Source of the DNA: Oscillospiraceae bacterium | GTDB taxonomy: Bacteria > Bacillota > Clostridia > Oscillospirales > Acutalibacteraceae | DNA length: 64,000 bases | Assembly: GCA_015065965.1 (NCBI GenBank) | Contig: SVPH01000010.1 | Span: 1 to 64,000 of the forward strand | Direction of reading: 5' to 3' | Part shown: piece by piece, positions 1-64,000 of the stretch | Position numbering within the stretch: position 1 is the first letter of the stretch | Layout: every line of letters begins with the position of its first letter | The notes under the pieces: model-generated | Told to the model about the DNA's origin: nothing | The model's database searches: none | What the model saw: only the letters and a program-made list of their open reading frames with translations | Program-made: the position numbers and the translations under genes

Positions 1-524
1 GGATCAAGGCATTTATGAGGGAATACACCGAAAAGTTTTTCTTTTAGAGGATATTTAGGAACACCGTAGTGGTAATAAAGGGCAGCCTGTGCACCCCAGC
101 AGATATGAAAGGTTGAGTAAACGTTCTTTTTGCTCCACTCAAAGATTTCACAAAGTTCATCCCAATAGTCGACCTGCTCGAATTCGAGGTTTTCAACGGG
201 TGCTCCCGTAACAATAAAACCGTCATACTTTTTATCACATATTTCATCAAATGTTTTATAGAATTTGAGCATATGTTCCTGCGAAATGTTTTTGGACTTG
301 TGTGACTTAACCTGAAGAAGTTCAACTTCAACCTGAAGAGGCGAGTTGCTCAAAAGCCTGAGAAGTTGAGTTTCAGTTTCAATTTTTGTGGGCATAAGAT
401 TGAGAATGAGTATGTTCAGAGGGCGAATATCCTGCGAAACCGCTCTGTCCTCAGTCATTACGAATACGTTTTCACTTTCCAGTGCCTTATGAGCGGGCAA
501 CTCATTTGCTATTTTAATGGGCAT
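1..524 (-). CDS. metA: homoserine O-acetyltransferase, MetA family (partial)
   Basis: N-terminal 174 residues of a MetA-type homoserine O-acyltransferase, which acylates L-homoserine in the committed step of cytoplasmic methionine synthesis; the rest lies beyond the window. Translation starts at ATG 524, just after a ribosome site AAGGTGA at 535-529. The nucleophile is Cys142 in [10 protein letters not shown], and the loop VTGAPVE carries Glu111. In characterised MetA enzymes Glu111 goes with acetyl-CoA and Gly111 with succinyl-CoA, so acetyl-CoA use is inferred. The gene lies 29 bp downstream of the ECF S-component gene on the same strand and may be co-transcribed with it. The family assignment is secure; the acyl donor rests on one residue. 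Confidence 0.93.
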
Positions 525-553
525 TTAATCACCTTACTTTGTCTTACTATATT

Positions 554-1174
554 TTAAACCAGACGCTTGTTTGCGGTAAGCAATGCTTTTGAAACGGCTG
601 TGGAAATTACAAATCCTGCAATTGCTTCAACAACTCCGTTAAGACCTACAAACCAAGCAAAGAAACCGATTATGTTTGATGCTGTGGATTGACCGTAGAG
701 TGAGGCAAACACATCTGTCTGACCGAAAAGAAGTATAAAACCTCCTACGAAAAGAAGCGTGTTTATAAGAGGACAGCAGATGCTTGATACTGCGCAGGGA
801 ACAGAGTTGTTTTTACATTTTGCCGAAAGTCCCTTAAAAATAAGACCGGTCAGCCAACCTTCAAGAATTCTCGGCACAAAGCAGAGGATAAAGGTAAGAA
901 CAGGGCTGACATTAACAAGCATTGCGCCGAATGCGCTCATTCCCGAAACTGCCTGCCAGAAACTTGTCAGACCGAAAACCGTTCCGCATATTGCCCCGGC
1001 AGAAGGTCCGAGTACAATTGCGCCTATGGCAACGGGAATAATGTTCAGCGTTATTTCTATAACGCCGATTTTGATGTAGCCGATGCTTGTGAAGCCGAAA
1101 ATCAACAGCAATGCAACAAGCACGGACAGTTGGGTCAAACGCAGTATGCGTTTTGTTTTTGCGGGTTTTGACAT
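554..1174 (-). CDS. ECF transporter S component, probably pantothenate-type
   Basis: A 206-residue, very hydrophobic protein with about six membrane segments. It looks like a substrate-binding S component of energy-coupling-factor vitamin transporters, which dock on a shared EcfT-EcfA module encoded elsewhere. The start ATG 1174 has a strong GGAGGA site. It lies 125 bp downstream of coaX on the same strand. Because CoaX phosphorylates pantothenate, I infer pantothenate as the ligand (PanT-like); riboflavin or another vitamin is possible. No EcfA or EcfT gene is nearby, as expected for a group II ECF system. Confidence 0.8.
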   Translation of the reverse strand: MSKPAKTKRILRLTQLSVLVALLLIFGFTSIGYIKIGVIEITLNIIPVAIGAIVLGPSAGAICGTVFGLTSFWQAVSGMSAFGAMLVNVSPVLTFILCFVPRILEGWLTGLIFKGLSAKCKNNSVPCAVSSICCPLINTLLFVGGFILLFGQTDVFASLYGQSTASNIIGFFAWFVGLNGVVEAIAGFVISTAVSKALLTANKRLV

Positions 1175-1299
1175 TATATATTCCTCCTTGCTGCTGCTCC
1201 CTTTATTAACGGGATATATTTACGCCATACGGCATCGAAATCTATCCTGTTGATATTGAGATGCAACGCAAAATTTAGCGAAATAGAATTAAATATATA

Positions 1300-2070
1300 C
1301 TATTTTTTGTTTTTTTCATAAAGGACTTTAAGACCGTAGAGAATAAGGTCTCCGTTATATGTTATGTCGCGTTTGCAACTTTTAACAAGGTCTTTTGCAA
1401 GTCCGCCGGTAGCGACTGTGGTTAAAACCTTTTCACCCAGTTCATCTTCAAGTTTCTCGCAAAGACCGTCTATCATTGATGCATAGCCGAAAACAGTACC
1501 CGACTGCATTGAATCAACTGTGTTTTTGCCTATTGCTCTTTTAGGTGTTTTGAGACTTATGCTGGGAAGTTGCGATGTTCTTGCAGAAAGCGCATCAAGC
1601 GAAATTCCTATGCCCGGAGTGATTGTACAGCCGCAGAAAGCACCGTTTTTATCAATAACGCTGATTTTGCTTGCTGTGCCAAGGTCAATAACAAGGCAGG
1701 GCAGAGGATAAAGTGCAACAGCACCTACGCAGCCTGCAAGCAGGTCTGCGCCGAGTTGGGCAGGGTTGTCTATAAGTATGTTCATGCCTGTTTTGATGCC
1801 GGGGCCGAGAATCATCGGTTTGCATCCTGTTACTTTTTTTACCGCTTCGCTGACGGTTGATGAAAGTTCAGGCACAACGCTGCTGATTGCTGCACCTTCA
1901 AAACTGTTTTGAGGTGTATTATAAAGTGAAAAAATCTGCTTGAAGTCAACTGCATATTGGTCAGGCATTTTTGCTCTGTCTGTTGCAAGGCGTGAAACGA
2001 AGATAAGTTCATCATTATTGTAAACACCCATTGTTATGTTGGTGTTCCCGATATCAATTGTAAGAAGCAT
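1300..2070 (-). CDS. coaX: type III pantothenate kinase
   Basis: CoaX phosphorylates pantothenate with ATP, the first step of coenzyme A synthesis, in the cytoplasm. The 256 residues match the family length. The ASKHA-fold phosphate-1 motif DIGNT is at residues 6-10, a second Asp-rich loop reads DLGTASK near 129, and GCTITPGI follows. The start ATG 2070 has the site AGAGGTGAG. It has its own promoter (2100-2128) and is divergent from the PflX-like gene. Type III enzymes typically need a monovalent cation and are not inhibited by CoA. Confidence 0.95.
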   Translation of the reverse strand: MLLTIDIGNTNITMGVYNNDELIFVSRLATDRAKMPDQYAVDFKQIFSLYNTPQNSFEGAAISSVVPELSSTVSEAVKKVTGCKPMILGPGIKTGMNILIDNPAQLGADLLAGCVGAVALYPLPCLVIDLGTASKISVIDKNGAFCGCTITPGIGISLDALSARTSQLPSISLKTPKRAIGKNTVDSMQSGTVFGYASMIDGLCEKLEDELGEKVLTTVATGGLAKDLVKSCKRDITYNGDLILYGLKVLYEKNKK

Positions 2071-2099
2071 ACTCTCACCTCTGCATTATATTCTGTTCT

Positions 2100-2128
2100 A
2101 TTATACACTATATTTATTAATAATGCAA
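2100..2128 (-). promoter_or_regulatory. sigma-A promoter for coaX
   Basis: On the minus strand TTGCAT (2128-2123) and TATAAT (2105-2100) are 17 bp apart, upstream of coaX ATG 2070. Confidence 0.65.
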
Positions 2129-2132
2129 TGCC

Positions 2133-2161
2133 TTGCTTTTATAAAATATTTATAATATAAT
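2133..2161 (+). promoter_or_regulatory. sigma-A promoter for the PflX-like gene
   Basis: TTGCTT (2133-2138) and TATAAT (2156-2161) are separated by 17 bp, 26 bp before the GTG start at 2187. It overlaps the divergent coaX promoter. Confidence 0.6.
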
Positions 2162-2186
2162 TTATAAATAAAGGAAGTGATAGCCT

Positions 2187-3065
2187 GTGAAATGCTCAAT
2201 CTGTCCGAGAAACTGTATGGCAGACAGAAGCGCAGAAAACGGCGCTTGCGGAGTCGGTGAAAAAATAAAGGTTGCAAGAGCGGCACCGCATTATTGGGAA
2301 GAACCTTGCCTGAGCGGTGAAAACGGTTCGGGTACCGTGTTTTTTTCGGGATGCAATCTCGGTTGTGTTTTTTGTCAGAATTACGATGTCAGCCATCGTG
2401 CATACGGCATGGAAGTTGATGAAAAACATCTGATGAAAATATTTGATGTGTTGATTGAAAAGGGTGTTCATAACCTCAATCTTGTAACGCCTACTCATTA
2501 TGTTCCCATGCTTGCAAAGGTGCTGAGAGAATATAAATCACCCGTGCCGGTTGTTTATAATTCTTCCGGTTATGAAAAAGCGGAAACACTGAAACTGCTT
2601 GAAGGGCTTGTTGATATTTATTTGCCTGATATAAAATATTTTGACTCTGCACCTGCATTGAGATATTCAGGGGCGGAGAATTACTTTGAATATGCATCAT
2701 CGGCAGTGCTTGAGATGCACCGTCAGGTCGGTACGGTTGAAACGGATGAAAACGGTCTTGCCAAAAAGGGAATTATAATCAGGCACATGGTTTTGCCCGG
2801 CAATATTTCTCAGGCGGTCAAGGTGTTTGAGTGGGTAAGAGATAATCTCCCTATAGAAACATATATAAGCGTTATGAGGCAGTATACGCCGTTCGGCAAG
2901 GCAAAGGAATTGCCGCCTGTCAACCGCAAACTGTCATCGCGTGAATATGCTATTGTGAAGGAAAAAATTCTTGCAATGGGTTTTGAAAATTGCTATTTTC
3001 AAAGCAAAGAATCAGCAATTGAAAGTTTTATTCCAAATTTTAATCTTGAAGGTGTTGACCTTTAA
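2187..3065 (+). CDS. radical SAM protein, PflX/COG1313-like
   Basis: A 292-residue radical SAM protein of the PflX type, related to pyruvate formate-lyase activating enzymes but without an established substrate. The SAM cluster motif is CNLGCVFC (Cys56, Cys60, Cys63). A second set of cysteines at the N terminus (Cys3, Cys6, Cys10, Cys21) could bind a further cluster or zinc. Translation starts at GTG 2187 rather than an ATG: AAGGAAGTG at 2171-2179 is well placed and the frame reads M-K-C-S-I-C. It stands alone behind its own promoter; no formate lyase gene is adjacent. A glycyl-radical activase role is possible but unproven. Confidence 0.85.
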   Translation: MKCSICPRNCMADRSAENGACGVGEKIKVARAAPHYWEEPCLSGENGSGTVFFSGCNLGCVFCQNYDVSHRAYGMEVDEKHLMKIFDVLIEKGVHNLNLVTPTHYVPMLAKVLREYKSPVPVVYNSSGYEKAETLKLLEGLVDIYLPDIKYFDSAPALRYSGAENYFEYASSAVLEMHRQVGTVETDENGLAKKGIIIRHMVLPGNISQAVKVFEWVRDNLPIETYISVMRQYTPFGKAKELPPVNRKLSSREYAIVKEKILAMGFENCYFQSKESAIESFIPNFNLEGVDL

Positions 3066-3116
3066 TAAAAAATTTGGTAAATTGTAATAGTAATTTAATT
3101 AACGGAGGTTAAAATT

Positions 3117-3572
3117 ATGAAAGGTTTCATGGCAGAATTTAAAAAATTTATTATGAGAGGCAATGTTGTTGACCTTGCAGTCGGCGTTATCATCGGCGGT
3201 GCATTTCAGGCAATCGTTAAATCACTTGTTGACGATATCGTAATGCCTGTTATCAGCCTTGCAACAAAGGGCCTTGATTTTGCAAACTGGTTTGTTGCTC
3301 TTGACGGTAATGAATATGCAACTCTTGAACTTGCAAAAGAAGCAGGCGCAGCAACAGTAAACATCGGCACATTTGTCAGCGCAATTCTCAATTTCCTTGT
3401 AATGGCATTTGTTATCTTCCTTCTTGTAAAGGGAATCAACAACGTTTCCGAAAAAGCAAAGAAAAAGGAAGAAGAAGCACCTGCAGCACCTACAACAAAA
3501 GAGTGCCCCTACTGCAAGAGTGAAATTGCAATCGAGGCAACAAGATGCCCCAACTGTACATCACAACTTTAA
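3117..3572 (+). CDS. mscL: large-conductance mechanosensitive channel with zinc ribbon
   Basis: MscL forms a homopentameric membrane pore that opens under membrane tension to release solutes during osmotic downshock. The 151 residues contain the N-terminal amphipathic helix, TM1 (about 16-45, with AVGVIIGGAF), an extracellular loop and TM2 (about 85-106). After a Lys/Glu-rich linker the protein ends in a small zinc ribbon, with Cys130, Cys133, Cys144 and Cys147 as two CxxC pairs. The ribbon is an addition to the standard channel of about 130-140 residues and sits where the cytoplasmic helical bundle ends. The start has a strong ACGGAGG site. A terminator follows at 3581. Confidence 0.96.
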   Translation: MKGFMAEFKKFIMRGNVVDLAVGVIIGGAFQAIVKSLVDDIVMPVISLATKGLDFANWFVALDGNEYATLELAKEAGAATVNIGTFVSAILNFLVMAFVIFLLVKGINNVSEKAKKKEEEAPAAPTTKECPYCKSEIAIEATRCPNCTSQL

Positions 3573-3580
3573 TGTTAGAC

Positions 3581-3618
3581 ACAGCGCAAAGCATCATAGC
3601 GTGCTTTGCGCTGTTTTG
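3581..3618 (+). terminator. Rho-independent terminator after mscL
   Basis: A perfect 13-bp inverted repeat (arms 3581-3593 and 3602-3614, 8-nt loop) is followed by TTTTG. It separates mscL from proC. Confidence 0.85.
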
Positions 3619-3632
3619 ATAAGGAGAACACA

Positions 3633-4442
3633 ATGAAATTAGGATTTATCGGCACGGGTAACCTTGCAAGCGCAATTCTTAGAGGCGTTGTTGCAGCAGG
3701 TATCATTAAGCCCGAGGAAATATTAATTTACGATATAAACAGCGAAAAAGTCTGCCAACTTAAATCAGAACTTTCCGTTAATACCGCAAGCAGTGCAAAT
3801 CAGGTTGCTGCAGAGTGCGATAACGTTGTTATAGCGGTTAAGCCAAAGGATTTTGCCTCTCTTGCAGGCGATATCAGCAATGAAGTCAAAGCAAGGGAAT
3901 CTCTTGTTATTTCAACCGCAGCAGGAACAGGTGTTGAAAAAATAACAGCATATTTCGGGTTTGATGTAAAAGTTGCACGCATAATGCCTAATCTTAATGC
4001 TGCTGCAGGGGAGTCAATGACTGCACTGTGTTTTTCAGATACCGTAACACAGGCTGAAAAAGATTTTGCGGCAGATTTTTGTGCATGTTTCGGCAAGTAT
4101 GTTGAACTTGAAGAAAAATATTTTTCTGCTTTTACTGCTCTTGCAGGGTCAGCACCTGCTTTTGCATTTATGTTTGCCGATGCACTTGCAACGGCAGGCA
4201 TAAAATACGGTTTGCCGGCAAAAACTGCGCAGGATATTGCGGCTCAAATGCTTTTCGGCAGCGCAAAACTTATGATGGAAAGTCCGCTTTCTGCAGGTGA
4301 ACTCATCAAAAATGTCTGTTCACCCGGCGGCACAACCATTGAAGGTGTTTGCAGCCTTAAAGAAACGGGATTTGAAAAGTCGGTTATAACGGCAATTGAT
4401 AAAACTGTTGAAAAAGACTGTAAAATGAGTGCAGCAAAATAA
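3633..4442 (+). CDS. proC: pyrroline-5-carboxylate reductase
   Basis: ProC reduces 1-pyrroline-5-carboxylate to proline with NAD(P)H, the last step of proline synthesis. The 269 residues fit the family. The Rossmann dinucleotide loop GFIGTGNLA is at residues 4-12, and the C-terminal dimerisation domain has the signature SPGGTTIEG. ATG 3633 is chosen because AAGGAGA lies 6 bp upstream; an upstream in-frame start at 3606 would begin inside the terminator stem. The next gene follows after 15 bp, so proC probably leads the glycosidase operon. Confidence 0.96.
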   Translation: MKLGFIGTGNLASAILRGVVAAGIIKPEEILIYDINSEKVCQLKSELSVNTASSANQVAAECDNVVIAVKPKDFASLAGDISNEVKARESLVISTAAGTGVEKITAYFGFDVKVARIMPNLNAAAGESMTALCFSDTVTQAEKDFAADFCACFGKYVELEEKYFSAFTALAGSAPAFAFMFADALATAGIKYGLPAKTAQDIAAQMLFGSAKLMMESPLSAGELIKNVCSPGGTTIEGVCSLKETGFEKSVITAIDKTVEKDCKMSAAK

Positions 4443-4457
4443 AACGGAGGCAATAAA

Positions 4458-6080
4458 ATGGAATTAATAGTTTTAAGTTCACTTGAAAAAGTTTTTTTTG
4501 ATGAAAAACCGTCAGCAAGCGCAATAAACGGATTTTCAATGATGAAAAACGAACGATCTTCTTTTCAGATTGCTTTTTGTTCCGAAAAAGATTCTGCAGT
4601 AACATTTGAATTAGGCGGTGAACTTGCAAAATATGCAAGCGCGTTTCTGGTTAAGGATGTGCCTGTCGGCAGTGCATGCCTTGAAAATTCCGATGATTTT
4701 TATCTCCGAAAAACTTCAGGAAATTATCCCGATTACATTGTGCCCGTCAGCGGTGAAATAAAAATTGACGGCGGTAAATGGTACAGCATATGGGTTGAAG
4801 TTATGCCGAACGGCAACTGTACAGGTAAAAACGCGATGTCTTTCAAACTCTATGAAAACGGCAAGTGTGCAGGCAGCGGAGAAGTTGAAATTGAGGTTAT
4901 TGATGCCCTTCTTCCCAAGCAGGAACTTATTTATACAAACTGGTTTCATTCAGATTGCCTTTGCAATTATTACGGTGTTGAGCCTTTCAGCGATGAATAT
5001 TGGCGTATTTGCAAAAATTACATAAAAACAGCAGTTGAGCACGGTATGAACAGCATTCTTACTCCTGTTTTTACTCCTCCGCTTGATACAAAAGTCGGCG
5101 GTGAAAGAAGAACCGTTCAACTTGTAAAAGTACGCATCAGTGGCGGAAAATATTATTTTGATTTCTCAAATTTCAGAAAATGGGTTGCGCTTTGCAAAGA
5201 GTGCGGAATAGAATACTTTGAAATCAGCCATTTCTATACTCAGTGGGGAGCGAAACATGCTCCAAAGATTGTTGCTCTTGACAGAAAAGGCAGAGAGAAA
5301 AAGATTTTCGGTTGGTTTACAAGAACATCAAGCAAAGCCTATGATGAATTTCTTGCTCAATTTGCGGCAGCGTTTATCAAGGTTGTCGAAAAAGAAGGCA
5401 TAAAGGATAAGTGCATGCTTCATGTTTCCGATGAACCTAATGAAAAGCAACTGAAAACATATGCCAAAAGAGCAGAACTTATTGCAAAAATCTTCCCCGG
5501 TTTTAAAGTTATTGATGCTCTTTCGGATTATGAATTCTATGAAAAAGGCGCTGTGAAAAATCCGATTCCGTGTGAGGATGACATAACTGATTTTGCAGGA
5601 AAAGTTCCGGAACTCTGGACATATTACTGTTGTTGTCAGGGTCATGCTTATCTCCCTAACCGCTTTGTTGCAATGCCGTCATTGCGTAACAGAGTTCTTG
5701 GTCTGCTCCTCTATAAATATGATGTAAAGGGCTTTTTGCATTGGGGTTATAACTTCTATAACAGCCAATACTCAATTAAAGCAATTGATCCCTATAAAAT
5801 AACCGATGCCGGCGGAAGTTTTCCTTCAGGCGATTCATTTGTGGTTTATCCTGCTCCGGACGGAGATACATATGCTTCAATCCGCCTTAAGGTTTTCTAT
5901 GACGGTTTTGAGGATATGATGGCGCTTAAACTGCTTGAGAGCAAAATCGGCAGGGATAAAGTGCTTGAACTTATTGATAAAGATTTATTTAAGCCTCTGA
6001 CTTTTATGGAGTATCCACATGAAAATGATTGGCTTCTTGAATTCAGAGAAAATATTAACCGAATGATTAAGGAGAAATAA
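4458..6080 (+). CDS. DUF4091-type glycoside hydrolase, GH123-like
   Basis: A 540-residue protein with an N-terminal beta-sandwich region (about 1-150) and a TIM-barrel region resembling DUF4091 and family GH123. GH123 enzymes are exo-beta-N-acetylgalactosaminidases with an adjacent Asp-Glu pair in the active site; here HVSDEPNE carries Asp325-Glu326 in that position. There is no signal peptide, so it should act on imported oligosaccharides. It lies between proC and the GH36 alpha-galactosidase, with a 1-bp gap to the latter, which points to joint breakdown of a galactose- or GalNAc-containing glycan. The substrate is inferred from distant family resemblance only. Confidence 0.75.
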   Translation: MELIVLSSLEKVFFDEKPSASAINGFSMMKNERSSFQIAFCSEKDSAVTFELGGELAKYASAFLVKDVPVGSACLENSDDFYLRKTSGNYPDYIVPVSGEIKIDGGKWYSIWVEVMPNGNCTGKNAMSFKLYENGKCAGSGEVEIEVIDALLPKQELIYTNWFHSDCLCNYYGVEPFSDEYWRICKNYIKTAVEHGMNSILTPVFTPPLDTKVGGERRTVQLVKVRISGGKYYFDFSNFRKWVALCKECGIEYFEISHFYTQWGAKHAPKIVALDRKGREKKIFGWFTRTSSKAYDEFLAQFAAAFIKVVEKEGIKDKCMLHVSDEPNEKQLKTYAKRAELIAKIFPGFKVIDALSDYEFYEKGAVKNPIPCEDDITDFAGKVPELWTYYCCCQGHAYLPNRFVAMPSLRNRVLGLLLYKYDVKGFLHWGYNFYNSQYSIKAIDPYKITDAGGSFPSGDSFVVYPAPDGDTYASIRLKVFYDGFEDMMALKLLESKIGRDKVLELIDKDLFKPLTFMEYPHENDWLLEFRENINRMIKEK

Positions 6081-6081
6081 A

Positions 6082-8268
6082 ATGTCCATAGTTTTTGACA
6101 GTGAAAAAAAGATTTTTAAACTTGATACGGCAACTTCAAGTTATGTTTTTGAAATTTACGAACAGAACTATCTTGTTCATCTTTATTACGGTGCCAAAAT
6201 CCCTGATAATAACCTTACATCTTTCCGTTATACAGGCGGTTTCGCATCATTCAGCCCAATGAATATAAATGTTGATGACTGGCGTTTTTCTCCCGATATC
6301 AATCCTTTTGAGTATTCGGGCAATGGCGCAGGCGATTTCAGAACATCTGCAATTGCCATAAAAAATGCCGACGGCAATAATACAACCGATATGCGTTATG
6401 TTTCACATAAAATTTACTCGGGCAAGCCTGCAATAGAGGGCCTTCCCGCACTTTATGTTGAAAATGATGAAGATGCAACAACGCTTGAACTTCTTACCGA
6501 GGATGCCGTAACAGGCATTCAGGCAGTGCTTTTCTATACTGTTTTTGAAAAACTCGGGGCAATGACAAGAAGCGTTAAGGTTATCAATAATTCGGATAAA
6601 ACCGTTGAGATTGAAAAGGTCATGAGTACATGCGTTGATTTCCATACACATGATTACGAAATGCTCAGCCTTTACGGCAGATGGGGTAAGGAAAGAGCGC
6701 TTGAAAGGCGTCCTCTTGCTCATGGCAGGCAACTTGTTTCAAGCAAAAGAGGTTCTTCAAGCCATCACCATAATCCGTTCGCCGCTCTTGTCGAAAAAGG
6801 TGCAACTGAAGATTACGGCAGTGCATACGGCTTTAACCTTGTGTACAGCAGCAACTTTGTTTTTGAAGCAGAGGTAAATCAGAATTCGGGTACAAGGGTT
6901 GTTATGGGTATCAATCCCGAAAATTTCGGCTGGCAACTCAAAGCAGGCGAAAGTTTCAGTGCCCCCGAAGTTGTTATGGTTTATTCTCCCGACGGCATCG
7001 GTGAAATGAGCCGTATCTTCCACAGACTTTACAGAAAACACCTTGTCAGAGGCAAGTGGAAAGATATCAAACGCCCCTTGCTTATTAATAACTGGGAAGC
7101 AACGGGCATGGAATTTACAGGAGAACAACTTGTAACATTTGCAGAGAGAGCAAAGGAACTCGGCATTGATATGCTTGTTATGGACGACGGTTGGTTCGGT
7201 GACAGAAATTCAGACCGCAGCGGTCTCGGTGACTGGCAGGTAAATGAAGAGAAACTCGGCGGAACACTTGCTGAATTTGTTGAAAAAATCAATGCTCTCG
7301 GCATAAAATTCGGTATATGGTATGAACCTGAAATGATTTCAAGGGACAGCAACCTTTACCGTGCCCATCCCGATTGGTGTCTTCATGTTCCGAACAGAGA
7401 AAAGTCAATCGGCCGTTTTCAGTATGTTCTTGACTATTCAAGACAGGATGTGCGTGATTACATTTTCGGCGAGATGTATAAGGTGCTTTCAACATGCAAA
7501 ATTGACTACCTTAAATGGGATTTCAACCGCAATCTTTCCGAAGTCGGTTCTGCAATTCTACCTCCCGAACAGCAGAAAGAAGTTTTCCACCGTTATGTTC
7601 TCGGAACATATGATGTTATGGACAGGCTTACAAAGGCGTTTCCCGATATGCTGATTGAAAACTGTTCGGGTGGCGGCGGACGTTTTGACCCCGGAATGCT
7701 CTATTTTTCACCTCAGATCTGGACAAGTGACAACACAGACCCCATTGAGCGCCTTACAATTCAGTTCGGCACATCGCTTTGTTACCCTGCATCAACAATG
7801 GGTGCTCATGTTTCTGCCTGCAGAAGAACGGGTTATGATACAAAGGGAAATGTTGCTCTTTGGGGCTCGTTCGGTTATGAACTTGACCCGAATAAATTTA
7901 CCGAGGAAGACAAGCGTATTGTAAAACGTCAAGTCAAGGAATACCACAAGTATTATGATGTAATCCATTTCGGCGACCTTTACAGGCTTGTTACACCTTT
8001 TGAAAACCCCTACAGAGTTGCATGGGAATTTGTTTCAGAAGATAAAAATGAAGCGCTTCTTACAAGTGTCATTATGAGAGAACCTGCTGACAGAGCATTC
8101 TACATAAAACTCAAAGGTCTTGACCCCGATAAATACTATATTGATGAAGATACAGATGAAGTTTATTCCGGCGCATTGCTTATGAACGCAGGACTTGCTT
8201 TTACCACGCTCAGAAACAGTGACGGCGAAAGTTTTGTTAAATATTTCAAAGCGGTTGATAATAACTGA
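6082..8268 (+). CDS. alpha-galactosidase, family GH36
   Basis: Retaining alpha-galactosidase that removes terminal alpha-1,6-galactose from raffinose-family oligosaccharides, melibiose or galactomannan fragments. The 728 residues match bacterial tetrameric GH36 enzymes. The nucleophile is Asp480 in YLKWDFNRN and the acid/base is Asp550 in TSDNTDPIER, a 70-residue spacing equal to that of Geobacillus AgaA (478/548). MDDGWFGDR near residue 367 and ENCSGGGGRFD are further signatures. No signal peptide is present, so the enzyme is cytoplasmic. It is translationally close to the GH123-like gene (1 bp) and the zinc-ribbon gene (14 bp). No dedicated sugar transporter lies in this operon. Confidence 0.95.
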   Translation: MSIVFDSEKKIFKLDTATSSYVFEIYEQNYLVHLYYGAKIPDNNLTSFRYTGGFASFSPMNINVDDWRFSPDINPFEYSGNGAGDFRTSAIAIKNADGNNTTDMRYVSHKIYSGKPAIEGLPALYVENDEDATTLELLTEDAVTGIQAVLFYTVFEKLGAMTRSVKVINNSDKTVEIEKVMSTCVDFHTHDYEMLSLYGRWGKERALERRPLAHGRQLVSSKRGSSSHHHNPFAALVEKGATEDYGSAYGFNLVYSSNFVFEAEVNQNSGTRVVMGINPENFGWQLKAGESFSAPEVVMVYSPDGIGEMSRIFHRLYRKHLVRGKWKDIKRPLLINNWEATGMEFTGEQLVTFAERAKELGIDMLVMDDGWFGDRNSDRSGLGDWQVNEEKLGGTLAEFVEKINALGIKFGIWYEPEMISRDSNLYRAHPDWCLHVPNREKSIGRFQYVLDYSRQDVRDYIFGEMYKVLSTCKIDYLKWDFNRNLSEVGSAILPPEQQKEVFHRYVLGTYDVMDRLTKAFPDMLIENCSGGGGRFDPGMLYFSPQIWTSDNTDPIERLTIQFGTSLCYPASTMGAHVSACRRTGYDTKGNVALWGSFGYELDPNKFTEEDKRIVKRQVKEYHKYYDVIHFGDLYRLVTPFENPYRVAWEFVSEDKNEALLTSVIMREPADRAFYIKLKGLDPDKYYIDEDTDEVYSGALLMNAGLAFTTLRNSDGESFVKYFKAVDNN

Positions 8269-8282
8269 CAGGAGGAAAAAAT

Positions 8283-8849
8283 ATGAAGTTTTGTCCCAAT
8301 TGCAGCACTCCTTTAGACGATAACGCAAAATACTGCACAACCTGCGGAGCGGTTTTTGAGCCCGTTGAACAGGCTGCACCTGCACAGGAAGTGAAGAAAA
8401 CATCGTATTCCGGCAATGGCGATATTCCTTTTACATCCCATTTCACTCAGTCTGCTCAAAATCAGTCACAGACTCAGCCTTCTCCGCCTCCGGTTTCCGC
8501 AGAACCTTATGACCACACTGCAGAGTTTGATGCCAAGGATATTTCTGATAACAAGGTTATTGCCATGCTTCTTTATCTTATGGGCACGGTTGGCGTTCTT
8601 ATTGCTCTGCTTTCGCAGAATAATTCGCCTTATGTTGCATTCCATCTCAGACAGGCATTGAAAATAATGGTTATCAACGCTCTTGTAACGCTTGTTACAG
8701 CCGTGTTCTGTTGGACATATATTGTACCTGCAGTCGGAGCAATTGCAATTGTTGTTATTACGGTTATCAAAATAATCTGCTTTGTGGATATTTGTAAGGG
8801 CAAATCAAAAGAGCCTCCCATTATCTGCAAACTTAATTTTTTGAAGTAA
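8283..8849 (+). CDS. zinc-ribbon membrane protein, DUF4870-like
   Basis: A 188-residue protein of unknown function. A zinc ribbon (Cys4, Cys7, Cys18, Cys21) opens the chain. A Pro/Gln/Ser-rich linker follows (about 30-80), and then three hydrophobic segments (about 94-170) resemble the DUF4870/Tic20-like fold, including a YVAFHLRQAL stretch typical of that family. Such proteins are common single-copy membrane proteins in Firmicutes. The start has a perfect AGGAGG site 14 bp after the alpha-galactosidase stop, so co-transcription is likely although a functional link is not obvious. A strong bidirectional terminator follows. Confidence 0.75.
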   Translation: MKFCPNCSTPLDDNAKYCTTCGAVFEPVEQAAPAQEVKKTSYSGNGDIPFTSHFTQSAQNQSQTQPSPPPVSAEPYDHTAEFDAKDISDNKVIAMLLYLMGTVGVLIALLSQNNSPYVAFHLRQALKIMVINALVTLVTAVFCWTYIVPAVGAIAIVVITVIKIICFVDICKGKSKEPPIICKLNFLK

Positions 8850-8853
8850 TTTG

Positions 8854-8886
8854 AAAAGACCCTCGGATCACTCCGAGGGTCTTTTT
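8854..8886. terminator. bidirectional terminator between convergent genes
   Basis: A 12-bp perfect stem (8856-8867 with 8872-8883, 4-nt loop) has A and T runs on both sides. It serves the plus-strand zinc-ribbon gene and the minus-strand metallophosphatase. Confidence 0.9.
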
Positions 8887-8890
8887 CTGC

Positions 8891-9985
8891 TTATTTCTTC
8901 TTTATCAATTTAACTATTCCCGCAACAGCGGCAACTGCGCCTGCAACAACCGCAAATTCCTTAACTGCTGTTGTGACTTGTGAAACGCTTGTAGGAGCAT
9001 ATGAATAAAGTGCAAACTTTGCTTTATTATCAACACCTTTTCCGCAAAGTTCACCGAAAGTTGAGGTTCGTGTTTCATATGTTCCGTTTTCGTATATATC
9101 AAATACGCGTACACCTCTGTTATAGCCCGGTCCGTAAACGTTGAAACCTGCGCCCTGTGTATAACCGAGGTCAATGCCTTTATAATTTGAAACAAAACTG
9201 TTTATATGGTCATGACCGACATAAAGACCCAGCACTTCACCTTTTTCAAGGAATGCATCAACCTGACCGATGTTTTCAAACGGTGCGGCAGGGGATTCGC
9301 CCATGAAATCACGCAGACCGCTGTTATGAGGGTCAAGCGTGAAAAATTCGTTTTTGCGGTTGCCGTATGCTCTGACTGCACCTTTTGTGAAACGGCGCAC
9401 CTTTTTTATTACATCAAAGTATTCGGGTGTGGGAATGTGCTGAAAAACAAGAGAGGGCAGGGGTGTTTCATATGAATCCCTTACCGTGCGGTACCATTCA
9501 AGTTGCTGAGCATTGATTCCGCTGTATCCGCCGTTTGGCGCTTTTGAATGGGTATCAAAAACGTAAACAAGGAATTTATTATCAATGCTAAGGCAAAAGG
9601 TGGCATTATCATCCTCTGATGCTGCATCGGCATATACAAACATGGGTGACTGTTTATAGAGTTCAAACTGTTCCGGTTTTTTTAATGCGGCCTCACCGTC
9701 ATGATTACCGAAGGTCATTGTAAACGGTATTCCACGGTCTTCAAGCGGTCTGATAAGTTCTTTTATTGTTGATTCTGCGTTTGCCTTGCCTTTTTCTCCG
9801 AGAAAGAAAGAAGAGTAGCCTTTTATCTGGTCGCCCGTGAAAATTACGAGGTCAGGCTTTTCGGCATCGAGGGCAGCACAGATGAGTTTAATTGTATCCG
9901 GCGATACGGCAGGAATTTCCTGCGTATCTGCAATTTGCATTATTCTGAATTTACCGTTTTTGAAAGTTAGTTCTTTGTTTTGCAT
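8891..9985 (-). CDS. calcineurin-like metallophosphatase, membrane-anchored
   Basis: A 364-residue metallophosphoesterase resembling purple acid phosphatase 16/Dcr2-type proteins. The dinuclear metal motifs are visible in order: MQIADTQ near 20 (DxQ rather than the usual DxH), FTGDQI near 50, FGNHDGE near 92, FQHIPTPEY and VGHDH. The last 28 residues are an Ala/Val/Gly-rich helix ending in KLIKKK, which looks like a tail anchor with a positively charged stop. There is no N-terminal signal, so the catalytic domain is likely cytoplasmic and tethered to the membrane. The substrate is unknown; phosphoesters of lipids, nucleotides or proteins are all possible. It lies downstream of prs, separated by a terminator. 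Confidence 0.82.
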   Translation of the reverse strand: MQNKELTFKNGKFRIMQIADTQEIPAVSPDTIKLICAALDAEKPDLVIFTGDQIKGYSSFFLGEKGKANAESTIKELIRPLEDRGIPFTMTFGNHDGEAALKKPEQFELYKQSPMFVYADAASEDDNATFCLSIDNKFLVYVFDTHSKAPNGGYSGINAQQLEWYRTVRDSYETPLPSLVFQHIPTPEYFDVIKKVRRFTKGAVRAYGNRKNEFFTLDPHNSGLRDFMGESPAAPFENIGQVDAFLEKGEVLGLYVGHDHINSFVSNYKGIDLGYTQGAGFNVYGPGYNRGVRVFDIYENGTYETRTSTFGELCGKGVDNKAKFALYSYAPTSVSQVTTAVKEFAVVAGAVAAVAGIVKLIKKK

Positions 9986-10001
9986 AGTAGTACCACCTGT
10001 T

Positions 10002-10037
10002 AAAAAACCGCCGAAGAGCAGGGCTTCGGCGGCAAAA
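10002..10037 (-). terminator. terminator after prs
   Basis: On the minus strand, a 9-bp G+C-rich stem (10032-10024 with 10016-10008, 7-nt loop) is followed by six T residues. It ends the prs transcript before the metallophosphatase gene. Confidence 0.88.
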
Positions 10038-10039
10038 AA

Positions 10040-11230
10040 TTATTTGTTGGTAATATGGCTTTCAAAGCCGTATTTTGTGAGAAGTTTATGGATTCTGTCT
10101 TTGGGGTCAAGAAGACTGCTGACGGATTCGTCATGGTTGAGTGTATCAATAATGTATGAACAATATTTTGATACATCAACGCTTACATACCATTCTCTTG
10201 AAAGCAATTCTTTGGGAGAGTAGATGAGGTTTGTTGTGAAAACTTTATCAATAAGACCGTCTGCATAAGCCTGGTCAAAGGTTTCAAGACCGTTGCAGAA
10301 AAGACCGAACGAAGCACAGATAAATATTCTGTTTGCTTTGAGTTCCTTAAGTTTTGTTGCAACTTCAATCATTGAATCGCCTGATGAAATCATATCGTCA
10401 ATGATGATAACGTCTTTGCCTTCAACATTTGTGCCGAGGAATTCATGGGCAACAATGGGATTTCTGCCGTCAATGATTACAGAATAATCGCGGCGCTTAT
10501 AGAACATACCGAGGTCAAGACCGAGAACGCTTGAGAAATAGATACAACGGCTCATGCCGCCTTCGTCAGGTGAAATAACCATCATGTGGTTGTTGTCGAT
10601 ATTGAGATCAGGGATGTTCTTGCACATAGCCTTTATCATCTGATAAACGGGCTGAACATTTTCAAATCCGTTCTGAGGAATTGCATTCTGTACTCTGGGG
10701 TCATGAGCATCAAAAGTTATGATGTTCTCAACGCCGAGGTTGAGGCAAAGTTCACGCAGCATATCGGCGCAGTCGAGTGATTCTCTGCTTGAACGTCTGT
10801 GCTGTCTGCCTTCATAGAGCATGGGCATGATAACGTTGATTCTTCTTGCCTTGCCTGCAATTGCGCTGATTGCTCTTTTGAGGTTTGAGAAGTGGTCATC
10901 AGGACTCATGGGCACATAGCGTCCGTACATTTTGTATTCAACACCGTAGTTGAATGGATCGCAAAGAATAAACACATCAAAACCTCTGACGGTTTCGTTG
11001 ATAACGCACTTGCCTTCACCTGTACCGAATCTGGGGAAAGAGGCTTTGATAATATAAGTATCTCTTTCATAGCCAACGAACGGGAGAGTCATTTTGTGTT
11101 CGCTTTCGCGCTCTTTTCTCCATGTAACAAGGTAGTTGTCAATTTTTTTTGCTACTTCTTCGCAACCGGGAAGCGCAATGATTCCGAGTTGACCGACGGG
11201 TATAGTTCTGAAATCTTCGTAATCGGGCAT
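10040..11230 (-). CDS. prs: ribose-phosphate pyrophosphokinase, long clostridial form
   Basis: PRPP synthetase transfers diphosphate from ATP to ribose 5-phosphate, supplying nucleotide, histidine and tryptophan synthesis. At 396 residues it is about 80 longer than the usual 315. The PRPP loop VIIIDDMISSGDS and the N-terminal repeat with MLYEGRQHRR and FDAHDP are present. I chose ATG 11230 because GGAGGA (11243-11238) is 7 bp away; the TTG at 11236 is too close to that site. The gene is monocistronic: it has its own extended -10 upstream and a terminator downstream. Long Prs versions are common in clostridia. Confidence 0.9.
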   Translation of the reverse strand: MPDYEDFRTIPVGQLGIIALPGCEEVAKKIDNYLVTWRKERESEHKMTLPFVGYERDTYIIKASFPRFGTGEGKCVINETVRGFDVFILCDPFNYGVEYKMYGRYVPMSPDDHFSNLKRAISAIAGKARRINVIMPMLYEGRQHRRSSRESLDCADMLRELCLNLGVENIITFDAHDPRVQNAIPQNGFENVQPVYQMIKAMCKNIPDLNIDNNHMMVISPDEGGMSRCIYFSSVLGLDLGMFYKRRDYSVIIDGRNPIVAHEFLGTNVEGKDVIIIDDMISSGDSMIEVATKLKELKANRIFICASFGLFCNGLETFDQAYADGLIDKVFTTNLIYSPKELLSREWYVSVDVSKYCSYIIDTLNHDESVSSLLDPKDRIHKLLTKYGFESHITNK

Positions 11231-11250
11231 GTCCAAATCCTCCGCAAAAT

Positions 11251-11259
11251 ATTATATCA
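11251..11259 (-). promoter_or_regulatory. extended -10 promoter for prs
   Basis: The minus-strand sequence TGATATAAT (11259-11251) is an extended -10 element, about 20 bp before ATG 11230. The -35 region is weak. Confidence 0.5.
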
Positions 11260-11381
11260 ACATTATTCTACTATATTTTAATAAATTTTGAAAGACTATA
11301 TCGAAAAATAAGCAAGAAAAAAATATACAATATTTTGTGCTTCTTTTGTTCAATTTGCCGATAGGCACAATATTTTGTAAA

Positions 11382-13157
11382 TCATTTGGCAGAATTATAC
11401 TTTTGAGCAAGGCTGTTTGCTGCGGAAATAACCGATGAAGCGGAACTGCCTCCTGCTGAAAGAAGTTCTTCATAATGTCTGTGGTATTTGCCGAAGATTT
11501 CTTCGCCGAGTCTGAATTCGCCTATTTCCATTGCCCAGAGGGAATCGGTTATAAACGGAGCAAAGTCATTGTCGGGGATAATATATCCGATTGCATCGTT
11601 GCACAGCCCCATAACAAGAACTGTCTTATCGGGGTCGGATATTCTGATTGCATCGGCAGTGGGAGAAAGTTCCCATGAAGTTCCGAGGTAAGCGTCTTCT
11701 GCTGTTACAACATTGCCGTAAACAAGTTGGGGGATAAGTTCACCAGGAACGGTTATCATTGCAATATTCGTGCCTATTTCAATGTAACCGACTTCCGTAA
11801 CAAGCGAGTAGCCGCTGCTGCTCGAATTATCAAAAACAGTTGTAAATCCCAATAACTGTGATGCAGCGCCGAGTTGCATAAGACCTCTGTCAAGTTTAAC
11901 GGTGCATTCATCCATATCAATATTAAGAACAGGTTCAACGGGAACAGCCTTTGACTGAGCATCGAGAATAAGTCTTGCAAACTCATAGCCGAGGGATTTG
12001 GCGGCAGTGTAATCCGATGCATTTGGATCGCCTTCTGCTTCGGCGGCAACTTTATCAAGAACGGATTTTGTTTCAACTCCGCCTTTTCTTACGGAGATAG
12101 GCGACTGTGCGCCCTGAATGAACATAAAGTTCATGCCGCTTTCATTGATACTTTTCTCAATGTAATGTGGAAAATCGGCAGAGAGTTTTTCTGTTGCTCT
12201 GTTAATTGTTGTGGGATGTGCGCCGAAATTTGAAAACACGGTTGCGTTTGATTCGGCGTTATCGGGAATAAATTTGAAGCATGCTATAGTGTGCTGAAAT
12301 CCCTCAGTGTCATATCTTTTATTGGTAAGATATGCATATTCGTCATCTGAGTAAACACCTTTTTCATCATCTCTGCCTATTCCTGCAGTTTCAAAATAAT
12401 AAAGGCTGCCTGTTTCCATGGCGAGGTAAGCATCCACGATTGCATCTGATGCTCCGTCAATCATTTTATCAATAAATTCATTATCTGTGCTTCTTACAGG
12501 AGCGATAAAAGGAAGAAAGGAGAACATGTTTGTAAACATTTTCAGAATAAGGTCAAGATTAAAACCCTGAGTGTCGATAACCGTATGGCAGTGAGTGCTG
12601 TTAATATTAATTGCAATGATATCATTTTTAATGTTCTTCGCTTCAAGTTTATTTTTAACTTCTGCCCTTATTTTTCTGATATCAGCATTATTTACCCCGA
12701 GACCGTCAACAGCCGCAAAAACTGCTGTGCCTCTGCCTGAACCATCATTGAGAGCAATTGCGTTAACTCCCTGATCATCGTAAACGGAGTTGATTTTTTG
12801 AGTGAAATAACCGCCTGTATAATATTCTTTTGAACCGTCAGCAAGGTTTTCAGGGACAATACTTGCTTTGCCGAAGCCAAGGCTCCATTTTGCACCTTCA
12901 GCAGGTTTATCAAGAAAAATTTCTGTTCCTTCATAGAAATTTTTGCTGTCACCTGCAAAATATTCATCAACGGTCTGATAATCCGGAGTGGGGAATAACC
13001 TTTCAGCAACCCAAAAAGCGCCGTTAATAATTGTATTCACAAAGTTCGATGCTGCAATGATTCTGCTGTTATCATTTACGGCATAGGCAGTTGTTGTAGA
13101 AAGCATGATAACTGCCGAAAGGATGATGGCGAGAGTGCTTTTGATTGCTTTTTTCAT
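11382..13157 (-). CDS. secreted neutral ceramidase-like protein
   Basis: A 591-residue exported protein: a signal peptide (Lys-rich start, hydrophobic core to about 22, cleavage after AYA near 26) precedes a domain resembling neutral/alkaline non-lysosomal ceramidase. The resemblance rests on a zinc-ligand-like STHCH motif near 205, SNFGAHPTT near 310 with a family-style invariant His, and NDAIGYIIPD near 530. Neutral ceramidases cleave the amide bond of ceramide to give sphingosine and fatty acid. I infer an extracellular amidase acting on host or dietary lipids, but bacterial members of this family often lack tested activity. No wall-sorting signal is present. The start has an AGGAGATGA site. 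Confidence 0.72.
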   Translation of the reverse strand: MKKAIKSTLAIILSAVIMLSTTTAYAVNDNSRIIAASNFVNTIINGAFWVAERLFPTPDYQTVDEYFAGDSKNFYEGTEIFLDKPAEGAKWSLGFGKASIVPENLADGSKEYYTGGYFTQKINSVYDDQGVNAIALNDGSGRGTAVFAAVDGLGVNNADIRKIRAEVKNKLEAKNIKNDIIAININSTHCHTVIDTQGFNLDLILKMFTNMFSFLPFIAPVRSTDNEFIDKMIDGASDAIVDAYLAMETGSLYYFETAGIGRDDEKGVYSDDEYAYLTNKRYDTEGFQHTIACFKFIPDNAESNATVFSNFGAHPTTINRATEKLSADFPHYIEKSINESGMNFMFIQGAQSPISVRKGGVETKSVLDKVAAEAEGDPNASDYTAAKSLGYEFARLILDAQSKAVPVEPVLNIDMDECTVKLDRGLMQLGAASQLLGFTTVFDNSSSSGYSLVTEVGYIEIGTNIAMITVPGELIPQLVYGNVVTAEDAYLGTSWELSPTADAIRISDPDKTVLVMGLCNDAIGYIIPDNDFAPFITDSLWAMEIGEFRLGEEIFGKYHRHYEELLSAGGSSASSVISAANSLAQKYNSAK

Positions 13158-13216
13158 ATTATCATCTCCTCAAAACATTTACACTTTAATTATTAACATA
13201 AAAATTCAGTTTTGTA

Positions 13217-13248
13217 AATAAAAACGGGCACAGTTTTTGCTGTGCCCG
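13217..13248 (-). terminator. terminator after the CDF transporter gene
   Basis: On the minus strand a 9-bp stem (13248-13240 with 13233-13225, 6-nt loop) is followed by TTTTTATTT, ending the mscS-CDF transcript. Confidence 0.85.
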
Positions 13249-13253
13249 ATAAT

Positions 13254-14420
13254 TTATCCCATATATGTTCTGTCAACATTAATTACAGTGAAATATCTTT
13301 CGTTTTCCGATTTGATTTTAAGAGCAAGCAGTTCTTTGAATTCCTGTTCGCTGTAAGCCGCTTTTCTGGGCAGTACAACATCAAAAATCAAATTGGTATG
13401 AGTTGGTCCGTCAACAATTCTGAAATCATGGATTGTGGCATCACTGCAAATACCGACAACCGTTTTTGTGACCATGTCTTTTAATTCGTGAGTGCGTTCG
13501 TCATTGATAATAGGATCCATATGTATTGAAATTTCTATGCCGAGTTGCTCTTTTATTTGCCTTTCAATAAGGTCTATTGTGTCATGGCTGTGAAGAATAT
13601 CAATATCTGCAGGCACTTCTGCATGAAGAGAACCGTAAACTTTTGAGTTGCCGTAACTGTGCAGAACAAGGTCATGAATTCCGACAACACCTTCCGCTGA
13701 AAGAACAAGTTTTTCAAGTTTTTCAACAATTTCTTTATCGGGTGCTTCGCCAAGCAGAGGACCCATTGTTCCTTTAATAATATCAATGCCGGCATAAAGA
13801 ATAACGAGTGCTACGATAATACCCATAACCGCGTCAACGGGCCAATCCGTGAATTTTGATGCAACGAGTGCAATAAGAGAGCATGTGGTTGCGGCAATAT
13901 CTCCGATGCTGTCAGTTACAACCGCATCAACTGTAACGGAGTTTATCATTTTGCCGATTTTTCTGTTGAAAAGAGCAAGCCATATTTTGCCGAAAATTGA
14001 AAAAACAAGAACAATTACCGCAGGAACGCTGAAAATAACCGTTTCAGGATTGCTGAATTTATTAATTGATGTTTTAATCAGTTCAACACCCATTATGATA
14101 ATAAAAAATGCAAGTGTCAGCGCAGAAACATATTCAATTCTGCCGTGTCCGAACGGATGCTCATCGTCAGCAGGTTTGCCTGAGATTTTAAATCCGACAA
14201 GGCTTATTACAGATGAAATAGCGTCAAAAATATTGTTGGCGCCGTCAGCAATGATGGAAACACTCTTTGTTATTACGCCGAAAACCATTTTAAAAACGGA
14301 AAGAATAACATTAAGCAAAATACCTACAACACCGCTCAGAACGCCGAGTTTTAACCTGAAGGCTTCACTCTTTGTATCCTGATAATTTTTGATGAATAAT
14401 TTAATTAGTAAGTTTGTCAT
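13254..14420 (-). CDS. cation diffusion facilitator, probable Mn2+ exporter
   Basis: A 388-residue CDF-family transporter that exports a divalent metal in exchange for protons. There are six membrane helices (about 25-215) followed by a longer than usual cytoplasmic tail. The metal site residues are Asn62-xxx-Asp66 in TM2 and Asp170-xxx-Asp174 in TM5. This N-D/D-D arrangement is seen in manganese exporters such as MntE, whereas zinc exporters use His/Asp sets, so manganese is inferred. HPFGHGRIEY near 88-97 is the conserved TM2-TM3 loop. It lies 2 bp downstream of the MscS gene, and its ribosome site AAAGGAT overlaps the mscS stop, so translation is coupled. Confidence 0.9.
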   Translation of the reverse strand: MTNLLIKLFIKNYQDTKSEAFRLKLGVLSGVVGILLNVILSVFKMVFGVITKSVSIIADGANNIFDAISSVISLVGFKISGKPADDEHPFGHGRIEYVSALTLAFFIIIMGVELIKTSINKFSNPETVIFSVPAVIVLVFSIFGKIWLALFNRKIGKMINSVTVDAVVTDSIGDIAATTCSLIALVASKFTDWPVDAVMGIIVALVILYAGIDIIKGTMGPLLGEAPDKEIVEKLEKLVLSAEGVVGIHDLVLHSYGNSKVYGSLHAEVPADIDILHSHDTIDLIERQIKEQLGIEISIHMDPIINDERTHELKDMVTKTVVGICSDATIHDFRIVDGPTHTNLIFDVVLPRKAAYSEQEFKELLALKIKSENERYFTVINVDRTYMG

Positions 14421-14422
14421 AA

Positions 14423-15277
14423 TTAATCCTTTTTAACATGAATATCAAGTTGTCCATAGGGGATGGGAATACCGTGTTTATCAAACGCATTTTTAACGCT
14501 TTCCTGCATGTAATAGTAAATATCCCAGTAATCGTTACTGTTACACCAAACAAGGCAGGCAATATTAACCGAACTTGCAGCATGTTCTTTAACCGCAATT
14601 AAAGGCTCGGGATTTGTGAGTATAAGATTATTTTCTTTGACAACGTCAAGCAAAACTTCTTTTGCTTTGGAAATATCCGCATCATATGAAACAGAAAAAA
14701 CAAGATCAAGGCGGCGTCTGTTTTCGGCATTGTAATTGATTATGTTACTGCTTGTAATTGTTGAGTTGGGGATAATTACACGCTTGTTGTCAAGTGTTAC
14801 AAGTACGGTATACATCATTTTGATTTCCTGAACTTTGCCGCTTACCGAACCAATATCAATGAAGTCGCCGCTCTTGAACGGATGGTTAACAAGAATCTGT
14901 ATTCCGCTGGCAAACTGACTTATGCTTGCCTGCAGACCGATACCGGCAGTGACACCTGCAGCGCCGAGAGCGGTTATGAACGAGTTAACATCAATGTTAA
15001 GAGTTGAAAGAGCGGACAGCACAAAAACAAGGTTAATAACAAACATAACAATTGTTCTTATGAAAGAGTGTATTGACGAATCAACGCCTTTTGCGCGCAT
15101 GGCTTTAACCACAAGTTTACCGATAAGTTTTGAAAGAATATAACCGATAACAACAATGATTGCCGCGGCGATAAATGACGGTGCTTTTGCGAGAATATAT
15201 GCGGATATTCCTTCAAAATCTTTTTCTTTTATAAGGTCGGCAAGTGATTGTGAAGATGCATTGAGAAAGTTGTTCAT
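14423..15277 (-). CDS. mscS: small-conductance mechanosensitive channel, MscS family
   Basis: A 284-residue MscS-type channel that releases ions on membrane stretch. Three membrane helices cover about 30-135. The pore helix TM3 (about 100-130) is Gly/Ala-rich with the typical Ala-Gly packing pattern (GAAGVTAGIGLQ), and the beta domain with FKSGDFIDIGSVSG follows, then the alpha/beta cytoplasmic vestibule domain. Length matches the minimal E. coli type. The start ATG 15277 has an AAGGAGAA site. It heads a two-gene unit with the CDF exporter. Confidence 0.92.
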   Translation of the reverse strand: MNNFLNASSQSLADLIKEKDFEGISAYILAKAPSFIAAAIIVVIGYILSKLIGKLVVKAMRAKGVDSSIHSFIRTIVMFVINLVFVLSALSTLNIDVNSFITALGAAGVTAGIGLQASISQFASGIQILVNHPFKSGDFIDIGSVSGKVQEIKMMYTVLVTLDNKRVIIPNSTITSSNIINYNAENRRRLDLVFSVSYDADISKAKEVLLDVVKENNLILTNPEPLIAVKEHAASSVNIACLVWCNSNDYWDIYYYMQESVKNAFDKHGIPIPYGQLDIHVKKD

Positions 15278-15397
15278 GCGATTTTCTCCTTAAAATAAAC
15301 TGGATTTTGCAAAAATATATTATACACGATTTGTATTGAATTTCAAGGGCTATAATTAAACTGATTAGAGCAAAAAGCAAAAAAACGGGATTAGTGG

Positions 15398-15426
15398 TTG
15401 ACAAATCGGGGCAGATAAATTATAAT
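15398..15426 (+). promoter_or_regulatory. consensus sigma-A promoter for tRNA-Leu
   Basis: Perfect TTGACA (15398-15403) and TATAAT (15421-15426) hexamers are 17 bp apart. Transcription should begin near 15433, about 46 bp upstream of the mature tRNA 5' end. Confidence 0.92.
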
Positions 15427-15478
15427 AGTAACGCTGTATTGGTGAAAAAGGGTTATTATCCTTTCAAATCGGCAAAAT

Positions 15479-15565
15479 GCCGGTGTGGCGAAATCGGCAG
15501 ACGCAAGGGACTTAAAATCCCTCGGTGGCAACACCGTACCGGTTCAAGTCCGGTCACCGGCACCA
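15479..15565 (+). tRNA. tRNA-Leu (anticodon UAA)
   Basis: An 87-nt class II tRNA. The acceptor arms GCCGGTG (15479-15485) and CACCGGC (15555-15561) pair perfectly. The anticodon loop is CTTAAAA with UAA. The long variable arm expected of tRNA-Leu is present, GGTTCAAGTCC forms the T loop, and CCA is encoded at 15563-15565. Confidence 0.97.
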
Positions 15566-15582
15566 GAATGCTTTCCGCTTGC

Positions 15583-15731
15583 GCATTGGAGGCATTAATT
15601 AATGAACGATGAATAATTAGAGTTTTTCGGCGCTATACATGATTTGTCAGCAAGAGAGACAGCAATTGTTATTATGTATATAATCGGAAACCTCAAAATT
15701 ATTCATTGTTCATTTTTTTTTGCGCCAATGC
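15583..15731. mobile_element. MITE-like inverted-repeat element downstream of tRNA-Leu
   Basis: A 149-bp element with imperfect terminal inverted repeats of about 40 bp. The inner arms (15601-15622 and 15692-15714) match over 18 bp with one mismatch; the outer arms (GCATTGGAGG at 15583, CCAATGC ending at 15731) also pair. The interior is short and non-coding. The right inner arm is followed by nine T residues, so the transcript may also serve as terminator for the tRNA. No clear target duplication is visible. It could instead be simply a large terminator hairpin. Confidence 0.55.
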
Positions 15732-15752
15732 AAACAAAATGAACAAAAGTTA

Positions 15753-15781
15753 TTGAAGTTTCGGTAAAATTATGTTATTAT
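15753..15781 (+). promoter_or_regulatory. sigma-A promoter for the GPH-type transporter
   Basis: TTGAAG (15753-15758) and TATTAT (15776-15781) are 17 bp apart with an extended TGT before the -10. This lies 37 bp before the chosen GTG start. Confidence 0.6.
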
Positions 15782-15817
15782 TAGACAAACGATTTTGCAA
15801 TCATGGGAGGCGAACGA

Positions 15818-17389
15818 GTGGCAGAGAATACAAACCTTGCTTATAATGAGCAGAACGAAGGAATAGCAATTGATTATGAAAAAGGTGTAAAAAATCCGCT
15901 TTTGATAAACCGCCGTTATGTCGGCCGCAGAGAGCGTATCGGTTATCTGCTCAATGATGTTTCGGGAAGTTTCAATATTGATAAATATAAAGACAGATTT
16001 ATTTACGATATTGTTTTGCTTGATTTTGATTTCCTTGCAATTTTCGGCCTTTTTTCAGGTTTGTGGGATGTTCTTAACGATACTTTTATCGGTGTTATTG
16101 TAGACCGCACACGTACCCGATGGGGCAAATTCAAACCGTATATTTTGCTTGGTAAAATTCCTCTTACCCTTATCGGCCTCTGGTATTGGTTTATGCCTGT
16201 TTTGTTTTCGGACACAGCCGCAAACTATGCTCCGAAATTGATTTTTTATGCGATTTTCACTGTGATATGCGAAACTGCAGGAACTTTCACCGCTATTGCT
16301 GGAACAGGCTTTATGTCAACAATAACTCCCGACCCTCTTGAACGAACAAGCCTTATTACCATGGCAAAACTGTTTTCGGGTCTGGTTGGTGAAAAACTTC
16401 CGGAACTTGCATTCGGACTTTTGCTTGATCTTGTAAACAATCAGGTATTGCAGTGGAACAGAACAAACCTTTTCATCGGTTTTGGCATATTCACCGCTGT
16501 TGTGGGCTGTGCAATGTCATTCTATTTTATATGTGTAACAAAAGAAAGGGTATCACAGTCTATTGAAAAACCGAGTGTTATTCAGGGTCTTAAAGCAATT
16601 CTGAATAACAGACCCATTTTGCTTTATACTCTTTCGGAATTCCTTGCCGGCTTTGCTGTAAGCAAGAGCAGAATAAACTATTATATTGATGTTCTCGGCT
16701 CTGCTACATATCAGACTATCGTAGGTATACCTGCCTCTCCCATTTCAACAATCAGTTATGCATTCATTGCTCCGCTTAGAAAAAAATTATCAACAAAGGC
16801 GATTTGGATACTTGAAGATGTATGGACAGACGCTTGCTGGATGATGGTGTTTGGTATAGGCTCAATCGGCGGAATGAAAAAAGGTCTGTATAAGAAAAAA
16901 TGGGTTATGCTTCCGCTTATGGCAGTTGAAGAAATGCTCGAAATGTGCGTTTACGGTCTGCGAAACGTTATTCCCGATGAAATACTCAATGAAGCAATGG
17001 ATTATTGTGAATGGAAAAACGGCTACCGTGCAGAAGCAATGACGGGCGTTGCCAGAGACCTTGTAAAAAAACTACAGGGCATTGCGATGGGTTCAATTCA
17101 GAATTTTATTATGAAACGAATCGGTTATGTTCAGGGTCTTTCAATCGGTACACAGGCAGACTCCACAAAATGGTGGATTTTTGCAATGGGAACGGGAATT
17201 CCCGTTATCACCGGTGCTCTTGGAATTATTCCGAAATTCTTCCATAATCTTAACGGCAAAAAACGAGATCAGATGTATCATGAACTTTTTGCACGGCGCG
17301 AGGCAATGCGCAACGCAGTTGAAAATGCAAAGGATGCCGAAGAAGTTGAAAGACTTGCAAAGGCACAGATCAATAAAGAATATTATTAA
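15818..17389 (+). CDS. GPH-family (MFS_2) cation:sugar symporter-like protein
   Basis: A 523-residue, twelve-helix protein of the glycoside-pentoside-hexuronide symporter family. The MFS_2 signature between TM2 and TM3 reads LWDVLNDTFIGV followed by VDRTRTRWGKFKPY. In the C-terminal half DYCEWKNGYRAEA corresponds to the DYGEWKTG motif of the family. I chose GTG 15818 because GGGAGG at 15805-15810 is 7 bp upstream; the ATG at 15803 would overlap that site. The cytoplasmic C-terminal tail is rich in Lys/Glu/Arg. It stands alone between its own promoter and a terminator, with no adjacent hydrolase, so the substrate cannot be inferred. Confidence 0.83.
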   Translation: MAENTNLAYNEQNEGIAIDYEKGVKNPLLINRRYVGRRERIGYLLNDVSGSFNIDKYKDRFIYDIVLLDFDFLAIFGLFSGLWDVLNDTFIGVIVDRTRTRWGKFKPYILLGKIPLTLIGLWYWFMPVLFSDTAANYAPKLIFYAIFTVICETAGTFTAIAGTGFMSTITPDPLERTSLITMAKLFSGLVGEKLPELAFGLLLDLVNNQVLQWNRTNLFIGFGIFTAVVGCAMSFYFICVTKERVSQSIEKPSVIQGLKAILNNRPILLYTLSEFLAGFAVSKSRINYYIDVLGSATYQTIVGIPASPISTISYAFIAPLRKKLSTKAIWILEDVWTDACWMMVFGIGSIGGMKKGLYKKKWVMLPLMAVEEMLEMCVYGLRNVIPDEILNEAMDYCEWKNGYRAEAMTGVARDLVKKLQGIAMGSIQNFIMKRIGYVQGLSIGTQADSTKWWIFAMGTGIPVITGALGIIPKFFHNLNGKKRDQMYHELFARREAMRNAVENAKDAEEVERLAKAQINKEYY

Positions 17390-17399
17390 ATAAAAAATG

Positions 17400-17437
17400 G
17401 CCGGAATCCTCGGGACAGGGGATTCCGGCTGCTTTAT
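17400..17437 (+). terminator. hairpin terminator after the GPH transporter gene
   Basis: A perfect 10-bp stem (17400-17409 with 17420-17429, 10-nt loop) is followed by TGCTTTATTTC, a weak T tract. It also sits at the end of the convergent minus-strand gene. Confidence 0.7.
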
Positions 17438-17452
17438 TTCAGATTAAGTTGA

Positions 17453-18967
17453 TTAGTTATCCTTTTTCTTTTTTGCAAATATTATTGCCGCTGCAGCGGA
17501 AACTGCAAGAGTTGCGAGTGCTGCAATGCCCATTGCACCTGAACCTGTTGAGGGGATATCTGTGTTAATTTCAGACCATTTTGCCTCAAAGGTAAGATTT
17601 TTCTTAGGCATTTTATCGGGAATTTCGGGAGTCCAGCCTGCAAAACTATAACCTTTCTTTTTGGGCTCTGAAGGTACGGTAATTTTTGAACCTGCAGAAA
17701 TATTATATGTCTTATAGACTTCTCCGTCGACCATATAAGTTACGGTATAGGTTTTGTTTACATTACCGATTACCGATGAAAGACCGATAATTGCGATGAT
17801 TCCGCCGATAATTGAAAGACCGGTTATCGCTGCTGCACCAAGACCTGCAATAACACCGCCTGCAATAAGAGTTCCGCCGACAACGATTGTTACAAACTCT
17901 TTGTCAACTTCATACTGTGCTTCAAATACAAGGTCTTCTGCGGGCATTTCGTCGGGAATTTCAGGGCTCCAGCCTGTAAACTTATGGGCAAACTTTTTGG
18001 GATCTGTTTCAGGTACAGGGATTTTTTCGCCCTCTTTAACTTCAAATGCTTCGTAGGTCTTGCCGTCTGACATATATACTACATTGCCGTTTCTGAGCCA
18101 TTTTGCAATGAATGTGATATCCTGTGAGGGCACTGTGCTGTATTCAAATACATTGTCGCCTTCAGCATTAAACCAGCCTGCAAAAGTATATCCCTCTTTA
18201 GTGGGGTCGTCAGGAATGGTTTCTTCCATGCTGGAACCGAAGGGCGCGGTTGCTTTATGGTATTCTGCCGAGTCAACGGTAAAAGTTACATTGATATCCT
18301 TGAGTTTCCATGAAGCGGATGCTTCAAGATCGTTTTCGGGCATTATCTCGGGCAGGGGATTCTGGTTTTTATCAATTACCCAACCGTTGAAAACGTGTCC
18401 TTCGGGTGCTGCAGGAGCATCGGGAGGAACAATTGTGTCGCCTACCTTATAAGTTTGTTCTTCTCCGTATTTTTCACCGTTAGAGAAATAAGTGATTTTA
18501 AATTCTTTGGTGCTTTCAACGGGAGTATAGGTAAGTTCAACAACATTTCCGTTGTGCATGGTATCTGTTCCTGCAAAGTCTTCATTTTTTGTAACGGAAA
18601 CTTTTGCCGTTACCTCATAGCCTTCGGGTGCGGCAGGTACAGTATAACTGTCATAATAGATATTACCGCTCAATTCGGATTCTTTGTTGTTTTCATTATA
18701 TCCGATAAATGACTTGCTGCCGTAATGCGAAGAGTCTGCATCCTTGACACCGTTGACGGTAATATAGAATAAACCGTCCGGGTCAGTGCCTGCAATTTTA
18801 TCACCTTCGGTAAGGGTGCCTTCAAATGCGGTGCCGTCTGTGTTAAGCAAAGCACCGTCTTTTACCGTTACGCCGCTTTCTGCCGCAAAGCCCGAAAGAG
18901 GGGTTGCAGTCAGAATAAAAGCAATCGCAACAAACATTGCCGTTAATCCTTTGATTCTTTTTTTCAT
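17453..18967 (-). CDS. wall-anchored protein with InlB-type (Flg_new) repeats
   Basis: A 504-residue surface protein. It has an N-terminal signal peptide (to about 28, AFA-like cleavage) and several Listeria-Bacteroides/InlB B-type repeats with the hallmarks F-x-G-W and a following x-A-x-W or x-A-x-Y (for example HVFNGWV, YTFAGWF, HKFTGWS, YSFAGWT). The C terminus is a sorting signal: IPSTG, a hydrophobic stretch and KKKKDN. IPSTG is a variant of LPXTG, so sortase anchoring is likely. Oddly, a second Gly/Ile-rich hydrophobic stretch (about 360-400) sits between the third and fourth repeats. ATG 18967 is preceded by ACGGAGG; the upstream in-frame ATG (18991) has no such site. The role is probably adhesion or host contact. 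Confidence 0.85.
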   Translation of the reverse strand: MKKRIKGLTAMFVAIAFILTATPLSGFAAESGVTVKDGALLNTDGTAFEGTLTEGDKIAGTDPDGLFYITVNGVKDADSSHYGSKSFIGYNENNKESELSGNIYYDSYTVPAAPEGYEVTAKVSVTKNEDFAGTDTMHNGNVVELTYTPVESTKEFKITYFSNGEKYGEEQTYKVGDTIVPPDAPAAPEGHVFNGWVIDKNQNPLPEIMPENDLEASASWKLKDINVTFTVDSAEYHKATAPFGSSMEETIPDDPTKEGYTFAGWFNAEGDNVFEYSTVPSQDITFIAKWLRNGNVVYMSDGKTYEAFEVKEGEKIPVPETDPKKFAHKFTGWSPEIPDEMPAEDLVFEAQYEVDKEFVTIVVGGTLIAGGVIAGLGAAAITGLSIIGGIIAIIGLSSVIGNVNKTYTVTYMVDGEVYKTYNISAGSKITVPSEPKKKGYSFAGWTPEIPDKMPKKNLTFEAKWSEINTDIPSTGSGAMGIAALATLAVSAAAAIIFAKKKKDN

Positions 18968-19001
18968 GAATTTTCCTCCGTTTTTATTCATTCATTTTGA
19001 A

Positions 19002-19072
19002 GGATACTTTTTGTATTGCGTGTAAAGCGGTGTCCCCGTCCGCTAAAATCTGTCAAAAAACACGCAGTATCC
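19002..19072 (-). promoter_or_regulatory. structured 5' leader of the InlB-repeat gene
   Basis: Between the predicted transcription start (near 19079) and ATG 18967, the minus strand can fold into nested helices. GGATACT pairs with AGTATCC (19072-19066 with 19008-19002), GCGTGT with ACACGC (19065-19060 with 19023-19018 region) and AGCGG with CCGCT (19044-19040 with 19030-19026). I do not recognise it as a known riboswitch class. A cis-regulatory RNA is inferred from structure only. Confidence 0.4.
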
Positions 19073-19086
19073 CCAAATGCAATGAA

Positions 19087-19115
19087 ATTATACATTTTTT
19101 GCACCTGCCATTCAA
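19087..19115 (-). promoter_or_regulatory. sigma-A promoter for the InlB-repeat gene
   Basis: On the minus strand TTGAAT (19115-19110) and TATAAT (19092-19087) are 17 bp apart. This gives a leader of about 110 nt before ATG 18967. Confidence 0.65.
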
Positions 19116-19232
19116 TTGCGTTACTGTTAAAATAGTGTGAACACAGGTAAAACTTTTTGTGTACGGAAAAAGAAATTCTGTGAAAAAGAACCGATATTTG
19201 TTCAAAGATTTACATTTAAGTTATTAAAAGGA

Positions 19233-19841
19233 TTATTTGGTAGAAATAGGTTTTTCATCACCGTCAATAAGACGGGCAAAGTTTTGAGCATGCATTATTA
19301 TTATCAGCACCGCCGATGATGCTGCAAACAGAAAGTTGAATTTCTTGTTAGTCTGGCTCAGAAAATAAGCAAGAAGCGGGTAAATAACAGCGCATATTCC
19401 CGATGAAAGGGAAGCAATTTTTGTTAAAAAAGCAACGACGGTAAAAACGGCGAGAAGTATAAGTGCAACAATCGGCATTATTCCCGCTGCAGCACCTGCT
19501 GCTGTTGCAACACCTTTACCGCCTTTAAATCTAAAGAAAACAGGGAAACAATGACCTGCTTGCGCAAAAAATCCTGCTGTAAGAACGCAAATATACGGAG
19601 CATCTGAAAAGTAAACAAGGCATCTTGCTGCTGTAACGGCAATTAATCCTTTGAAAAAATCGGCAAGAAAAACTGCAGCAGCCGCCTTTTTTCCTGCAGC
19701 ACGCAGCATGTTTGTTGCGCCTGCGTTTCCGCTGCCGACGGAGCGTATGTCTGTTCCGAGAGTTCTTTTGGAAATAATAATTGCAGTGTTTATACTGCCG
19801 ATAAGGTAAGCAAAAATAGCGCATAAAATTACATATATCAT
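19233..19841 (-). CDS. plsY: glycerol-3-phosphate acyltransferase PlsY
   Basis: PlsY is a membrane enzyme that acylates glycerol 3-phosphate from acyl-phosphate, the first step of phospholipid synthesis in Gram-positive bacteria. The 202 residues and about five to seven membrane helices fit. Motif 1 reads SVGSGNAGATN near 37-47, and motif 2 is FKGGKGVAT near 95-103. The start ATG 19841 is chosen because the membrane helix begins there (MIYVILCAIFAY) with GGGTG just upstream; the longer in-frame start at 19883 would run through a perfect hairpin. It follows a HAD phosphatase gene by 41 bp. Confidence 0.95.
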   Translation of the reverse strand: MIYVILCAIFAYLIGSINTAIIISKRTLGTDIRSVGSGNAGATNMLRAAGKKAAAAVFLADFFKGLIAVTAARCLVYFSDAPYICVLTAGFFAQAGHCFPVFFRFKGGKGVATAAGAAAGIMPIVALILLAVFTVVAFLTKIASLSSGICAVIYPLLAYFLSQTNKKFNFLFAASSAVLIIIMHAQNFARLIDGDEKPISTK

Positions 19842-19847
19842 AAAAAT

Positions 19848-19876
19848 CACCCGTTGGTTATTATATCCAACGGGTG
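19848..19876 (-). promoter_or_regulatory. hairpin enclosing the plsY ribosome-binding site
   Basis: Perfect 10-bp inverted repeat (CACCCGTTGG at 19848-19857, CCAACGGGTG at 19867-19876, 9-nt loop). On the minus strand the 3' arm contains GGGTG, the presumed plsY ribosome site, and is followed by ATTTTT and then the start codon. It can act as an intra-operon terminator, a translation gate, or both. Confidence 0.6.
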
Positions 19877-19882
19877 GTTGCA

Positions 19883-20482
19883 TTATTTATTTACTTTGCT
19901 GCGGATTTCTTCGATGCTCATTTCTGTTAGAGTACCTTTTTTAGCATGGAAACACTTTTGACCGAGTTCAAAAATATGAATATCATTTTTCAGTGAATCC
20001 GAATAAACATTTATAAATTCCGCGTCAGGCAGTGTTTCCGCAAGCCTTACGGGCTTTTGTTTGTCTTTGCAGTTGAAGCCGTCGATTCTGCCTGTTTTAG
20101 GGTTCATTCTTGTTGCGATGAGAGTATGCACCTTGTATTTCTCACAGATTGGTTTAAGAAAAAATTCAGGTGATGCAGAGCATACAACAACCGGTCTTTC
20201 TCTGTTTTGCGGTTCAAATATGGGGTAAATGTTTTTTTGCTGGTTATCCCAAAACTTTTTTGCCATTTTCTCACCGTCAACAAAACGCAAAAACGAGAAA
20301 CATCTGCCTTTGAACTTGTCGCCGAAACCGAGAAAGAAAAGCAAAAGATTCAGCGCAAGCCAAGGTGTTATCAGTATAAGATACGGTCTGTGCAGGATGC
20401 AATAAAAGAGAAAAACTGTTTCAGAATCCTGCGGATAAACTGTTTTATCAAAGTCGTACAGGTCGAATTTTTTTTTAGACAT
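19883..20482 (-). CDS. HAD-superfamily IB phosphatase
   Basis: A 199-residue HAD hydrolase of the SerB/PGP phosphatase group (subfamily IB). Motif I is DFDKT at residues 10-14, motif II includes VVCSAS near 100, and motifs III/IV are near KPVRLAE and [10 protein letters not shown] hydrophobic hairpin (about 32-50) suggests membrane association, as in phosphatidylglycerophosphatase C. Its start overlaps the end of the GH95 gene by 8 bp, and plsY lies just downstream, so a lipid-phosphate substrate is a reasonable inference. A soluble metabolite phosphatase cannot be excluded. Confidence 0.82.
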
Positions 20483-22766
20483 TGAATGTCACCTTTTCAC
20501 CGGTCAGTTCAACGGCTGTTTCTTTGCCGTTGACGATAACCGTGAAGCATCCTTTGCCTTCGAGGCTGTAATTTATTGCTTTACCGTTTTTCCACTCAAT
20601 GTCAACAATAACATTGCCTTTTGCGAGCAGACCGCTAACTTTACCGTTTTGCCATTTTGAAGGAAGTGCAGGGAGAATATATATTCTGCCGCTGTGGCTT
20701 TGCATAAGCATTTCTGTTATACCGCTTACAAAACCGAAGTTACCGTCAATCTGGAAAGGCGGATGAGCGTCAAAGAGGTTTTCGTATGTTCCGCCGCCCT
20801 TTGTGTAATTTACACCGATGCTCTTAACCGGACGAAGTTGCATTTCAATGAGTTTGAGTGCGTGGTCGCCGTCAAAAAGTCTTGCCCAGAAGTTGATTTT
20901 CCAACCGAGGCTCCAGCCTGTGCCGTTATCGCCTCTGCGCTCAAGTGTTCTGCGGCATGCCTTCGCAAGTTCAGGTGTTCCGTCAACAGTTATAAGGCGT
21001 GCAGGATGAAGAGCGTAAAGATGAGAAACGTGTCTGTGGTGAATTTCTGTTTCGGGATAATCGTCGTCAAACTCAAGAAGTTGACCGTCACTGCCGAGTT
21101 TAAAATCAACCATTCTGGATATTGTTTCTTTAAGTTCGGCAGCAAAATCAGCATCAATTCCGAGAATGTTGCAACTCTTGATGCAGTTTTCAAACAGTTC
21201 CCTTGCAATTGACATTGACATTGTTGAATATTTTGCAACCGAGCAGTTTTTGCCTTCATATTCAAATGAGTTTTCGGGCGATGTTCCCGGGGCAAGTACG
21301 AGTTTACCGTTGTATTCGGTCATAATATCAAGATAGAATTCTGCCGCTTTTTTCATTATAGGGTAAGCGGTTTCTTTAAGATAATTGATATCGTTTGTGT
21401 ATTCGTAATGCTCAAAAAGATGCTCGCAGAGCCAACCGGATGAACCGTGCCAGAATGCCCACTGAGCGCTGCCTGAAACGGGTGTTGAAAGACGCCACAA
21501 GTCAACATTGTGATGAGAAGTCCAGCCCTTTGCACCGTACTGACCTTTAGCGGCTGCTTCACCGCTGATGCTTAACTCTTTAACCATTTCAATAAGCGGA
21601 TAGTTAAGTTCGGGCATGCGGCACATAAGAATGGGCCAATAGTTCATTTCGGTGTTGATGTTTACAGTGTAGTTTGAGTGCCATGGAGGAGTGAGTTTGT
21701 CATTCCAGATACCCTGAAGCGTAGAGGGCTGCGACCCGATTCTTGATGATGAAATGGCGAGATATCTGCCGTAGTTGTATGTAAGAGTTATAAGTGAGAT
21801 GTCACTCTTATCCCTTTTGAAGGAAACAAGGCGTTTATTTGTAGGAATATTTTCTTTGCCTTCACCTATATCAAGTTTAACTCTTCCGTAAAGTTCGGTG
21901 TAATCCTCAATGTGAACATTCTTTTCTTTATTATAGTCGCATACCGCTTCGATTCTTTCCATGCAGGGTTTAATATATTCTTTGCCTTCAAGGAAAGGAT
22001 GCTTGTTCCAACCGTTGAAACTTGTTTCGGCTGTGAAGAAAAGAACTGCTTCGGTTGCATCTGAAACAGAAATACGGTTTTCAACTGCTTTGAGAGTACC
22101 GTCTGTTATAACTTTTACAACAGCCCTGAAGTGCATGCCTCGCATTTCAGGCTCATCAAAATATGCTTTGTTGCTGGCATCGTTATCAATATTGTTTTCA
22201 CCATGACATTCGCCGTCAAGGATAACTTTATTGTCCTGCACAAAACTGTTGCTGCGGAGTTTTGATGTAAGACCTATTGTAAAGTTCATTTTTCCGCCGT
22301 CAGCGGTAAGTTTTGCTGCGATGATCTTTGATGGGTATGATGCGAAATATTCTCTTTTATAGTTAATTCCGGCCTGTGTATATTCAACGCATGAAACAGC
22401 GTTTTCAAGGTCAAGACTTCTGCGGTAATTTTTGACTCTGCCTTTGGATTTGAACTCTATTTCAAGGTCGCCTAAAGGCATATATGCCTGGCTCCATGTG
22501 CTTTGAAATTTTGTTTCGATTTCTTCCTGTGCTTCATGAAGTTTACCTGCAAGAGCAAGATCTCGGGCTTTTTTAAATGCTTCCAGAGCACCTTCTTTAA
22601 CCGTGTTTTTCGGTCTGCCGTTCCAGAGTTCATCGTGATTAAGGCTGAGAACCTCTTTTGAGGTTGAACCGTAAATCATTGCACCGAGTGTGCCGTTACC
22701 TATAGGCAGGCTTTGAGTCCATGCTTTTGCAGGGGAGTTATACCATAAAGTTGTTGAATATGACAT
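20475..22766 (-). CDS. alpha-L-fucosidase, family GH95
   Basis: An inverting alpha-1,2-L-fucosidase-type enzyme of 763 residues. The order is an N-terminal beta domain starting with [23 protein letters not shown], split by a helical linker, and an (alpha/alpha)6 barrel. The barrel shows the Asn-x-Asn active-site pair in [12 protein letters not shown] and the general-acid region with PGTSPEN. A late DGNFGFVSG segment bears the Asp expected for the base. Some GH95 members are L-galactosidases or act on plant xyloglucan, so host-glycan specificity is not assured. There is no signal peptide; it acts on imported oligosaccharides. It has its own consensus promoter, divergent from the RpiR regulator, which is a plausible controller. 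Confidence 0.92.
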
Positions 22767-22805
22767 AAAAAATCTCCTTTGTGGTTTATAAATTTAAACA
22801 TCGTA

Positions 22806-22834
22806 ATTATACACCAACACATTAATGCAGTCAA
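22806..22834 (-). promoter_or_regulatory. sigma-A promoter for the GH95-HAD-plsY operon
   Basis: On the minus strand TTGACT (22834-22829) and TATAAT (22811-22806) are 17 bp apart, about 40 bp before ATG 22766. Confidence 0.85.
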
Positions 22835-22876
22835 CCGATAAAAATGAAAGATATCTTGCAAAAATGTAAAATTTAC

Positions 22877-22905
22877 TTGCATTTTGAATTTGATTAGTGT
22901 AGAAT
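22877..22905 (+). promoter_or_regulatory. sigma-A promoter for the rpiR-like operon
   Basis: TTGCAT (22877-22882) and TAGAAT (22900-22905) are 17 bp apart, 33 bp before ATG 22939. Confidence 0.6.
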
Positions 22906-22938
22906 ATTTTCTGCATGTGAATTAAAAGAGGTATTGTT

Positions 22939-23811
22939 ATGTCAGAGAATTTTCAGGCAAGAATAGAAGATGTTTACAGCAGCCTTTCAAAAGGTCATAA
23001 AAAAATTGCGGACTATATAAAAACAAACTATGAAAAGGCATCGTTTATGACTGCTGCAAGCCTTGGTAAGGCGGTTGGCGTAAGCGAGTCAACGGTTGTC
23101 CGCTTTGCTTCAAATGTAGGTTTTGACGGTTATCCTGAACTCCAAAAGCATTTGCAGGAAATGGTCAAAAGCCATCTCACAAGCGTTCAGCGCATGGAGG
23201 TTGCGGCAAGCCGTTTTGAGGGCGATGATTTTATTGAAAATGCCTTTGCTGCAGATATTGATATGATAAAGGCAACCCGTGACGGAGTTTCAAGGGAAGC
23301 ATTTGAAAAGAGCGTTGAAGCGATTAACAAGGCAAGGAAGATATATATTCTCGGTGTACGCAGTTCCGCAGCCATTGCTAGTTTTGCCGCTTTTTATTTC
23401 AGATATCTTTGCGATAATGTAATTCTTATTGATACATCATCATCAAGCGAACTTTTTGAGCAGATGTTCCGTATCAACAGTGAGGATGTCTGTATTGCGA
23501 TCAGTTTTCCGCGCTATTCAAATCAGACGGTAAAAGCGCTTTCTTTTGCAAAGGACAGGGGAGCAACAATAATTTCGATTACTGACGGAGAACTTTCTCC
23601 CATTGCATCTTTTGCAACGCATCTTCTTGTTGCAAAGAGCAACATGGTTTCGTTTGTTGATTCTCTCGTTGCACCGCTCAGCCTGATTAACGCCCTTATT
23701 GCCGCATGTGCAAGGCAGAAGAGCGATGATGTTTATAGCAATTTCAAAGCACTTGAAGAAATATGGGATGAATATCATGTTTACCGTACCGGCGGGGAGG
23801 ATAAAAAATGA
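22939..23811 (+). CDS. MurR/RpiR family transcriptional regulator
   Basis: A 290-residue DNA-binding regulator. The N-terminal HTH_6 domain (about 1-77) includes AASLGKAVGVSESTVVRFASNVGF, and a C-terminal SIS domain (about 120-255) binds phosphosugars, with GVRSSA and TSSSSELF at the sugar-phosphate loop. Such proteins respond to amino-sugar or sugar phosphates. It is divergent from the GH95 fucosidase operon and first in a plus-strand run of five genes whose other members are housekeeping. Control of the fucosidase operon is inferred from position only. The start ATG 22939 has AAGAGGT. Confidence 0.88.
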   Translation: MSENFQARIEDVYSSLSKGHKKIADYIKTNYEKASFMTAASLGKAVGVSESTVVRFASNVGFDGYPELQKHLQEMVKSHLTSVQRMEVAASRFEGDDFIENAFAADIDMIKATRDGVSREAFEKSVEAINKARKIYILGVRSSAAIASFAAFYFRYLCDNVILIDTSSSSELFEQMFRINSEDVCIAISFPRYSNQTVKALSFAKDRGATIISITDGELSPIASFATHLLVAKSNMVSFVDSLVAPLSLINALIAACARQKSDDVYSNFKALEEIWDEYHVYRTGGEDKK

Positions 23812-25076
23812 GAACTTCTTTGCTGGTTATAGGTGCAGGTGCCGCAGGGCTTATTGCGGCGGGCAGTGCCGCCAACGAGGGTGTTGAAACAATCATTCTT
23901 GAACGCAACGAGCGCCCTGCACGCAAGGTTATGATAACGGGCAAAGGCAGATGCAATGTTACGAATAATTGCGGTTCTTTGCAGGAACTTATTTCAAATG
24001 TTCCGCGCAACGGCAGATTTTTATACGGTGCGTTTTCCCGCTTTATGCCTTCTGATGTCATGGATTTTTTTGAGAACAGGGGCGTTGAACTCAAAACAGA
24101 AAGGGGCAACAGGGTGTTTCCCGTTTCGGACAATGCCGCAGATATAGTTGATGCACTCCATGGCTATGCTAAAAGCAGAGCAAGAATAATGCGCGGCAGA
24201 GCGGTTGAACTTTTGCTTTACGGCAGCAGAGTTATCGGCGTTAAAACAGAAGACGGCGAAGAGATTTTTGCCGAAAAAGTAATTATCGCAACAGGCGGTC
24301 TTTCTTATCCCGGTACAGGTTCAACGGGTGACGGATATAAACTTGCAATGCAGGCAGGGCATAATATTACGGATCTTGTTCCGTCACTTGTTCCGCTTGA
24401 AATACATGAGGGATTTTGCAGTGACCTTATGGGACTTTCTTTGCGAAACAGTGCAATCAAGGTTGTCGATACAGAAAGCGGTAAGACCGTTTATACCGAT
24501 TTCGGCGAAATGCTTTTTACTCATTTCGGCGTTTCCGGACCGATGATTCTCAGTGCCTCGGCACATATGAGAAACATGAAAAGCGGAAAATATAAAATAT
24601 ATATCGACCTTAAGCCGGCGCTTACGGTTGAGCAACTTGACGCAAGAATTCTGCGTGATTTCTCAGAAAATACCAATAAGAATTTTATCAATGCGCTTAA
24701 TTCATTATTGCCAAAAAAACTTGTGCCCGTAATAGTTAAACTCAGCAAAATCGGGCTTACAACCAAAGTTAATCAGATAACAAAAGAACAAAGACGCGCG
24801 CTTGCCGAACTGCTGAAAGGCATGTGCGTTACGGTAACGGGGTTCAGACCTGTTGCAGAGGCCATAGTCACATCAGGCGGCGTTGATGTTTCTCAGATAA
24901 ATCCCAAAACAATGGAATCAAAACTGACGGAAGGTCTTTATTTTGCAGGCGAGGTTATTGATGCCGATGCCTACACGGGCGGTTTCAATCTTCAGATTGC
25001 CTTTTCAACAGGGCGTCTTGCGGGTTTGAGTGCTGCTGAAAAAATAAAAGAAAACAGGGAGTTTGATTATGAATAA
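23808..25076 (+). CDS. BaiN/HI0933-family flavoprotein
   Basis: A 422-residue NAD(P)/FAD-dependent oxidoreductase of the HI0933 (YhiN/BaiN) family. The dinucleotide fold GAGAAGLIAA is near residue 8, followed by the acidic LERNE, the family motif KVMITGKGRCNVTNN near 43-57, and the C-terminal FAD loop GEVIDADAYTGGFNLQIAFSTG. The family is widespread in gut Firmicutes. BaiN was implicated in bile-acid dehydroxylation, but most members have no known substrate, so I give only the family. The start overlaps the regulator stop by 4 bp (ATGA), and the end overlaps the cmk start by 8 bp, indicating coupling. Confidence 0.85.
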   Translation: MRTSLLVIGAGAAGLIAAGSAANEGVETIILERNERPARKVMITGKGRCNVTNNCGSLQELISNVPRNGRFLYGAFSRFMPSDVMDFFENRGVELKTERGNRVFPVSDNAADIVDALHGYAKSRARIMRGRAVELLLYGSRVIGVKTEDGEEIFAEKVIIATGGLSYPGTGSTGDGYKLAMQAGHNITDLVPSLVPLEIHEGFCSDLMGLSLRNSAIKVVDTESGKTVYTDFGEMLFTHFGVSGPMILSASAHMRNMKSGKYKIYIDLKPALTVEQLDARILRDFSENTNKNFINALNSLLPKKLVPVIVKLSKIGLTTKVNQITKEQRRALAELLKGMCVTVTGFRPVAEAIVTSGGVDVSQINPKTMESKLTEGLYFAGEVIDADAYTGGFNLQIAFSTGRLAGLSAAEKIKENREFDYE

Positions 25077-25743
25077 CAGTGTTATCAATGTTGCGATTGA
25101 CGGACCTGCAGGCGCAGGCAAAAGCACAGTTTCCCGTGCAGCCGCAAAAGAAATCGGTTTTATTTATGTTGATACCGGTGCGCTTTACCGAGCAGTCGGT
25201 GTAAATGCATTGAGAAACGGTATTGATACCAAAGATAAGCCTGCGGTAGCGGCAAGCCTTGCTGATATCAGCGTTGATCTTGTATTTGAAAACGGTGAGC
25301 AGAAAGTGCTCCTCAACGGCGAAAATGTTTCTGTTGAAATCAGAACTCCTCCTGCTTCAATGGCAGCATCGGATGTTTCTGCCGTTCCCGAAGTGCGTGC
25401 ATTTCTTTTTGATTTGCAGAGAGATATTGCAAAGAGAAACAATTGCATTATGGATGGCAGAGATATCGGTACGGTTGTTCTTCCCGATGCAAAAGTTAAA
25501 ATTTTTCTTACAGCATCACCGGAAGAAAGAGCAACAAGAAGATATAAGGAACTTATTGAAAAAGGCACAGATGTAGAATATGAGAATGTGCTTGCAGAAT
25601 TAATTCAGAGAGATTATAATGATTCTCATCGAGAAATTGCGCCGTTAAAACCTGCTGAAGACGGTGTTGTTTTTGATACAACGGGTCTTTCGCTTGAGGA
25701 ATCCGTTAATGGAATCATAAAGATAATTAAGGAGAGTATATAA
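25069..25743 (+). CDS. cmk: cytidylate kinase
   Basis: Cmk phosphorylates CMP and dCMP with ATP. The 224 residues include the P-loop GPAGAGKST near 10-18, the CMP-binding insert with YVDTGALYRAVG, and the lid with DGRDIGTVV. I chose ATG 25069 because AGGGAG lies 7 bp upstream; a TTG at 25063 gives only two extra residues. The stop overlaps the plsC start. The cmk-plsC-ispH order is the standard arrangement in clostridia. Confidence 0.96.
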   Translation: MNNSVINVAIDGPAGAGKSTVSRAAAKEIGFIYVDTGALYRAVGVNALRNGIDTKDKPAVAASLADISVDLVFENGEQKVLLNGENVSVEIRTPPASMAASDVSAVPEVRAFLFDLQRDIAKRNNCIMDGRDIGTVVLPDAKVKIFLTASPEERATRRYKELIEKGTDVEYENVLAELIQRDYNDSHREIAPLKPAEDGVVFDTTGLSLEESVNGIIKIIKESI

Positions 25744-26387
25744 TGAAAAAGTTTGACTATTCCAAAGTTAAAGAGGAAGATGAACTTTACGATAAACTTC
25801 GTCCGATCGGCGTTTCAGTTATAGATAAATTATTTAAAGTTAAGTATGTCGGAGTTGAGAATATTCCGCAGGATGGCGGATTTATTATTGCATCAAACCA
25901 TGTTCACGCACTTGATCCGCTGATTATTGCATTGGGTGTTACAAAACGCCAAATGTATTTTATGGGAAAAAAGGAACTTTTTGATAAACCGATTGTCAGC
26001 AGTCTTCTTAAAAAAGTAAACGGTTTCCCTATTGTCAGAGGCGGTGCGGATAAAGAGGCACTAAGTTATGCCGAAAAAGTTGTATCCGAGGGTCATATTC
26101 TCGGAATCTTTCCTGAAGGAACACGTTCCAAGGATTTCAAACCTGCCAGAGCAAAATCGGGCGTTGCACTCATTGCAAAGCATTCAAAGGCGGATATTCT
26201 TCCGGTATCAATTTATAATTGCGATGAGATGAAATTCGGAACAAAGGTAACAGTAAGATTCGGAGAAGTTATTCCATACGAAAATCTCGGATTTACCGAA
26301 GACGGACCGAGAGAAGAAGTTAAGAACGGTGCAAAATATGTTATGTCTGAAATTGTAAAACTCTGGGAGATGGGACATTGCGAATAA
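25743..26387 (+). CDS. plsC: 1-acyl-sn-glycerol-3-phosphate acyltransferase
   Basis: PlsC converts lysophosphatidate to phosphatidate in membrane lipid synthesis. The 214 residues carry the catalytic motif NHVHALDP (NHx5D-type) near 52-59 and the substrate motif FPEGTRS near 122-128. There is a single hydrophobic region and a membrane-peripheral architecture. The ATG overlaps the cmk stop (TAATG), and its own 3' end overlaps the ispH start by 10 bp. With plsY in the same window, two early steps of glycerolipid synthesis are present, though in different operons. Confidence 0.94.
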   Translation: MKKFDYSKVKEEDELYDKLRPIGVSVIDKLFKVKYVGVENIPQDGGFIIASNHVHALDPLIIALGVTKRQMYFMGKKELFDKPIVSSLLKKVNGFPIVRGGADKEALSYAEKVVSEGHILGIFPEGTRSKDFKPARAKSGVALIAKHSKADILPVSIYNCDEMKFGTKVTVRFGEVIPYENLGFTEDGPREEVKNGAKYVMSEIVKLWEMGHCE

Positions 26388-28429
26388 CTCTTGCAGAAAC
26401 AGCCGGTTTTTGTTTCGGTGTAGACAGAGCCGTTGAAATGGCATATGAACTGGCAAAAAATGGCATTAAATCAGCGACGCTTGGTGAATTGATACATAAT
26501 AATTTTGTTACTTCGGAACTTGAAGAAAAGGGAATCAGGCTTATTGATTCGCCTTCACAGGCTCAGTGCGGCGAAACCGTTATTATCAGGGCACACGGAG
26601 TTGCAAAAAGTGTTTATGACGAACTTAAAAAAGTAGGCGCTGAAGTTTGCGATGCAACATGCCCGTTTGTTAAAAAGATACACACAATTGTTGCGGAGAA
26701 TTCCTCCGATGAAGTTCCTGTTTTAATTGCAGGTGACCCGAATCATCCTGAGGTTATTGGCATAAAAGGACATTGTAACGGAGAAGTGTATGTTTTTAAC
26801 AGTGCTCATGAACTTGAAAAAACACTTAAAGAAAACAATTCTTTGTGCGAAAAAAGAATAATAATTGTTTCTCAAACCACATTTTCTCAAAAAGAATGGA
26901 AAAATTGCAGAGAAAAAATAAAAATATACTGTACAAATCCGAAAATTTTTGATACAATATGCAGTGCGACCCGTAAAAGGCAGGATGAAGCAGCCGAACT
27001 TTCAAAGAAAAGCGATATGATGATAATCATCGGCGGTCGTCACAGTTCAAACACCGTTAAACTTAAAGCGGTGTGCAGCGAAAACTGCGAAACACATTTG
27101 GTGGAAAGAGCCGACGAGCTCAGGACCATAGATTTTTCCAATTGCGCCGAAGTCGGCGTCACGGCAGGGGCATCAACCCCTTCCGTAATAATTAAGGAGG
27201 TACTTTTAGAAATGTCCGAAATCGTAAACGAAACCACAAATATGCAGGTAGAGGAGGTGCCTTCTGAAGCAGCAGTTATAACAGACGATATGGATTTTTC
27301 CGAAGCACTTGAGGCTTCTCTGAGCAGCATGAGCACAGATCAGAAAGTTAAGGGTATTGTTATGCGCATTACTCCTACTGAAATCCAGGTTGATATCGGC
27401 AGAAAGCATGCCGGTTATATCCCCATGGATGAATACAGTGCTGACCCCAATGCTGATGCAGCAAAGGAACTCAAGATCGGCGACGAAATTGATCTTATTA
27501 TTATGAAGACAAACGATGCCGAAGGAACTGTTATGCTTTCAAAGAAGCGTTTTGATGCTCAGAATGCTTGGGTTGAAATCATTGCCGCTGAAGAAGACGG
27601 CAGAGTTCTTGAAGGCACAGTTGCAGAAGTTGTTAAGGGCGGCGTAAGAGTTGTTTCAAACGGCGTACGCGTATTTGTTCCTGCATCTCATGCAACTGAA
27701 CGCAGAGATGAAAACCTTGAAGATCTTCTCAAGAAGACAGTTAAGTTCCGCATTATCGAAGTTAACAAGCAGCGCAGAAGAGCAGTAGGTTCAATCCGTT
27801 CAGTACTTAAGGAAGCAAAGAAGGAAGCAGCAGAGGCATTCTGGGCACAGGCAGCAGAAGGTCAGACATATCACGGCGTTGTTAAGTCAATGACAAACTA
27901 CGGTGCATTTGTTGATATCGGCGGCATTGACGGTATGGTTCACATTTCAGAAATGTCATGGAAACGCATTAAGAATCCTTCAGAGATTTTTGAAATCGGT
28001 CAGGAAGTTGATGTATATATCAAGTCACTTGATGCTGAGAACAAGAAGATTTCTCTCGGCTACAGAAGAGACGAAGACAATCCCTGGGAGATCCTCAAGA
28101 AGAACTATCCCGAAGGATCAGTTGTTGAAGCAGAAGTTGTCGGCATGACAACATTCGGTGCTTTCGCAAAAGTTATCCCCGGTATTGACGGTCTTATTCA
28201 CATCTCACAGATTGCTGACCGTCATATCAGCAAGCCTCAGGATGTTCTTAAGGTTGGCGAAACCGTAACTTGCAAAATCACTGCAATTGATTATGATAAG
28301 AAGCGCGTAAGCCTTTCAATCCGCGCTCTCATTGAGCCTGCTGAGGAAGTTGCTGAAGAAGCAACAGAAGCAGTAGAAGCAGCAGAAGAAGTTGTAGCAG
28401 AGGCTGCGGCAGAAGAAGCAGCTGAATAA
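26378..28429 (+). CDS. ispH-rpsA: bifunctional IspH (HMBPP reductase)/ribosomal protein S1
   Basis: A fusion of 683 residues. Residues 1 to about 278 are IspH, the [4Fe-4S] enzyme that makes IPP and DMAPP in the MEP isoprenoid pathway. Its three cluster cysteines are in GFCFGVD (Cys12), DATCPFVKK (about 96) and TICSATRKRQ (about 195). Residues from about 321 to 650 are four S1 RNA-binding repeats, beginning near 321, 408, 494 and 580, as in ribosomal protein S1. The tail is Glu/Ala-rich. The fusion is typical of clostridia. Translation starts at TTG 26378, overlapping plsC. Inside the gene a perfect AAGGAGG precedes Met279, so S1 may also be made alone. A strong terminator follows. Confidence 0.95.
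   Translation: MRITLAETAGFCFGVDRAVEMAYELAKNGIKSATLGELIHNNFVTSELEEKGIRLIDSPSQAQCGETVIIRAHGVAKSVYDELKKVGAEVCDATCPFVKKIHTIVAENSSDEVPVLIAGDPNHPEVIGIKGHCNGEVYVFNSAHELEKTLKENNSLCEKRIIIVSQTTFSQKEWKNCREKIKIYCTNPKIFDTICSATRKRQDEAAELSKKSDMMIIIGGRHSSNTVKLKAVCSENCETHLVERADELRTIDFSNCAEVGVTAGASTPSVIIKEVLLEMSEIVNETTNMQVEEVPSEAAVITDDMDFSEALEASLSSMSTDQKVKGIVMRITPTEIQVDIGRKHAGYIPMDEYSADPNADAAKELKIGDEIDLIIMKTNDAEGTVMLSKKRFDAQNAWVEIIAAEEDGRVLEGTVAEVVKGGVRVVSNGVRVFVPASHATERRDENLEDLLKKTVKFRIIEVNKQRRRAVGSIRSVLKEAKKEAAEAFWAQAAEGQTYHGVVKSMTNYGAFVDIGGIDGMVHISEMSWKRIKNPSEIFEIGQEVDVYIKSLDAENKKISLGYRRDEDNPWEILKKNYPEGSVVEAEVVGMTTFGAFAKVIPGIDGLIHISQIADRHISKPQDVLKVGETVTCKITAIDYDKKRVSLSIRALIEPAEEVAEEATEAVEAAEEVVAEAAAEEAAE
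27194..27214 (+). promoter_or_regulatory. internal ribosome-binding site at the IspH/S1 junction
   Basis: AAGGAGG (27194-27200) lies 11 nt before the in-frame ATG at 27212-27214, exactly at the linker between the IspH and S1 modules. It would give a free S1-type protein of 405 residues. Confidence 0.55.
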
Positions 28430-28441
28430 TTTTGTTTTTTG

Positions 28442-28474
28442 CCGCCCGCAGTTCTCTGTGGGCGGTTTTGTTTT
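28442..28474 (+). terminator. terminator after ispH-rpsA
   Basis: A 10-bp stem with one G-U pair (28442-28451 with 28456-28465, TTCT loop) is followed by TTTTGTTTT. Confidence 0.9.
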
Positions 28475-28487
28475 GGAGTGATAGTTT

Positions 28488-29420
28488 ATCAAAAAGGAAA
28501 AGATTCTTGGCCCTTTTTACTGTATTCTTGCTGCGGTTGTGTGGGGTCTATCGTTTGTTGCGCAGAGTGAAGGTGCAAGCATAGGCACATTTACTTTTAA
28601 TGGTCTGCGCACTCTTCTTGGTGGAATAGTTCTTGTTCCGCTTGTTTTTCTCAGTTTTAAAAATGAAAATAAAAAGTTACCTCAGGGTGAAAAAAAGAAA
28701 TTTCCGTTTAAGGATGTTATTATCGGCGGTGTTTGCTGCGGTATACCGCTTTTTGTCGGCGGCAACCTTCAGCAGCATGCATTTAACTATATTGATGTCG
28801 GCAAGGTCGGCTTTATAACGGCACTTTACATGGTGCTTGTTCCCGTCATCGGTATATTCCTTAAGCAGCGCGCCCGTTTCAACATATGGATAGGTGTTGC
28901 GCTTGGCGTTATCGGTCTTTATTTTCTCAGTATCCCTGCAGGCGATTTTTCAATCGGTAAAGGAGAACTTATAACAATTTGTTGTTCAGTTGCTTTTGCC
29001 GTACATATACTTGTTATTGACCATTTTTGCAAAAAGATTAACAACATCGCTCTTTCGTGTGCGCAGTTTTTTGTTGCAGGTCTTCTTTCTGTAATCTGTA
29101 TGTTTATTTTTGAAGAACCGAAAATTGACGAGATAGCAGGTGCATGGCTGCCTCTTGTTTATGCAGGTGTTATGAGTTGCGGCGTAGCATTCACAGCGCA
29201 GATTTTCGGTCAGAAATATTCTGAGCCTGCAGTTGCATCGCTTTTACTCTGCCTTGAATCTGTTTTTGCCGTACTCTTCGGTTGGCTTCTTCTTAAACAG
29301 ATGCTTTCGCAGCGTGAACTTTTAGGCTGCCTTATTATGTTTATCGCAATTATTTTTACTCAAGTACCCACAGAAGTTTTTGTGAAAATATTTAAGAGAA
29401 AACCCAAAGCAGAAAACTAA
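28488..29420 (+). CDS. EamA-family (DMT) transporter
   Basis: A ten-helix drug/metabolite transporter made of two EamA repeats (about 310 residues). The substrate is unknown; family members export amino acids, nucleotides or other metabolites. The start is odd. The frame reads I-K-K-E-K-I-L-G-P-F-Y before the first helix, beginning at ATC 28488, 9 bp after GGAG; no ATG, GTG or TTG occurs before GTG 28539, which would cut into the first helix (VVWGLSFVAQ). I use 28488 as the likely true start, either a rare AUC start or a mutated ATG; a conventional caller would give 28539. Downstream genes follow closely, so it leads an operon with a subtilase and a GH13 enzyme. Confidence 0.82.
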   Translation: MKKEKILGPFYCILAAVVWGLSFVAQSEGASIGTFTFNGLRTLLGGIVLVPLVFLSFKNENKKLPQGEKKKFPFKDVIIGGVCCGIPLFVGGNLQQHAFNYIDVGKVGFITALYMVLVPVIGIFLKQRARFNIWIGVALGVIGLYFLSIPAGDFSIGKGELITICCSVAFAVHILVIDHFCKKINNIALSCAQFFVAGLLSVICMFIFEEPKIDEIAGAWLPLVYAGVMSCGVAFTAQIFGQKYSEPAVASLLLCLESVFAVLFGWLLLKQMLSQRELLGCLIMFIAIIFTQVPTEVFVKIFKRKPKAEN

Positions 29421-29436
29421 GAGGGGAGAAATATAA

Positions 29437-31128
29437 ATGTTTGGTAAGATAATATCGTTTATCATGGCATTGGTTATGACAACAACGGGTTTTGTTACAA
29501 CATCTGTCAGCAATATTGTTGATGCTGTTACGGTGTCCATTTTCGGTGTACCTTATACCGACGAAGCGGTTGAATCGGGATTCTTCAACGATATGGATGA
29601 CTCTGATGTTGTTGAACTTGGAGAAGACAGCGGGTTCATCAAAGATAAAATTGCTGTTTTTGTTGATTCAGACATGAGTTTTTGGAGCAAAATCAAGTTT
29701 TTCAAAGAGTGCGGCGGTACTCTAAGCGGTTGGTGTACTCTTGCTGACCTCTATGTTGTTTCTTATCCTTCAATGGATTATGAGCAGGTGCTCGAACGCT
29801 GTGAAAAACTTAACAGTGCAAACGGCGTTGAACTTGCAATACCTGTTATGATAAATAAAACAGTCCTTAACGGAACGCCTGACGATGATTTCGGCGCAAC
29901 TTATGATGAGCCGAATGTATGGGATGAACTTAATCCGAGCGGAAATAACTGGTGGCTTGAAGCAATCAACGCAAGGCAGGCATGGGATTATTCCGATTAT
30001 TTCGGCAAAATCAATATCGGTGTTCTCGACTCCGGTTTTGAAACAAACCATTCTGAACTTTCGGGCAAAATTTCATTTCCCGATTCCTTCCAGTCGTTTT
30101 TGAATACACCTCATTATCACGGCACTCATGTTGCCGGTATTATAGGTGCGAATCATGACGGTTCCGGTATTGCCGGTATTTGTGAAAATTCAAATCTTAT
30201 CTGTGTTGACTGGACTCCGGACGGACTTCAGTTCTGGATTACCGATATTGCTATTTTCTTTGGAATTTCAACTCTTGTAAAATCAGGTGCGAAGGTTATT
30301 AACCTTTCTCTCGGCACTTCAGGCACAAAAGGAAGTAACAGCAGCGGTATTTTTGAAAGAGTATTCGGTGCTGCAGCCACATCCTATATGATGGCATCTC
30401 TGCTTTCAAAGGGTTATGATTTTGTTGCTGTTCAGTCTGCAGGTAACGGTGATTCTCTCGGTGATCCCGTTAACGCTGAAAATAACGGTCACTTTTGCGT
30501 TTTGTCTGAGGATAATATATTTGTAGGTTCAAAAAATGTTTCTGCAAAAAATATTTTAGACCGTATAATCGTTGTTTCAAGCATATCAAATAACGGTGAC
30601 GGAACATATACACAGTCAGATTTTTCAAATGTAGGCAGAAGCGTTTCTATTGCTGCACCGGGTGATGAAATATACAGTTGTGTTGATGGCGGAGATTATG
30701 ATGAATTTTCCGGTACGTCAATGGCTGCACCGATGGTTACAGGCGTTGCATCGCTTGTATGGTCGGTTAATCCCTCTTTCACGGGTGCACAGGTTAAAGA
30801 AATTGTTTGTACATCAACGGACAAGGTTGCTCAGGTAAACAGTGATGCAAAATACTACTACAATGATTTGGATTTTGCTGAATATCCTGTAGTCAATGCA
30901 AAACTTGCTGTTGAAGAAGCAATAAGAAGAACCGTTTCATCAGTAGGTACTGCATCAGGCAATGCAGGTGAAGCGGCTGAGAAAATTGTTTATGCAGGTA
31001 AAACATATACGGTTTATTCAGACGGTTCGTATTCGTTTGTCGCTCCTGCAGGAAGCGGCACTGCAGAGGTCTATGATAACAGCGGAAATCTTATTAATAC
31101 TTTTGAATTGACGGTTAACTCAGACTGA
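29437..31128 (+). CDS. subtilisin-like serine protease (S8 family)
   Basis: A 563-residue subtilase. The catalytic triad is Asp198 in GVLDSGFE, His231 in HGTHVAG and Ser428 in SGTSMAAP. The first 25 or so residues are hydrophobic with one Lys and look like a signal peptide or anchor. Residues about 60-170 would be a propeptide-like region, and the last about 60 residues form a small beta-rich tail. Secretion is likely. The gene is 16 bp after the EamA transporter gene and 16 bp before the GH13 gene. The three functions have no evident common pathway. Confidence 0.92.
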   Translation: MFGKIISFIMALVMTTTGFVTTSVSNIVDAVTVSIFGVPYTDEAVESGFFNDMDDSDVVELGEDSGFIKDKIAVFVDSDMSFWSKIKFFKECGGTLSGWCTLADLYVVSYPSMDYEQVLERCEKLNSANGVELAIPVMINKTVLNGTPDDDFGATYDEPNVWDELNPSGNNWWLEAINARQAWDYSDYFGKINIGVLDSGFETNHSELSGKISFPDSFQSFLNTPHYHGTHVAGIIGANHDGSGIAGICENSNLICVDWTPDGLQFWITDIAIFFGISTLVKSGAKVINLSLGTSGTKGSNSSGIFERVFGAAATSYMMASLLSKGYDFVAVQSAGNGDSLGDPVNAENNGHFCVLSEDNIFVGSKNVSAKNILDRIIVVSSISNNGDGTYTQSDFSNVGRSVSIAAPGDEIYSCVDGGDYDEFSGTSMAAPMVTGVASLVWSVNPSFTGAQVKEIVCTSTDKVAQVNSDAKYYYNDLDFAEYPVVNAKLAVEEAIRRTVSSVGTASGNAGEAAEKIVYAGKTYTVYSDGSYSFVAPAGSGTAEVYDNSGNLINTFELTVNSD

Positions 31129-31144
31129 TTAAGGAGAGATTGGT

Positions 31145-32830
31145 ATGGCAGAAATTAAAAAGCACTGGTATAAGGAAATGGCGGTGTATCAGGTTTGGCC
31201 CCGCAGTTTTAAAGATGGCAACGGCGACGGCATAGGCGATTTAAAGGGCGTTATGGAAAAACTCGACTATATCAAGAGTATCGGCGTTGATGCAATCTGG
31301 TTTTCACCGCTTTATAAATCCCCTCAACATGATTACGGTTATGATATTGCCGATTATAAGGCTATTGCTCCCGAATACGGCACTCTTGAAGAGTTCAAAG
31401 AACTGCTTGATGCCGCCCACAGCAAAGGGCTTAAAGTTATTATGGATCTTGTCATAAATCATACTTCCAATGAACATGAATGGTTCAAAGAAAGTATGAA
31501 AGGCCATGATAATCCCTATCACGATTATTATTTCTGGCGTAAGGGCAAGAAGCCCAACGGCAAAAAGCCGCCTAACAACTGGCTTTCAACTTTTGCGGGT
31601 CCCGGTTGGCATTATAACGAAAACCTTGATGAATGGTATCTTACACTTTTTGCAAAAGAGCAGCCTGACCTTAATATGGATAATCCTAAGGTTCGTGAAG
31701 AAATTAAGGATATTATCCGTTTCTGGCTTGATATGGGCGTTGACGGTTTCCGTGAGGATGTTATCACATTCATTTCAAAGCGTGACGGACTTCCCAACGG
31801 TTTCCCCATTCCGGTTGCCTGCGGTATGGAGCATTACAAATGCGGTCCGAGACTTGATGAATACCTCAGGGAATTCAGAGCAGTTACCGATAACTATGAT
31901 TGTATGACAGTCGGCGAAGCACCCATGATGACACCTAAACTTGCTCTTCGTTTTATTAAAGAGGGCGCAGGTCAGACCCTTAACATGATGTTCAACTTCC
32001 AGCATATGGAGGCTGACTCTTTCATGGTCAGTTGGGTTCCCATGCCTTTCAGCCTTAAGAAACTCAAGAGTGCTTATAACAGATGGCAGCATAAACTTTA
32101 CGGTATTGCATGGAATGCAAACTACATCGAAAACCATGATCAACCCAGAATAATCAGCCGTTACGGTGATGAAAAATACAGAGTTGAAAGCGGTAAGATG
32201 CTTGCTACAATGTATATCTGCCAGAGCGGTACGCCGTTCATATATCAGGGTCAGGAAATCGGTATGCTGAACATTAAAATGAACAGCGTTGACGATTATA
32301 CCGATACTCAGGTTAAGAGTACATATCAACTCTTTAAAAAACTCGGCTTCAGTGATAAGATGTTCCTTAAAATAGCAAACCGCGCTTCAAGAGATAATGC
32401 AAGAACGCCCGTTCAGTGGACTGCCGAAAAGAATGCTGGTTTCACAACCGCAGACGAAGCATGGTTTAAAGTTAATCCCAATTACACTGAAATTAATGTT
32501 GAGCAAGCAGAAAAGGACGAAAATTCAATCCTTAACTATTACCGCAAACTCCTTAAATTCCGTAAGGAAAATGAAATCTGTATTTACGGTGATTTTAAAC
32601 TTCACTATAAAAACAGCAGCAAACTTTTTGTTTATGAGCGCAACTACGAAGGCAAGCGCATGCTTGTAATCAACTCATTCACAGATAAACCCGTTTATTT
32701 TACTGCTCCTGCAGGTTTTGACCTCGGCAAGGGCAAACTTGTGCTTTCAAACTATAATGTTGAGGCTGATAAAACACTCAACACATTTGAAACCAAGCCT
32801 TTCGAAACGAGAGTATACCTTTTTGATTGA
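31145..32830 (+). CDS. oligo-1,6-glucosidase-type GH13 enzyme
   Basis: A cytoplasmic, retaining alpha-glucosidase of 561 residues in the GH13 oligo-1,6-glucosidase/dextran glucosidase group. It opens with YQVWPRSFKDGNGDGIGDL, the group signature with a calcium-binding loop. The nucleophile is Asp205 in GFREDVI, the acid/base Glu258 in VGEAP, and the transition-state stabiliser Asp332 in ENHDQPR. Val206 follows the nucleophile; in this group Val favours alpha-1,6 bonds and Thr/Ala favours alpha-1,4. It should therefore degrade isomaltose and other alpha-1,6 gluco-oligosaccharides. The start has an AAGGAGAG site; a terminator ends the operon. Confidence 0.93.
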   Translation: MAEIKKHWYKEMAVYQVWPRSFKDGNGDGIGDLKGVMEKLDYIKSIGVDAIWFSPLYKSPQHDYGYDIADYKAIAPEYGTLEEFKELLDAAHSKGLKVIMDLVINHTSNEHEWFKESMKGHDNPYHDYYFWRKGKKPNGKKPPNNWLSTFAGPGWHYNENLDEWYLTLFAKEQPDLNMDNPKVREEIKDIIRFWLDMGVDGFREDVITFISKRDGLPNGFPIPVACGMEHYKCGPRLDEYLREFRAVTDNYDCMTVGEAPMMTPKLALRFIKEGAGQTLNMMFNFQHMEADSFMVSWVPMPFSLKKLKSAYNRWQHKLYGIAWNANYIENHDQPRIISRYGDEKYRVESGKMLATMYICQSGTPFIYQGQEIGMLNIKMNSVDDYTDTQVKSTYQLFKKLGFSDKMFLKIANRASRDNARTPVQWTAEKNAGFTTADEAWFKVNPNYTEINVEQAEKDENSILNYYRKLLKFRKENEICIYGDFKLHYKNSSKLFVYERNYEGKRMLVINSFTDKPVYFTAPAGFDLGKGKLVLSNYNVEADKTLNTFETKPFETRVYLFD

Positions 32831-32832
32831 TA

Positions 32833-32875
32833 AATAAATGCTCTGTCTTATCTGAGGCAGAGCATTTATTGTTGT
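32833..32875 (+). terminator. terminator after the GH13 gene
   Basis: A 13-bp perfect stem (32833-32845 with 32858-32870), extendable by three pairs, is followed by a short T-rich tail. Confidence 0.82.
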
Positions 32876-32929
32876 TAAAATAGTGAGAATATACTTGAAA
32901 ACACAGCATAAAATTATGTATTTATTAAC

Positions 32930-32958
32930 TTGACTTTGTTTGTTTTAAGATATATACT
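32930..32958 (+). promoter_or_regulatory. sigma-A promoter for glnN
   Basis: TTGACT (32930-32935) and TATACT (32953-32958) are 17 bp apart, about 70 bp before GTG 33028. Confidence 0.8.
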
Positions 32959-32960
32959 AA

Positions 32961-33014
32961 ATTGTCTTTTAAAGAGTGAAATAACTCGAACTATATATAG
33001 TTTTGAAAGACGAT
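32961..33014 (+). promoter_or_regulatory. possible structured leader of glnN
   Basis: ATTGTCTTT (32961-32969) can pair with AAAGACGAT (33006-33014) around two small hairpins, GAGT/ACTC (32974-32987) and the AT-rich palindrome at 32989-33002. The 3' arm ends just before AGGAGAG. The first bases of the stem may lie upstream of the transcription start, so the RNA form is uncertain. It does not match the known glutamine riboswitch consensus. Confidence 0.3.
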
Positions 33015-33027
33015 AGGAGAGATTAGC

Positions 33028-35118
33028 GTGAAAACACTTCCCGAATATTTCGGCAGCATGGTATTTGATGATAAAGCGATGAAATCGAGGCTGCCAAAAG
33101 AAACATATAAAGCAATTAAAAAAACCATTCGTGACGGCAAGCGTCTTGATATAGCAATGGCAACGGTTATTGCAAATGCAATGAAGGACTGGGCAGTTGA
33201 AAAGGGTGCAACCCATTTTACACACTGGTTCCAGCCTATGACAGGCATTACTGCAGAAAAGCATGATAGTTTTATTTCGCCTAATGATGACGGCACGGTT
33301 ATTATGGAATTCTCGGGTAAGGAACTCGTTAAAGGCGAATCAGATGCTTCAAGTTTCCCTTCGGGCGGTATCCGTTCAACTTTTGAAGCAAGGGGATATA
33401 CTGCATGGGACCCTACTTCATATGCATTTATCAAGGAAGGCGTTCTTTGCATTCCCACTGCGTTTTGCTCATACGGCGGCGAAGCACTTGATATGAAAAC
33501 ACCTTTGCTCCGTTCAATGGAAGCAATCGGCAAACAGGCAAAGCGAATTCTCAAATTGTTCGGTCAGGATGATGTTACAAGTGTAAAAACAACCGTTGGC
33601 GCAGAGCAGGAATATTTCCTTATCGACGGTGATATGTATAACAAGCGCAAAGATCTTATTTTTACGGGCAGAACTCTTTTTGGCGCAAATCCTCCCAAGG
33701 GTCAGGAACTTGATGACCACTATTTCGGCTCAATCAAGCCCCGTGTCGCATCCTTTATGAAAGACCTTAACGAAGAACTTTGGAAACTCGGAGTCCTTGC
33801 CAAAACAGAGCACAACGAAGGTGCGCCTTCTCAGCACGAACTTGCTCCTATATTTACAACAACCAATATTGCAACCGATCATAACCAACTTACCATGGAA
33901 ATTATGCAGAAGGTTGCAAAGAAACATAATATGATTTGTCTGCTCCATGAAAAACCTTTTGCAGGTGTCAGCGGCAGCGGCAAGCACAATAACTGGTCAA
34001 TTTCAACAAGCACGGGAGTCAATCTCCTTGAACCGGGTGAAACACCGTATGATAACGCCCAGTTCCTTCTTTTCCTTTGCGCGGTAATCAAAGCGGTTGA
34101 TAATTATCAGGATCTTCTCAGAACCGCTGTTGCAAGCGCAGGTAATGACCACAGACTTGGTGCAAACGAAGCGCCTCCTGCAGTTGTTTCAATGTTCCTT
34201 GGTGATGAACTCAATGAAATTCTTGAGTCAATTGAGCAGGATACAGGCTATGACGCAAAAGAAAAAGTCCAGATGAAAGTCGGCGTTCATGTACTGCCCA
34301 GATTTCCCAAGGATACAACGGACAGAAACAGAACTTCACCCTTTGCTTTCACAGGTAATAAGTTTGAGTTCAGAATGCTTGGCTCAGCAAAATCAATAGC
34401 AAGTGCAAATATCGTTCTTAACACTGCCGTTGCAGAGTCGCTTAAATCCTATGCGGACAGGCTTGAGAATGTTGAAAACTTTGAAGATGCACTTCATGCT
34501 CTCATTCAGAAAACAATCAAAGACCATAAGCGTATTATCTTCAACGGTAACGGTTATGATGATGAATGGACAAAAGAGGCTGAAGCAAGAGGTCTTTGCA
34601 ATTACAGAACAACTCCGGATGCACTTCCTTGCCTTACAGCGGATAAAAATGTTAAACTTTTTGAAGACCATAAGGTTTTCACAAGGGCTGAACTTGAAGC
34701 GCGTCAGGAAGTTTATTTCCAGAATTATTGCAAGACACTCAATATTGAAGCACTTACCGTTATTGATATGATTAACAAAGATATTCTCCCTGCGATAAAC
34801 TCATATATCGGTAAGGTGAGCAGCACTGCTGCGGCAAAGAAATCATGCTTTGCAGATGCAGATTTCACATATGAGGAACAAACTGTCAGAAAACTTTCTG
34901 ACCTTACGGCATCAATCTATAAAGCAGTAAATGAACTTGAAGTATCACTCGGTTCAATAAAGAAATTGAATGTTGTTGAAAAAGCAGGCATGTTCAGGGA
35001 TGTTATTATTCCTAAGATGGAAGAAATACGCAAGTATTCAGACGATGCAGAGCGCATTACTGCCGCTGAATACTGGCCGTTCCCCACATACGCAGATTTG
35101 CTTTACGGTGTCAGATAA
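33028..35118 (+). CDS. glnN: glutamine synthetase type III
   Basis: GSIII condenses glutamate and ammonia with ATP. The 696 residues match the GlnN family, much longer than the 450-residue GSI. The N-terminal GSIII signature includes [11 protein letters not shown] and KHDSFI. The catalytic core shows EQEYFLID (metal-binding Glu), [12 protein letters not shown] and [10 protein letters not shown]. The C-terminal extension is family-specific. The start is GTG 33028 with TAGGAGAG upstream. It is monocistronic, with a good promoter and a strong terminator. GSIII is common in Bacteroidetes and ruminococci. Confidence 0.96.
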
Positions 35119-35140
35119 AAAGCATATGCATTTATGCAGA

Positions 35141-35180
35141 AAAAAACCTCCGTTTGAAAAAACGGAGGTTAATTTTTTAT
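35141..35180. terminator. bidirectional terminator between glnN and the acyl-CoA synthetase gene
   Basis: A perfect 10-bp stem (35145-35154 with 35161-35170, 6-nt loop) is flanked by A6 and T6 runs, so it works on both strands. Confidence 0.92.
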
Positions 35181-36856
35181 TTATTATCAGCCTGCCTGAT
35201 TGCAACTCGTCTTACCTTGCCGCTGAATGTTTTGGGCAGTTCATCAACGAATTCAACAATTCGGGGATATTTGTAAGGTGCGGTGTTGGTTTTAACATAG
35301 TTCTGAAGTTCCTTGACAAGTTCAGGAGAACCTTCATAGCCGGGTCGGAGAACAACTGTTGCTTTAACAACAAAGCCTCTGACAGGATCGGGAACACCCG
35401 TAACTGCAACTTCGAGTACGGAAGGATGCTCAAGCATAACGCTTTCGATCTCAAAAGGTCCGATTCTGTAACCTGATGATTTAATAACATCATCGTTTCT
35501 GCCAAAGTAAACAAATCTTCCTTGTTCATCTCTGTATGCAAGGTCACCCGTGTGGAAGAAACCGCCTCTGTAGGCATGTGCTGTTTCTTCTTCGCTGAAA
35601 TTGTAACTTGCAATAACGCCGCAGGGATGTTCGGCAGGGGAGTCTGCTTTGATACAGATTTCGCCGATTGTACCGCGTTGGCAGTGGTTACCGTCTTCAT
35701 CAAGAATATGCACCCTAAGACCGGGTGCAGGGAAACCGATTGCGCCGGGTACGGGTTTTGTCCACGGATAAATCGTGCATATGCTGACAGGTGTTTCACT
35801 CATGCCGAAGCCTTCATGGATTTCAAGACCTGTTGCCTCTTTCCACTTGTTGAAAATATCAGCGTTAAGTGCTTCGCCTGCAGTGCAGCAATGTGTTATT
35901 GATGAAAGGTCATATTTGCTTACATCGTTCTGAAGCATAAGGCGGTACATTGTCGGGGGAACGCAGAATGTTGTGATTTTATATTTTTCGAGTTTGGAAA
36001 GAATATCCGCACCGTCAAATTTATCAAAATCATAAACGAAGTTTGCTGTTTCACCCATCCATTGACCGTAATACTTACCCCAAAGTGATTTTGCCCAGCC
36101 TGAGTCTGAAACGGTAAAATGAATTCCGCCGTCAACAACATGATGCCAGAAAACACCCGTCATAATGTGACCGAGAGGATATTTGAAATCATGAGCAATG
36201 ATTTTGGGATAGCCTGTTGTGCCTGATGAGAAGTTGATAATCATAGTATCATCAACAGTTGTTGCGGCATCGCCGGTAGGCCTTGTCCAATCTTCGCTTG
36301 CTTTTTCAAAGCCTTCTTCAAAATCAATCCAGCCTTCAACAGGCTTGTGCTTTGTAACAAACTTTTTCTCGATGGTTTCGTACTGATCCTTAGCCGAGTC
36401 AAAGTCCTCCGTGCATTCATCGTCACCCGTGATAACAGCATATTTGATTTTTGCTTTGTTGCAGCGGTAAACATAATCCTTGCCTTTAAGCATGTTTGAC
36501 GCAGGCACCATGATAGCGCCTATTTTGTTAAGAGCGAGGGTTATAATCCAGAAAAGATAACTTCTTTTAAGGATAAGCAGAACAGGGTCGCCTTTTTTGA
36601 CTCCTTCTGAAACAAAATAGTTTGCAGCCTTGTCTGAAAGGCGTTTCATATCGCCAAATGTAAATCTCTTCTCTTCGTTTTTGTTTGATACATAAAGAAG
36701 AGCAAGTTTATCGGGTTTTTCTGTGCCGAGAACATCAATTACATCATATGCGAAGTTGAAATCCTGCTCATATGTGATTTTAAAGTTTTCCTGGCAGTCC
36801 TTGAGAGAAATAAATGATTCTCTTGTTCTGCCGATAAATTTTTCATAAATTGCCAT
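35177..36856 (-). CDS. acetyl/acyl-CoA synthetase (ACSM-like, AMP-forming)
   Basis: A 559-residue adenylate-forming enzyme that activates a carboxylic acid with ATP to acyl-AMP and then acyl-CoA. The P-loop motif is FSSGTTGYPK near 205, the adenylate motif is YRDEQGRFVYFGRNDDVIKSSGYRIGP in the hinge region (core RNDDVIKSSGYRIGP), and the catalytic Lys near the C terminus is in TFSGKVRR. The overall pattern resembles medium-chain/branched-chain synthetases (ACSM type) rather than the long Acs. It is the last gene of the VOR operon, 33 bp after the XRE-cupin gene. I infer a short or branched-chain fatty acid as substrate. Confidence 0.88.
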   Translation of the reverse strand: MAIYEKFIGRTRESFISLKDCQENFKITYEQDFNFAYDVIDVLGTEKPDKLALLYVSNKNEEKRFTFGDMKRLSDKAANYFVSEGVKKGDPVLLILKRSYLFWIITLALNKIGAIMVPASNMLKGKDYVYRCNKAKIKYAVITGDDECTEDFDSAKDQYETIEKKFVTKHKPVEGWIDFEEGFEKASEDWTRPTGDAATTVDDTMIINFSSGTTGYPKIIAHDFKYPLGHIMTGVFWHHVVDGGIHFTVSDSGWAKSLWGKYYGQWMGETANFVYDFDKFDGADILSKLEKYKITTFCVPPTMYRLMLQNDVSKYDLSSITHCCTAGEALNADIFNKWKEATGLEIHEGFGMSETPVSICTIYPWTKPVPGAIGFPAPGLRVHILDEDGNHCQRGTIGEICIKADSPAEHPCGVIASYNFSEEETAHAYRGGFFHTGDLAYRDEQGRFVYFGRNDDVIKSSGYRIGPFEIESVMLEHPSVLEVAVTGVPDPVRGFVVKATVVLRPGYEGSPELVKELQNYVKTNTAPYKYPRIVEFVDELPKTFSGKVRRVAIRQADNK

Positions 36857-36889
36857 TATTTTGACTCCTGATTTTTTTGTTGATATCCT

Positions 36890-37438
36890 TTATTTAAGCA
36901 CAAGTGCAATAAACTGTGCCTGGGTATCGCCCACGTTTTTATGTGCGTGAGGAATAGTGGAATCAAAATATGCGCTGTCACCTTCGCTGAGTTCATAGCA
37001 GATATCACCGATGTAAAGATGAAGGTTTCCTGAAAGAACATAGTCAAATTCCTGTCCTTCGTGTTCATCCATAACAGGGGGATTGCCCGAAGGGTCAATA
37101 GTAACAAGGAAAGGCTCAGCCTTTTTGTTTCTGAAAGTGTATGCAAGGTGTGAGAAGTTATATCCGGGGTTACGGTTTATGGTGTAACCTTTGCCTTTTT
37201 TAACCACCGTGCATGATGAAAGGCGAGGGGATTCACCGCTGATGATATCAAGAATATCAACGCCGAGAATAAGCGCAATGTTATTGAGCGTGCTGATTGC
37301 AAAATCGTATTCGCCGTGTTCAAAAGCATTGTAGTTTTCTTCTGAAATTTCAAGTTTTTCCGCCATATCTGTGGCAGAAAGACCGCAGGTTTCACGCAGG
37401 GAAGCAACTCGCAGGCCAATTTCTTTTAATTCAAGCAT
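36890..37438 (-). CDS. XRE-cupin transcriptional regulator
   Basis: A 182-residue regulator: an N-terminal Cro/C1-type helix-turn-helix (about 8-65, with LSATDMAEKLEISEENYNAF) and a C-terminal cupin domain (about 105-180, with EGQEFDYVLSGN and DSTIPHAHKN). Such proteins bind small ligands in the cupin and control nearby metabolic genes. It lies inside the operon between the VOR gamma-subunit gene and an acyl-CoA synthetase gene, which is typical for this kind of regulator beside acyl-CoA synthetases. I infer local autoregulation; the ligand might be an acyl-CoA or free acid. Confidence 0.88.
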   Translation of the reverse strand: MLELKEIGLRVASLRETCGLSATDMAEKLEISEENYNAFEHGEYDFAISTLNNIALILGVDILDIISGESPRLSSCTVVKKGKGYTINRNPGYNFSHLAYTFRNKKAEPFLVTIDPSGNPPVMDEHEGQEFDYVLSGNLHLYIGDICYELSEGDSAYFDSTIPHAHKNVGDTQAQFIALVLK

Positions 37439-37463
37439 GTGGGTTTCTCCTATCCGTTAGCAA

Positions 37464-37994
37464 TTAATAGTTATATCCGAGTTCAACAGCCTTGATGTTG
37501 AGTTCGATAAGATTCTGTTTCTTTGCAGGAACAAGTTTTTTCATTGTTGTTTCAACATTTTCGTAGGGCATAACGCCTGCTTTTGCAATAACGTGACCAA
37601 TCATAATCATGTTTGCAAGACCGGGCAGATTATGATCCGATGCAAGTTTTGTTGCGGGGATGTAATAAACATCAACATCATCTCTTTCAACCTTGCGGTC
37701 AATGAGTGAACTGTCAACAAAAATCTTTGCGCCGGGAACTGCTGAATTCTCAAACTTATCAAGTGAGGGCAGGTTCATGGCAACGAGAACGTTGGGATTT
37801 GAAACGATGGGTGAACCGATTTTTGTATCGCTGAGAATAATTGAGCAGTTACATGTGCCGCCTCTCATCTCAGGACCGTATGAAGGAAGCCAACTTACCT
37901 CACGGTTTTCAAGAAGTCCGTCATAAGCAAGGAATTTGCCTGAGAAAAGGATGCCCTGGCCGCCAAAACCGGCAAGAAGTATTTCATGTGTCAT
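37464..37994 (-). CDS. 2-oxoacid:ferredoxin oxidoreductase, gamma subunit
   Basis: The 176-residue gamma subunit (pyruvate ferredoxin/flavodoxin oxidoreductase catalytic-domain family) of a four-subunit VOR/KOR enzyme. Its start MTHEILLAGFGGQGILFSGK is the hallmark of the family, with GFGGQG contacting the CoA or cofactor. RGGTCNCSIILSD near 45-57 is also conserved. The gene is 2 bp after the beta gene, completing the set alpha, beta, gamma, delta. The complex oxidises a 2-oxoacid with CoA to acyl-CoA, CO2 and reduced ferredoxin, reversibly. Confidence 0.93.
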   Translation of the reverse strand: MTHEILLAGFGGQGILFSGKFLAYDGLLENREVSWLPSYGPEMRGGTCNCSIILSDTKIGSPIVSNPNVLVAMNLPSLDKFENSAVPGAKIFVDSSLIDRKVERDDVDVYYIPATKLASDHNLPGLANMIMIGHVIAKAGVMPYENVETTMKKLVPAKKQNLIELNIKAVELGYNY

Positions 37995-37996
37995 GA

Positions 37997-38749
37997 TTAT
38001 TCAGCCTCCTTTTCAGCAGTCTTATCCTTATAAACACCGAGAGGATAATAAGGAATCATGTTTTCCTCAAGCCATTCAAGAGCCTTGTCGGGCTTAAGAC
38101 CCCAGTTTGTGGGGCAGGTTGAAAGAACTTCAACAAGTGAGAAGCCCTTGCCTTCAAGTTGGTTCTGGAAAGCCTTTTTGATAGCCTTCTTAGCGTTCTT
38201 TACATTTTTAACATTGTTTACAGCAACTCTTTCAAGATATGTTGCACCGTCAACGTTTGAGAGAAGTTCGCATACTTTAACGGGCAGACCAACCTGCTCG
38301 GGGTTTCTGCCGTAAGGTGATGTCTGTGTAATCTGACCGGGCAGAGTTGTGGGAGCCATCTGACCGCCGGTCATGCCGTAGATTGCATTGTTAACAAAGA
38401 TTATTGTTATGTTTTCGCCTCTTGCAGCGGAATGAACTGTTTCGGCAGTACCTATAGCAGCAAGGTCACCGTCACCCTGATATGTGAAAACTATGTTATC
38501 GGGGAGCGAACGCTTAACGCCTGTTGCAACTGCGGGTGCTCTGCCGTGAGCAGCCTCAATCATATCGCAGTTAAAGTAGTTGTATGCAAAAACTGAGCAG
38601 CCAACGGGTGCAACACCAACAGTTTTGCCTTCAATACCGAGTTCGTCAATAACTTCGGCAACAAGGCGGTGAATAATACCGTGTGTGCAGCCGGGGCAAT
38701 AATGAAGGGGTACATCGGCAAGTGCCTTGGGTTTTTCAAAAACTATCAT
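37997..38749 (-). CDS. 2-oxoacid:ferredoxin oxidoreductase, beta subunit (TPP-binding)
   Basis: The 250-residue thiamine-diphosphate subunit. The cluster-binding cysteines are in HYCPGCTHG (Cys18, Cys21) with another in PVGCS. The TPP/Mg motif starts at YQGDGD and ends at FVNNAIYGMTGGQ. Its start overlaps the alpha stop by one base (TAATG), so the two are translated together. The family resembles 2-oxoisovalerate/2-oxoglutarate oxidoreductases; the exact 2-oxoacid must be deduced from context, which favours branched-chain compounds because ilvE is in the operon. Confidence 0.93.
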   Translation of the reverse strand: MIVFEKPKALADVPLHYCPGCTHGIIHRLVAEVIDELGIEGKTVGVAPVGCSVFAYNYFNCDMIEAAHGRAPAVATGVKRSLPDNIVFTYQGDGDLAAIGTAETVHSAARGENITIIFVNNAIYGMTGGQMAPTTLPGQITQTSPYGRNPEQVGLPVKVCELLSNVDGATYLERVAVNNVKNVKNAKKAIKKAFQNQLEGKGFSLVEVLSTCPTNWGLKPDKALEWLEENMIPYYPLGVYKDKTAEKEAE

Positions 38750-39819
38750 TATTTGTCACCTCCGACGGAATTTGCTTTGTTGATTGAATTAAGAACATCT
38801 TCTGTAGTGGGAATCATGCCGCCAACGCGGTTACAGAGAAGAACGGGTTTCTTGCAGCGTGTTGCAAGTTCAATATCTTCAATCATCTGACCCATTGAGA
38901 GTTCAACGCTGATGAATGCCTTAACCTTATCTGCTGCAGCATTAAGAACAGCCTTGGGGAAGGGCCAGAGAGTTATGGGACGAATCATGCCGACTTTGAT
39001 GCCCTGTGCACGAGCCTTGTCAATTGCGTTCTGTGAAACTCTTGCAGCAACGCCGTAAGCAACAATGCAGATTTCAGCATCGTCCATAAGATATTCGTCA
39101 TACATAACTTCGTTTGCTTCAATCTGAGCATAACGCTCGTAACGTTCAAAGTTATATTTTTCAAGTTCTTCGGGCTGAATGAAAAGTGAGTTAACAACAT
39201 TGTGCTCGCGTTCGCATTTTGTTCCGCATGCAGCCCATGAAGATTTGTCATATTCCTTAACTTCGCCCATTTCAAGAGAAACAGGTTCCATCATCTGACC
39301 CATTGTGCCGTCAGAAAGGAGCATTGCGGGCATTCTGTATTTATCGGCAAGGTCAAATCCCTTGAATGTAAGGTCAACCATTTCCTGAACTGAAGCGGGA
39401 GCAAGAACGATGAGTTTAAAGTCACCGTGACCTGCACTCTTTGTTGCCTGGAAGTAGTCTGACTGTGAGGGTTGGATACCGCCGAGACCGGGACCACCTC
39501 TCTGAACATTTATAATAAGAGCAGGGAGATCGGAACCTGCAAGATATGAAATGCCTTCGCTCTTAAGTGCGATTCCGGGGCTTGAACTTGATGTCATTGC
39601 TCTTTTGCCTGCTGCAGCCGCACCGTAAATCATATTGATAGCAGCAACTTCGCTTTCAGCCTGAAGGAATGTTCCGCCGATAACGGGCATTCTTTTTGCC
39701 ATGTAAGCAGCAATTTCTGTCTGCGGTGTTATGGGGTAACCGAAGTAATGGCGGCAGCCTGCCATGATAGCAGCCTCAGCAAGTGCTTCGTTACCTTTCA
39801 TCAAAACTTTATCAGCCAT
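38749..39819 (-). CDS. vorB: 3-methyl-2-oxobutanoate (2-oxoisovalerate):ferredoxin oxidoreductase, alpha subunit VorB
   Basis: The 356-residue alpha subunit. It begins LMKGNEALAEAAIMAGCRHYFGYPITPQTEI, a pattern matching VorB-type subunits (core FGYPITPQTEI), and continues with FLQAESEVAAINMIYGAAAAG, SSSSPGIALKSEGISYLAG and QRGGPGLG, all binding the TPP/CoA interface. It is 18 bp after the ferredoxin gene. KorA of 2-oxoglutarate enzymes is related, so substrate preference for 2-oxoisovalerate is inferred from pattern and from the neighbouring ilvE. Confidence 0.92.
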   Translation of the reverse strand: MADKVLMKGNEALAEAAIMAGCRHYFGYPITPQTEIAAYMAKRMPVIGGTFLQAESEVAAINMIYGAAAAGKRAMTSSSSPGIALKSEGISYLAGSDLPALIINVQRGGPGLGGIQPSQSDYFQATKSAGHGDFKLIVLAPASVQEMVDLTFKGFDLADKYRMPAMLLSDGTMGQMMEPVSLEMGEVKEYDKSSWAACGTKCEREHNVVNSLFIQPEELEKYNFERYERYAQIEANEVMYDEYLMDDAEICIVAYGVAARVSQNAIDKARAQGIKVGMIRPITLWPFPKAVLNAAADKVKAFISVELSMGQMIEDIELATRCKKPVLLCNRVGGMIPTTEDVLNSINKANSVGGDK

Positions 39820-39837
39820 TTTTCTTCTCCTTTCTTC

Positions 39838-40044
39838 TTACTTCTCAACGGTAATAACGCAGTCCGGGCACATGGTAGCGCAGAAAGCGCAGCCTATACA
39901 TGCGGACTGGTCTGTGATGCCTGCGGGATGATAACCCTTGGCGTTGATTTCATCTTTGAGCAATGCCACGATTTTTTTCGGGCATGCACCGACACAAAGA
40001 CCGCAGCCCTTGCAAAGGTCGGTGTTAAAGGTTACTTTTGCCAT
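39838..40044 (-). CDS. 2 x [4Fe-4S] ferredoxin, delta subunit of the VOR complex
   Basis: A 68-residue bacterial-type ferredoxin. Two CxxCxxCxxxCP motifs are visible: CKGCGLCVGACP (starting near residue 10) and CIGCAFCATMCP (near 49). It passes electrons from the oxidoreductase core to soluble ferredoxin. I chose ATG 40044 because GGAGGAAG is just upstream. An upstream GTG at 40068 would place the start inside the preceding P-loop ATPase gene, which already overlaps by 13 bp. It is the first subunit gene of the VOR set. Confidence 0.93.
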   Translation of the reverse strand: MAKVTFNTDLCKGCGLCVGACPKKIVALLKDEINAKGYHPAGITDQSACIGCAFCATMCPDCVITVEK

Positions 40045-40727
40045 AAATCTTCCTCCTGTTTTGCCCACGATTGCTTAACATAAAGCCTTATCGCGGTGCA
40101 GTTAACAACTTTTTCTTTAAGTTTATCGTATAAATTTTCTTTTACAGTAGTCATTCTTATCGGCAGACCGCTTGCTTGTGATATTTCATCTGCATATGCA
40201 ACGGATGCAAGAACAGTTGCTTCATCGGTTTCATCTCCGAGGTTTGAGTTATTGATAATGCCGGTGAACTTCATTTGGCAAGCAGTTTCAATCTCGTGCA
40301 TAACTGCAAGAGTTGACTTGCAGTCAGGTGTGAGCGGTCTGTATTTGTTGATTACAAGAAGCATTTCATAATCGTTTTCGCTTAGGATTGCAGGAGCGTA
40401 TCTGCCCATTGCAAGAGCGCCTCTGTCATCACCGCCGACATCAATAACGGCTCTCAGAGATTTGTCATCGATTATTGAATAGGCTTCTGACGGCATGGCA
40501 GGCACATCAACATTGGAGTTGGCATATTCGGAGGAAATAAGATGGATTCCTCTTGCCTCAAGTTGTTTTTCGCTGTCTTTTGAGCGAAAATAAGGATTAA
40601 CAATGTCAAGGTCGGCAATAACTACCTTTTCATTTTCCTCTTTAAGCCAAAGTGCATAGTTAACTGCAATGTTGGTTTTGCCGCTGCCGTAATGACCTGC
40701 AAAAAGTGTTATTCTTTTGCTGTCCAT
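40032..40727 (-). CDS. P-loop ATPase, MinD/CobQ-like, VOR-associated
   Basis: A 231-residue P-loop ATPase of the SIMIBI (MinD/ParA/CobQ) type. Walker A is GHYGSGKTN near 11-19. A deviant Walker A signature Lys is not obvious. Walker B-like ADLDIVNPYF is near 38-47, and VIDVGGDDRGA near 95. The role is unknown; relatives handle metal clusters or cofactor insertion, so assembly of the adjacent FeS-rich oxidoreductase is a guess. It starts 1 bp after the ilvE stop and overlaps the ferredoxin gene at its end, so it is firmly in the operon. Confidence 0.78.
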   Translation of the reverse strand: MDSKRITLFAGHYGSGKTNIAVNYALWLKEENEKVVIADLDIVNPYFRSKDSEKQLEARGIHLISSEYANSNVDVPAMPSEAYSIIDDKSLRAVIDVGGDDRGALAMGRYAPAILSENDYEMLLVINKYRPLTPDCKSTLAVMHEIETACQMKFTGIINNSNLGDETDEATVLASVAYADEISQASGLPIRMTTVKENLYDKLKEKVVNCTAIRLYVKQSWAKQEEDLWQK

Positions 40728-40728
40728 A

Positions 40729-41793
40729 TTAAAGAACTGTTACCCAGCCGAACTTGTCTTCGCAAGTGCCGCCCTGAATGCCTGTTACGGTGTCATAGAG
40801 TTTCTGGCTGATCTCGCCGATGTTACCGCCGTTGATTGTCATAACATCGTCCTTATAGCGAAGTTTGCCGACGGGAGAGATAACTGCTGCTGTACCTGTT
40901 CCGAAACATTCTTCAAGTGTTCCGTTCTTCTGAGCCTCAAGAAGTTCATCAACTGAAATCCTTCTTTCTTCAACAGGAAGACCCCAACTCTTGCAAAGTT
41001 CGATAACTGAGTTTCTTGTGATGCCGGGCAGAATGCTGCCGTTAAGCATGGGAGTTACGATTGTGCCGTTGATTTTAAAGAAGATGTTCATTGCACCGAC
41101 TTCTTCAATATACTTTCTCTCTACGCCGTCAAGCCAGAGAACCTGTGAATAACCGTCGTCATGTGCCTTAACTTGTGCTGCAAGGCTGGCGGCATAGTTA
41201 CCGCCTGTTTTTGCAAAGCCCATGCCGCCCTTAACTGCTCTTACATAGTCATCTTCAATCCAGATGCCAACGGGTGCAAGGCCGCTTGAATAGTAAGCAC
41301 CTGAGGGGGAGAGGATAACGATGAAGAGATAGGTTTTTGAAGGAGCAACGCCGAGAAAATCATCGGTTGCGATGATGAAGGGACGAATGTAAAGCGATGT
41401 GCCGGGAGCGGAGGGAATCCAGTCACGGTCAACATTAACAGTCTCGCTTACTGCCTGAACAAAATCCTCAACGGGGAGTTCGGGAATGCAAAGACGCTTG
41501 TTTGTGTCGTTTGTTCTTTTTGCGTTCATTTCGGGGCGGAAAAGGCGAACTTCTCCGTCTGCTCCTTTGTAGGCTTTAAGTCCTTCAAACATTTCCTGGC
41601 CATAGTGGAAAACCATGCATGCAGGGGAGAGGGAAAGATTGCCGTAAGGAACTATACGGGGATCGTGCCAACCCTGACCTTCTGTGTAGTTCATGATAAA
41701 CATGTGGTCGGTGAAAATTTTGCCGAAGCCGAGGTTGTTTTCATCAGGCTTCTGCTTAGGAGCGGTTGTTCTCTCAATTTTGATTTTTAACAT
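40729..41793 (-). CDS. ilvE: branched-chain amino acid aminotransferase
   Basis: IlvE interconverts Val, Leu, Ile and their 2-oxoacids with glutamate/2-oxoglutarate, using PLP. The 354 residues resemble the class IV fold of the longer, eukaryote-like BCAT group. The PLP Lys is in GFAKTGGNYAAS, and FRPEMNAKR and GTAAVISPVG are signatures. The start has AAGGGTG upstream, 26 bp after the fusion gene. Its place upstream of the VOR genes ties the operon to branched-chain amino acids. It could run in either direction. Confidence 0.95.
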   Translation of the reverse strand: MLKIKIERTTAPKQKPDENNLGFGKIFTDHMFIMNYTEGQGWHDPRIVPYGNLSLSPACMVFHYGQEMFEGLKAYKGADGEVRLFRPEMNAKRTNDTNKRLCIPELPVEDFVQAVSETVNVDRDWIPSAPGTSLYIRPFIIATDDFLGVAPSKTYLFIVILSPSGAYYSSGLAPVGIWIEDDYVRAVKGGMGFAKTGGNYAASLAAQVKAHDDGYSQVLWLDGVERKYIEEVGAMNIFFKINGTIVTPMLNGSILPGITRNSVIELCKSWGLPVEERRISVDELLEAQKNGTLEECFGTGTAAVISPVGKLRYKDDVMTINGGNIGEISQKLYDTVTGIQGGTCEDKFGWVTVL

Positions 41794-41819
41794 TTTATAA
41801 CACCCTTTCGGTTAATTTA

Positions 41820-44327
41820 TTATTTTAAAAGTCCCAATTTTTTGGCAAAGTCTTCTCTCATTTTATATTTGAGAATTTTGCCTGCCGCATTTTTGGGGAA
41901 ATCCTCAACAAATTCAATATAGCGGGGAACTTTGTGCCTTGCCATATGTGATTTGATGTAATCCTTCATTTCTTCTTCGGTCATTGATTTGCCTTCTTTA
42001 AGAATGACGCAAGCCATAATTTCCTCGCCGTATCTCTTATCGGGCACACCGATAACCTGAACATCCTGAACATAATCATGAGTGAAAATGAACTCTTCAA
42101 TTTCACGGGGATAGATGTTTTCGCCGCCGCGAATAATCATATCCTTGAGTCTGCCTGTAATCAGGTAGTATCCGTCGGGTCGTCTGCAAGCAATGTCGCC
42201 GCTGTGAAGCCAGCCGTCTTTGTCTATTGCTGCTTCTGTTGCTTTGGGCATTTTATAGTAGCCCTTCATGATGTTGTAGCCTCTTGCAACGAACTCGCCG
42301 TTTTCTCCGTCGGGAAGGTCTTCGCCCGTTTCGGGGTCGATAATCTTGCATTCAACATTCGGGAATGCACTGCCGACGGTTTCTGTTCTGTCTTCAAGCG
42401 ATTCATTTACTTCACCCATTGTGCAGCCGGGTGATGCTTCCGTTTCGCCGTAAACACTTAATATTTCAGTCATGTTCATTTCCGCTGCAGCGCGTTTCAT
42501 GAGATCGGGCGGGCAGTTTGCGCCAGCCATAATGCCTGTTCTCATATATGAGAAATCGGTTTTTGCAAAATCTTCATGCTGGAACATTGCAATGAACATC
42601 GTAGGAACACCGTTGAAACAAGTGATATGCTCCTGATTAATACATGCAAGCGATGATTTTGCCGAAAAATAAGGCAAGGGACAAAGCGTGCCGCCGTGTG
42701 TCATCATTGATGTCATTGAAAGAACCATGCCGAAGCAGTGGAACATAGGAACCTGAATCATCATGCGGTCAGCAGTGGACATATCCATTCTGTCGCCGAT
42801 GGTTTTACCGTTGTTGACAATGTTGTAGTGAGTGAGCATAACGCCTTTTGGGAAGCCTGTTGTGCCCGAAGTATACTGCATGTTTGCAACATCGTGGCAA
42901 TCAACAGCCGCTGCTCTGCGGTAAACCTCTTCGATGGGAACTCTTACCGCCATATCCATTGCTTCTTCCCATGTAAGGCAGCCTTTTTGGCGGTAGCCTA
43001 CCGTGATAACGTTACGCAGGAAGGGGAGTTTACGGCAGTGGAGCGGTTTGCCGGGAACTGCAACTTCAAGTTCGGGGCAAAGAGCAGCAATTGATTCTGC
43101 ATAGTTTGAGTCAAGGCAGGATTCAATTGTGATAAGTGTATGAGTATCGGACTGCCTGAGCAGATACTCGATTTCGTGGATTTTGTATGCGGTGTTGACA
43201 GTAACAAGGACTGCACCGATTTTTGTTGTTGCCCAGAAAGTGATAAACCATTGAGGCAGATTTGTGAGCCATACAGCAACTTTATCGCCGGGTTTTACTC
43301 CAAGCGCAATCAGTGCTCTTGCACAGTTGTCAACATCATCACGGAACTGTGAGTAAGTTCTTGTGTAATCAAGAGTAGTATATTTATAAGCAATCTGGTC
43401 AGGAAATTTTTCAACCATTGTGTCAAGAACCTGTGAAAAAGTCTTGTTAATAAGTTTGTATTTTTCCCAAACGAATTTGCCGCTGCCGCTTCTGTTTGTG
43501 AGAAGAAGTTCTTCACTCTTCTTTTTGTTATCGTAAACAGTAATTGCGTTAACGAAGTGGGGGAATACGATATCGGCAATTCCGAAATCTTCCATCTTCT
43601 CGGGCTGACATTCATATGAAAGGAAACCGTCATAGTTGACTGAATCAAGTGCACGAAGCATTGTGCCGATAGGAAGATTTCCTTCACCGATAAGGCGGTA
43701 TTTCATTTCACCATCTTCAATGATTGAGTCTTTAACATGAACGTGCTTTATGTATGCGCCGAGATTTGTGATTGTTGTATCGGGTTCTTCTCCGAAATCT
43801 CTGTAAGGATGGTTGATATCCCAAAGGGCTGCAAGATAGTCGCAAGCAAAAACATTGAGAAGGTCGCGCAACCTTGATGTATCGGCATAAAGACCTACCG
43901 TTTCAACGAGAAGAGCAACATTGTCCTGCTCTGCTTTTTCAACAAGCCTGCCGATGAGCGAAATAACAGCAGCATCTTCTGCTTTTCTTTCTGCGCCTGT
44001 TGCATATGCGTGAATTCTGACATAAGGACATCTGATTCTTGCTGCAATTTCAATTGCTGTTGCAATTTCTTCAAATCCTTCATCTGCAGTTTTTTCGTCA
44101 GCGATGTTGCAGTATGTGTCAATGCAGGGAATTGAAAGTGAATTTTCAAGCAGTTTGTGAACGGTTGCCGATGAGTTTGCTTTGTTGAACGGTGCATCTG
44201 CGCCTGTGAATCTGTCGTCTGTTATGTTATGAATTTCAATACCGCTGAAACCGAGGTCGTTTGCTGTGCTTACAAATTCAGCCCATGAAAGTTCTTGCCA
44301 TCCGTTTGTTGAGAATGAGAGTTTCAT
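41820..44327 (-). CDS. fusion: sugar-isomerase-type TIM barrel + acyl-CoA synthetase
   Basis: An 835-residue protein with two domains. Residues 1 to about 265 form a xylose-isomerase-like (IolE/hydroxypyruvate-isomerase-type) TIM barrel with a plausible metal site: Glu142 (LLVETVG), Asp170/His173 (LWDINHP), His197 (KHVHVKD) and Glu239 (SYECQPE). Residues about 285-835 are an AMP-forming acyl-CoA synthetase: TSGTTGFPKG at 486-495, a second motif GRLKDMIIRGGENIYP, and Lys near 822 in AAGKILKYK. The frame is continuous, with no sign of a sequencing junction. Its ATG overlaps the LeuA-like stop by 4 bp (ATGA). The substrate is inferred to be a short or branched-chain acid; the barrel's role is unknown. 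Confidence 0.85.
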   Translation of the reverse strand: MKLSFSTNGWQELSWAEFVSTANDLGFSGIEIHNITDDRFTGADAPFNKANSSATVHKLLENSLSIPCIDTYCNIADEKTADEGFEEIATAIEIAARIRCPYVRIHAYATGAERKAEDAAVISLIGRLVEKAEQDNVALLVETVGLYADTSRLRDLLNVFACDYLAALWDINHPYRDFGEEPDTTITNLGAYIKHVHVKDSIIEDGEMKYRLIGEGNLPIGTMLRALDSVNYDGFLSYECQPEKMEDFGIADIVFPHFVNAITVYDNKKKSEELLLTNRSGSGKFVWEKYKLINKTFSQVLDTMVEKFPDQIAYKYTTLDYTRTYSQFRDDVDNCARALIALGVKPGDKVAVWLTNLPQWFITFWATTKIGAVLVTVNTAYKIHEIEYLLRQSDTHTLITIESCLDSNYAESIAALCPELEVAVPGKPLHCRKLPFLRNVITVGYRQKGCLTWEEAMDMAVRVPIEEVYRRAAAVDCHDVANMQYTSGTTGFPKGVMLTHYNIVNNGKTIGDRMDMSTADRMMIQVPMFHCFGMVLSMTSMMTHGGTLCPLPYFSAKSSLACINQEHITCFNGVPTMFIAMFQHEDFAKTDFSYMRTGIMAGANCPPDLMKRAAAEMNMTEILSVYGETEASPGCTMGEVNESLEDRTETVGSAFPNVECKIIDPETGEDLPDGENGEFVARGYNIMKGYYKMPKATEAAIDKDGWLHSGDIACRRPDGYYLITGRLKDMIIRGGENIYPREIEEFIFTHDYVQDVQVIGVPDKRYGEEIMACVILKEGKSMTEEEMKDYIKSHMARHKVPRYIEFVEDFPKNAAGKILKYKMREDFAKKLGLLK

Positions 44328-45736
44328 ACATTACCCTCCTCATAAACGATTTTGTTAAGAGCATTAACATAAGCAATAATGCTTGCTCCGATAATATCGG
44401 TTGAAATGCCTTTACCGGAGTAGAGTTTACCGTTTGAGCGGAGTTTGACAAGAGCCTCACCCATGGCTTCGCGTCCTTCGGTAACTGACTGAATCTGGAA
44501 ATCGTCAAGTTCATAGTGATGGCCGATAATCTGCTCAATTGTGCGCAGTGAAGCGTCAATGGGTCCGTCGCCCATGCCGACTGCTTTAAGCGTTCTGCTG
44601 CCCTTTTCAAGAACAATGTTTGCTGTTGATGAAATAAGGTTGCCTGAATTTATAACATAACTTTGAACTCTGTATGTAGGGGGAACCTGATGAGCAACCG
44701 TTGCAATGATAGCATCAAGTTCTTTTGCACCAACCTGTTTTTTGCCCGAAACATTCTTAAATGCATCGAAAACTTTTGAGGTATCATCTTCAGTAAGTTC
44801 ATAACCGAGAGAAACAATTGCTTTGCTGACTTTTGCTATATCCGCAGTATCATCAAGAAGAACGGTGCTTGCTGCGGCAGATGATGCACTGCTGAGAGAA
44901 GAACCGCTGCGGTTTTCACTTGTCATACGGAGAATTTGATTTGCAGAATGGTTGATAGCCATTGAGTTAACGCCGTAACTTACATCAAGGGTATGACCTT
45001 TAACCTGAAGTGCTTTCATAACATGCTCAAGGTTAGGAAGTGCTTGGCTGCCGATGCATGTTTTAATCTGAGCAGCACCTGCGCTGATGCATGAGAATAC
45101 GCATGCGTTTGCCATGTCAAGAGCATCGCTGCATTCTGCACAAACAGTTACGTCTTTTGTAGCGGATACAGTTTCGTACATTTCATCAATAAGTGCAGCA
45201 AACTCCGAGGGAAGGAGCGCACCTGCAGTATCGCACAGAGTAATTATTTTTGCGCCGTTTTCAATAGCAGTCTTAACTGCTTCAAAAAGATAAGCCTTGT
45301 CCGCTCTTGTTGCATCAACTGCAGCAAACTCAACATCATTGCAGATTGAAGCACAGTGAGCGGTGAGTGAAGCGATAAGTTCAATCATCTGAGCGGGCTT
45401 CTTATGGTAAAAATATTCCATCTGAACGGCGGATACGGGAAGTGAAACAAGGAGCCTCGGCTTCTTTGTACCTGAAATTGATTTCATTGCTCTGTCTGCT
45501 TCTTCAACCGAACTGCCGACGGGGCAGGATAGTGTGCTGTTCTGTAGGAGGGGACTTATAGTGCGCAATACGAGGGTATCAATTTTTTCATCGGTAATAG
45601 GTGCGGCTTCGATAACATCAATGCAAAGTTTATCAAGAAGTTTTGCAATTTCAATTTTCTCCTTGAAACTGAGGGCGATGTCACCCCTGTGTGCGCACTC
45701 TCTGAGTGTTGCGTCTGCGATTGTAATTTTTTTCAT
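44324..45736 (-). CDS. LeuA-like protein with LeuA regulatory domain, catalytic motifs lost
   Basis: A 470-residue homologue of 2-isopropylmalate synthase (HMGL-like barrel about 1-280; LeuA allosteric/dimer domain about 355-470). The barrel is degenerate: TLRE (Arg12-Glu13) replaces TLRD, CAECSDALDMA (199-209) stands where LeuA has HCHNDLGMA, so both metal-ligand histidines are gone, and GSQALPN replaces GERAGN. The leucine-binding C-terminal domain looks intact (GDGPIDASLRTIEQIIG, GISTDIIGASIIAYVNA). I infer a pseudoenzyme or altered-substrate protein, perhaps a leucine sensor. ATG 45736 has AAAGGAGAG upstream; an in-frame start at 45763 lies inside a leader hairpin. It is the first gene of the ten-gene operon. 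Confidence 0.85.
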   Translation of the reverse strand: MKKITIADATLRECAHRGDIALSFKEKIEIAKLLDKLCIDVIEAAPITDEKIDTLVLRTISPLLQNSTLSCPVGSSVEEADRAMKSISGTKKPRLLVSLPVSAVQMEYFYHKKPAQMIELIASLTAHCASICNDVEFAAVDATRADKAYLFEAVKTAIENGAKIITLCDTAGALLPSEFAALIDEMYETVSATKDVTVCAECSDALDMANACVFSCISAGAAQIKTCIGSQALPNLEHVMKALQVKGHTLDVSYGVNSMAINHSANQILRMTSENRSGSSLSSASSAAASTVLLDDTADIAKVSKAIVSLGYELTEDDTSKVFDAFKNVSGKKQVGAKELDAIIATVAHQVPPTYRVQSYVINSGNLISSTANIVLEKGSRTLKAVGMGDGPIDASLRTIEQIIGHHYELDDFQIQSVTEGREAMGEALVKLRSNGKLYSGKGISTDIIGASIIAYVNALNKIVYEEGNV

Positions 45737-45758
45737 GCTGAATCTCTCCTTTTTGAAC

Positions 45759-45783
45759 AGCACTTTTCCTAACGGAATGTGCT
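45759..45783 (-). promoter_or_regulatory. leader hairpin of the LeuA-like operon
   Basis: AGCAC/GTGCT (45759-45763 with 45779-45783) and TTCC/GGAA (45766-45769 with 45774-45777) form an interrupted stem in the leader, about 20 nt upstream of the start. It could modulate translation. No leader peptide rich in Leu codons and no T-box motif were seen. Confidence 0.35.
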
Positions 45784-45827
45784 CGCTTTAACTAAAATAA
45801 CACTTATGCACTATAAGATTTCTTAAT

Positions 45828-45856
45828 ATTATATATAAATTTAATATTAAAGTCAA
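45828..45856 (-). promoter_or_regulatory. sigma-A promoter for the LeuA-like/VOR operon
   Basis: On the minus strand TTGACT (45856-45851) and TATAAT (45833-45828) are 17 bp apart. It is the only strong promoter I see for the ten genes down to 35177. Confidence 0.85.
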
Positions 45857-45935
45857 TATAAAACATTTATTAGAAACCTTGCAAATTCAAAATCATGCAA
45901 TGGCACAACTTTGATACTTTTGTGTGAAAGTTATA

Positions 45936-45950
45936 TGTGCATGATGCACA
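45936..45950. promoter_or_regulatory. palindromic operator candidate
   Basis: TGTGCAT-G-ATGCACA is a perfect 7-bp inverted repeat with one central base, lying in the divergent region between the VOR operon and the NUDIX gene. The binding factor is unknown. Confidence 0.35.
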
Positions 45951-46029
45951 ATCAAAACAAGTTGTTTTTGTCTATTTTGGAAAAATACGGAATTGTATAT
46001 TAATGCATGATTATTCATTGTTAAACAGA

Positions 46030-46058
46030 TTGACTTTATTTGCAAAATGGTTTAAATT
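46030..46058 (+). promoter_or_regulatory. promoter for the NUDIX-ArsC-like pair
   Basis: TTGACT (46030-46035) is 17 bp from TAAATT (46053-46058), 26 bp before ATG 46085. The -10 is weak. Confidence 0.5.
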
Positions 46059-46084
46059 ATACGGTGAGAACAGGAGGAATAATT

Positions 46085-46468
46085 ATGGTACAGGTAGTTG
46101 CAGCCCTTATACGTCAGGGAAATAAGTTTATGATATTTCAGCGTCCCGTTACAAAAACGCGTGCTTATCAGTGGGAGTTTGTAGGCGGAAAAGTTGAGAA
46201 AGATGAAACTCTTGAAGATGCGCTTATCCGCGAATGCATGGAAGAAATAGGTGTAACGGTAAAAGTCGGGGATATATTCATGGAGGTAGATCACGAATAT
46301 CCTGATATTACAATTCATCTTACTCTTTTCAATGCTGAAATTGCAGAGGGTACACCTCAGAAATTAGAGCATAATGATATAAGGTGCATAACACCGGATG
46401 AAATTCCGCAATATAAATTCTGCCCTGCGGATGATGCGATACTCGAAAAAATCAAGGAGGAATTCTGA
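46085..46468 (+). CDS. NUDIX hydrolase, MutT-like (8-oxo-dGTP diphosphatase type)
   Basis: A 127-residue NUDIX protein. The box GX5EX7REUXEEXGU is complete: it starts at GKVEKDE and ends REC-M-EEIGV (about 37-60). FQRPVTKTRAYQWEFVGGK before it is the pattern of MutT-type enzymes that cleave 8-oxo-dGTP to clean the nucleotide pool. ATG 46085 is chosen for its CAGGAGGA site; an upstream in-frame ATG at 46040 lies between the -35 and -10. The ArsC-like gene starts within its stop codon, so the two are translated together. Confidence 0.9.
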   Translation: MVQVVAALIRQGNKFMIFQRPVTKTRAYQWEFVGGKVEKDETLEDALIRECMEEIGVTVKVGDIFMEVDHEYPDITIHLTLFNAEIAEGTPQKLEHNDIRCITPDEIPQYKFCPADDAILEKIKEEF

Positions 46469-46818
46469 TGATTCTTTTTGTTGAATATCCTAAATGTACA
46501 ACTTGTCAGAAAGCAAAAAAGTGGCTTGACGATAACGGAATAGACTATATTGACCGTCACATAAAAGAAGAAAATCCAACGTATGATGAACTTCGTGAAT
46601 GGTATGCAAAGAGCGGATTGCCGCTCAAAAAATTCTTCAACACAAGCGGTTTACTGTATAAATCAATGGAACTTAAGGATAAACTTCCTGTGATGACGGA
46701 AGATGAGCAACTGCATCTTCTTGCGAGCGACGGAATGCTTGTTAAAAGACCGATTGTTGTTGCGGATAATCTTATTCTTACGGGATTTAAACCGCAGGAG
46801 TGGGAACAACTGAAATGA
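46468..46818 (+). CDS. ArsC/Spx-family thioredoxin-fold protein
   Basis: A 116-residue protein of the ArsC/Spx/YffB family. The N-terminal CxxC (Cys10-Thr-Thr-Cys13 in YPKCTTCQKAKKWL), the FNTSG segment near 51-55 and the RPIV segment near 93 (VKRPIVV) define it. Members are arsenate reductase-like or Spx-like RNA-polymerase-binding regulators. True Spx has a CxxC as well, but a conserved Spx Gly and RNAP-contact residues were not checked, so I give only the family. It overlaps the NUDIX stop (TGATG). A link to redox stress is suggested by both genes. Confidence 0.88.
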   Translation: MILFVEYPKCTTCQKAKKWLDDNGIDYIDRHIKEENPTYDELREWYAKSGLPLKKFFNTSGLLYKSMELKDKLPVMTEDEQLHLLASDGMLVKRPIVVADNLILTGFKPQEWEQLK

Positions 46819-46821
46819 AAC

Positions 46822-46858
46822 AACGCTTCCTTTTCGCTTTGAAAAGGAAGCGTTTTCT
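46822..46858. terminator. terminator after the ArsC-like gene
   Basis: A perfect 13-bp stem (46822-46834 with 46842-46854, 7-nt loop) is followed by TTTTCTGTT. It also lies next to the 3' end of the convergent radical SAM gene. Confidence 0.85.
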
Positions 46859-46859
46859 G

Positions 46860-48785
46860 TTATATGTTATACTCTATATCATCCTTATATGATTTCCATC
46901 CCATTCTGCCGTACCATATAACAAATTTTCCGAAATCGCACCAGTTATTCATAACATCGCTGTCACGCATAATCAGAGTGTGTTTTGATGCTTTAAGCGG
47001 TTGATATTCGTTTACATAAACACTTTGAAGGTAATCATGAATATCATGCTTTAGTTTGATTTCACAGGCTTCTTCGTTCGGAACACGAATAATATTTTTC
47101 TGATATGCAAGAAGGTCATCAAATATGTCTTCAGGAATATTATATTCTTTAAGATGCGGAAGTATTTCTTCGTAGAATTTGTCTTTGTCAGCGAGAAAGT
47201 TCAAAACGATATATTCATGGTCATCCCATACTACATCGCCGCTTGGTTCAAAAATCAGTTTCCTGTTGTTTTTGCCTGCTGAAATTTCATCGGCATGCTG
47301 CTTTATTTCAGCATACATTTTTGAAACAAAAAGGTCAGGATTTTTTTCAAAATAACTGATTATGCCGTCATAGAACTTTTCATAGGGAATGTTTTTTTCG
47401 TAGTGAAGCCATATTGCAAATGCGCGCAGCAGACCGTTGCCATGAAAAGCCTTTGTAAAATAATAAAAAACGGTTGACCTTATCCACATTTCACGGCTCA
47501 TGGAATTTGTTTCAACAATTATATCGTTGTACTCGGGCACCGCAAAAGCATCCGTTGCAAAATGAGGACGTAATATTTCGGAACGAACAGTTTTTATTCC
47601 GAAGCGTTCAACAAAATCACTCTGACCCATAATTGAGTTGGGCAGAAGAATGCAACTGTATACTTCAAAAACATAGTGCTGACCGATTTCAAAAAGTTTG
47701 CCGATACCGCTTATAAAACTTTCGTATGTTTCGCCGGGCAGACCGAGTATGAGTTCGGAATAAGCCTTCATGCCGTTTTGGTTGTATTTTGTCAAAAGGT
47801 TTCGGAAGAAATCAAGCGACATGTTTTTACGTCCGATATTGTGCAGGACCTCAGGAGAAAGGCTCTGGAAAGAAAGTGTTGCACCTATTCTGTCAAACTC
47901 GCATTCTTTGAATTTGCTGACAATTGTAAATACATTTTCAAAATTTGTTTTTGAATAGTTCATCCTCATTCGCTCAGGATATCCGGTAGATTCTTTGGCA
48001 TTTATAAGAGCATCAGCAATTTCAAGATCACGGTCAAAAAGGCCGAAATTTGCATCAGCACCCCAGACAAAAGCGATTTTATGCTCCGACATCCATTTGA
48101 TTTCGCCGAGGATTCTTTCCATGGGGAAAAGGCGTGTTTTGGATTTGAGCAGACCCCAGTCACAGTATGCGCATTTATGAGGGCATCCTCTGCTTGTTTC
48201 GAGAATGGCATTGAATGTTATTTCAGGGTGATTTGCAACTATTTCATCAAACCAACCGTCAAGATACGGTGACGGATATTCCGCAATATCTCCGGGTACA
48301 GTCCTTTCTGTTCGGATTATTTTATCTCCGTCACGGTATGAAAGGTTGCTGACTGAGGATAAATCTCCGTTGAGCGCTGCAATAAGCAGGTTGCGGAAAG
48401 TTTCTTCGCCTTCACCGTGGCACAGAACATCAATATATGAATAATCATGCAAAAAATCGGCGTTTTCATCAGGAATGTTATGACCGCCGAAAACAATCAG
48501 GCAGTCGTTCCATTTTTCTTTGATTTTTTGCGCAAGGAGTTTGTTGTATTCCGTGTTCCAACAATAGTTCGAGAAACCGACAACGCAAGGTGACTCCATT
48601 CTCCCTAATACTTCGTCAATATCTTCACGCAAAAATATAAATTCTTTAAATTCATAGTTTTCCGCAACTGTTTTATCACGGAAAGCGTTTGCTGCAAGCA
48701 CACCTGCGGTATATGGCAGGTAGGCTTGTTCAGCACCGGTGCAGGCAGACACATCAACCTGCACAAGATAAACATTTTTCTTCAT
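46860..48785 (-). CDS. B12-binding-domain radical SAM protein (paralogue 1)
   Basis: A 641-residue member of the class B-like cobalamin-dependent radical SAM family. An N-terminal Rossmann-like domain (about 1-135, with VVGFSNYCWN and VFGGHNIP) resembles a B12-binding domain, though without the classical DxHxxG. The radical SAM domain follows: GCPHKCAYCDWG (Cys about 201, 205, 208) and GATLSFQSLSPEVLHNIGRKNM, then SELILGLPGETYESF. The C-terminal about 200 residues are family-specific. Such proteins usually methylate unreactive carbons or rearrange metabolites; I cannot name the substrate. It shares its layout with the next gene upstream (same operon order) and is separated from it by a MITE-like element. 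Confidence 0.85.
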   Translation of the reverse strand: MKKNVYLVQVDVSACTGAEQAYLPYTAGVLAANAFRDKTVAENYEFKEFIFLREDIDEVLGRMESPCVVGFSNYCWNTEYNKLLAQKIKEKWNDCLIVFGGHNIPDENADFLHDYSYIDVLCHGEGEETFRNLLIAALNGDLSSVSNLSYRDGDKIIRTERTVPGDIAEYPSPYLDGWFDEIVANHPEITFNAILETSRGCPHKCAYCDWGLLKSKTRLFPMERILGEIKWMSEHKIAFVWGADANFGLFDRDLEIADALINAKESTGYPERMRMNYSKTNFENVFTIVSKFKECEFDRIGATLSFQSLSPEVLHNIGRKNMSLDFFRNLLTKYNQNGMKAYSELILGLPGETYESFISGIGKLFEIGQHYVFEVYSCILLPNSIMGQSDFVERFGIKTVRSEILRPHFATDAFAVPEYNDIIVETNSMSREMWIRSTVFYYFTKAFHGNGLLRAFAIWLHYEKNIPYEKFYDGIISYFEKNPDLFVSKMYAEIKQHADEISAGKNNRKLIFEPSGDVVWDDHEYIVLNFLADKDKFYEEILPHLKEYNIPEDIFDDLLAYQKNIIRVPNEEACEIKLKHDIHDYLQSVYVNEYQPLKASKHTLIMRDSDVMNNWCDFGKFVIWYGRMGWKSYKDDIEYNI

Positions 48786-48802
48786 TTTATTATTTCACCT
48801 TA

Positions 48803-49075
48803 AGGTGAATGGAGTAATCTGAACCGTGATTTTCACAGGCCGATTTCCGTTCACCCGTCATTAAAATACTTGCAAATCCGTCAGGATTTGCTGCGTTTTA
48901 TGCCTTGGTTGACCAAAAATCTGCTCCGTGAAAATTCTTCGACCCGAAAGCAAAGGATTTTCTGCCGATTTTTGGTTGTTGAGGTTGCAGGAAGGCTAAC
49001 GCCTTTCAATGCCGAAACTCCGAAAAGCGGCGAAAAGACCCGCTTTCGGGCAGATTCAGATTATTCCACTCACCT
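48803..49075. mobile_element. MITE-like element with TA flanks between the radical SAM paralogues
   Basis: A 273-bp non-coding element with 20-bp terminal inverted repeats (48803-48822 and 49056-49075, two mismatches in the flank-extended 23 bp). It is bounded by TA on each side (48801-48802 and 49076-49077), as left by mariner/IS630-type transposition. The interior has several hairpins, for example 8 bp at 48872-48891 and 10-11 bp at 49020-49050. The right repeat supplies the last residues and stop codon of paralogue 2. No copy of the interior was seen elsewhere in the window. Confidence 0.6.
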
Positions 49076-50993
49076 TAACGGTATTTTTTTTACCTGTATA
49101 GAGTTGGGCATCATCGCGTCTGCCGTACCATATGCAGACCCGTGCGTATTCATCCCAGCCGCTGAGAGTTTCCCCTTCAATCTGAAGGCAAATATTTCTC
49201 TTTTCAAGCGGAGCATATGCATCGGCGTAGATGCGGCTGAAATATCCGTAAAAATCAAAATTGCTTGTTATTACGCAGTTCCCTTTGTTGGGTTGCTTGA
49301 TTACGTCTTTCTGATACTTAAGAAGAGAATCAAGAATTTCGGTTTCAATATCAAATTCTTTTACAAAGCATGAGAAATCTTTGTAAAATCCGTCAAGTTC
49401 TTTTGCAAGGCGGAAGAATATATATTCCTCAAAACTCCATGTTATGATTTCGTTTTCTCCGAAAGGAACGGAGAATGTTCCTCTTCCTTCACTTACATCA
49501 AGTGTGAGTTGTTTAAGGTGAGCATATGCTCCGCCGCTGACACTTGAATCCGGCTGTGAATCAAGCCACGATATAAGTCTTTCATAAAACTCTTTGTATG
49601 TGACGCCTTGTTCGTGTTTAAGATAAATTGCGACTGCTCTTGTCAGACCGAGGTTATGGAACGCCTGAACGCAGATTGAGAAAATGAATGAGCGTCGCCA
49701 GTTGTTAATATTCATGGCGTCTGTAGATACGATAATATTAGAAAGTTCACCAACATCGTCGGAATTCGGTTTGCAGTGATATTGGCTGAACGGAGTGCGC
49801 ACGGTTTTTATGCCGTAATTATTCATATATTCTGGATTTGCCAGCAGTGAGTTTGGCAGAAGTTCACACGGATAAATTCCGATGCATGTGTGCTGACCGC
49901 AGTCAAGCAGAGTACATATGCCGTCTGCAAATGAATCATAAGTTTCGCCGGGTAAACCGAGAATAAGTTCGGAGTAAACGGGAACATCGGCCTTGTTGTA
50001 GCGAACCATAAGTTTTTTGAAATGGTCAAGTTCCATGTTACTTCTGCCTATGCTTTTGAGCACTTCGGGCGAAAGGCTCTGGAACGAAAGAGTAGGGGAT
50101 TTGCCAATGCCTTTTTCAATAAGTTTTTTGCTGATTTCAAAAACAACATCGTCGCGATTTTTGGTGTAGTTTGTTTTGAATACCTGCGGATAACCGTATG
50201 TGTCACGGTATTCGATTATCAAATCCGCAATCTGTGTATCTCTCGGGAAAAGACCGAAATTTGCATCGGCGCAATAGACATATTCAACCTTGTTTTTTAC
50301 CACCCAGTCAAGTTCCGCTTTAATACGTTCCATAGGAAAATGACGAACTTTTGCTTTGAGTGCTCCCCAGTCACAGAAAGCGCATCTGTTGGGGCAACCT
50401 CTGTTTGTTTCCCAAATAATGGAAGGTGAGATGCCGGATTCTTCAATTATTGAATCAAAGCAGCCGCTTAGATACGGTGACGGATAGTTGTCTATATCCG
50501 ACGGAGCGGTTCTTTCTGTTGAAACAATTTTACCGTTTTCTCTGAAAGAGATATTATTAACAGCAGAAAGCGGTATATTTTTATGAAGAGCAACAAGTAA
50601 ATTTTTGAACGGTTCTTCACCTTCACCGTGCATAATGATATCACAGTATGGCATGTTATCAAGGTCACTGCCGTCTGGATTTACATTGTGACCACCAAAA
50701 AGTACAATGCAGCCGGGATAACGCAGTTTAAGTCTGCGGGCAAATTCACGGTTGTATTCCATATTCCAGATATAAGAAGAAAAGCCGACAAGGAAAGGAT
50801 CCTTCAGCGAGTCGATGGCACGGTCAATATTCTCTCTGATAAAAATAAATCTGCCGAGATTATAGTTTTCCGCAACAGTGCTGTTGTTCCATGCGTAGGC
50901 AGCAAGGCAGCCTGACGCATAGGGCAGATAGGCTGTTTTGACGGATTCACCGTAAACTGCACTAACCTGCACAAAGTAGATATTTTTCTTCAT
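49056..50993 (-). CDS. B12-binding-domain radical SAM protein (paralogue 2)
   Basis: A 645-residue protein with the same architecture as paralogue 1. Its N-terminal domain has FSSYIWNMEYN and LFGGHNVNPD. The radical SAM site is GCPNRCAFCDWGALK, and downstream it repeats PTLSFQSLSPEVLKSIGRSNM and SELILGLPGETYDSF. The two proteins are clearly related over their whole length but diverged, so they may act on different substrates or in sequence. Its stop codon (49058-49056) lies inside the terminal repeat of the MITE-like element, so the last residues come from the element. It has a strong promoter with a palindrome, and its RBS AGGTGAAATAAT is nearly the same as that of paralogue 1. Confidence 0.85.
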   Translation of the reverse strand: MKKNIYFVQVSAVYGESVKTAYLPYASGCLAAYAWNNSTVAENYNLGRFIFIRENIDRAIDSLKDPFLVGFSSYIWNMEYNREFARRLKLRYPGCIVLFGGHNVNPDGSDLDNMPYCDIIMHGEGEEPFKNLLVALHKNIPLSAVNNISFRENGKIVSTERTAPSDIDNYPSPYLSGCFDSIIEESGISPSIIWETNRGCPNRCAFCDWGALKAKVRHFPMERIKAELDWVVKNKVEYVYCADANFGLFPRDTQIADLIIEYRDTYGYPQVFKTNYTKNRDDVVFEISKKLIEKGIGKSPTLSFQSLSPEVLKSIGRSNMELDHFKKLMVRYNKADVPVYSELILGLPGETYDSFADGICTLLDCGQHTCIGIYPCELLPNSLLANPEYMNNYGIKTVRTPFSQYHCKPNSDDVGELSNIIVSTDAMNINNWRRSFIFSICVQAFHNLGLTRAVAIYLKHEQGVTYKEFYERLISWLDSQPDSSVSGGAYAHLKQLTLDVSEGRGTFSVPFGENEIITWSFEEYIFFRLAKELDGFYKDFSCFVKEFDIETEILDSLLKYQKDVIKQPNKGNCVITSNFDFYGYFSRIYADAYAPLEKRNICLQIEGETLSGWDEYARVCIWYGRRDDAQLYTGKKNTVKVSGII

Positions 50994-51030
50994 ATTATTT
51001 CACCTGAAATATGCTGTGATTTATCAAAAT

Positions 51031-51059
51031 ATTATAACATTGACAAATCTGTTTGTCAA
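51031..51059 (-). promoter_or_regulatory. consensus promoter for the B12-radical SAM pair
   Basis: On the minus strand a perfect TTGACA (51059-51054) and TATAAT (51036-51031) are 17 bp apart. Nearly the whole spacer and -35 are covered by the palindrome at 51040-51059. Confidence 0.9.
51040..51059. promoter_or_regulatory. 20-bp palindromic operator over the radical SAM promoter
   Basis: TTGACAAA-TCTG-TTTGTCAA is a perfect 8-bp inverted repeat around four bases. It overlaps the -35 and spacer of the minus-strand promoter, where a bound repressor would block RNA polymerase. No regulator gene is adjacent. Confidence 0.55.
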
Positions 51060-51093
51060 CAAAACGGGAATGGTATTTATTTTCAATTAACTA

Positions 51094-51122
51094 TTGCTTA
51101 TTAACGGATTATATTTTATAAT
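51094..51122 (+). promoter_or_regulatory. sigma-A promoter for the GH43-like gene
   Basis: TTGCTT (51094-51099) and TATAAT (51117-51122) are 17 bp apart, 34 bp before ATG 51157, divergent from the radical SAM promoter. Confidence 0.7.
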
Positions 51123-51156
51123 TCAAATATAGTTTAACATGAAAAGAGGTCAATCA

Positions 51157-52089
51157 ATGCCTTATCTTTTTGCACATTTTAAAGAAAAAATAACACCCGA
51201 CGGCGAGCAGGTTTATTTCGGTATCAGCCGTGACGGGTATAATTGGGAGCAGGTTAACGGGGGAAATCCTATCTTGACTGCATCTCTCGGTGAAAAAGGC
51301 TGCCGAGATATAGAAATTGTCAGACTGCATACAGGCGGTTTTGTGATATTAACAACCGACCTGTGCATTGTTTACCGCATGGATGAGGAGTACCGCGTTG
51401 ACTGGAGCAAAGTCAACAGTACAGGCAGCAAGTGTCTGCGTATGTGGAAAACCGATGACCTTATCAATTTTTCCGAGGAAAAACTTGTTTATTTCGGCAG
51501 AGATGATTTCGGCTGCATGTGGGCACCCGAGGTGTTTTTTGACGAGGAAAATGAAGAATATCTTATCCATTGGGGCTCAACCGTTAAAGAAACAGATTAC
51601 AAACATATGTCGATTTATTGCAGCACAACAAAGGACTTTGAAACTTTTTCTGAGCCGAAACTTTATTTTACAAAGAATAACGAAATCCTTGATTCGCATA
51701 TTCAAAAGTTTGACGGTGTTTATCATCTTTTCTATAAGAATGCATCAAATCCTCCGATGAATATGCATGCAACGTCAAATAATCTCTACGGTCCGTTTGA
51801 ACACGATAAAACCTTTGAAGAATACATGGATAAGGAAGTTTATCATCCGGGTTCATATGAAGGCGTAACTTCTTATGTTTTACCGAATGGCGAATGGTGC
51901 CTTATGCTTGATTTCTTTGGCTGTGAAAAAGAAAAGATGGGTTATGTTCCTTTTGTTTCGTCAAAAGCGGGAGATATGAATTTTCAGCGTGTGCCTGAGC
52001 AGTTTTCTTTCCCTTACGGTTTCAAGCACGGCAGAGTAATTGAAATAACAGACGAAGAATACGAGAGAGTTAAAAATTTTTATAAATAA
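51157..52089 (+). CDS. GH43-like five-bladed beta-propeller glycosidase
   Basis: A 310-residue protein that looks like a family GH43/GH-F five-bladed propeller enzyme. The start reads LFAHFKEKITPDGEQVYFGISRDGYNW, with repeated blade motifs ending in Phe/Tyr-x-Ser/Thr segments; WAPEVFFDEENEEYLIHWGS near 125-145 carries the catalytic-acid region typical of GH43 (WAPE). No signal peptide is seen, so it acts inside the cell. I chose ATG 51157 because AAGAGGT lies 6 bp upstream; an ATG at 51139 lacks a site. The substrate (arabinose, xylose or galactose links) is unresolved. It lies 9 bp before the beta-helix gene. Confidence 0.8.
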   Translation: MPYLFAHFKEKITPDGEQVYFGISRDGYNWEQVNGGNPILTASLGEKGCRDIEIVRLHTGGFVILTTDLCIVYRMDEEYRVDWSKVNSTGSKCLRMWKTDDLINFSEEKLVYFGRDDFGCMWAPEVFFDEENEEYLIHWGSTVKETDYKHMSIYCSTTKDFETFSEPKLYFTKNNEILDSHIQKFDGVYHLFYKNASNPPMNMHATSNNLYGPFEHDKTFEEYMDKEVYHPGSYEGVTSYVLPNGEWCLMLDFFGCEKEKMGYVPFVSSKAGDMNFQRVPEQFSFPYGFKHGRVIEITDEEYERVKNFYK

Positions 52090-52098
52090 GGTGACAGC

Positions 52099-53304
52099 AT
52101 GAAAAAGATAATTTCTGTTCTGTTGGTTGCGGTGACAGTTTTCGCTGCAGGAGCGGCTTATACAAAAACGCAGGAAAGTGAAATACCTTTAGCATATGAA
52201 AGTAACTCTGTTGAAACAATTGAAAATATGGAAATGCAGATGAGCAACGCTGTTGAGAAAGCCTATGACGCAAATAATTCAGGTGCAGATTTTGCTGATG
52301 CATTCGGATATGTTATCGTGAATGTAACATCTGACGGAAGTGAAGATGTTGCTGATGAAATACAGAATATTATTGACAGCAACCCTAACAGAACGATTTA
52401 TTTTCCTGACGGTGTTTATCTTATAAGTAAGCCGATTTGTACTCCGGCAAATCCGAGAAAAAGCGTTGATTTACAACTTTCAAATTATGCGGTTATCAAG
52501 GCGGCAGACAGTTGGTCTGATGATGAAGCAATGATTCGCCTCGGCGGAAAGGATGCCGCAAACGATACTCATACAGCAGGCAGTAATTATTCCCTCAACG
52601 GCGGTGTGATTGACGGCAGCGGTAAGGCAGATGCCGTCAGCATTGACAGCGGAAGAGAAACCCGTATCAGCAATCTTTCAATCAAAAATGCTGTTTTGGG
52701 CATTCATATCAAATACGGTGCAAACAGCGGTTCATCAGATGCGGATATAAGTGATGTTAATATCATCGGCACAGGCGGTACCGATTCCACGGGTATATTC
52801 ATTGAGGGCTTTGACAATACTCTCACAAACATTCGTATAGGCAATGTTTTTATTGGTGTTCATCTTAAATCAAGTGCAAATTCCATGAGAAACATTCATC
52901 CTCTTTACTATTCAGATTATACCGATTTTGAAAACAGTTGCGGCTTCTATGATGAGAGCGGAAATAATATTTATGATTTTTGTTACAGTGACCAATTCTG
53001 CAACGGCTTCCGTATGAAAGGGAATATATCAAATATTTATCATAATTGCTTCTGTTTCTGGTATTCAAATGCAGGCGGAAAAGAGGTTGCTTTTAAGGTG
53101 GACGGATTATTTGAATCAGTTGTTACCAATTTCCGTGCCGGCTTCAGGAGTGATACCGAAAACGCTGTGCTTGAAGCGGATAAATTCGGCGGTAACGGAG
53201 TATTTGACAATCTTCTTGTAAACGGCAAAATAGTTGCTGATAAATCATACAAGTTCTATAAGGAAGGCACTCTCTGGTGGTTCATCAACTGCATAATTAA
53301 ATAA
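52099..53304 (+). CDS. secreted right-handed beta-helix protein (pectate-lyase-like fold)
   Basis: A 401-residue secreted protein with a signal peptide (Lys-rich start, hydrophobic core to about 20, then AAYTK). The region from about residue 72 on has the repeating short beta-strand turns of a parallel beta-helix: VNVTSDGSEDVADEIQNIIDSN is the start typical of Pectate_lyase_3-type enzymes and tailspikes, and FPDGVYLISKP follows. Repeated Asn-rich turns and GxIDGSG-type signatures occur. No Asp/Glu catalytic set is identifiable, so the function could be a polysaccharide lyase, hydrolase or binding protein. Association with the GH43-like gene (9-bp gap) suggests plant cell-wall or mucin use. 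Confidence 0.78.
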   Translation: MKKIISVLLVAVTVFAAGAAYTKTQESEIPLAYESNSVETIENMEMQMSNAVEKAYDANNSGADFADAFGYVIVNVTSDGSEDVADEIQNIIDSNPNRTIYFPDGVYLISKPICTPANPRKSVDLQLSNYAVIKAADSWSDDEAMIRLGGKDAANDTHTAGSNYSLNGGVIDGSGKADAVSIDSGRETRISNLSIKNAVLGIHIKYGANSGSSDADISDVNIIGTGGTDSTGIFIEGFDNTLTNIRIGNVFIGVHLKSSANSMRNIHPLYYSDYTDFENSCGFYDESGNNIYDFCYSDQFCNGFRMKGNISNIYHNCFCFWYSNAGGKEVAFKVDGLFESVVTNFRAGFRSDTENAVLEADKFGGNGVFDNLLVNGKIVADKSYKFYKEGTLWWFINCIIK

Positions 53305-53312
53305 TAACATCG

Positions 53313-53346
53313 TGCCTCGGAATAAATGTCCGAGGCATTTTTTGTT
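53313..53346 (+). terminator. terminator after the beta-helix gene
   Basis: An 8-bp stem (53313-53320 with 53330-53337, 9-nt loop) is followed by TTTTTTTGTTT. Confidence 0.9.
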
Positions 53347-53353
53347 TATCCTA

Positions 53354-53382
53354 TTGACAAAATACCGAACATTTGCTATAAT
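53354..53382 (+). promoter_or_regulatory. perfect consensus promoter for sdpR-sdpI
   Basis: Perfect TTGACA (53354-53359) and TATAAT (53377-53382) are 17 bp apart, with TG one base before the -10 as in an extended promoter. Confidence 0.93.
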
Positions 53383-53383
53383 T

Positions 53384-53405
53384 CATTTAACAATTAGGTT
53401 AAATG
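53384..53405 (+). promoter_or_regulatory. SdpR operator candidate
   Basis: CATTTAAC (53384-53391) and GTTAAATG (53398-53405) form a perfect 8-bp inverted repeat with 6 bp between, directly after the -10 and over the likely transcription start. SdpR-type repressors in Bacillus bind near their own promoter, so autorepression is inferred. Confidence 0.65.
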
Positions 53406-53435
53406 TTAAATAAATGCAGCAAGGATGTGATAGAT

Positions 53436-53711
53436 TTGGGCATAAATAATACTCTTAAGGCTCTTGCAGACCCAATCCGAAGGGATATACTGAACTATCT
53501 CAAAGAAGGGCGTATGTCTGCGGGAGAGATTGTTGAAAAATTCCCCGTTACGGGTGCATCAATATCGCGTCATCTTTCTGTGCTTAAGGATGCAGATTTG
53601 ATTCGTGACACAAGGGAAGGCAAATTCATTTTCTATGAACTGAATGCTTCTGTTCTTGAAGAAATTATGCTTTGGATAACCGATTTGAAAGGAGAAAGTT
53701 ACAATGATTAA
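53436..53711 (+). CDS. sdpR: SdpR-like ArsR-family repressor
   Basis: A 91-residue winged-helix repressor. Residues about 4-75 are ArsR-type, starting NNTLKALADPIRRDILNYLKEG, then AGEIVEKFPVTGASISRHLSVLKDADL as helix-turn-helix. It resembles SdpR of Bacillus, which represses sdpRI until SdpI binds toxin and sequesters it. I chose TTG 53436 because the promoter would start transcription near 53389, leaving ATG 53403 almost leaderless and inside the operator, while AAGGATGTG precedes the TTG. A GTG at 53427 is also possible. It overlaps sdpI by 8 bp. No metal-binding Cys are seen. Confidence 0.87.
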   Translation: MGINNTLKALADPIRRDILNYLKEGRMSAGEIVEKFPVTGASISRHLSVLKDADLIRDTREGKFIFYELNASVLEEIMLWITDLKGESYND

Positions 53712-54789
53712 AAATAATAAAGTTTCACTTGTTTTATCATCAGTTGCAATATTGTTGCCTGTTTTTGCAGGAATAATTCTTTGGGATATGTTGCCCGATT
53801 CAATGGCGGTTCATTGGAATGCGGCCGGCGAATCCGATGGCTTCGGCACAAAAGCCTTTTCGGTTTTTGGTTTGCCAATCATAATGCTTGTGTTGCAATG
53901 GGTTTGTATATTTTTTACTGAAAAAGACCCGAAAAACAAAAATCAAAGCCCTAAAATGCAAAAACTGGTTTTGTGGATTTGCCCTGCTCTTACATGGGTT
54001 GCAAGCGGTGCAGTTTATTTTTTCGCTCTCGGCAAAGAATTTAATCCTATATCACTTCCACCCTTTATATTAGGTGTAATGTTTGTTGTTCTCGGCAATT
54101 ATCTGCCAAAGTGCAAGCAAAATTTTACAATGGGTATTAAAGTAAAGTGGGCGCTTGAAAATGAGGTTAACTGGAATAAAACACACCGATTTGGCGGTAT
54201 ACTTTGGTTTGTTGGCGGTTTAATTATAATTGCAAGCGGTTTTTTGCCTGATAAATTTATGTTTGGAATAATGACTGCCGTTCTGCTTATTTGCGTAGTC
54301 GTTCCGGTTGTTTATTCATATTGTGTTTACCGTAAAATGAAGAAAAACGGAGAGTTAACTGACGAAACGGTTAAACCTTTCGGAGGATACAGTAAACCTG
54401 CATTTATATCTGCGGTTATTTTGATTATCGCTCTTATCTTGGCACTTGTAGTTTTGCCGTTGACCGGAAATGTTGAGGTTGTGTGCGGTGAAAAGTCGTT
54501 TGAGATTAGTTCGGAATATTGGAGCGACATTGCTGTACAGTATACGGAAATTGATGAAATCACATTGCGTGATGATGTTGAAAGCGGCAGAAGAACAAAC
54601 GGATTTGGTACGCCAAGACTGCTTCTCGGAACTTTTGAAAACGAAGAATTCGGCACATATACACGATACACATACGCAAAATGTAAAACATTTATCGTAA
54701 TTAAAGACGGTGAAAATGTTTTGGTAATCAATTCTGCTGATGAAGACAGCACAAAAGCACTTTATGAAGAAATACTTTCTCATAAATGA
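53704..54789 (+). CDS. sdpI: SdpI-family membrane protein with C-terminal PH-like domain
   Basis: A 361-residue membrane protein with SdpI/DUF1648 features: about seven to eight helices in residues 1-245, including MLPDSMAVHWNAAGESDGFG near the start (DUF1648 core) and the SdpI-type region GNYLPKCKQNFTMGIKVKWALENEVNWNKTHRFGG (core NYLPKCKQNF). The remainder (about 250-361) is a beta-rich, PH-like module facing the cytoplasm or outside. In Bacillus SdpI gives immunity to the peptide toxin SdpC and sequesters SdpR. No SdpABC-like genes are nearby, so this may be an orphan immunity or envelope-stress system. It overlaps sdpR by 8 bp. Confidence 0.88.
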   Translation: MIKNNKVSLVLSSVAILLPVFAGIILWDMLPDSMAVHWNAAGESDGFGTKAFSVFGLPIIMLVLQWVCIFFTEKDPKNKNQSPKMQKLVLWICPALTWVASGAVYFFALGKEFNPISLPPFILGVMFVVLGNYLPKCKQNFTMGIKVKWALENEVNWNKTHRFGGILWFVGGLIIIASGFLPDKFMFGIMTAVLLICVVVPVVYSYCVYRKMKKNGELTDETVKPFGGYSKPAFISAVILIIALILALVVLPLTGNVEVVCGEKSFEISSEYWSDIAVQYTEIDEITLRDDVESGRRTNGFGTPRLLLGTFENEEFGTYTRYTYAKCKTFIVIKDGENVLVINSADEDSTKALYEEILSHK

Positions 54790-54793
54790 TAAA

Positions 54794-54836
54794 AACAACA
54801 CGGGATATTCAAAGTATTCCGTGTTGTTTTTTTTAT
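54794..54836 (+). terminator. terminator after sdpI
   Basis: A 14-bp stem with one wobble pair (54794-54807 with 54815-54828, 7-nt loop) is followed by a run of T residues. Confidence 0.92.
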
Positions 54837-54843
54837 TATTTTA

Positions 54844-54852
54844 TGATATAAT
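54844..54852 (+). promoter_or_regulatory. extended -10 promoter for the MFS transporter
   Basis: TGATATAAT at 54844-54852 is an extended -10. The -35 region overlaps the T run of the preceding terminator and is weak. Confidence 0.5.
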
Positions 54853-54883
54853 TTTCAAATAAAAATAATGGAGTATGATGTGT

Positions 54884-56332
54884 ATGGTCAATGCTGCTGA
54901 AAAACTTAAAAAGCAACAAATAAAAAGAGAAAAAGAGATAGCAAAATGGGAAAAGGAAAAAGCAAGACCAAAGAGAAATTTTTATTTTATCTACCTTGTT
55001 TTTATCATTGCTCTTATTTACGCAACGGATGAAATTGCCTCACAAATAGGCACTCTGATGAAAACTGAGATTGCAAATGACCTTTTCTCAAAATACGGTG
55101 AAAGTTCCGTGGGTCTGCTTGACATTCTTTCAATTCTTGTTGTGCCTTTTCAGGCTCTGGGCTTGTTTTACAGACCGCTTGCTGACCGCTGGGGACGTAA
55201 AAAGTTTCTCATTATCAATACTTTCGGTATGAGTTTTGCAATGCTCGTGATATTCCTTTCAAACAATTTAATTCTATATTTTGTCGGTGCGTGTATGGTT
55301 CAGTTTTTTATACCGCACGATATGCATGTTGTCTATATAATGGAATCTTCTCCGTCAAAGCACAGGGCAAGGGTTTATTCATCAATCAAGTTTTTTGCCA
55401 ACATGTCGGTTATGCTTGTACCGCTTCTCAGAAGAATGCTTATGCATGAAGCCGATCAGTGGCGTATGGTTTATTTTATCCCTGCAATAGTTGGCGTAAT
55501 AACCTGTTTTATTGCTCTGATAACTGCCCGTGAAACCGATACATTCATTGATTCCCGCCTTCGATATCTGCGTATGAGCGATAAAGAAAGAGAAGCAGAA
55601 AGAGCACAGAAGAGTTCCGAAAATGCTCAGGGCGGATTGCTCCATGCGCTGAGATTTGCAATGAAGCATAAACAACTTCGTTGGCTTTACATAACATCTG
55701 CACTTGCAAATGTCGGTTTTATCGGCACAATCAACTATCAGGTTATTATGTCATACGGTTATGCAGAAAATTATGTTTCAAACGGTCTGTTTTCATCTCT
55801 TGGTGAAGAAGTAATGAATTTTGTCAGCACCGGTCCTGTTACCACGGCACTGTTTATGTTTCCGGTAGGATGTGCCGTCGCTCAGGTAATAATGGGATTT
55901 ATTTCGGATTCCAAGGGCAGAAAAACAGCAGCCATTACGACGGCGGTCAATTGTCTTATTGCATTTATAGGCTTTTCGCTTGGCTCAAAAATGGCATGGA
56001 ACGAGTATTTTGTCGGATTTTTATGCGGTGCATTTGTAGGCAGTTTTTATTCAACAAATGATGTTCTTATTATGATGATAGGCGAGTCTGCGCCCACAAA
56101 TCTGCGTTCTTCAACAATGTCTGCACAGTTTATAGTAACTGCAGCCGGCGTCGCGGTGTCATATATAGTCAGCCTTCCGCTGATAACTTTCCTTGGTAAC
56201 AGTGTTACCGGTACGGTATCTTTCGCACTTCTTGTGCCCGGATTTATTGCGGCTTTCTTTGCTTTGGTTAAGAAAACACATGATACAAAGGGTATAGATA
56301 TGGAAACAGTTACAGGTTGTGAATGGGATTAA
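54884..56332 (+). CDS. major facilitator superfamily transporter
   Basis: A 482-residue MFS transporter with twelve helices. The first about 35 residues are a highly charged Lys/Glu helix (EKLKKQQIKREKEIAK), unusual for the family, then membrane segments follow. The sugar-transporter-like loop between TM2 and TM3 reads RPLADRWGRKKFL, and its second copy in the C half is SDSKGRKTA. The substrate is unknown; drugs, sugars or organic acids are all open. The start is uncertain: ATG occurs at 54875, 54878 and 54884, and GGAG at 54870-54873 best fits 54884. It stands alone between its own promoter and a terminator. Confidence 0.85.
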   Translation: MVNAAEKLKKQQIKREKEIAKWEKEKARPKRNFYFIYLVFIIALIYATDEIASQIGTLMKTEIANDLFSKYGESSVGLLDILSILVVPFQALGLFYRPLADRWGRKKFLIINTFGMSFAMLVIFLSNNLILYFVGACMVQFFIPHDMHVVYIMESSPSKHRARVYSSIKFFANMSVMLVPLLRRMLMHEADQWRMVYFIPAIVGVITCFIALITARETDTFIDSRLRYLRMSDKEREAERAQKSSENAQGGLLHALRFAMKHKQLRWLYITSALANVGFIGTINYQVIMSYGYAENYVSNGLFSSLGEEVMNFVSTGPVTTALFMFPVGCAVAQVIMGFISDSKGRKTAAITTAVNCLIAFIGFSLGSKMAWNEYFVGFLCGAFVGSFYSTNDVLIMMIGESAPTNLRSSTMSAQFIVTAAGVAVSYIVSLPLITFLGNSVTGTVSFALLVPGFIAAFFALVKKTHDTKGIDMETVTGCEWD

Positions 56333-56333
56333 T

Positions 56334-56369
56334 AAAACTCGGTATGCACAAAAGCATACCGAGTTTTTT
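56334..56369. terminator. bidirectional terminator between the MFS and Gfo/Idh/MocA genes
   Basis: A perfect 14-bp stem (56334-56347 with 56354-56367, 6-nt loop) is flanked by A and T runs, serving both convergent genes. Confidence 0.92.
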
Positions 56370-56370
56370 G

Positions 56371-57315
56371 TCAAAGACTATTTAGAATGTTAAGAACGCA
56401 ACTGAGTTCATCGGGCTTGATTATTTCAACAGGTTTATTGTTTCTTACGCAATCTGCAAAATAGTTGATTTCATTTGCGTATGCATTACTTTTCGGGAGG
56501 TTGATGTTGCCTGTGTCACCTTCCGCCTGCTGTGAAAGGTCAATTTTTTCATCGTCTTTGAGATAAATTATCATTTTTTCATTTTTGTTTGTAATAACTG
56601 CGTTTTCAAACTGAAAACGGAACTCTGCAGTAAAAGGGAAAGTTGATGAATACCACGAAGCCTCGGAGTGTATTGAAAACTCACCGAAATCATAGTCAAT
56701 GCTTATAAAATCCTGTTCAGGACGCTTTGAGCGGAACTGATGTGTAACTTCAGGTTTGCCGAAAGCGTAAACCATAAAGTCAAGGTCATGGATGTGTAAA
56801 TCAAAGGGAGTAAGTCCACTGCGTTTTTCATCTACCATCCAGTCATCCCAAGTCCATTTGGGACAAGAGCCGAGTCTTATCATTGAGCCTGAAAGGAGTT
56901 TACCGTATTTTTTTGAGTCATAAATTTCTTTGAGAACTTCATATTCAGGCCAGAAGCGCAGAACCTGAGCAACCATGAATTTAACATTGTTCTTTTCTGC
57001 CGCAGAATAAACGCGTTCAACATCGCTTTCGTTGAGTGAAATTGGTTTTTCGGTAATAACATTTATTCCTTTATTCATTGCTTTTATTGCAAAGTCTGCG
57101 TGGAGATATGTCGGGAGGCAGATATCAAGTATATCAAGTTCTTCTTTTTCAAGCATTTCATCAAAATCAGTGTAACAGCGTTTGGTGCCGTATTTTTCCA
57201 TTCGTTCAGGTCTTATATCACAAAGAGCAACAAGTTCCGCATCATTCATTTCTTCCCATGCGGGGATATGTGCTCCGCTTATTCCGCCGACGCCGACTAG
57301 TCCGATTTTTAACAT
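56371..57315 (-). CDS. Gfo/Idh/MocA-family oxidoreductase
   Basis: A 314-residue NAD(P)-dependent sugar or cyclitol oxidoreductase. The Rossmann loop is GLVGVGGISGAHIPAW (about 5-20), and the family motif EKPISLN near 92-98 contains the catalytic Lys. A second Lys/Asp/His set appears in DLHIHDLDFM near 175-184. The substrate may be inositol, glucose or a sugar-like acid. I chose ATG 57315 since AGGAGGA lies upstream; the longer frame to 57357 lacks a site. It follows a GDPD-family gene 99 bp upstream on the same strand and may be in the same transcript. Confidence 0.88.
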   Translation of the reverse strand: MLKIGLVGVGGISGAHIPAWEEMNDAELVALCDIRPERMEKYGTKRCYTDFDEMLEKEELDILDICLPTYLHADFAIKAMNKGINVITEKPISLNESDVERVYSAAEKNNVKFMVAQVLRFWPEYEVLKEIYDSKKYGKLLSGSMIRLGSCPKWTWDDWMVDEKRSGLTPFDLHIHDLDFMVYAFGKPEVTHQFRSKRPEQDFISIDYDFGEFSIHSEASWYSSTFPFTAEFRFQFENAVITNKNEKMIIYLKDDEKIDLSQQAEGDTGNINLPKSNAYANEINYFADCVRNNKPVEIIKPDELSCVLNILNSL

Positions 57316-57414
57316 AAAGAAATCCTCCTGATTTTTGTTGTCGTTTAAGTTTATCATATAACTTTATAAAATTCAACATGTTGTGTCTGGTTGAAAACGG
57401 ATGCTGAATACTGT

Positions 57415-58047
57415 TTAAAAGAGGTCTTTGAAAATTTCGGGATTTTTGGTTGTTATGTTATCTGCACCCATTCTTATGTATTTTTCTGCCGTTTCTTTAT
57501 CGTTAATTGTCCATACGGAAACAGGTATGTTCCTTGTGCGGAATATTTCTGTCATCAATGGCGTTACATTTTCATAATTGATATTAAGACCGATTGCGCC
57601 GAGTTTAATCACTTTATCTGCAAGTGCATTTAATGATTCTGCATCATTTCTTTTATTTTCTTCAACGGAATCATTTAAATAATACGGAACGGATGAGTTT
57701 GCTTTTACTTTGTCAACCCAGTCTGTGAATACGCCTGTGTAGAATGCACGGTCGGTCAGTCCGTATTTTTTCAGCAGATTATCAATCTCGGGCAGATTTG
57801 AGGTCGATTTGATATCAAGGTTTATTTTTGCGTTGCAGTTGTGTTCGGAAACAAGTTCAAAAACTTTCTCAAGAAGCACACCCTCGTTTTCTGACGGATT
57901 TCCGTCATGTATTATTACGGGAGTTCCGCTTGGACGGAAAGTAACATCAATCTCAAAAGTTTCGCAATTTTCTTCAAGAACTTTTTTAACGTTTTCAATC
58001 GTGTTGTCAGGTGTGTTAAATGCACCTGAATGGGCTGTTACTGTCAT
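57415..58047 (-). CDS. glycerophosphodiester phosphodiesterase-family protein, altered HRG motif
   Basis: A 210-residue member of the GDPD family, whose enzymes hydrolyse glycerophosphodiesters to glycerol 3-phosphate and alcohols. The TIM-barrel signatures are partly present: FEIDVTF carries the ExD metal ligands, and IIHDG the His-Asp. However the usual HRG-x-PEN opening reads AHSGAFNTPDNT, so the conserved Arg is Ser and the Glu of PEN is Asp. Catalysis may be weak or changed. I chose ATG 58047 since GAGG lies 6 bp upstream; a TTG 12 bp earlier is less likely. It is 19 bp after the AraC regulator gene. Confidence 0.83.
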   Translation of the reverse strand: MTVTAHSGAFNTPDNTIENVKKVLEENCETFEIDVTFRPSGTPVIIHDGNPSENEGVLLEKVFELVSEHNCNAKINLDIKSTSNLPEIDNLLKKYGLTDRAFYTGVFTDWVDKVKANSSVPYYLNDSVEENKRNDAESLNALADKVIKLGAIGLNINYENVTPLMTEIFRTRNIPVSVWTINDKETAEKYIRMGADNITTKNPEIFKDLF

Positions 58048-58066
58048 TTTAATCCTCAATTCTTTT

Positions 58067-59290
58067 TTAAGTTTCGTTTCTGTATTCTTTTGGAGTTTTA
58101 CCTATTATTTTTTTAAATGTTTTGGCAAAGTAGTTAACATCGTAAATTCCGCTGTGCTGAGCAACTGCCTGAATCTGTAGATTTGTTGTCTTTAACAGAT
58201 AGGCTGCATGTTTGATTCTTTTGTTTGAAACGTACTCCGTTAATGTTTGTCCGGTTTCCTTTTTAAAAAGAGCCGAAAGATAACTCGGGTTAACGTTAAG
58301 CAACTGAGCAAACCGTTTCAAACTGAGGTCTGCCGTCAAATCCGAATCAATAACCGTAACGGCTTTCTGAACAAAAGGGGAGTAGTTTTTCATGGAATGA
58401 GTTTTAACGAGAGAGCAGTATGATTTAACCATTTCACGCATTAATTCACTTGCATCGCCGACGGAAGCCGCAAGTTCAATTTTTTTGGCAAAATCACTTG
58501 AAATACTGTCAATATAAATCGGATGAACCGAGCCGTATTCAGCGGCTTTGCGCAGCAGGGTGTTGCTGATTATAAGATAGTTTTTCATGTTGCGCAGCGG
58601 ATCATCGGTTCTTTTTTCAAATACAAGGTTTGATGCGTTGCTGAAAAGCGGTTCGACAAGATGGCTTTTTCCCTGAGAAACTGCCTGCATCATGCGGTTT
58701 TCTGCTGCATAGCGTTCTTCAAGGCTGCGTATTGCAAGCATCGGGTCATCGGTTTTTGATTTTAACAAACTGACCTTTTCTGCGGCAAATTTTTCGCTTA
58801 TGCTGTTTGTCAGGGTCTCAACGGAAAAATTTTTTGAGCCCTTCCATATTATTTCAGCAAAACTGTTGCAGAGTGCAGTCAGACATCTATCGTCGCTGAC
58901 AACTGTTAAATTACCGAAGTATTTGATGATTTGTGATGAAACGGAAGGCGGCAAAGAATATTTTTCAGCCGACTCAATAAGATGCTGATAAGTAATTTCG
59001 GATTTAACATACGGTCCTGCTATGAATGCACTTTTTTCTTCGGTGTCAGGCAGAATCATGAAGATATAGCAGCAACTGAAAATATCGGTTATTTTATAGA
59101 TAGTATTTTCTTTGAGTTTTTCCCAAGGTCTGTAAAATAGTTGGTTGTAGTTTTCATTCATAAGAAGAAAATTTCTTAGCCCACGGTCAATCTCATCTTG
59201 TTGACTGTTGCTTTCCGTAACAATATATGAGTTGATATGCATCTCTTTTAATGTAAGCCTTAAAAAATTCAGTTCTGAAATATAAAACAT
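58067..59290 (-). CDS. AraC-family transcriptional regulator
   Basis: A 407-residue regulator with the AraC/XylS double helix-turn-helix at the C terminus: NPSYLSALFKKETGQ then TLTEYVSNKRIKHAAYLLKTT and YDVNYFAKTFKKIIGKTPKEYR. The N-terminal about 300 residues would bind a ligand or act as a sensor, with no clear cupin or PAS motif. It is divergent from the transporter and beta-galactosidase operon, so it likely controls it, activating on a sugar. I chose ATG 59290, preceded by ACGGGGC; other in-frame starts at 59308 and 59332 are possible. Confidence 0.87.
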   Translation of the reverse strand: MFYISELNFLRLTLKEMHINSYIVTESNSQQDEIDRGLRNFLLMNENYNQLFYRPWEKLKENTIYKITDIFSCCYIFMILPDTEEKSAFIAGPYVKSEITYQHLIESAEKYSLPPSVSSQIIKYFGNLTVVSDDRCLTALCNSFAEIIWKGSKNFSVETLTNSISEKFAAEKVSLLKSKTDDPMLAIRSLEERYAAENRMMQAVSQGKSHLVEPLFSNASNLVFEKRTDDPLRNMKNYLIISNTLLRKAAEYGSVHPIYIDSISSDFAKKIELAASVGDASELMREMVKSYCSLVKTHSMKNYSPFVQKAVTVIDSDLTADLSLKRFAQLLNVNPSYLSALFKKETGQTLTEYVSNKRIKHAAYLLKTTNLQIQAVAQHSGIYDVNYFAKTFKKIIGKTPKEYRNET

Positions 59291-59497
59291 AAAAGTGCCC
59301 CGTTTCATAATGTTAATAATATTATTGTACAATTTTTGGAGATTTTCAATACTTAAACAAAAAAAATACTATAAATAGCAAAAAAATTTATAACAAAATA
59401 AACGAATATCATTTACAATAAGGTTGGATATGTTCGTCATTTTAAACAAAGTATATCCACCCATTTATTTGATTTTATGAAAGATGAGGAGAAAACT

Positions 59498-61030
59498 ATG
59501 AAAAAACAAGTGGAACTTGATGCAAACGGTTACCGCAAGTTTGGCATGATTGACAAAATTGCATATGCCGCAGGTGACTTTGGATGCAATATGAGTTTTG
59601 CTCTTAAAGGCACTGTTCAGACTTTCTGGCTGGTTTATATGATGATGGAAACCGGTCTTTTATCAGTATTGTTGTTGCTTGTTCAGATTTGGGATGCAGT
59701 TAATGATCCTCTTATCGGCAGTATGATTGATAATGATAAAAGAAAATACAAAATGGGAAAATTCAAAATGTACATCTTTGTCGGTGCTTGCGGATTGCTT
59801 GTTGCAGGCGCGGCAGTGTTCCTTCCTTTCCCAAATGCGAGCGTTGTTGTTAAATCAGTGCTTTTTGTTCTCGGTTATATAATCTGGGATGCTTGTTATA
59901 CCGTTGCTAATGTTCCTTACGGTTCAATGCTCTCTCTTATTACCGAAGACAGCGGTGAGCGTGCTCAACTTTCAACATGGCGCAGCATCGGCTCAATGTT
60001 CGGCAACATTGTTCCCATGATTGTTCTTCCTATGCTTATTTGGCAGAAAGTTACTTATGACGGAACAGGCGATTATCATACAAACCCCATAACCGGCGAA
60101 GCATATAAAATCGGCGACGCTGTTCTTGATCCGCTTACAGGTAAACAATTTGAAACCTTGCTTGGCGAACGTGTTTTCTGGGCAGCACTTATTATGGGCG
60201 TTCTCGGTTTCGTTGCGTTTATGTTTATGATTAAAAAGATTACAATCCGAGTTGATGAAAACACTGTTAAAACAAATGAAAACGGTGGAAAATTCAATAT
60301 TATCAAATCATTCGGTAAATTTATGAAAAACCGCCCTGCTGTTGGTGCCACAATTGCAGCAATGGGTATGTTCCTTGGCATGCAGTCTGCCACAACCGCC
60401 AACACAATAATGTTTGCTACTTATTTTAATAAGGCTTCAATGTCCGGCGTTGTTCAGATGATCGGATTCCTTCCCATGGTTCTTTTCCTTCCGTTTATCA
60501 AAAAACTTGTAAATAAGTTCGGCAAAAAAGAGGCATCAGTTGCCGGTACTCTTGTATCGGTTGTCGGCGGCATCGTTATGATGATTTTCCCCATGGTTGA
60601 AAACAGAGATACTGCACTTATTGTATATCTTGCCGGTCTTGTTGCTTTCGGTATCGGCATGGGCGTATATACATGCGTATCATGGGCTATGATGGCGGAT
60701 GCTATTGATTATAATGAGTGGAAATTCAACACAAGAGAAGAAGGCATTGTTTATTCTCTTCATTCATTTTTCAGAAAACTCGCACAGGGTATCGGACCTT
60801 CAATTGTTCTTTTGATTATGGGTGTTCTCGGATATGATTCAAATCTCGGAACAATCGGACAGAGTTTTGAAACATCCCACAATATGTGCTGGCTTGTTGC
60901 AGGTTTGTATCTCTTCAGTGCCGTTGTTCAGTTTATCGGTGTTGCAGTTGTTTACAATCTTGACAAGAAGACACTTGAAAAGATGAACAGTGAACTCAGT
61001 GAAAGACATGCTGCAAAGGTTACAAAGTAA
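59498..61030 (+). CDS. GPH-family sugar:cation symporter, probable beta-galactoside importer
   Basis: A 510-residue symporter of the glycoside-pentoside-hexuronide family, with twelve membrane helices. The TM2-TM3 signature is QIWDAVNDPLIGSMIDNDKRK (core DAVNDPLIGSMID) and the second half has DAIDYNEWKFNTREEGI, the DYGEWKTG-like motif. It imports a sugar with Na+ or H+. The GH2 beta-galactosidase gene follows on the same strand, so the likely cargo is a galactoside. ATG 59498 is preceded by GAGGAG; an upstream in-frame start exists at 59477. The region 59333-59497 upstream is divergent from the AraC gene and probably holds the control sites. Confidence 0.9.
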   Translation: MKKQVELDANGYRKFGMIDKIAYAAGDFGCNMSFALKGTVQTFWLVYMMMETGLLSVLLLLVQIWDAVNDPLIGSMIDNDKRKYKMGKFKMYIFVGACGLLVAGAAVFLPFPNASVVVKSVLFVLGYIIWDACYTVANVPYGSMLSLITEDSGERAQLSTWRSIGSMFGNIVPMIVLPMLIWQKVTYDGTGDYHTNPITGEAYKIGDAVLDPLTGKQFETLLGERVFWAALIMGVLGFVAFMFMIKKITIRVDENTVKTNENGGKFNIIKSFGKFMKNRPAVGATIAAMGMFLGMQSATTANTIMFATYFNKASMSGVVQMIGFLPMVLFLPFIKKLVNKFGKKEASVAGTLVSVVGGIVMMIFPMVENRDTALIVYLAGLVAFGIGMGVYTCVSWAMMADAIDYNEWKFNTREEGIVYSLHSFFRKLAQGIGPSIVLLIMGVLGYDSNLGTIGQSFETSHNMCWLVAGLYLFSAVVQFIGVAVVYNLDKKTLEKMNSELSERHAAKVTK

Positions 61031-61040
61031 TTTAAACTGC

Positions 61041-61080
61041 AAAATACCGGCAGATAAATGTTATCTGTCGGTATTTTAAA
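61041..61080 (+). terminator. hairpin between the transporter and beta-galactosidase genes
   Basis: A 17-bp stem with one wobble pair (61041-61057 with 61061-61077, 3-nt loop) and only a short T tract. It may attenuate transcription or act as an mRNA processing or stability hairpin within the operon. Confidence 0.6.
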
Positions 61081-61105
61081 ACCAGTTATAACAAGGAGAT
61101 TTAAA

Positions 61106-63352
61106 ATGAGAAAAATAATTAACATCAACAGAAAATGGGCTTTTGCCAAAAATGTTTCCGAGGTGCCTTCGGTAATACCCGTTGAATGGAATTTTGTCAA
61201 TCTTCCTCATACATGGAATGCAATTGACGGTCAGGACGGCGGAAACGATTATTTCAGAGGAACTTGCTGCTATATTAAAGAACTTGATAAAGAAGATATT
61301 CCCGAAGCAGACAGATATTACCTTGAACTCAACGGCGCAAATTCATCCGCCGATGTATATGTAAACGGCAAAAAACTCGCTCATCATGACGGCGGTTATT
61401 CGACATGGAGAGTTGATATAACTGAAGAAATCGGAATCAAAACAATGATTGCAGTTGTTGTTGATAACAGCCCCAATGAAACCGTATATCCTCAGATGGC
61501 AGACTTTACTTTCTATGGCGGTCTTTACAGGGATGTTAATATTATCGCAGTCAGCAATTCGCATTTTGACCTTGACTATTACGGCGCACCCGGAATAAAG
61601 GTTACACCCGAAGTTAACGGTGAAGATGCCAAGGTTGAGGTAGAGGTTTATCTCACAAATGCCATGGAGGCACAGACTCTTATCTATACAATTAAAGATG
61701 CAGACGGTAATGTTGTTGCAGAAATAAGCAAAGATGTTGGCGAAACAAAAGTTGTTTTGGATATTAATAATGTTACTCTCTGGCACGGCAGAAAGAATCC
61801 TTATCTTTACACTGCTGAAGTAAAACTCGTTGCAGGCGACGATGTGCTTGATAATGTCAGTGCACGTTTCGGCTGCCGAACATTTAAAATTGACCCTGAA
61901 AACGGATTTATTCTTAACGGTGAGGAATATCCCCTCAGAGGTGTTTCAAGGCATCAGGACAGATGGGGAATCGGTAATGCTCTTTTGCCCGAACATCATG
62001 AAGAAGATATTGACCTTATCTGCGAAGTCGGTGCAACAACCATAAGACTTGCTCATTATCAGCACAATCAGTATTTCTATGACCTTTGTGACGAAAAGGG
62101 TCTTGTTATCTGGGCTGAAATTCCATATATTTCAAAGCATATGCCCGGTGGCAGAGAAAATACCGTTTCTCAGATGAAAGAACTTGTTTATCAGAACTAT
62201 AATCACCCTTCAATTGTTGTATGGGGTCTTTCAAATGAGATCTCAATGGCAGGATCAGATGATGACCTTCTCGATAACCACAACATGCTCAATGACCTTG
62301 TTCATGAAATGGATAAGACAAGGCTTACAACCATTGCTGCAGTTTCAATGTGCAGCATGGATGATCCGTATATTCAGATTCCCGATGTTGTTTCATATAA
62401 CCATTACTTTGGCTGGTACGGCGGTGACACAACAATGAACGGCCCGTGGTTTGATGAGTTCCATGCCAAATATCCCAACATTCCCATTGGCTGCTCAGAA
62501 TACGGCTGTGAAGCGCTTAACTGGCACACATCAAATCCGACTCAGGGCGATTATACAGAGGAATATCAGGCATATTATCATGAAGAACTCATCAAGCAGT
62601 TCTTCACAAGAAAATATATGTGGGCAACTCATGTCTGGAATATGTTTGATTTCGGTGCCGATGCAAGAAGCGAGGGCGGTGAAAACGGACAGAACCACAA
62701 GGGTCTTGTAACATTTGACCGTAAATATAAGAAAGATTCTTTCTATGCATACAAAGCATGGCTTTCCGATGACCCGTTTGTTCATATCTGCGGCAAGAGA
62801 TATGTTGACCGTGTTGAAGATGTAACAAAGGTTACCGTGTATTCAAACCTTCCTGAGGTTGAACTTTTTGTTAACGGTGAAAGCATCGGCAAAAAGGCAA
62901 GTGCAGAGCATTTCTTCTATTTCGATGTTCCTGTAAGCGCTGAAACAAAACTTGTTGCTGTTGCAGGCAATTATAAAGATGAAAGCCTTATCTGCAAGGT
63001 TGAAAAATTCAATGAGGATTACCGCCTTAAGGAGAAGGGCGCAATTCTCAACTGGTTTGATATCACAGAGCGTGAGGGCTATTTCTCGCTTAACGATAAA
63101 CTCGGCGATGTTCTTAAGGCACCTGAAGGCATGATGCTCTTTGCCGGTATGCTTAAGAACTTTATGGGAGCAGGCGGCGAGGGTAAACCCGATTTTGCAG
63201 GCTTTGAGATGAATGAAAACATGCTGGCAATGGCAGGCGGTTTTACAGTTATTAGACTCACATCATTGCTTGGAACAGCAGGTATAAAATTTACAAAAGA
63301 GCAACTTCTCGGCATTAATGCTCAACTCAATCAGATAAAGAAGCCCCAATAA
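61106..63352 (+). CDS. beta-galactosidase, family GH2
   Basis: A 748-residue GH2 enzyme with an N-terminal sugar-binding beta domain (RKWAFAKN and WNFVNLPHTWN near the start), an immunoglobulin-like domain, and a TIM barrel. The acid/base is Glu378 in GLSNEISM, and the nucleophile Glu465 in GCSEYGCEALNWH. It hydrolyses terminal beta-galactose. It could instead be a beta-glucuronidase-like member; the motif NEIS with Glu378 fits galactosidases. A C-terminal domain of about 100 residues after the barrel ends with a short helical region. There is no signal peptide. The start ATG 61106 has AAGGAGAT. Confidence 0.9.
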   Translation: MRKIININRKWAFAKNVSEVPSVIPVEWNFVNLPHTWNAIDGQDGGNDYFRGTCCYIKELDKEDIPEADRYYLELNGANSSADVYVNGKKLAHHDGGYSTWRVDITEEIGIKTMIAVVVDNSPNETVYPQMADFTFYGGLYRDVNIIAVSNSHFDLDYYGAPGIKVTPEVNGEDAKVEVEVYLTNAMEAQTLIYTIKDADGNVVAEISKDVGETKVVLDINNVTLWHGRKNPYLYTAEVKLVAGDDVLDNVSARFGCRTFKIDPENGFILNGEEYPLRGVSRHQDRWGIGNALLPEHHEEDIDLICEVGATTIRLAHYQHNQYFYDLCDEKGLVIWAEIPYISKHMPGGRENTVSQMKELVYQNYNHPSIVVWGLSNEISMAGSDDDLLDNHNMLNDLVHEMDKTRLTTIAAVSMCSMDDPYIQIPDVVSYNHYFGWYGGDTTMNGPWFDEFHAKYPNIPIGCSEYGCEALNWHTSNPTQGDYTEEYQAYYHEELIKQFFTRKYMWATHVWNMFDFGADARSEGGENGQNHKGLVTFDRKYKKDSFYAYKAWLSDDPFVHICGKRYVDRVEDVTKVTVYSNLPEVELFVNGESIGKKASAEHFFYFDVPVSAETKLVAVAGNYKDESLICKVEKFNEDYRLKEKGAILNWFDITEREGYFSLNDKLGDVLKAPEGMMLFAGMLKNFMGAGGEGKPDFAGFEMNENMLAMAGGFTVIRLTSLLGTAGIKFTKEQLLGINAQLNQIKKPQ

Positions 63353-63366
63353 TCTGCTATTACATT

Positions 63367-63408
63367 AAAATCCGTTTGTTTCTGAAAGGAGGCAAACGGA
63401 TTTTTGTT
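63367..63408 (+). terminator. terminator after the beta-galactosidase gene
   Basis: A perfect 12-bp stem (63367-63378 with 63393-63404, 14-nt loop) is followed by TTGTTG. The loop contains AAAGGAGG, which looks like a ribosome site but has no start after it. Confidence 0.8.
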
Positions 63409-63478
63409 GATAAAAAAACATGTTTGTGATAAAATCAGACTTGTTTATATAAAAATATTAAAAGAAAAGGGATTACTT

Positions 63479-64000
63479 ATGAAAAAGTATGAACATGTTA
63501 TTGTTATCGGTGTTGACGGCATGGGTAATTTTAACCGCGACACAGACACGCCTAACTTTGACAGAATATTTGATCATGGTGCCGTTACATATAACTGCCT
63601 CTCCATGGTGCCTACAATAAGTGCACAGAATTGGGGTGGAATGCTTCTCGGCTGTAATCCGCTTGTGCACGGTCTTACAAATGCCATTGTCGGCAGCCGA
63701 CCTTATAATAATGAAGAAATGCCGTCGGTGTTCAGAAGAATAAGAGAAGTTTATCCCGAAGCGGTGCTGGCATCTTACTGTAATTGGAATCCTATCAATA
63801 GCGGTATAATAGAAAATGATATAGGCGTGGATTTCCAAACGGCGGAAGATGACGCTGTTCTGACTGATAAAATTATTGCCAAAATCAGTGACAAACCGAA
63901 TTTCTTTTTCATCCAGTTGGATGATGTTGACAGTGCCGGACATCGCTGCGGTTACGGTATGGACGGTCACCTTAATGCAATTAAAAAATCCGATGAATTC
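63479..64000 (+). CDS. alkaline phosphatase-superfamily phosphodiesterase/nucleotide pyrophosphatase (partial)
   Basis: The first 174 residues of a nucleotide pyrophosphatase/phosphodiesterase-type (NPP) protein. The metal Asp is in VIGVDGMGN near 11, the nucleophile Thr in VPTISAQNW near 45, and a second metal set DDVDSAGHRCGYG near 150-162. The family hydrolyses phosphodiesters or sulfates. No signal peptide is seen at the N terminus, so it would be cytoplasmic. The start ATG 63479 lies after GAAAAGG-rich sequence. The gene continues past the window. Confidence 0.82.
   Translation, partial: MKKYEHVIVIGVDGMGNFNRDTDTPNFDRIFDHGAVTYNCLSMVPTISAQNWGGMLLGCNPLVHGLTNAIVGSRPYNNEEMPSVFRRIREVYPEAVLASYCNWNPINSGIIENDIGVDFQTAEDDAVLTDKIIAKISDKPNFFFIQLDDVDSAGHRCGYGMDGHLNAIKKSDEF

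Follow-up and report, generated by a model that had tools for sequence, protein, structure and literature searches.

Does the operon at 35177..45856 of the window (the whole 64,000-nucleotide stretch of DNA analyzed here) make the branched-chain amino acids or degrade them, and what is the role of the LeuA-like protein at its head? The first-pass annotation had described ten genes in a single operon at this place, and this description is borne out: all ten lie on the minus strand within these positions, and the junctions computed from their ORF coordinates are tight (leuX/TIM-ACS, overlap of 4 nt; TIM-ACS/ilvE, gap of 26; ilvE/P-loop, gap of 1; P-loop/vorD, overlap of 13; vorD/vorB, gap of 18; vorB/vorA, overlap of 1; vorA/vorC, gap of 2; vorC/XRE, gap of 25; XRE/acs2, gap of 33). 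Family searches of all ten products agree with the domains that had been assigned to them. The conservation of the gene order, a check that the annotation had proposed, gave a positive result: 20 of 116 loci have the identical ten-gene order, and 15 distinct ones remain when those that share the same leuX end are discounted, so the order is not due to chance. The annotation had also named a scattering of the gene set in relatives as evidence against a dedicated module; in many relatives the set is indeed split into separate units, but these units are usually still neighbors.

The consensus promoter that had been claimed for the operon is present as TTGACT-17-TATAAT at 45828..45856 on the minus strand, with 11 of 12 consensus matches. 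The promoter scan overall gave 25 such sites versus 20.2 expected, and the leuX promoter is set apart from the other sites only by its strength and its conservation in A2. Just downstream of the -10 lies the palindrome CTTAT-AGTGC-ATAAG (45803..45817, minus strand), a candidate operator that, when searched as a 17-mer with up to two mismatches, is the sole match in its own genome. An operator common to the XRE-cupin genes of other loci was rejected, as the palindrome is present in 0 of 66 such regions. The operon ends at a two-way terminator-like hairpin (35145..35170, no strand assigned). A covariance model search for a T-box (RF00230) upstream of the window's leuX gave none at the gathering threshold and none at E 0.1 in L164.

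Which reactions might the products catalyze? The 2-oxoacid:ferredoxin oxidoreductase (VOR) has a four-subunit layout: its alpha subunit, encoded by vorB (38749..39819), passes the family score (NF005507, 546 bits versus a cut-off of 399), and its partners are the ferredoxin-like delta subunit with two 4Fe-4S (vorD, 39838..40044), the TPP-binding beta subunit (vorA, 37997..38749) and the gamma subunit (vorC, 37464..37994). The last two were assigned by domain match (the POR gamma domain in the case of vorC), the NCBIfam cut-off being reached by neither. The branched-chain amino acid aminotransferase gene ilvE (40729..41793) scores 506 bits with NF009897 versus a cut-off of 307. The CbiA/ParA-like P-loop ATPase gene (40032..40727) lies beside vorD in relatives too; no useful solved relative of its product was found (the best was 3dm9, E 0.044). 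Judged by homology only, an acid-activating enzyme, a 2-oxoacid:ferredoxin oxidoreductase and a branched-chain aminotransferase are thus present together.

Of the two acyl-CoA synthetases, TIM-ACS (41820..44327) is a xylose-isomerase-like TIM barrel (AP_endonuc_2) fused to an AMP-forming acyl-CoA synthetase (AMP-binding), and by profile the nearest solved relatives of its TIM domain are Art22 and AsbF. In the 95 TIM-ACS sequences kept (no stop, more than 820 aa of match) the positions that we take to be the metal ligands of the family vary, E142 being retained in 68, D170 in 74, H195 in 79, H197 in 77 and E239 in 77. The nearest solved relative of acs2 (35177..36856; AMP-binding) is Macs of Methanosarcina acetivorans (3ETC, 624 bits), which is described in the relevant part of PMC10455477 as preferring 2-methylbutyrate as its acyl substrate. 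Macs is archaeal, whereas bacterial relatives that lie in T-box units carry a fused XRE-cupin regulator; in the window this regulator is a separate gene with XRE and cupin domains (36890..37438). Among NCBIfam models acs2 is nearest to MbcS, a branched-acid activator, but its score of 425 bits does not reach the cut-off of 850.

T-box leaders in the relatives connect these synthetases to particular amino acids as follows. Of 34 regions upstream of leuX, 22 contain an Rfam T-box; 19 of these reach the gathering threshold, and the other 3 fall below it at E <= 4e-18. All 15 XRE-cupin-ACS units analyzed, which come from 9 genomes, also have a T-box upstream; 2 of these reach the threshold and 13 fall below it (E <= 7.5e-13). 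Counted over the 116 loci and among distinct readable leaders only, the specifiers before leuX plus TIM-ACS are Leu in 66 of 66 cases (51 CUC and 15 CUG). Cultured species in which a Leu T-box precedes leuX-TIM-ACS include Bittarella massiliensis (L139) and Neobittarella massiliensis (L153). Leaders of XRE-cupin-ACS units with no VOR seen downstream have Ile in 28 of 30 and Val in 2 of 30; those heading VOR/IlvE have Val in 26 of 29 (19 GUA and 7 GUC) and Ile in 3 of 29. The register of the specifiers is supported by the fact that codons switch between CUC and CUG and between GUA and GUC within one amino acid. The core pattern, which misses variants, found 146 cores in the 116 loci; 13 of the core rows could not be assigned to the start of a leuX or XRE-cupin gene (2 CUC, 1 UUC, 1 AUC and 9 unread), and 7 further rows have an unread specifier (4 before leuX matches, one of which is a true LeuA, and 3 before XRE-cupin). 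The script read five XRE-cupin rows as GGC or GGT; inspection by eye gave GUC (4) and GUA (1), the misreadings having arisen because the closing GAG was changed or the frame had slipped. In a tree of 83 synthetases (no stop, more than 480 aa of match, at least 40% identity) the Ile- and Val-labelled synthetases fall largely into separate clades, although the node that divides the two groups is weak (0.349). The window's genome has an XRE-cupin-ACS fusion elsewhere with an AUC (Ile) T-box; anabolic control by the product amino acids is therefore present in the relatives and in its own Ile unit, and absent at the window operon.

We consider it very likely that the operon makes leucine, valine and isoleucine from branched-chain fatty acids by activation, reductive carboxylation and transamination, and the route proposed in the annotation (acid to acyl-CoA, CO2 addition by VOR, then transamination) fits everything found. 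TIM-ACS is the proposed AMP-forming activator of isovalerate, given the Leu T-box before leuX-TIM-ACS in relatives; acs2, also AMP-forming, most likely activates isobutyrate, a substrate proposed by elimination, and the XRE-cupin-ACS fusion elsewhere in the genome would activate 2-methylbutyrate. VorDBAC would then add CO2 to the acyl-CoA with reduced ferredoxin, and IlvE would transaminate the resulting 2-oxoacids to Leu, Val and Ile. Each synthetase unit of the relatives would be turned on by its T-box leader once the corresponding tRNA lacks its amino acid. The clade of the window has no T-box ahead of leuX, and there the XRE-cupin regulator, acting at the promoter palindrome, has probably taken over control.

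Could the same enzymes run the other way? The annotation had held the reverse route to be equally possible, and this now appears unlikely because the same genes in relatives follow T-boxes with Leu, Ile and Val specifiers, which therefore indicate synthesis and not breakdown. Run oxidatively, the pathway would transaminate Leu, Val and Ile, and VOR would then oxidize the products to acyl-CoA, yielding reduced ferredoxin and energy, with the synthetases working backwards. VOR and IlvE are reversible and many anaerobes ferment branched-chain amino acids, but synthetase and VOR/IlvE units behind T-boxes are on when the amino acid is short, AMP-forming synthetases favor acid activation, and ilvC is mostly missing from leuX genomes (below); we rejected this direction, largely on the T-box evidence, as highly unlikely. 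That the operon provides membrane lipid synthesis with branched acyl-CoA primers, derived either from amino acids or from scavenged acids, also seems improbable. Rumen bacteria do incorporate branched acids into their lipids, and MbcS is the nearest model of acs2 (below cut-off, above), but the Leu/Ile/Val T-box control and the LeuA_dimer domain point to amino acids, and the ten-gene operon is without fatty-acid genes. A dual use of the products, as lipid primers and for amino acids, may nevertheless occur.

The LeuA-like protein is encoded by leuX (44324..45736), whose likely start is the ATG at 45736 (after AGGAGAG) and not the GTG at 45763. Like LeuA it has an HMGL-like barrel and a LeuA_dimer domain (PF08502, 104 bits versus a cut-off of 24.9), but its best NCBIfam LeuA score is 283 bits and the cut-off of 532 is not reached. 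We kept 112 LeuX sequences (no stop, more than 455 aa, more than 36% identity to the window LeuX; 7 are identical to others), and among these not one retains the Asp or the first His of the LeuA metal ligands (Asp, HxH), and a single one has the second His, so that no LeuX has two of the ligands together, whereas 10 of 10 LeuA controls have the ligands. The catalytic Arg of LeuA is kept in 55 of the 112. LeuX as an ordinary LeuA is thereby ruled out, and the annotation was right to call it degenerate; a true LeuA is present elsewhere in the window's genome. The regulatory domain of LeuX is better conserved than its barrel (0.77 versus 0.58), the opposite of the pattern in 10 LeuA (0.52 versus 0.61). 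TIM-ACS comes after leuX in 112 of 114 matches, the remaining two being at contig ends.

LeuX is thus probably a leucine-sensing pseudoenzyme, in which the catalytic metal site is lost and the leucine-regulatory domain is kept, and it would report the leucine level to its constant partner TIM-ACS. It might instead be an enzyme whose active site is new and which works with TIM-ACS in some step of leucine synthesis; its barrel has its own set of invariant polar residues (for example D7, K112, D140, R143 and D168 in A3), and the TIM-ACS to which LeuX is tied is itself fused to an enzyme-like barrel. The loss of the LeuA ligands, the Arg kept in only about half of the sequences and the reversed conservation of the two domains speak against this, and we regard it as doubtful. 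That the allosteric domain of the proposed sensor now controls the adjacent isovaleryl-CoA synthetase, and that this control and three synthetase units each with its own Leu, Ile or Val T-box make up a complete, so far unnamed isoacid assimilation system, is in our judgment an evenly balanced proposition.

If the operon makes these amino acids, is it found where the classical genes are absent? Across the order (295 genomes), ilvC is present in 8 of 66 genomes with leuX versus 135 of 229 without it (Fisher p 3e-12, kinship ignored), and 94 of the 229 without leuX are also without ilvC. In the genus, 31 of 37 members have leuX and 6 of 37 have ilvC and ilvD; among the 13 members at least 90% complete, all 13 have leuX, and ilvC, ilvD, true LeuA and true LeuC are present in G011 only. 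The window's own genome keeps a leuACDB-ilvBNCD cluster (ilvD is cut by the contig end) with its own CUC T-box, so the carboxylation route is not its only source, and replacement of the leu/ilv genes by the operon is ruled out there. The co-occurrence with leu/ilv loss that the annotation suggested checking therefore stands at the genus and order levels but not in the window's own genome. Seven of the 66 leuX genomes have no close VorB; five of these are less than 90% complete, and the two that are not below 90% (G096 and G281) both carry ilvC. Some loci have leuX-TIM-ACS without VOR nearby, in L148 beside a pyruvate:ferredoxin oxidoreductase-like gene.

Carboxylation of isovalerate, isobutyrate and 2-methylbutyrate to Leu, Val and Ile in rumen bacteria is credited to Allison and colleagues, 1962-1971, in the section of PMC7356843 concerned with it, and a passage of PMC10658910 describes the route for rumen methanogens. 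The substrates, logic and habitat match those proposed here, but those sources, in the portions that bear on the route, give physiology and labelling, whereas the gene set, the T-box wiring, the probable LeuA-like pseudoenzyme and the two fusion proteins are proposed here. Searches of open-access papers turned up no gene cluster assigned to the route. The leader family and the Leu specifier are those of the T-box-controlled ilv-leu operons of Firmicutes, but the leaders in the relatives precede acyl-CoA synthetase units. Wels et al. 2008 annotate genes by T-box specifiers, and the words CoA, ferredoxin and fatty acid are absent from the main text as accessible in PMC2494555.

Branched-chain volatile fatty acids act as growth factors for rumen bacteria and serve as feed supplements, and their conversion to amino acids has been known for decades from culture work (PMC7356843, in the part cited above). 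With specifiers that tie each synthetase to a single amino acid, this trait can be read from genome sequences and tested one gene at a time, and the absence of ilv and leu genes from a genome does not necessarily indicate amino acid auxotrophy. If the proposed control by LeuX is true, a feedback sensor has been carried over from the classical leucine pathway to a fatty-acid route, and a biosynthetic enzyme would have been turned into the regulator of its replacement pathway.

On the minus strand of the window, positions 35177-45763 hold ten consecutive genes in the order leuX (encoding the LeuA-like protein LeuX), TIM-ACS (a TIM barrel fused to an acyl-CoA synthetase), ilvE (branched-chain aminotransferase), a P-loop ATPase gene, vorD, vorB, vorA, vorC (the branched-chain 2-oxoacid:ferredoxin oxidoreductase, VOR), an XRE-cupin gene and acs2 (a second acyl-CoA synthetase), and neighbouring genes either overlap or lie no more than 33 nt apart. 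The promoter before leuX matches the consensus at 11 of 12 bases, and a two-way hairpin marks the operon end. Domain searches gave the same assignments for the ten genes as the first-pass annotation. The P-loop ATPase gene (40032-40727) adjoins vorD in every VOR block seen; family and structure-relative searches found neither a clear family nor a clear solved relative for its product. Divergent NUDIX-like and ArsC/Spx-like genes adjoin the operon, and beyond them lies a 641-aa frame (46860-48785) whose putative product resembles a B12-binding radical SAM protein.

The conservation of this arrangement was followed in 116 loci, 36 from related genomes around leuX/LeuA matches and the best 80 of at least 559 scan candidates encoding relatives. 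The exact ten-gene order is present in 20 of these (15 distinct); nine of the distinct loci are from close relatives of the window (leuX ~78-90% identical) and six (L092, L101, L130, L131, L134 and L136) are more distant (~49-53%). In a rearranged type seen at other loci, the genes are distributed over a VOR-IlvE-P-loop block, a leuX-TIM-ACS pair and one or two XRE-cupin-ACS units, mostly adjacent to one another. The XRE-cupin and synthetase parts form one continuous frame in 66/66 units of the rearranged type and separate genes in 20/20 ten-gene-type loci. TIM-ACS follows LeuX on the same strand in 112 of 114 matches, and the other two (L067, L133) are at contig ends. At locus L148 (9992-17418) leuX and TIM-ACS are directly followed, in place of VOR, by a 1161-aa frame that appears pyruvate:flavodoxin/ferredoxin oxidoreductase-like. 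Four contigs labelled Salinivirgaceae or Bacteroidetes (L123, L124, L125, L127) carry leuX-TIM-ACS with no VOR block nearby; horizontal transfer and mislabelled bins are both possible.

The anabolic reading of these genes, in which branched-chain fatty acids are converted to acyl-CoA, carboxylated by VOR and transaminated by IlvE to Leu, Val and Ile, rests on many independent T-box leaders (which sense uncharged tRNA) in relatives and one in the window's own genome. Of 34 regions upstream of leuX searched with Rfam, 22 have a T-box immediately before the gene (9/20 and 13/14 in two batches; three below the gathering value, E 4e-18 or better); none was found in the ten regions from the window's clade and genome G033 or in those of G036 and G016. 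For XRE-cupin-ACS units, each of the 15 upstream regions searched, which come from nine genomes, has a T-box (two reach the gathering value and 13 fall below it, at E 7.5e-13 or better). Specifier triplets were taken from the Rfam alignments where shown and by script otherwise, with five Val specifiers assigned by eye where the script had slipped, and distinct readable leaders were counted. The leuX leaders have a leucine codon in 66/66 cases (CUC 51, CUG 15). Where no VOR was seen downstream of an XRE-cupin-ACS unit, the specifier is Ile AUC in 28/30 (Val in the other two, of which L062 lies at a contig end). Units that head VOR or IlvE have Val in 26/29 (GUA 19, GUC 7); the three exceptions, L119, L121 and L138, have AUC, and each shows a single XRE-cupin-ACS unit. 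The flanks are constant and the third base varies among codons for the same amino acid, which supports the register. It is thus the leaders, rather than enzyme annotation, that give the Leu/Ile/Val assignment. Two named isolates, Bittarella massiliensis (L139) and Neobittarella massiliensis (L153), have a CUG T-box before leuX-TIM-ACS, the latter with two T-box cores in tandem. Searches of open-access literature yielded physiology for the route from fatty acid to amino acid and no gene cluster for it.

In the window's clade, where no T-box was found before leuX in the upstream regions searched, the promoter and a palindrome directly after it (CTTAT-AGTGC-ATAAG) are both conserved. The palindrome is exact in seven of ten aligned upstream regions (altered in L171, L172 and L173), and a search of the window's genome with the 17-mer, allowing up to two mismatches, gave a single match. 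We infer that the palindrome is a candidate operator for the XRE-cupin regulator encoded in the operon.

The window's genome (2.33 Mb in 56 contigs, 86% complete) encodes on contig C10 a second synthetase, 50% identical to acs2, as a 772-aa XRE-cupin-ACS fusion (L220:2939-5257) with a T-box above gathering and the Ile specifier AUC. TIM-ACS is thus the Leu unit of this genome and the C10 fusion its Ile unit; acs2 is probably the Val unit, by elimination and by its position with VOR and IlvE. In a tree of 83 synthetases the 19 ten-gene-type sequences form a separate clade (support 1.0); a second clade (0.857) takes in 26 of 29 Ile-labelled sequences and a third (0.933) 27 of 28 Val-labelled sequences. 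Support is weak (0.349) at the node that would separate these groups, and L055, the C10 fusion, L112 and L152 fall outside the clades, so acs2 was not assigned by the tree. TIM-ACS belongs to a broad fatty acid/aryl-CoA ligase group. The score of acs2 does not reach the MbcS family cut-off; its nearest solved relative is Methanosarcina Macs (3ETC, 624 bits), for which the excerpted text of PMC10455477 gives 2-methylbutyrate as the preferred acyl substrate.

What might LeuX do beside TIM-ACS? We compared 112 LeuX sequences with a reference set of ten true LeuA from the order at positions that we take to be the Asp ligand, the first and second His ligands and the catalytic Arg. Among LeuX, the Asp is retained in 0/112, the first His in 0/112, the second His in 1/112 (L045) and two metal ligands together in none; the Arg position holds Arg in 55 and Lys in 44. 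Conservation in LeuX is highest in the regulatory domain (mean column identity 0.77 versus 0.58 for the barrel), and the ten LeuA, a small and more diverse set, have the opposite pattern (0.52 and 0.61). Taken with the Leu T-box and the invariable pairing with TIM-ACS, this pattern is most simply read as LeuX being a putative leucine sensor that would tune TIM-ACS as an isovalerate synthetase.

At order level (295 genomes), ilvC is present in 8/66 genomes with leuX versus 135/229 without leuX (Fisher p 3e-12, ignoring relatedness), or 5/38 versus 125/187 among those at least 90% complete; 94 have neither gene. A close VorB is found in 59/66 leuX genomes versus 119/229 without leuX, and the two leuX genomes >90% complete that have no close VorB (G096, G281) both have ilvC. 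Of 37 genomes in the genus (the window's own counted), 31 have leuX, ilvC and ilvD are both in the same six, 26 have leuX without ilvC or ilvD, and five have none of the three. All 13 members at least 90% complete have leuX (a fragment at a contig end in G001), and only G011 among them has ilvC, ilvD, true LeuC and true LeuA. Contig C31 of the window's genome carries one run of ilvD (cut by the contig end), ilvC, two acetolactate synthase subunits, leuB, leuD, leuC, leuA and an ilvA-like gene (names other than leuA, ilvC and ilvD were read from translations), with a CUC T-box. Tandem T-box matches precede this cluster (L198:1728-2182), the second weak at 57 bits and below gathering. If the carboxylation route predicted from these genes is used by the window's organism, it may supplement the classical pathway.
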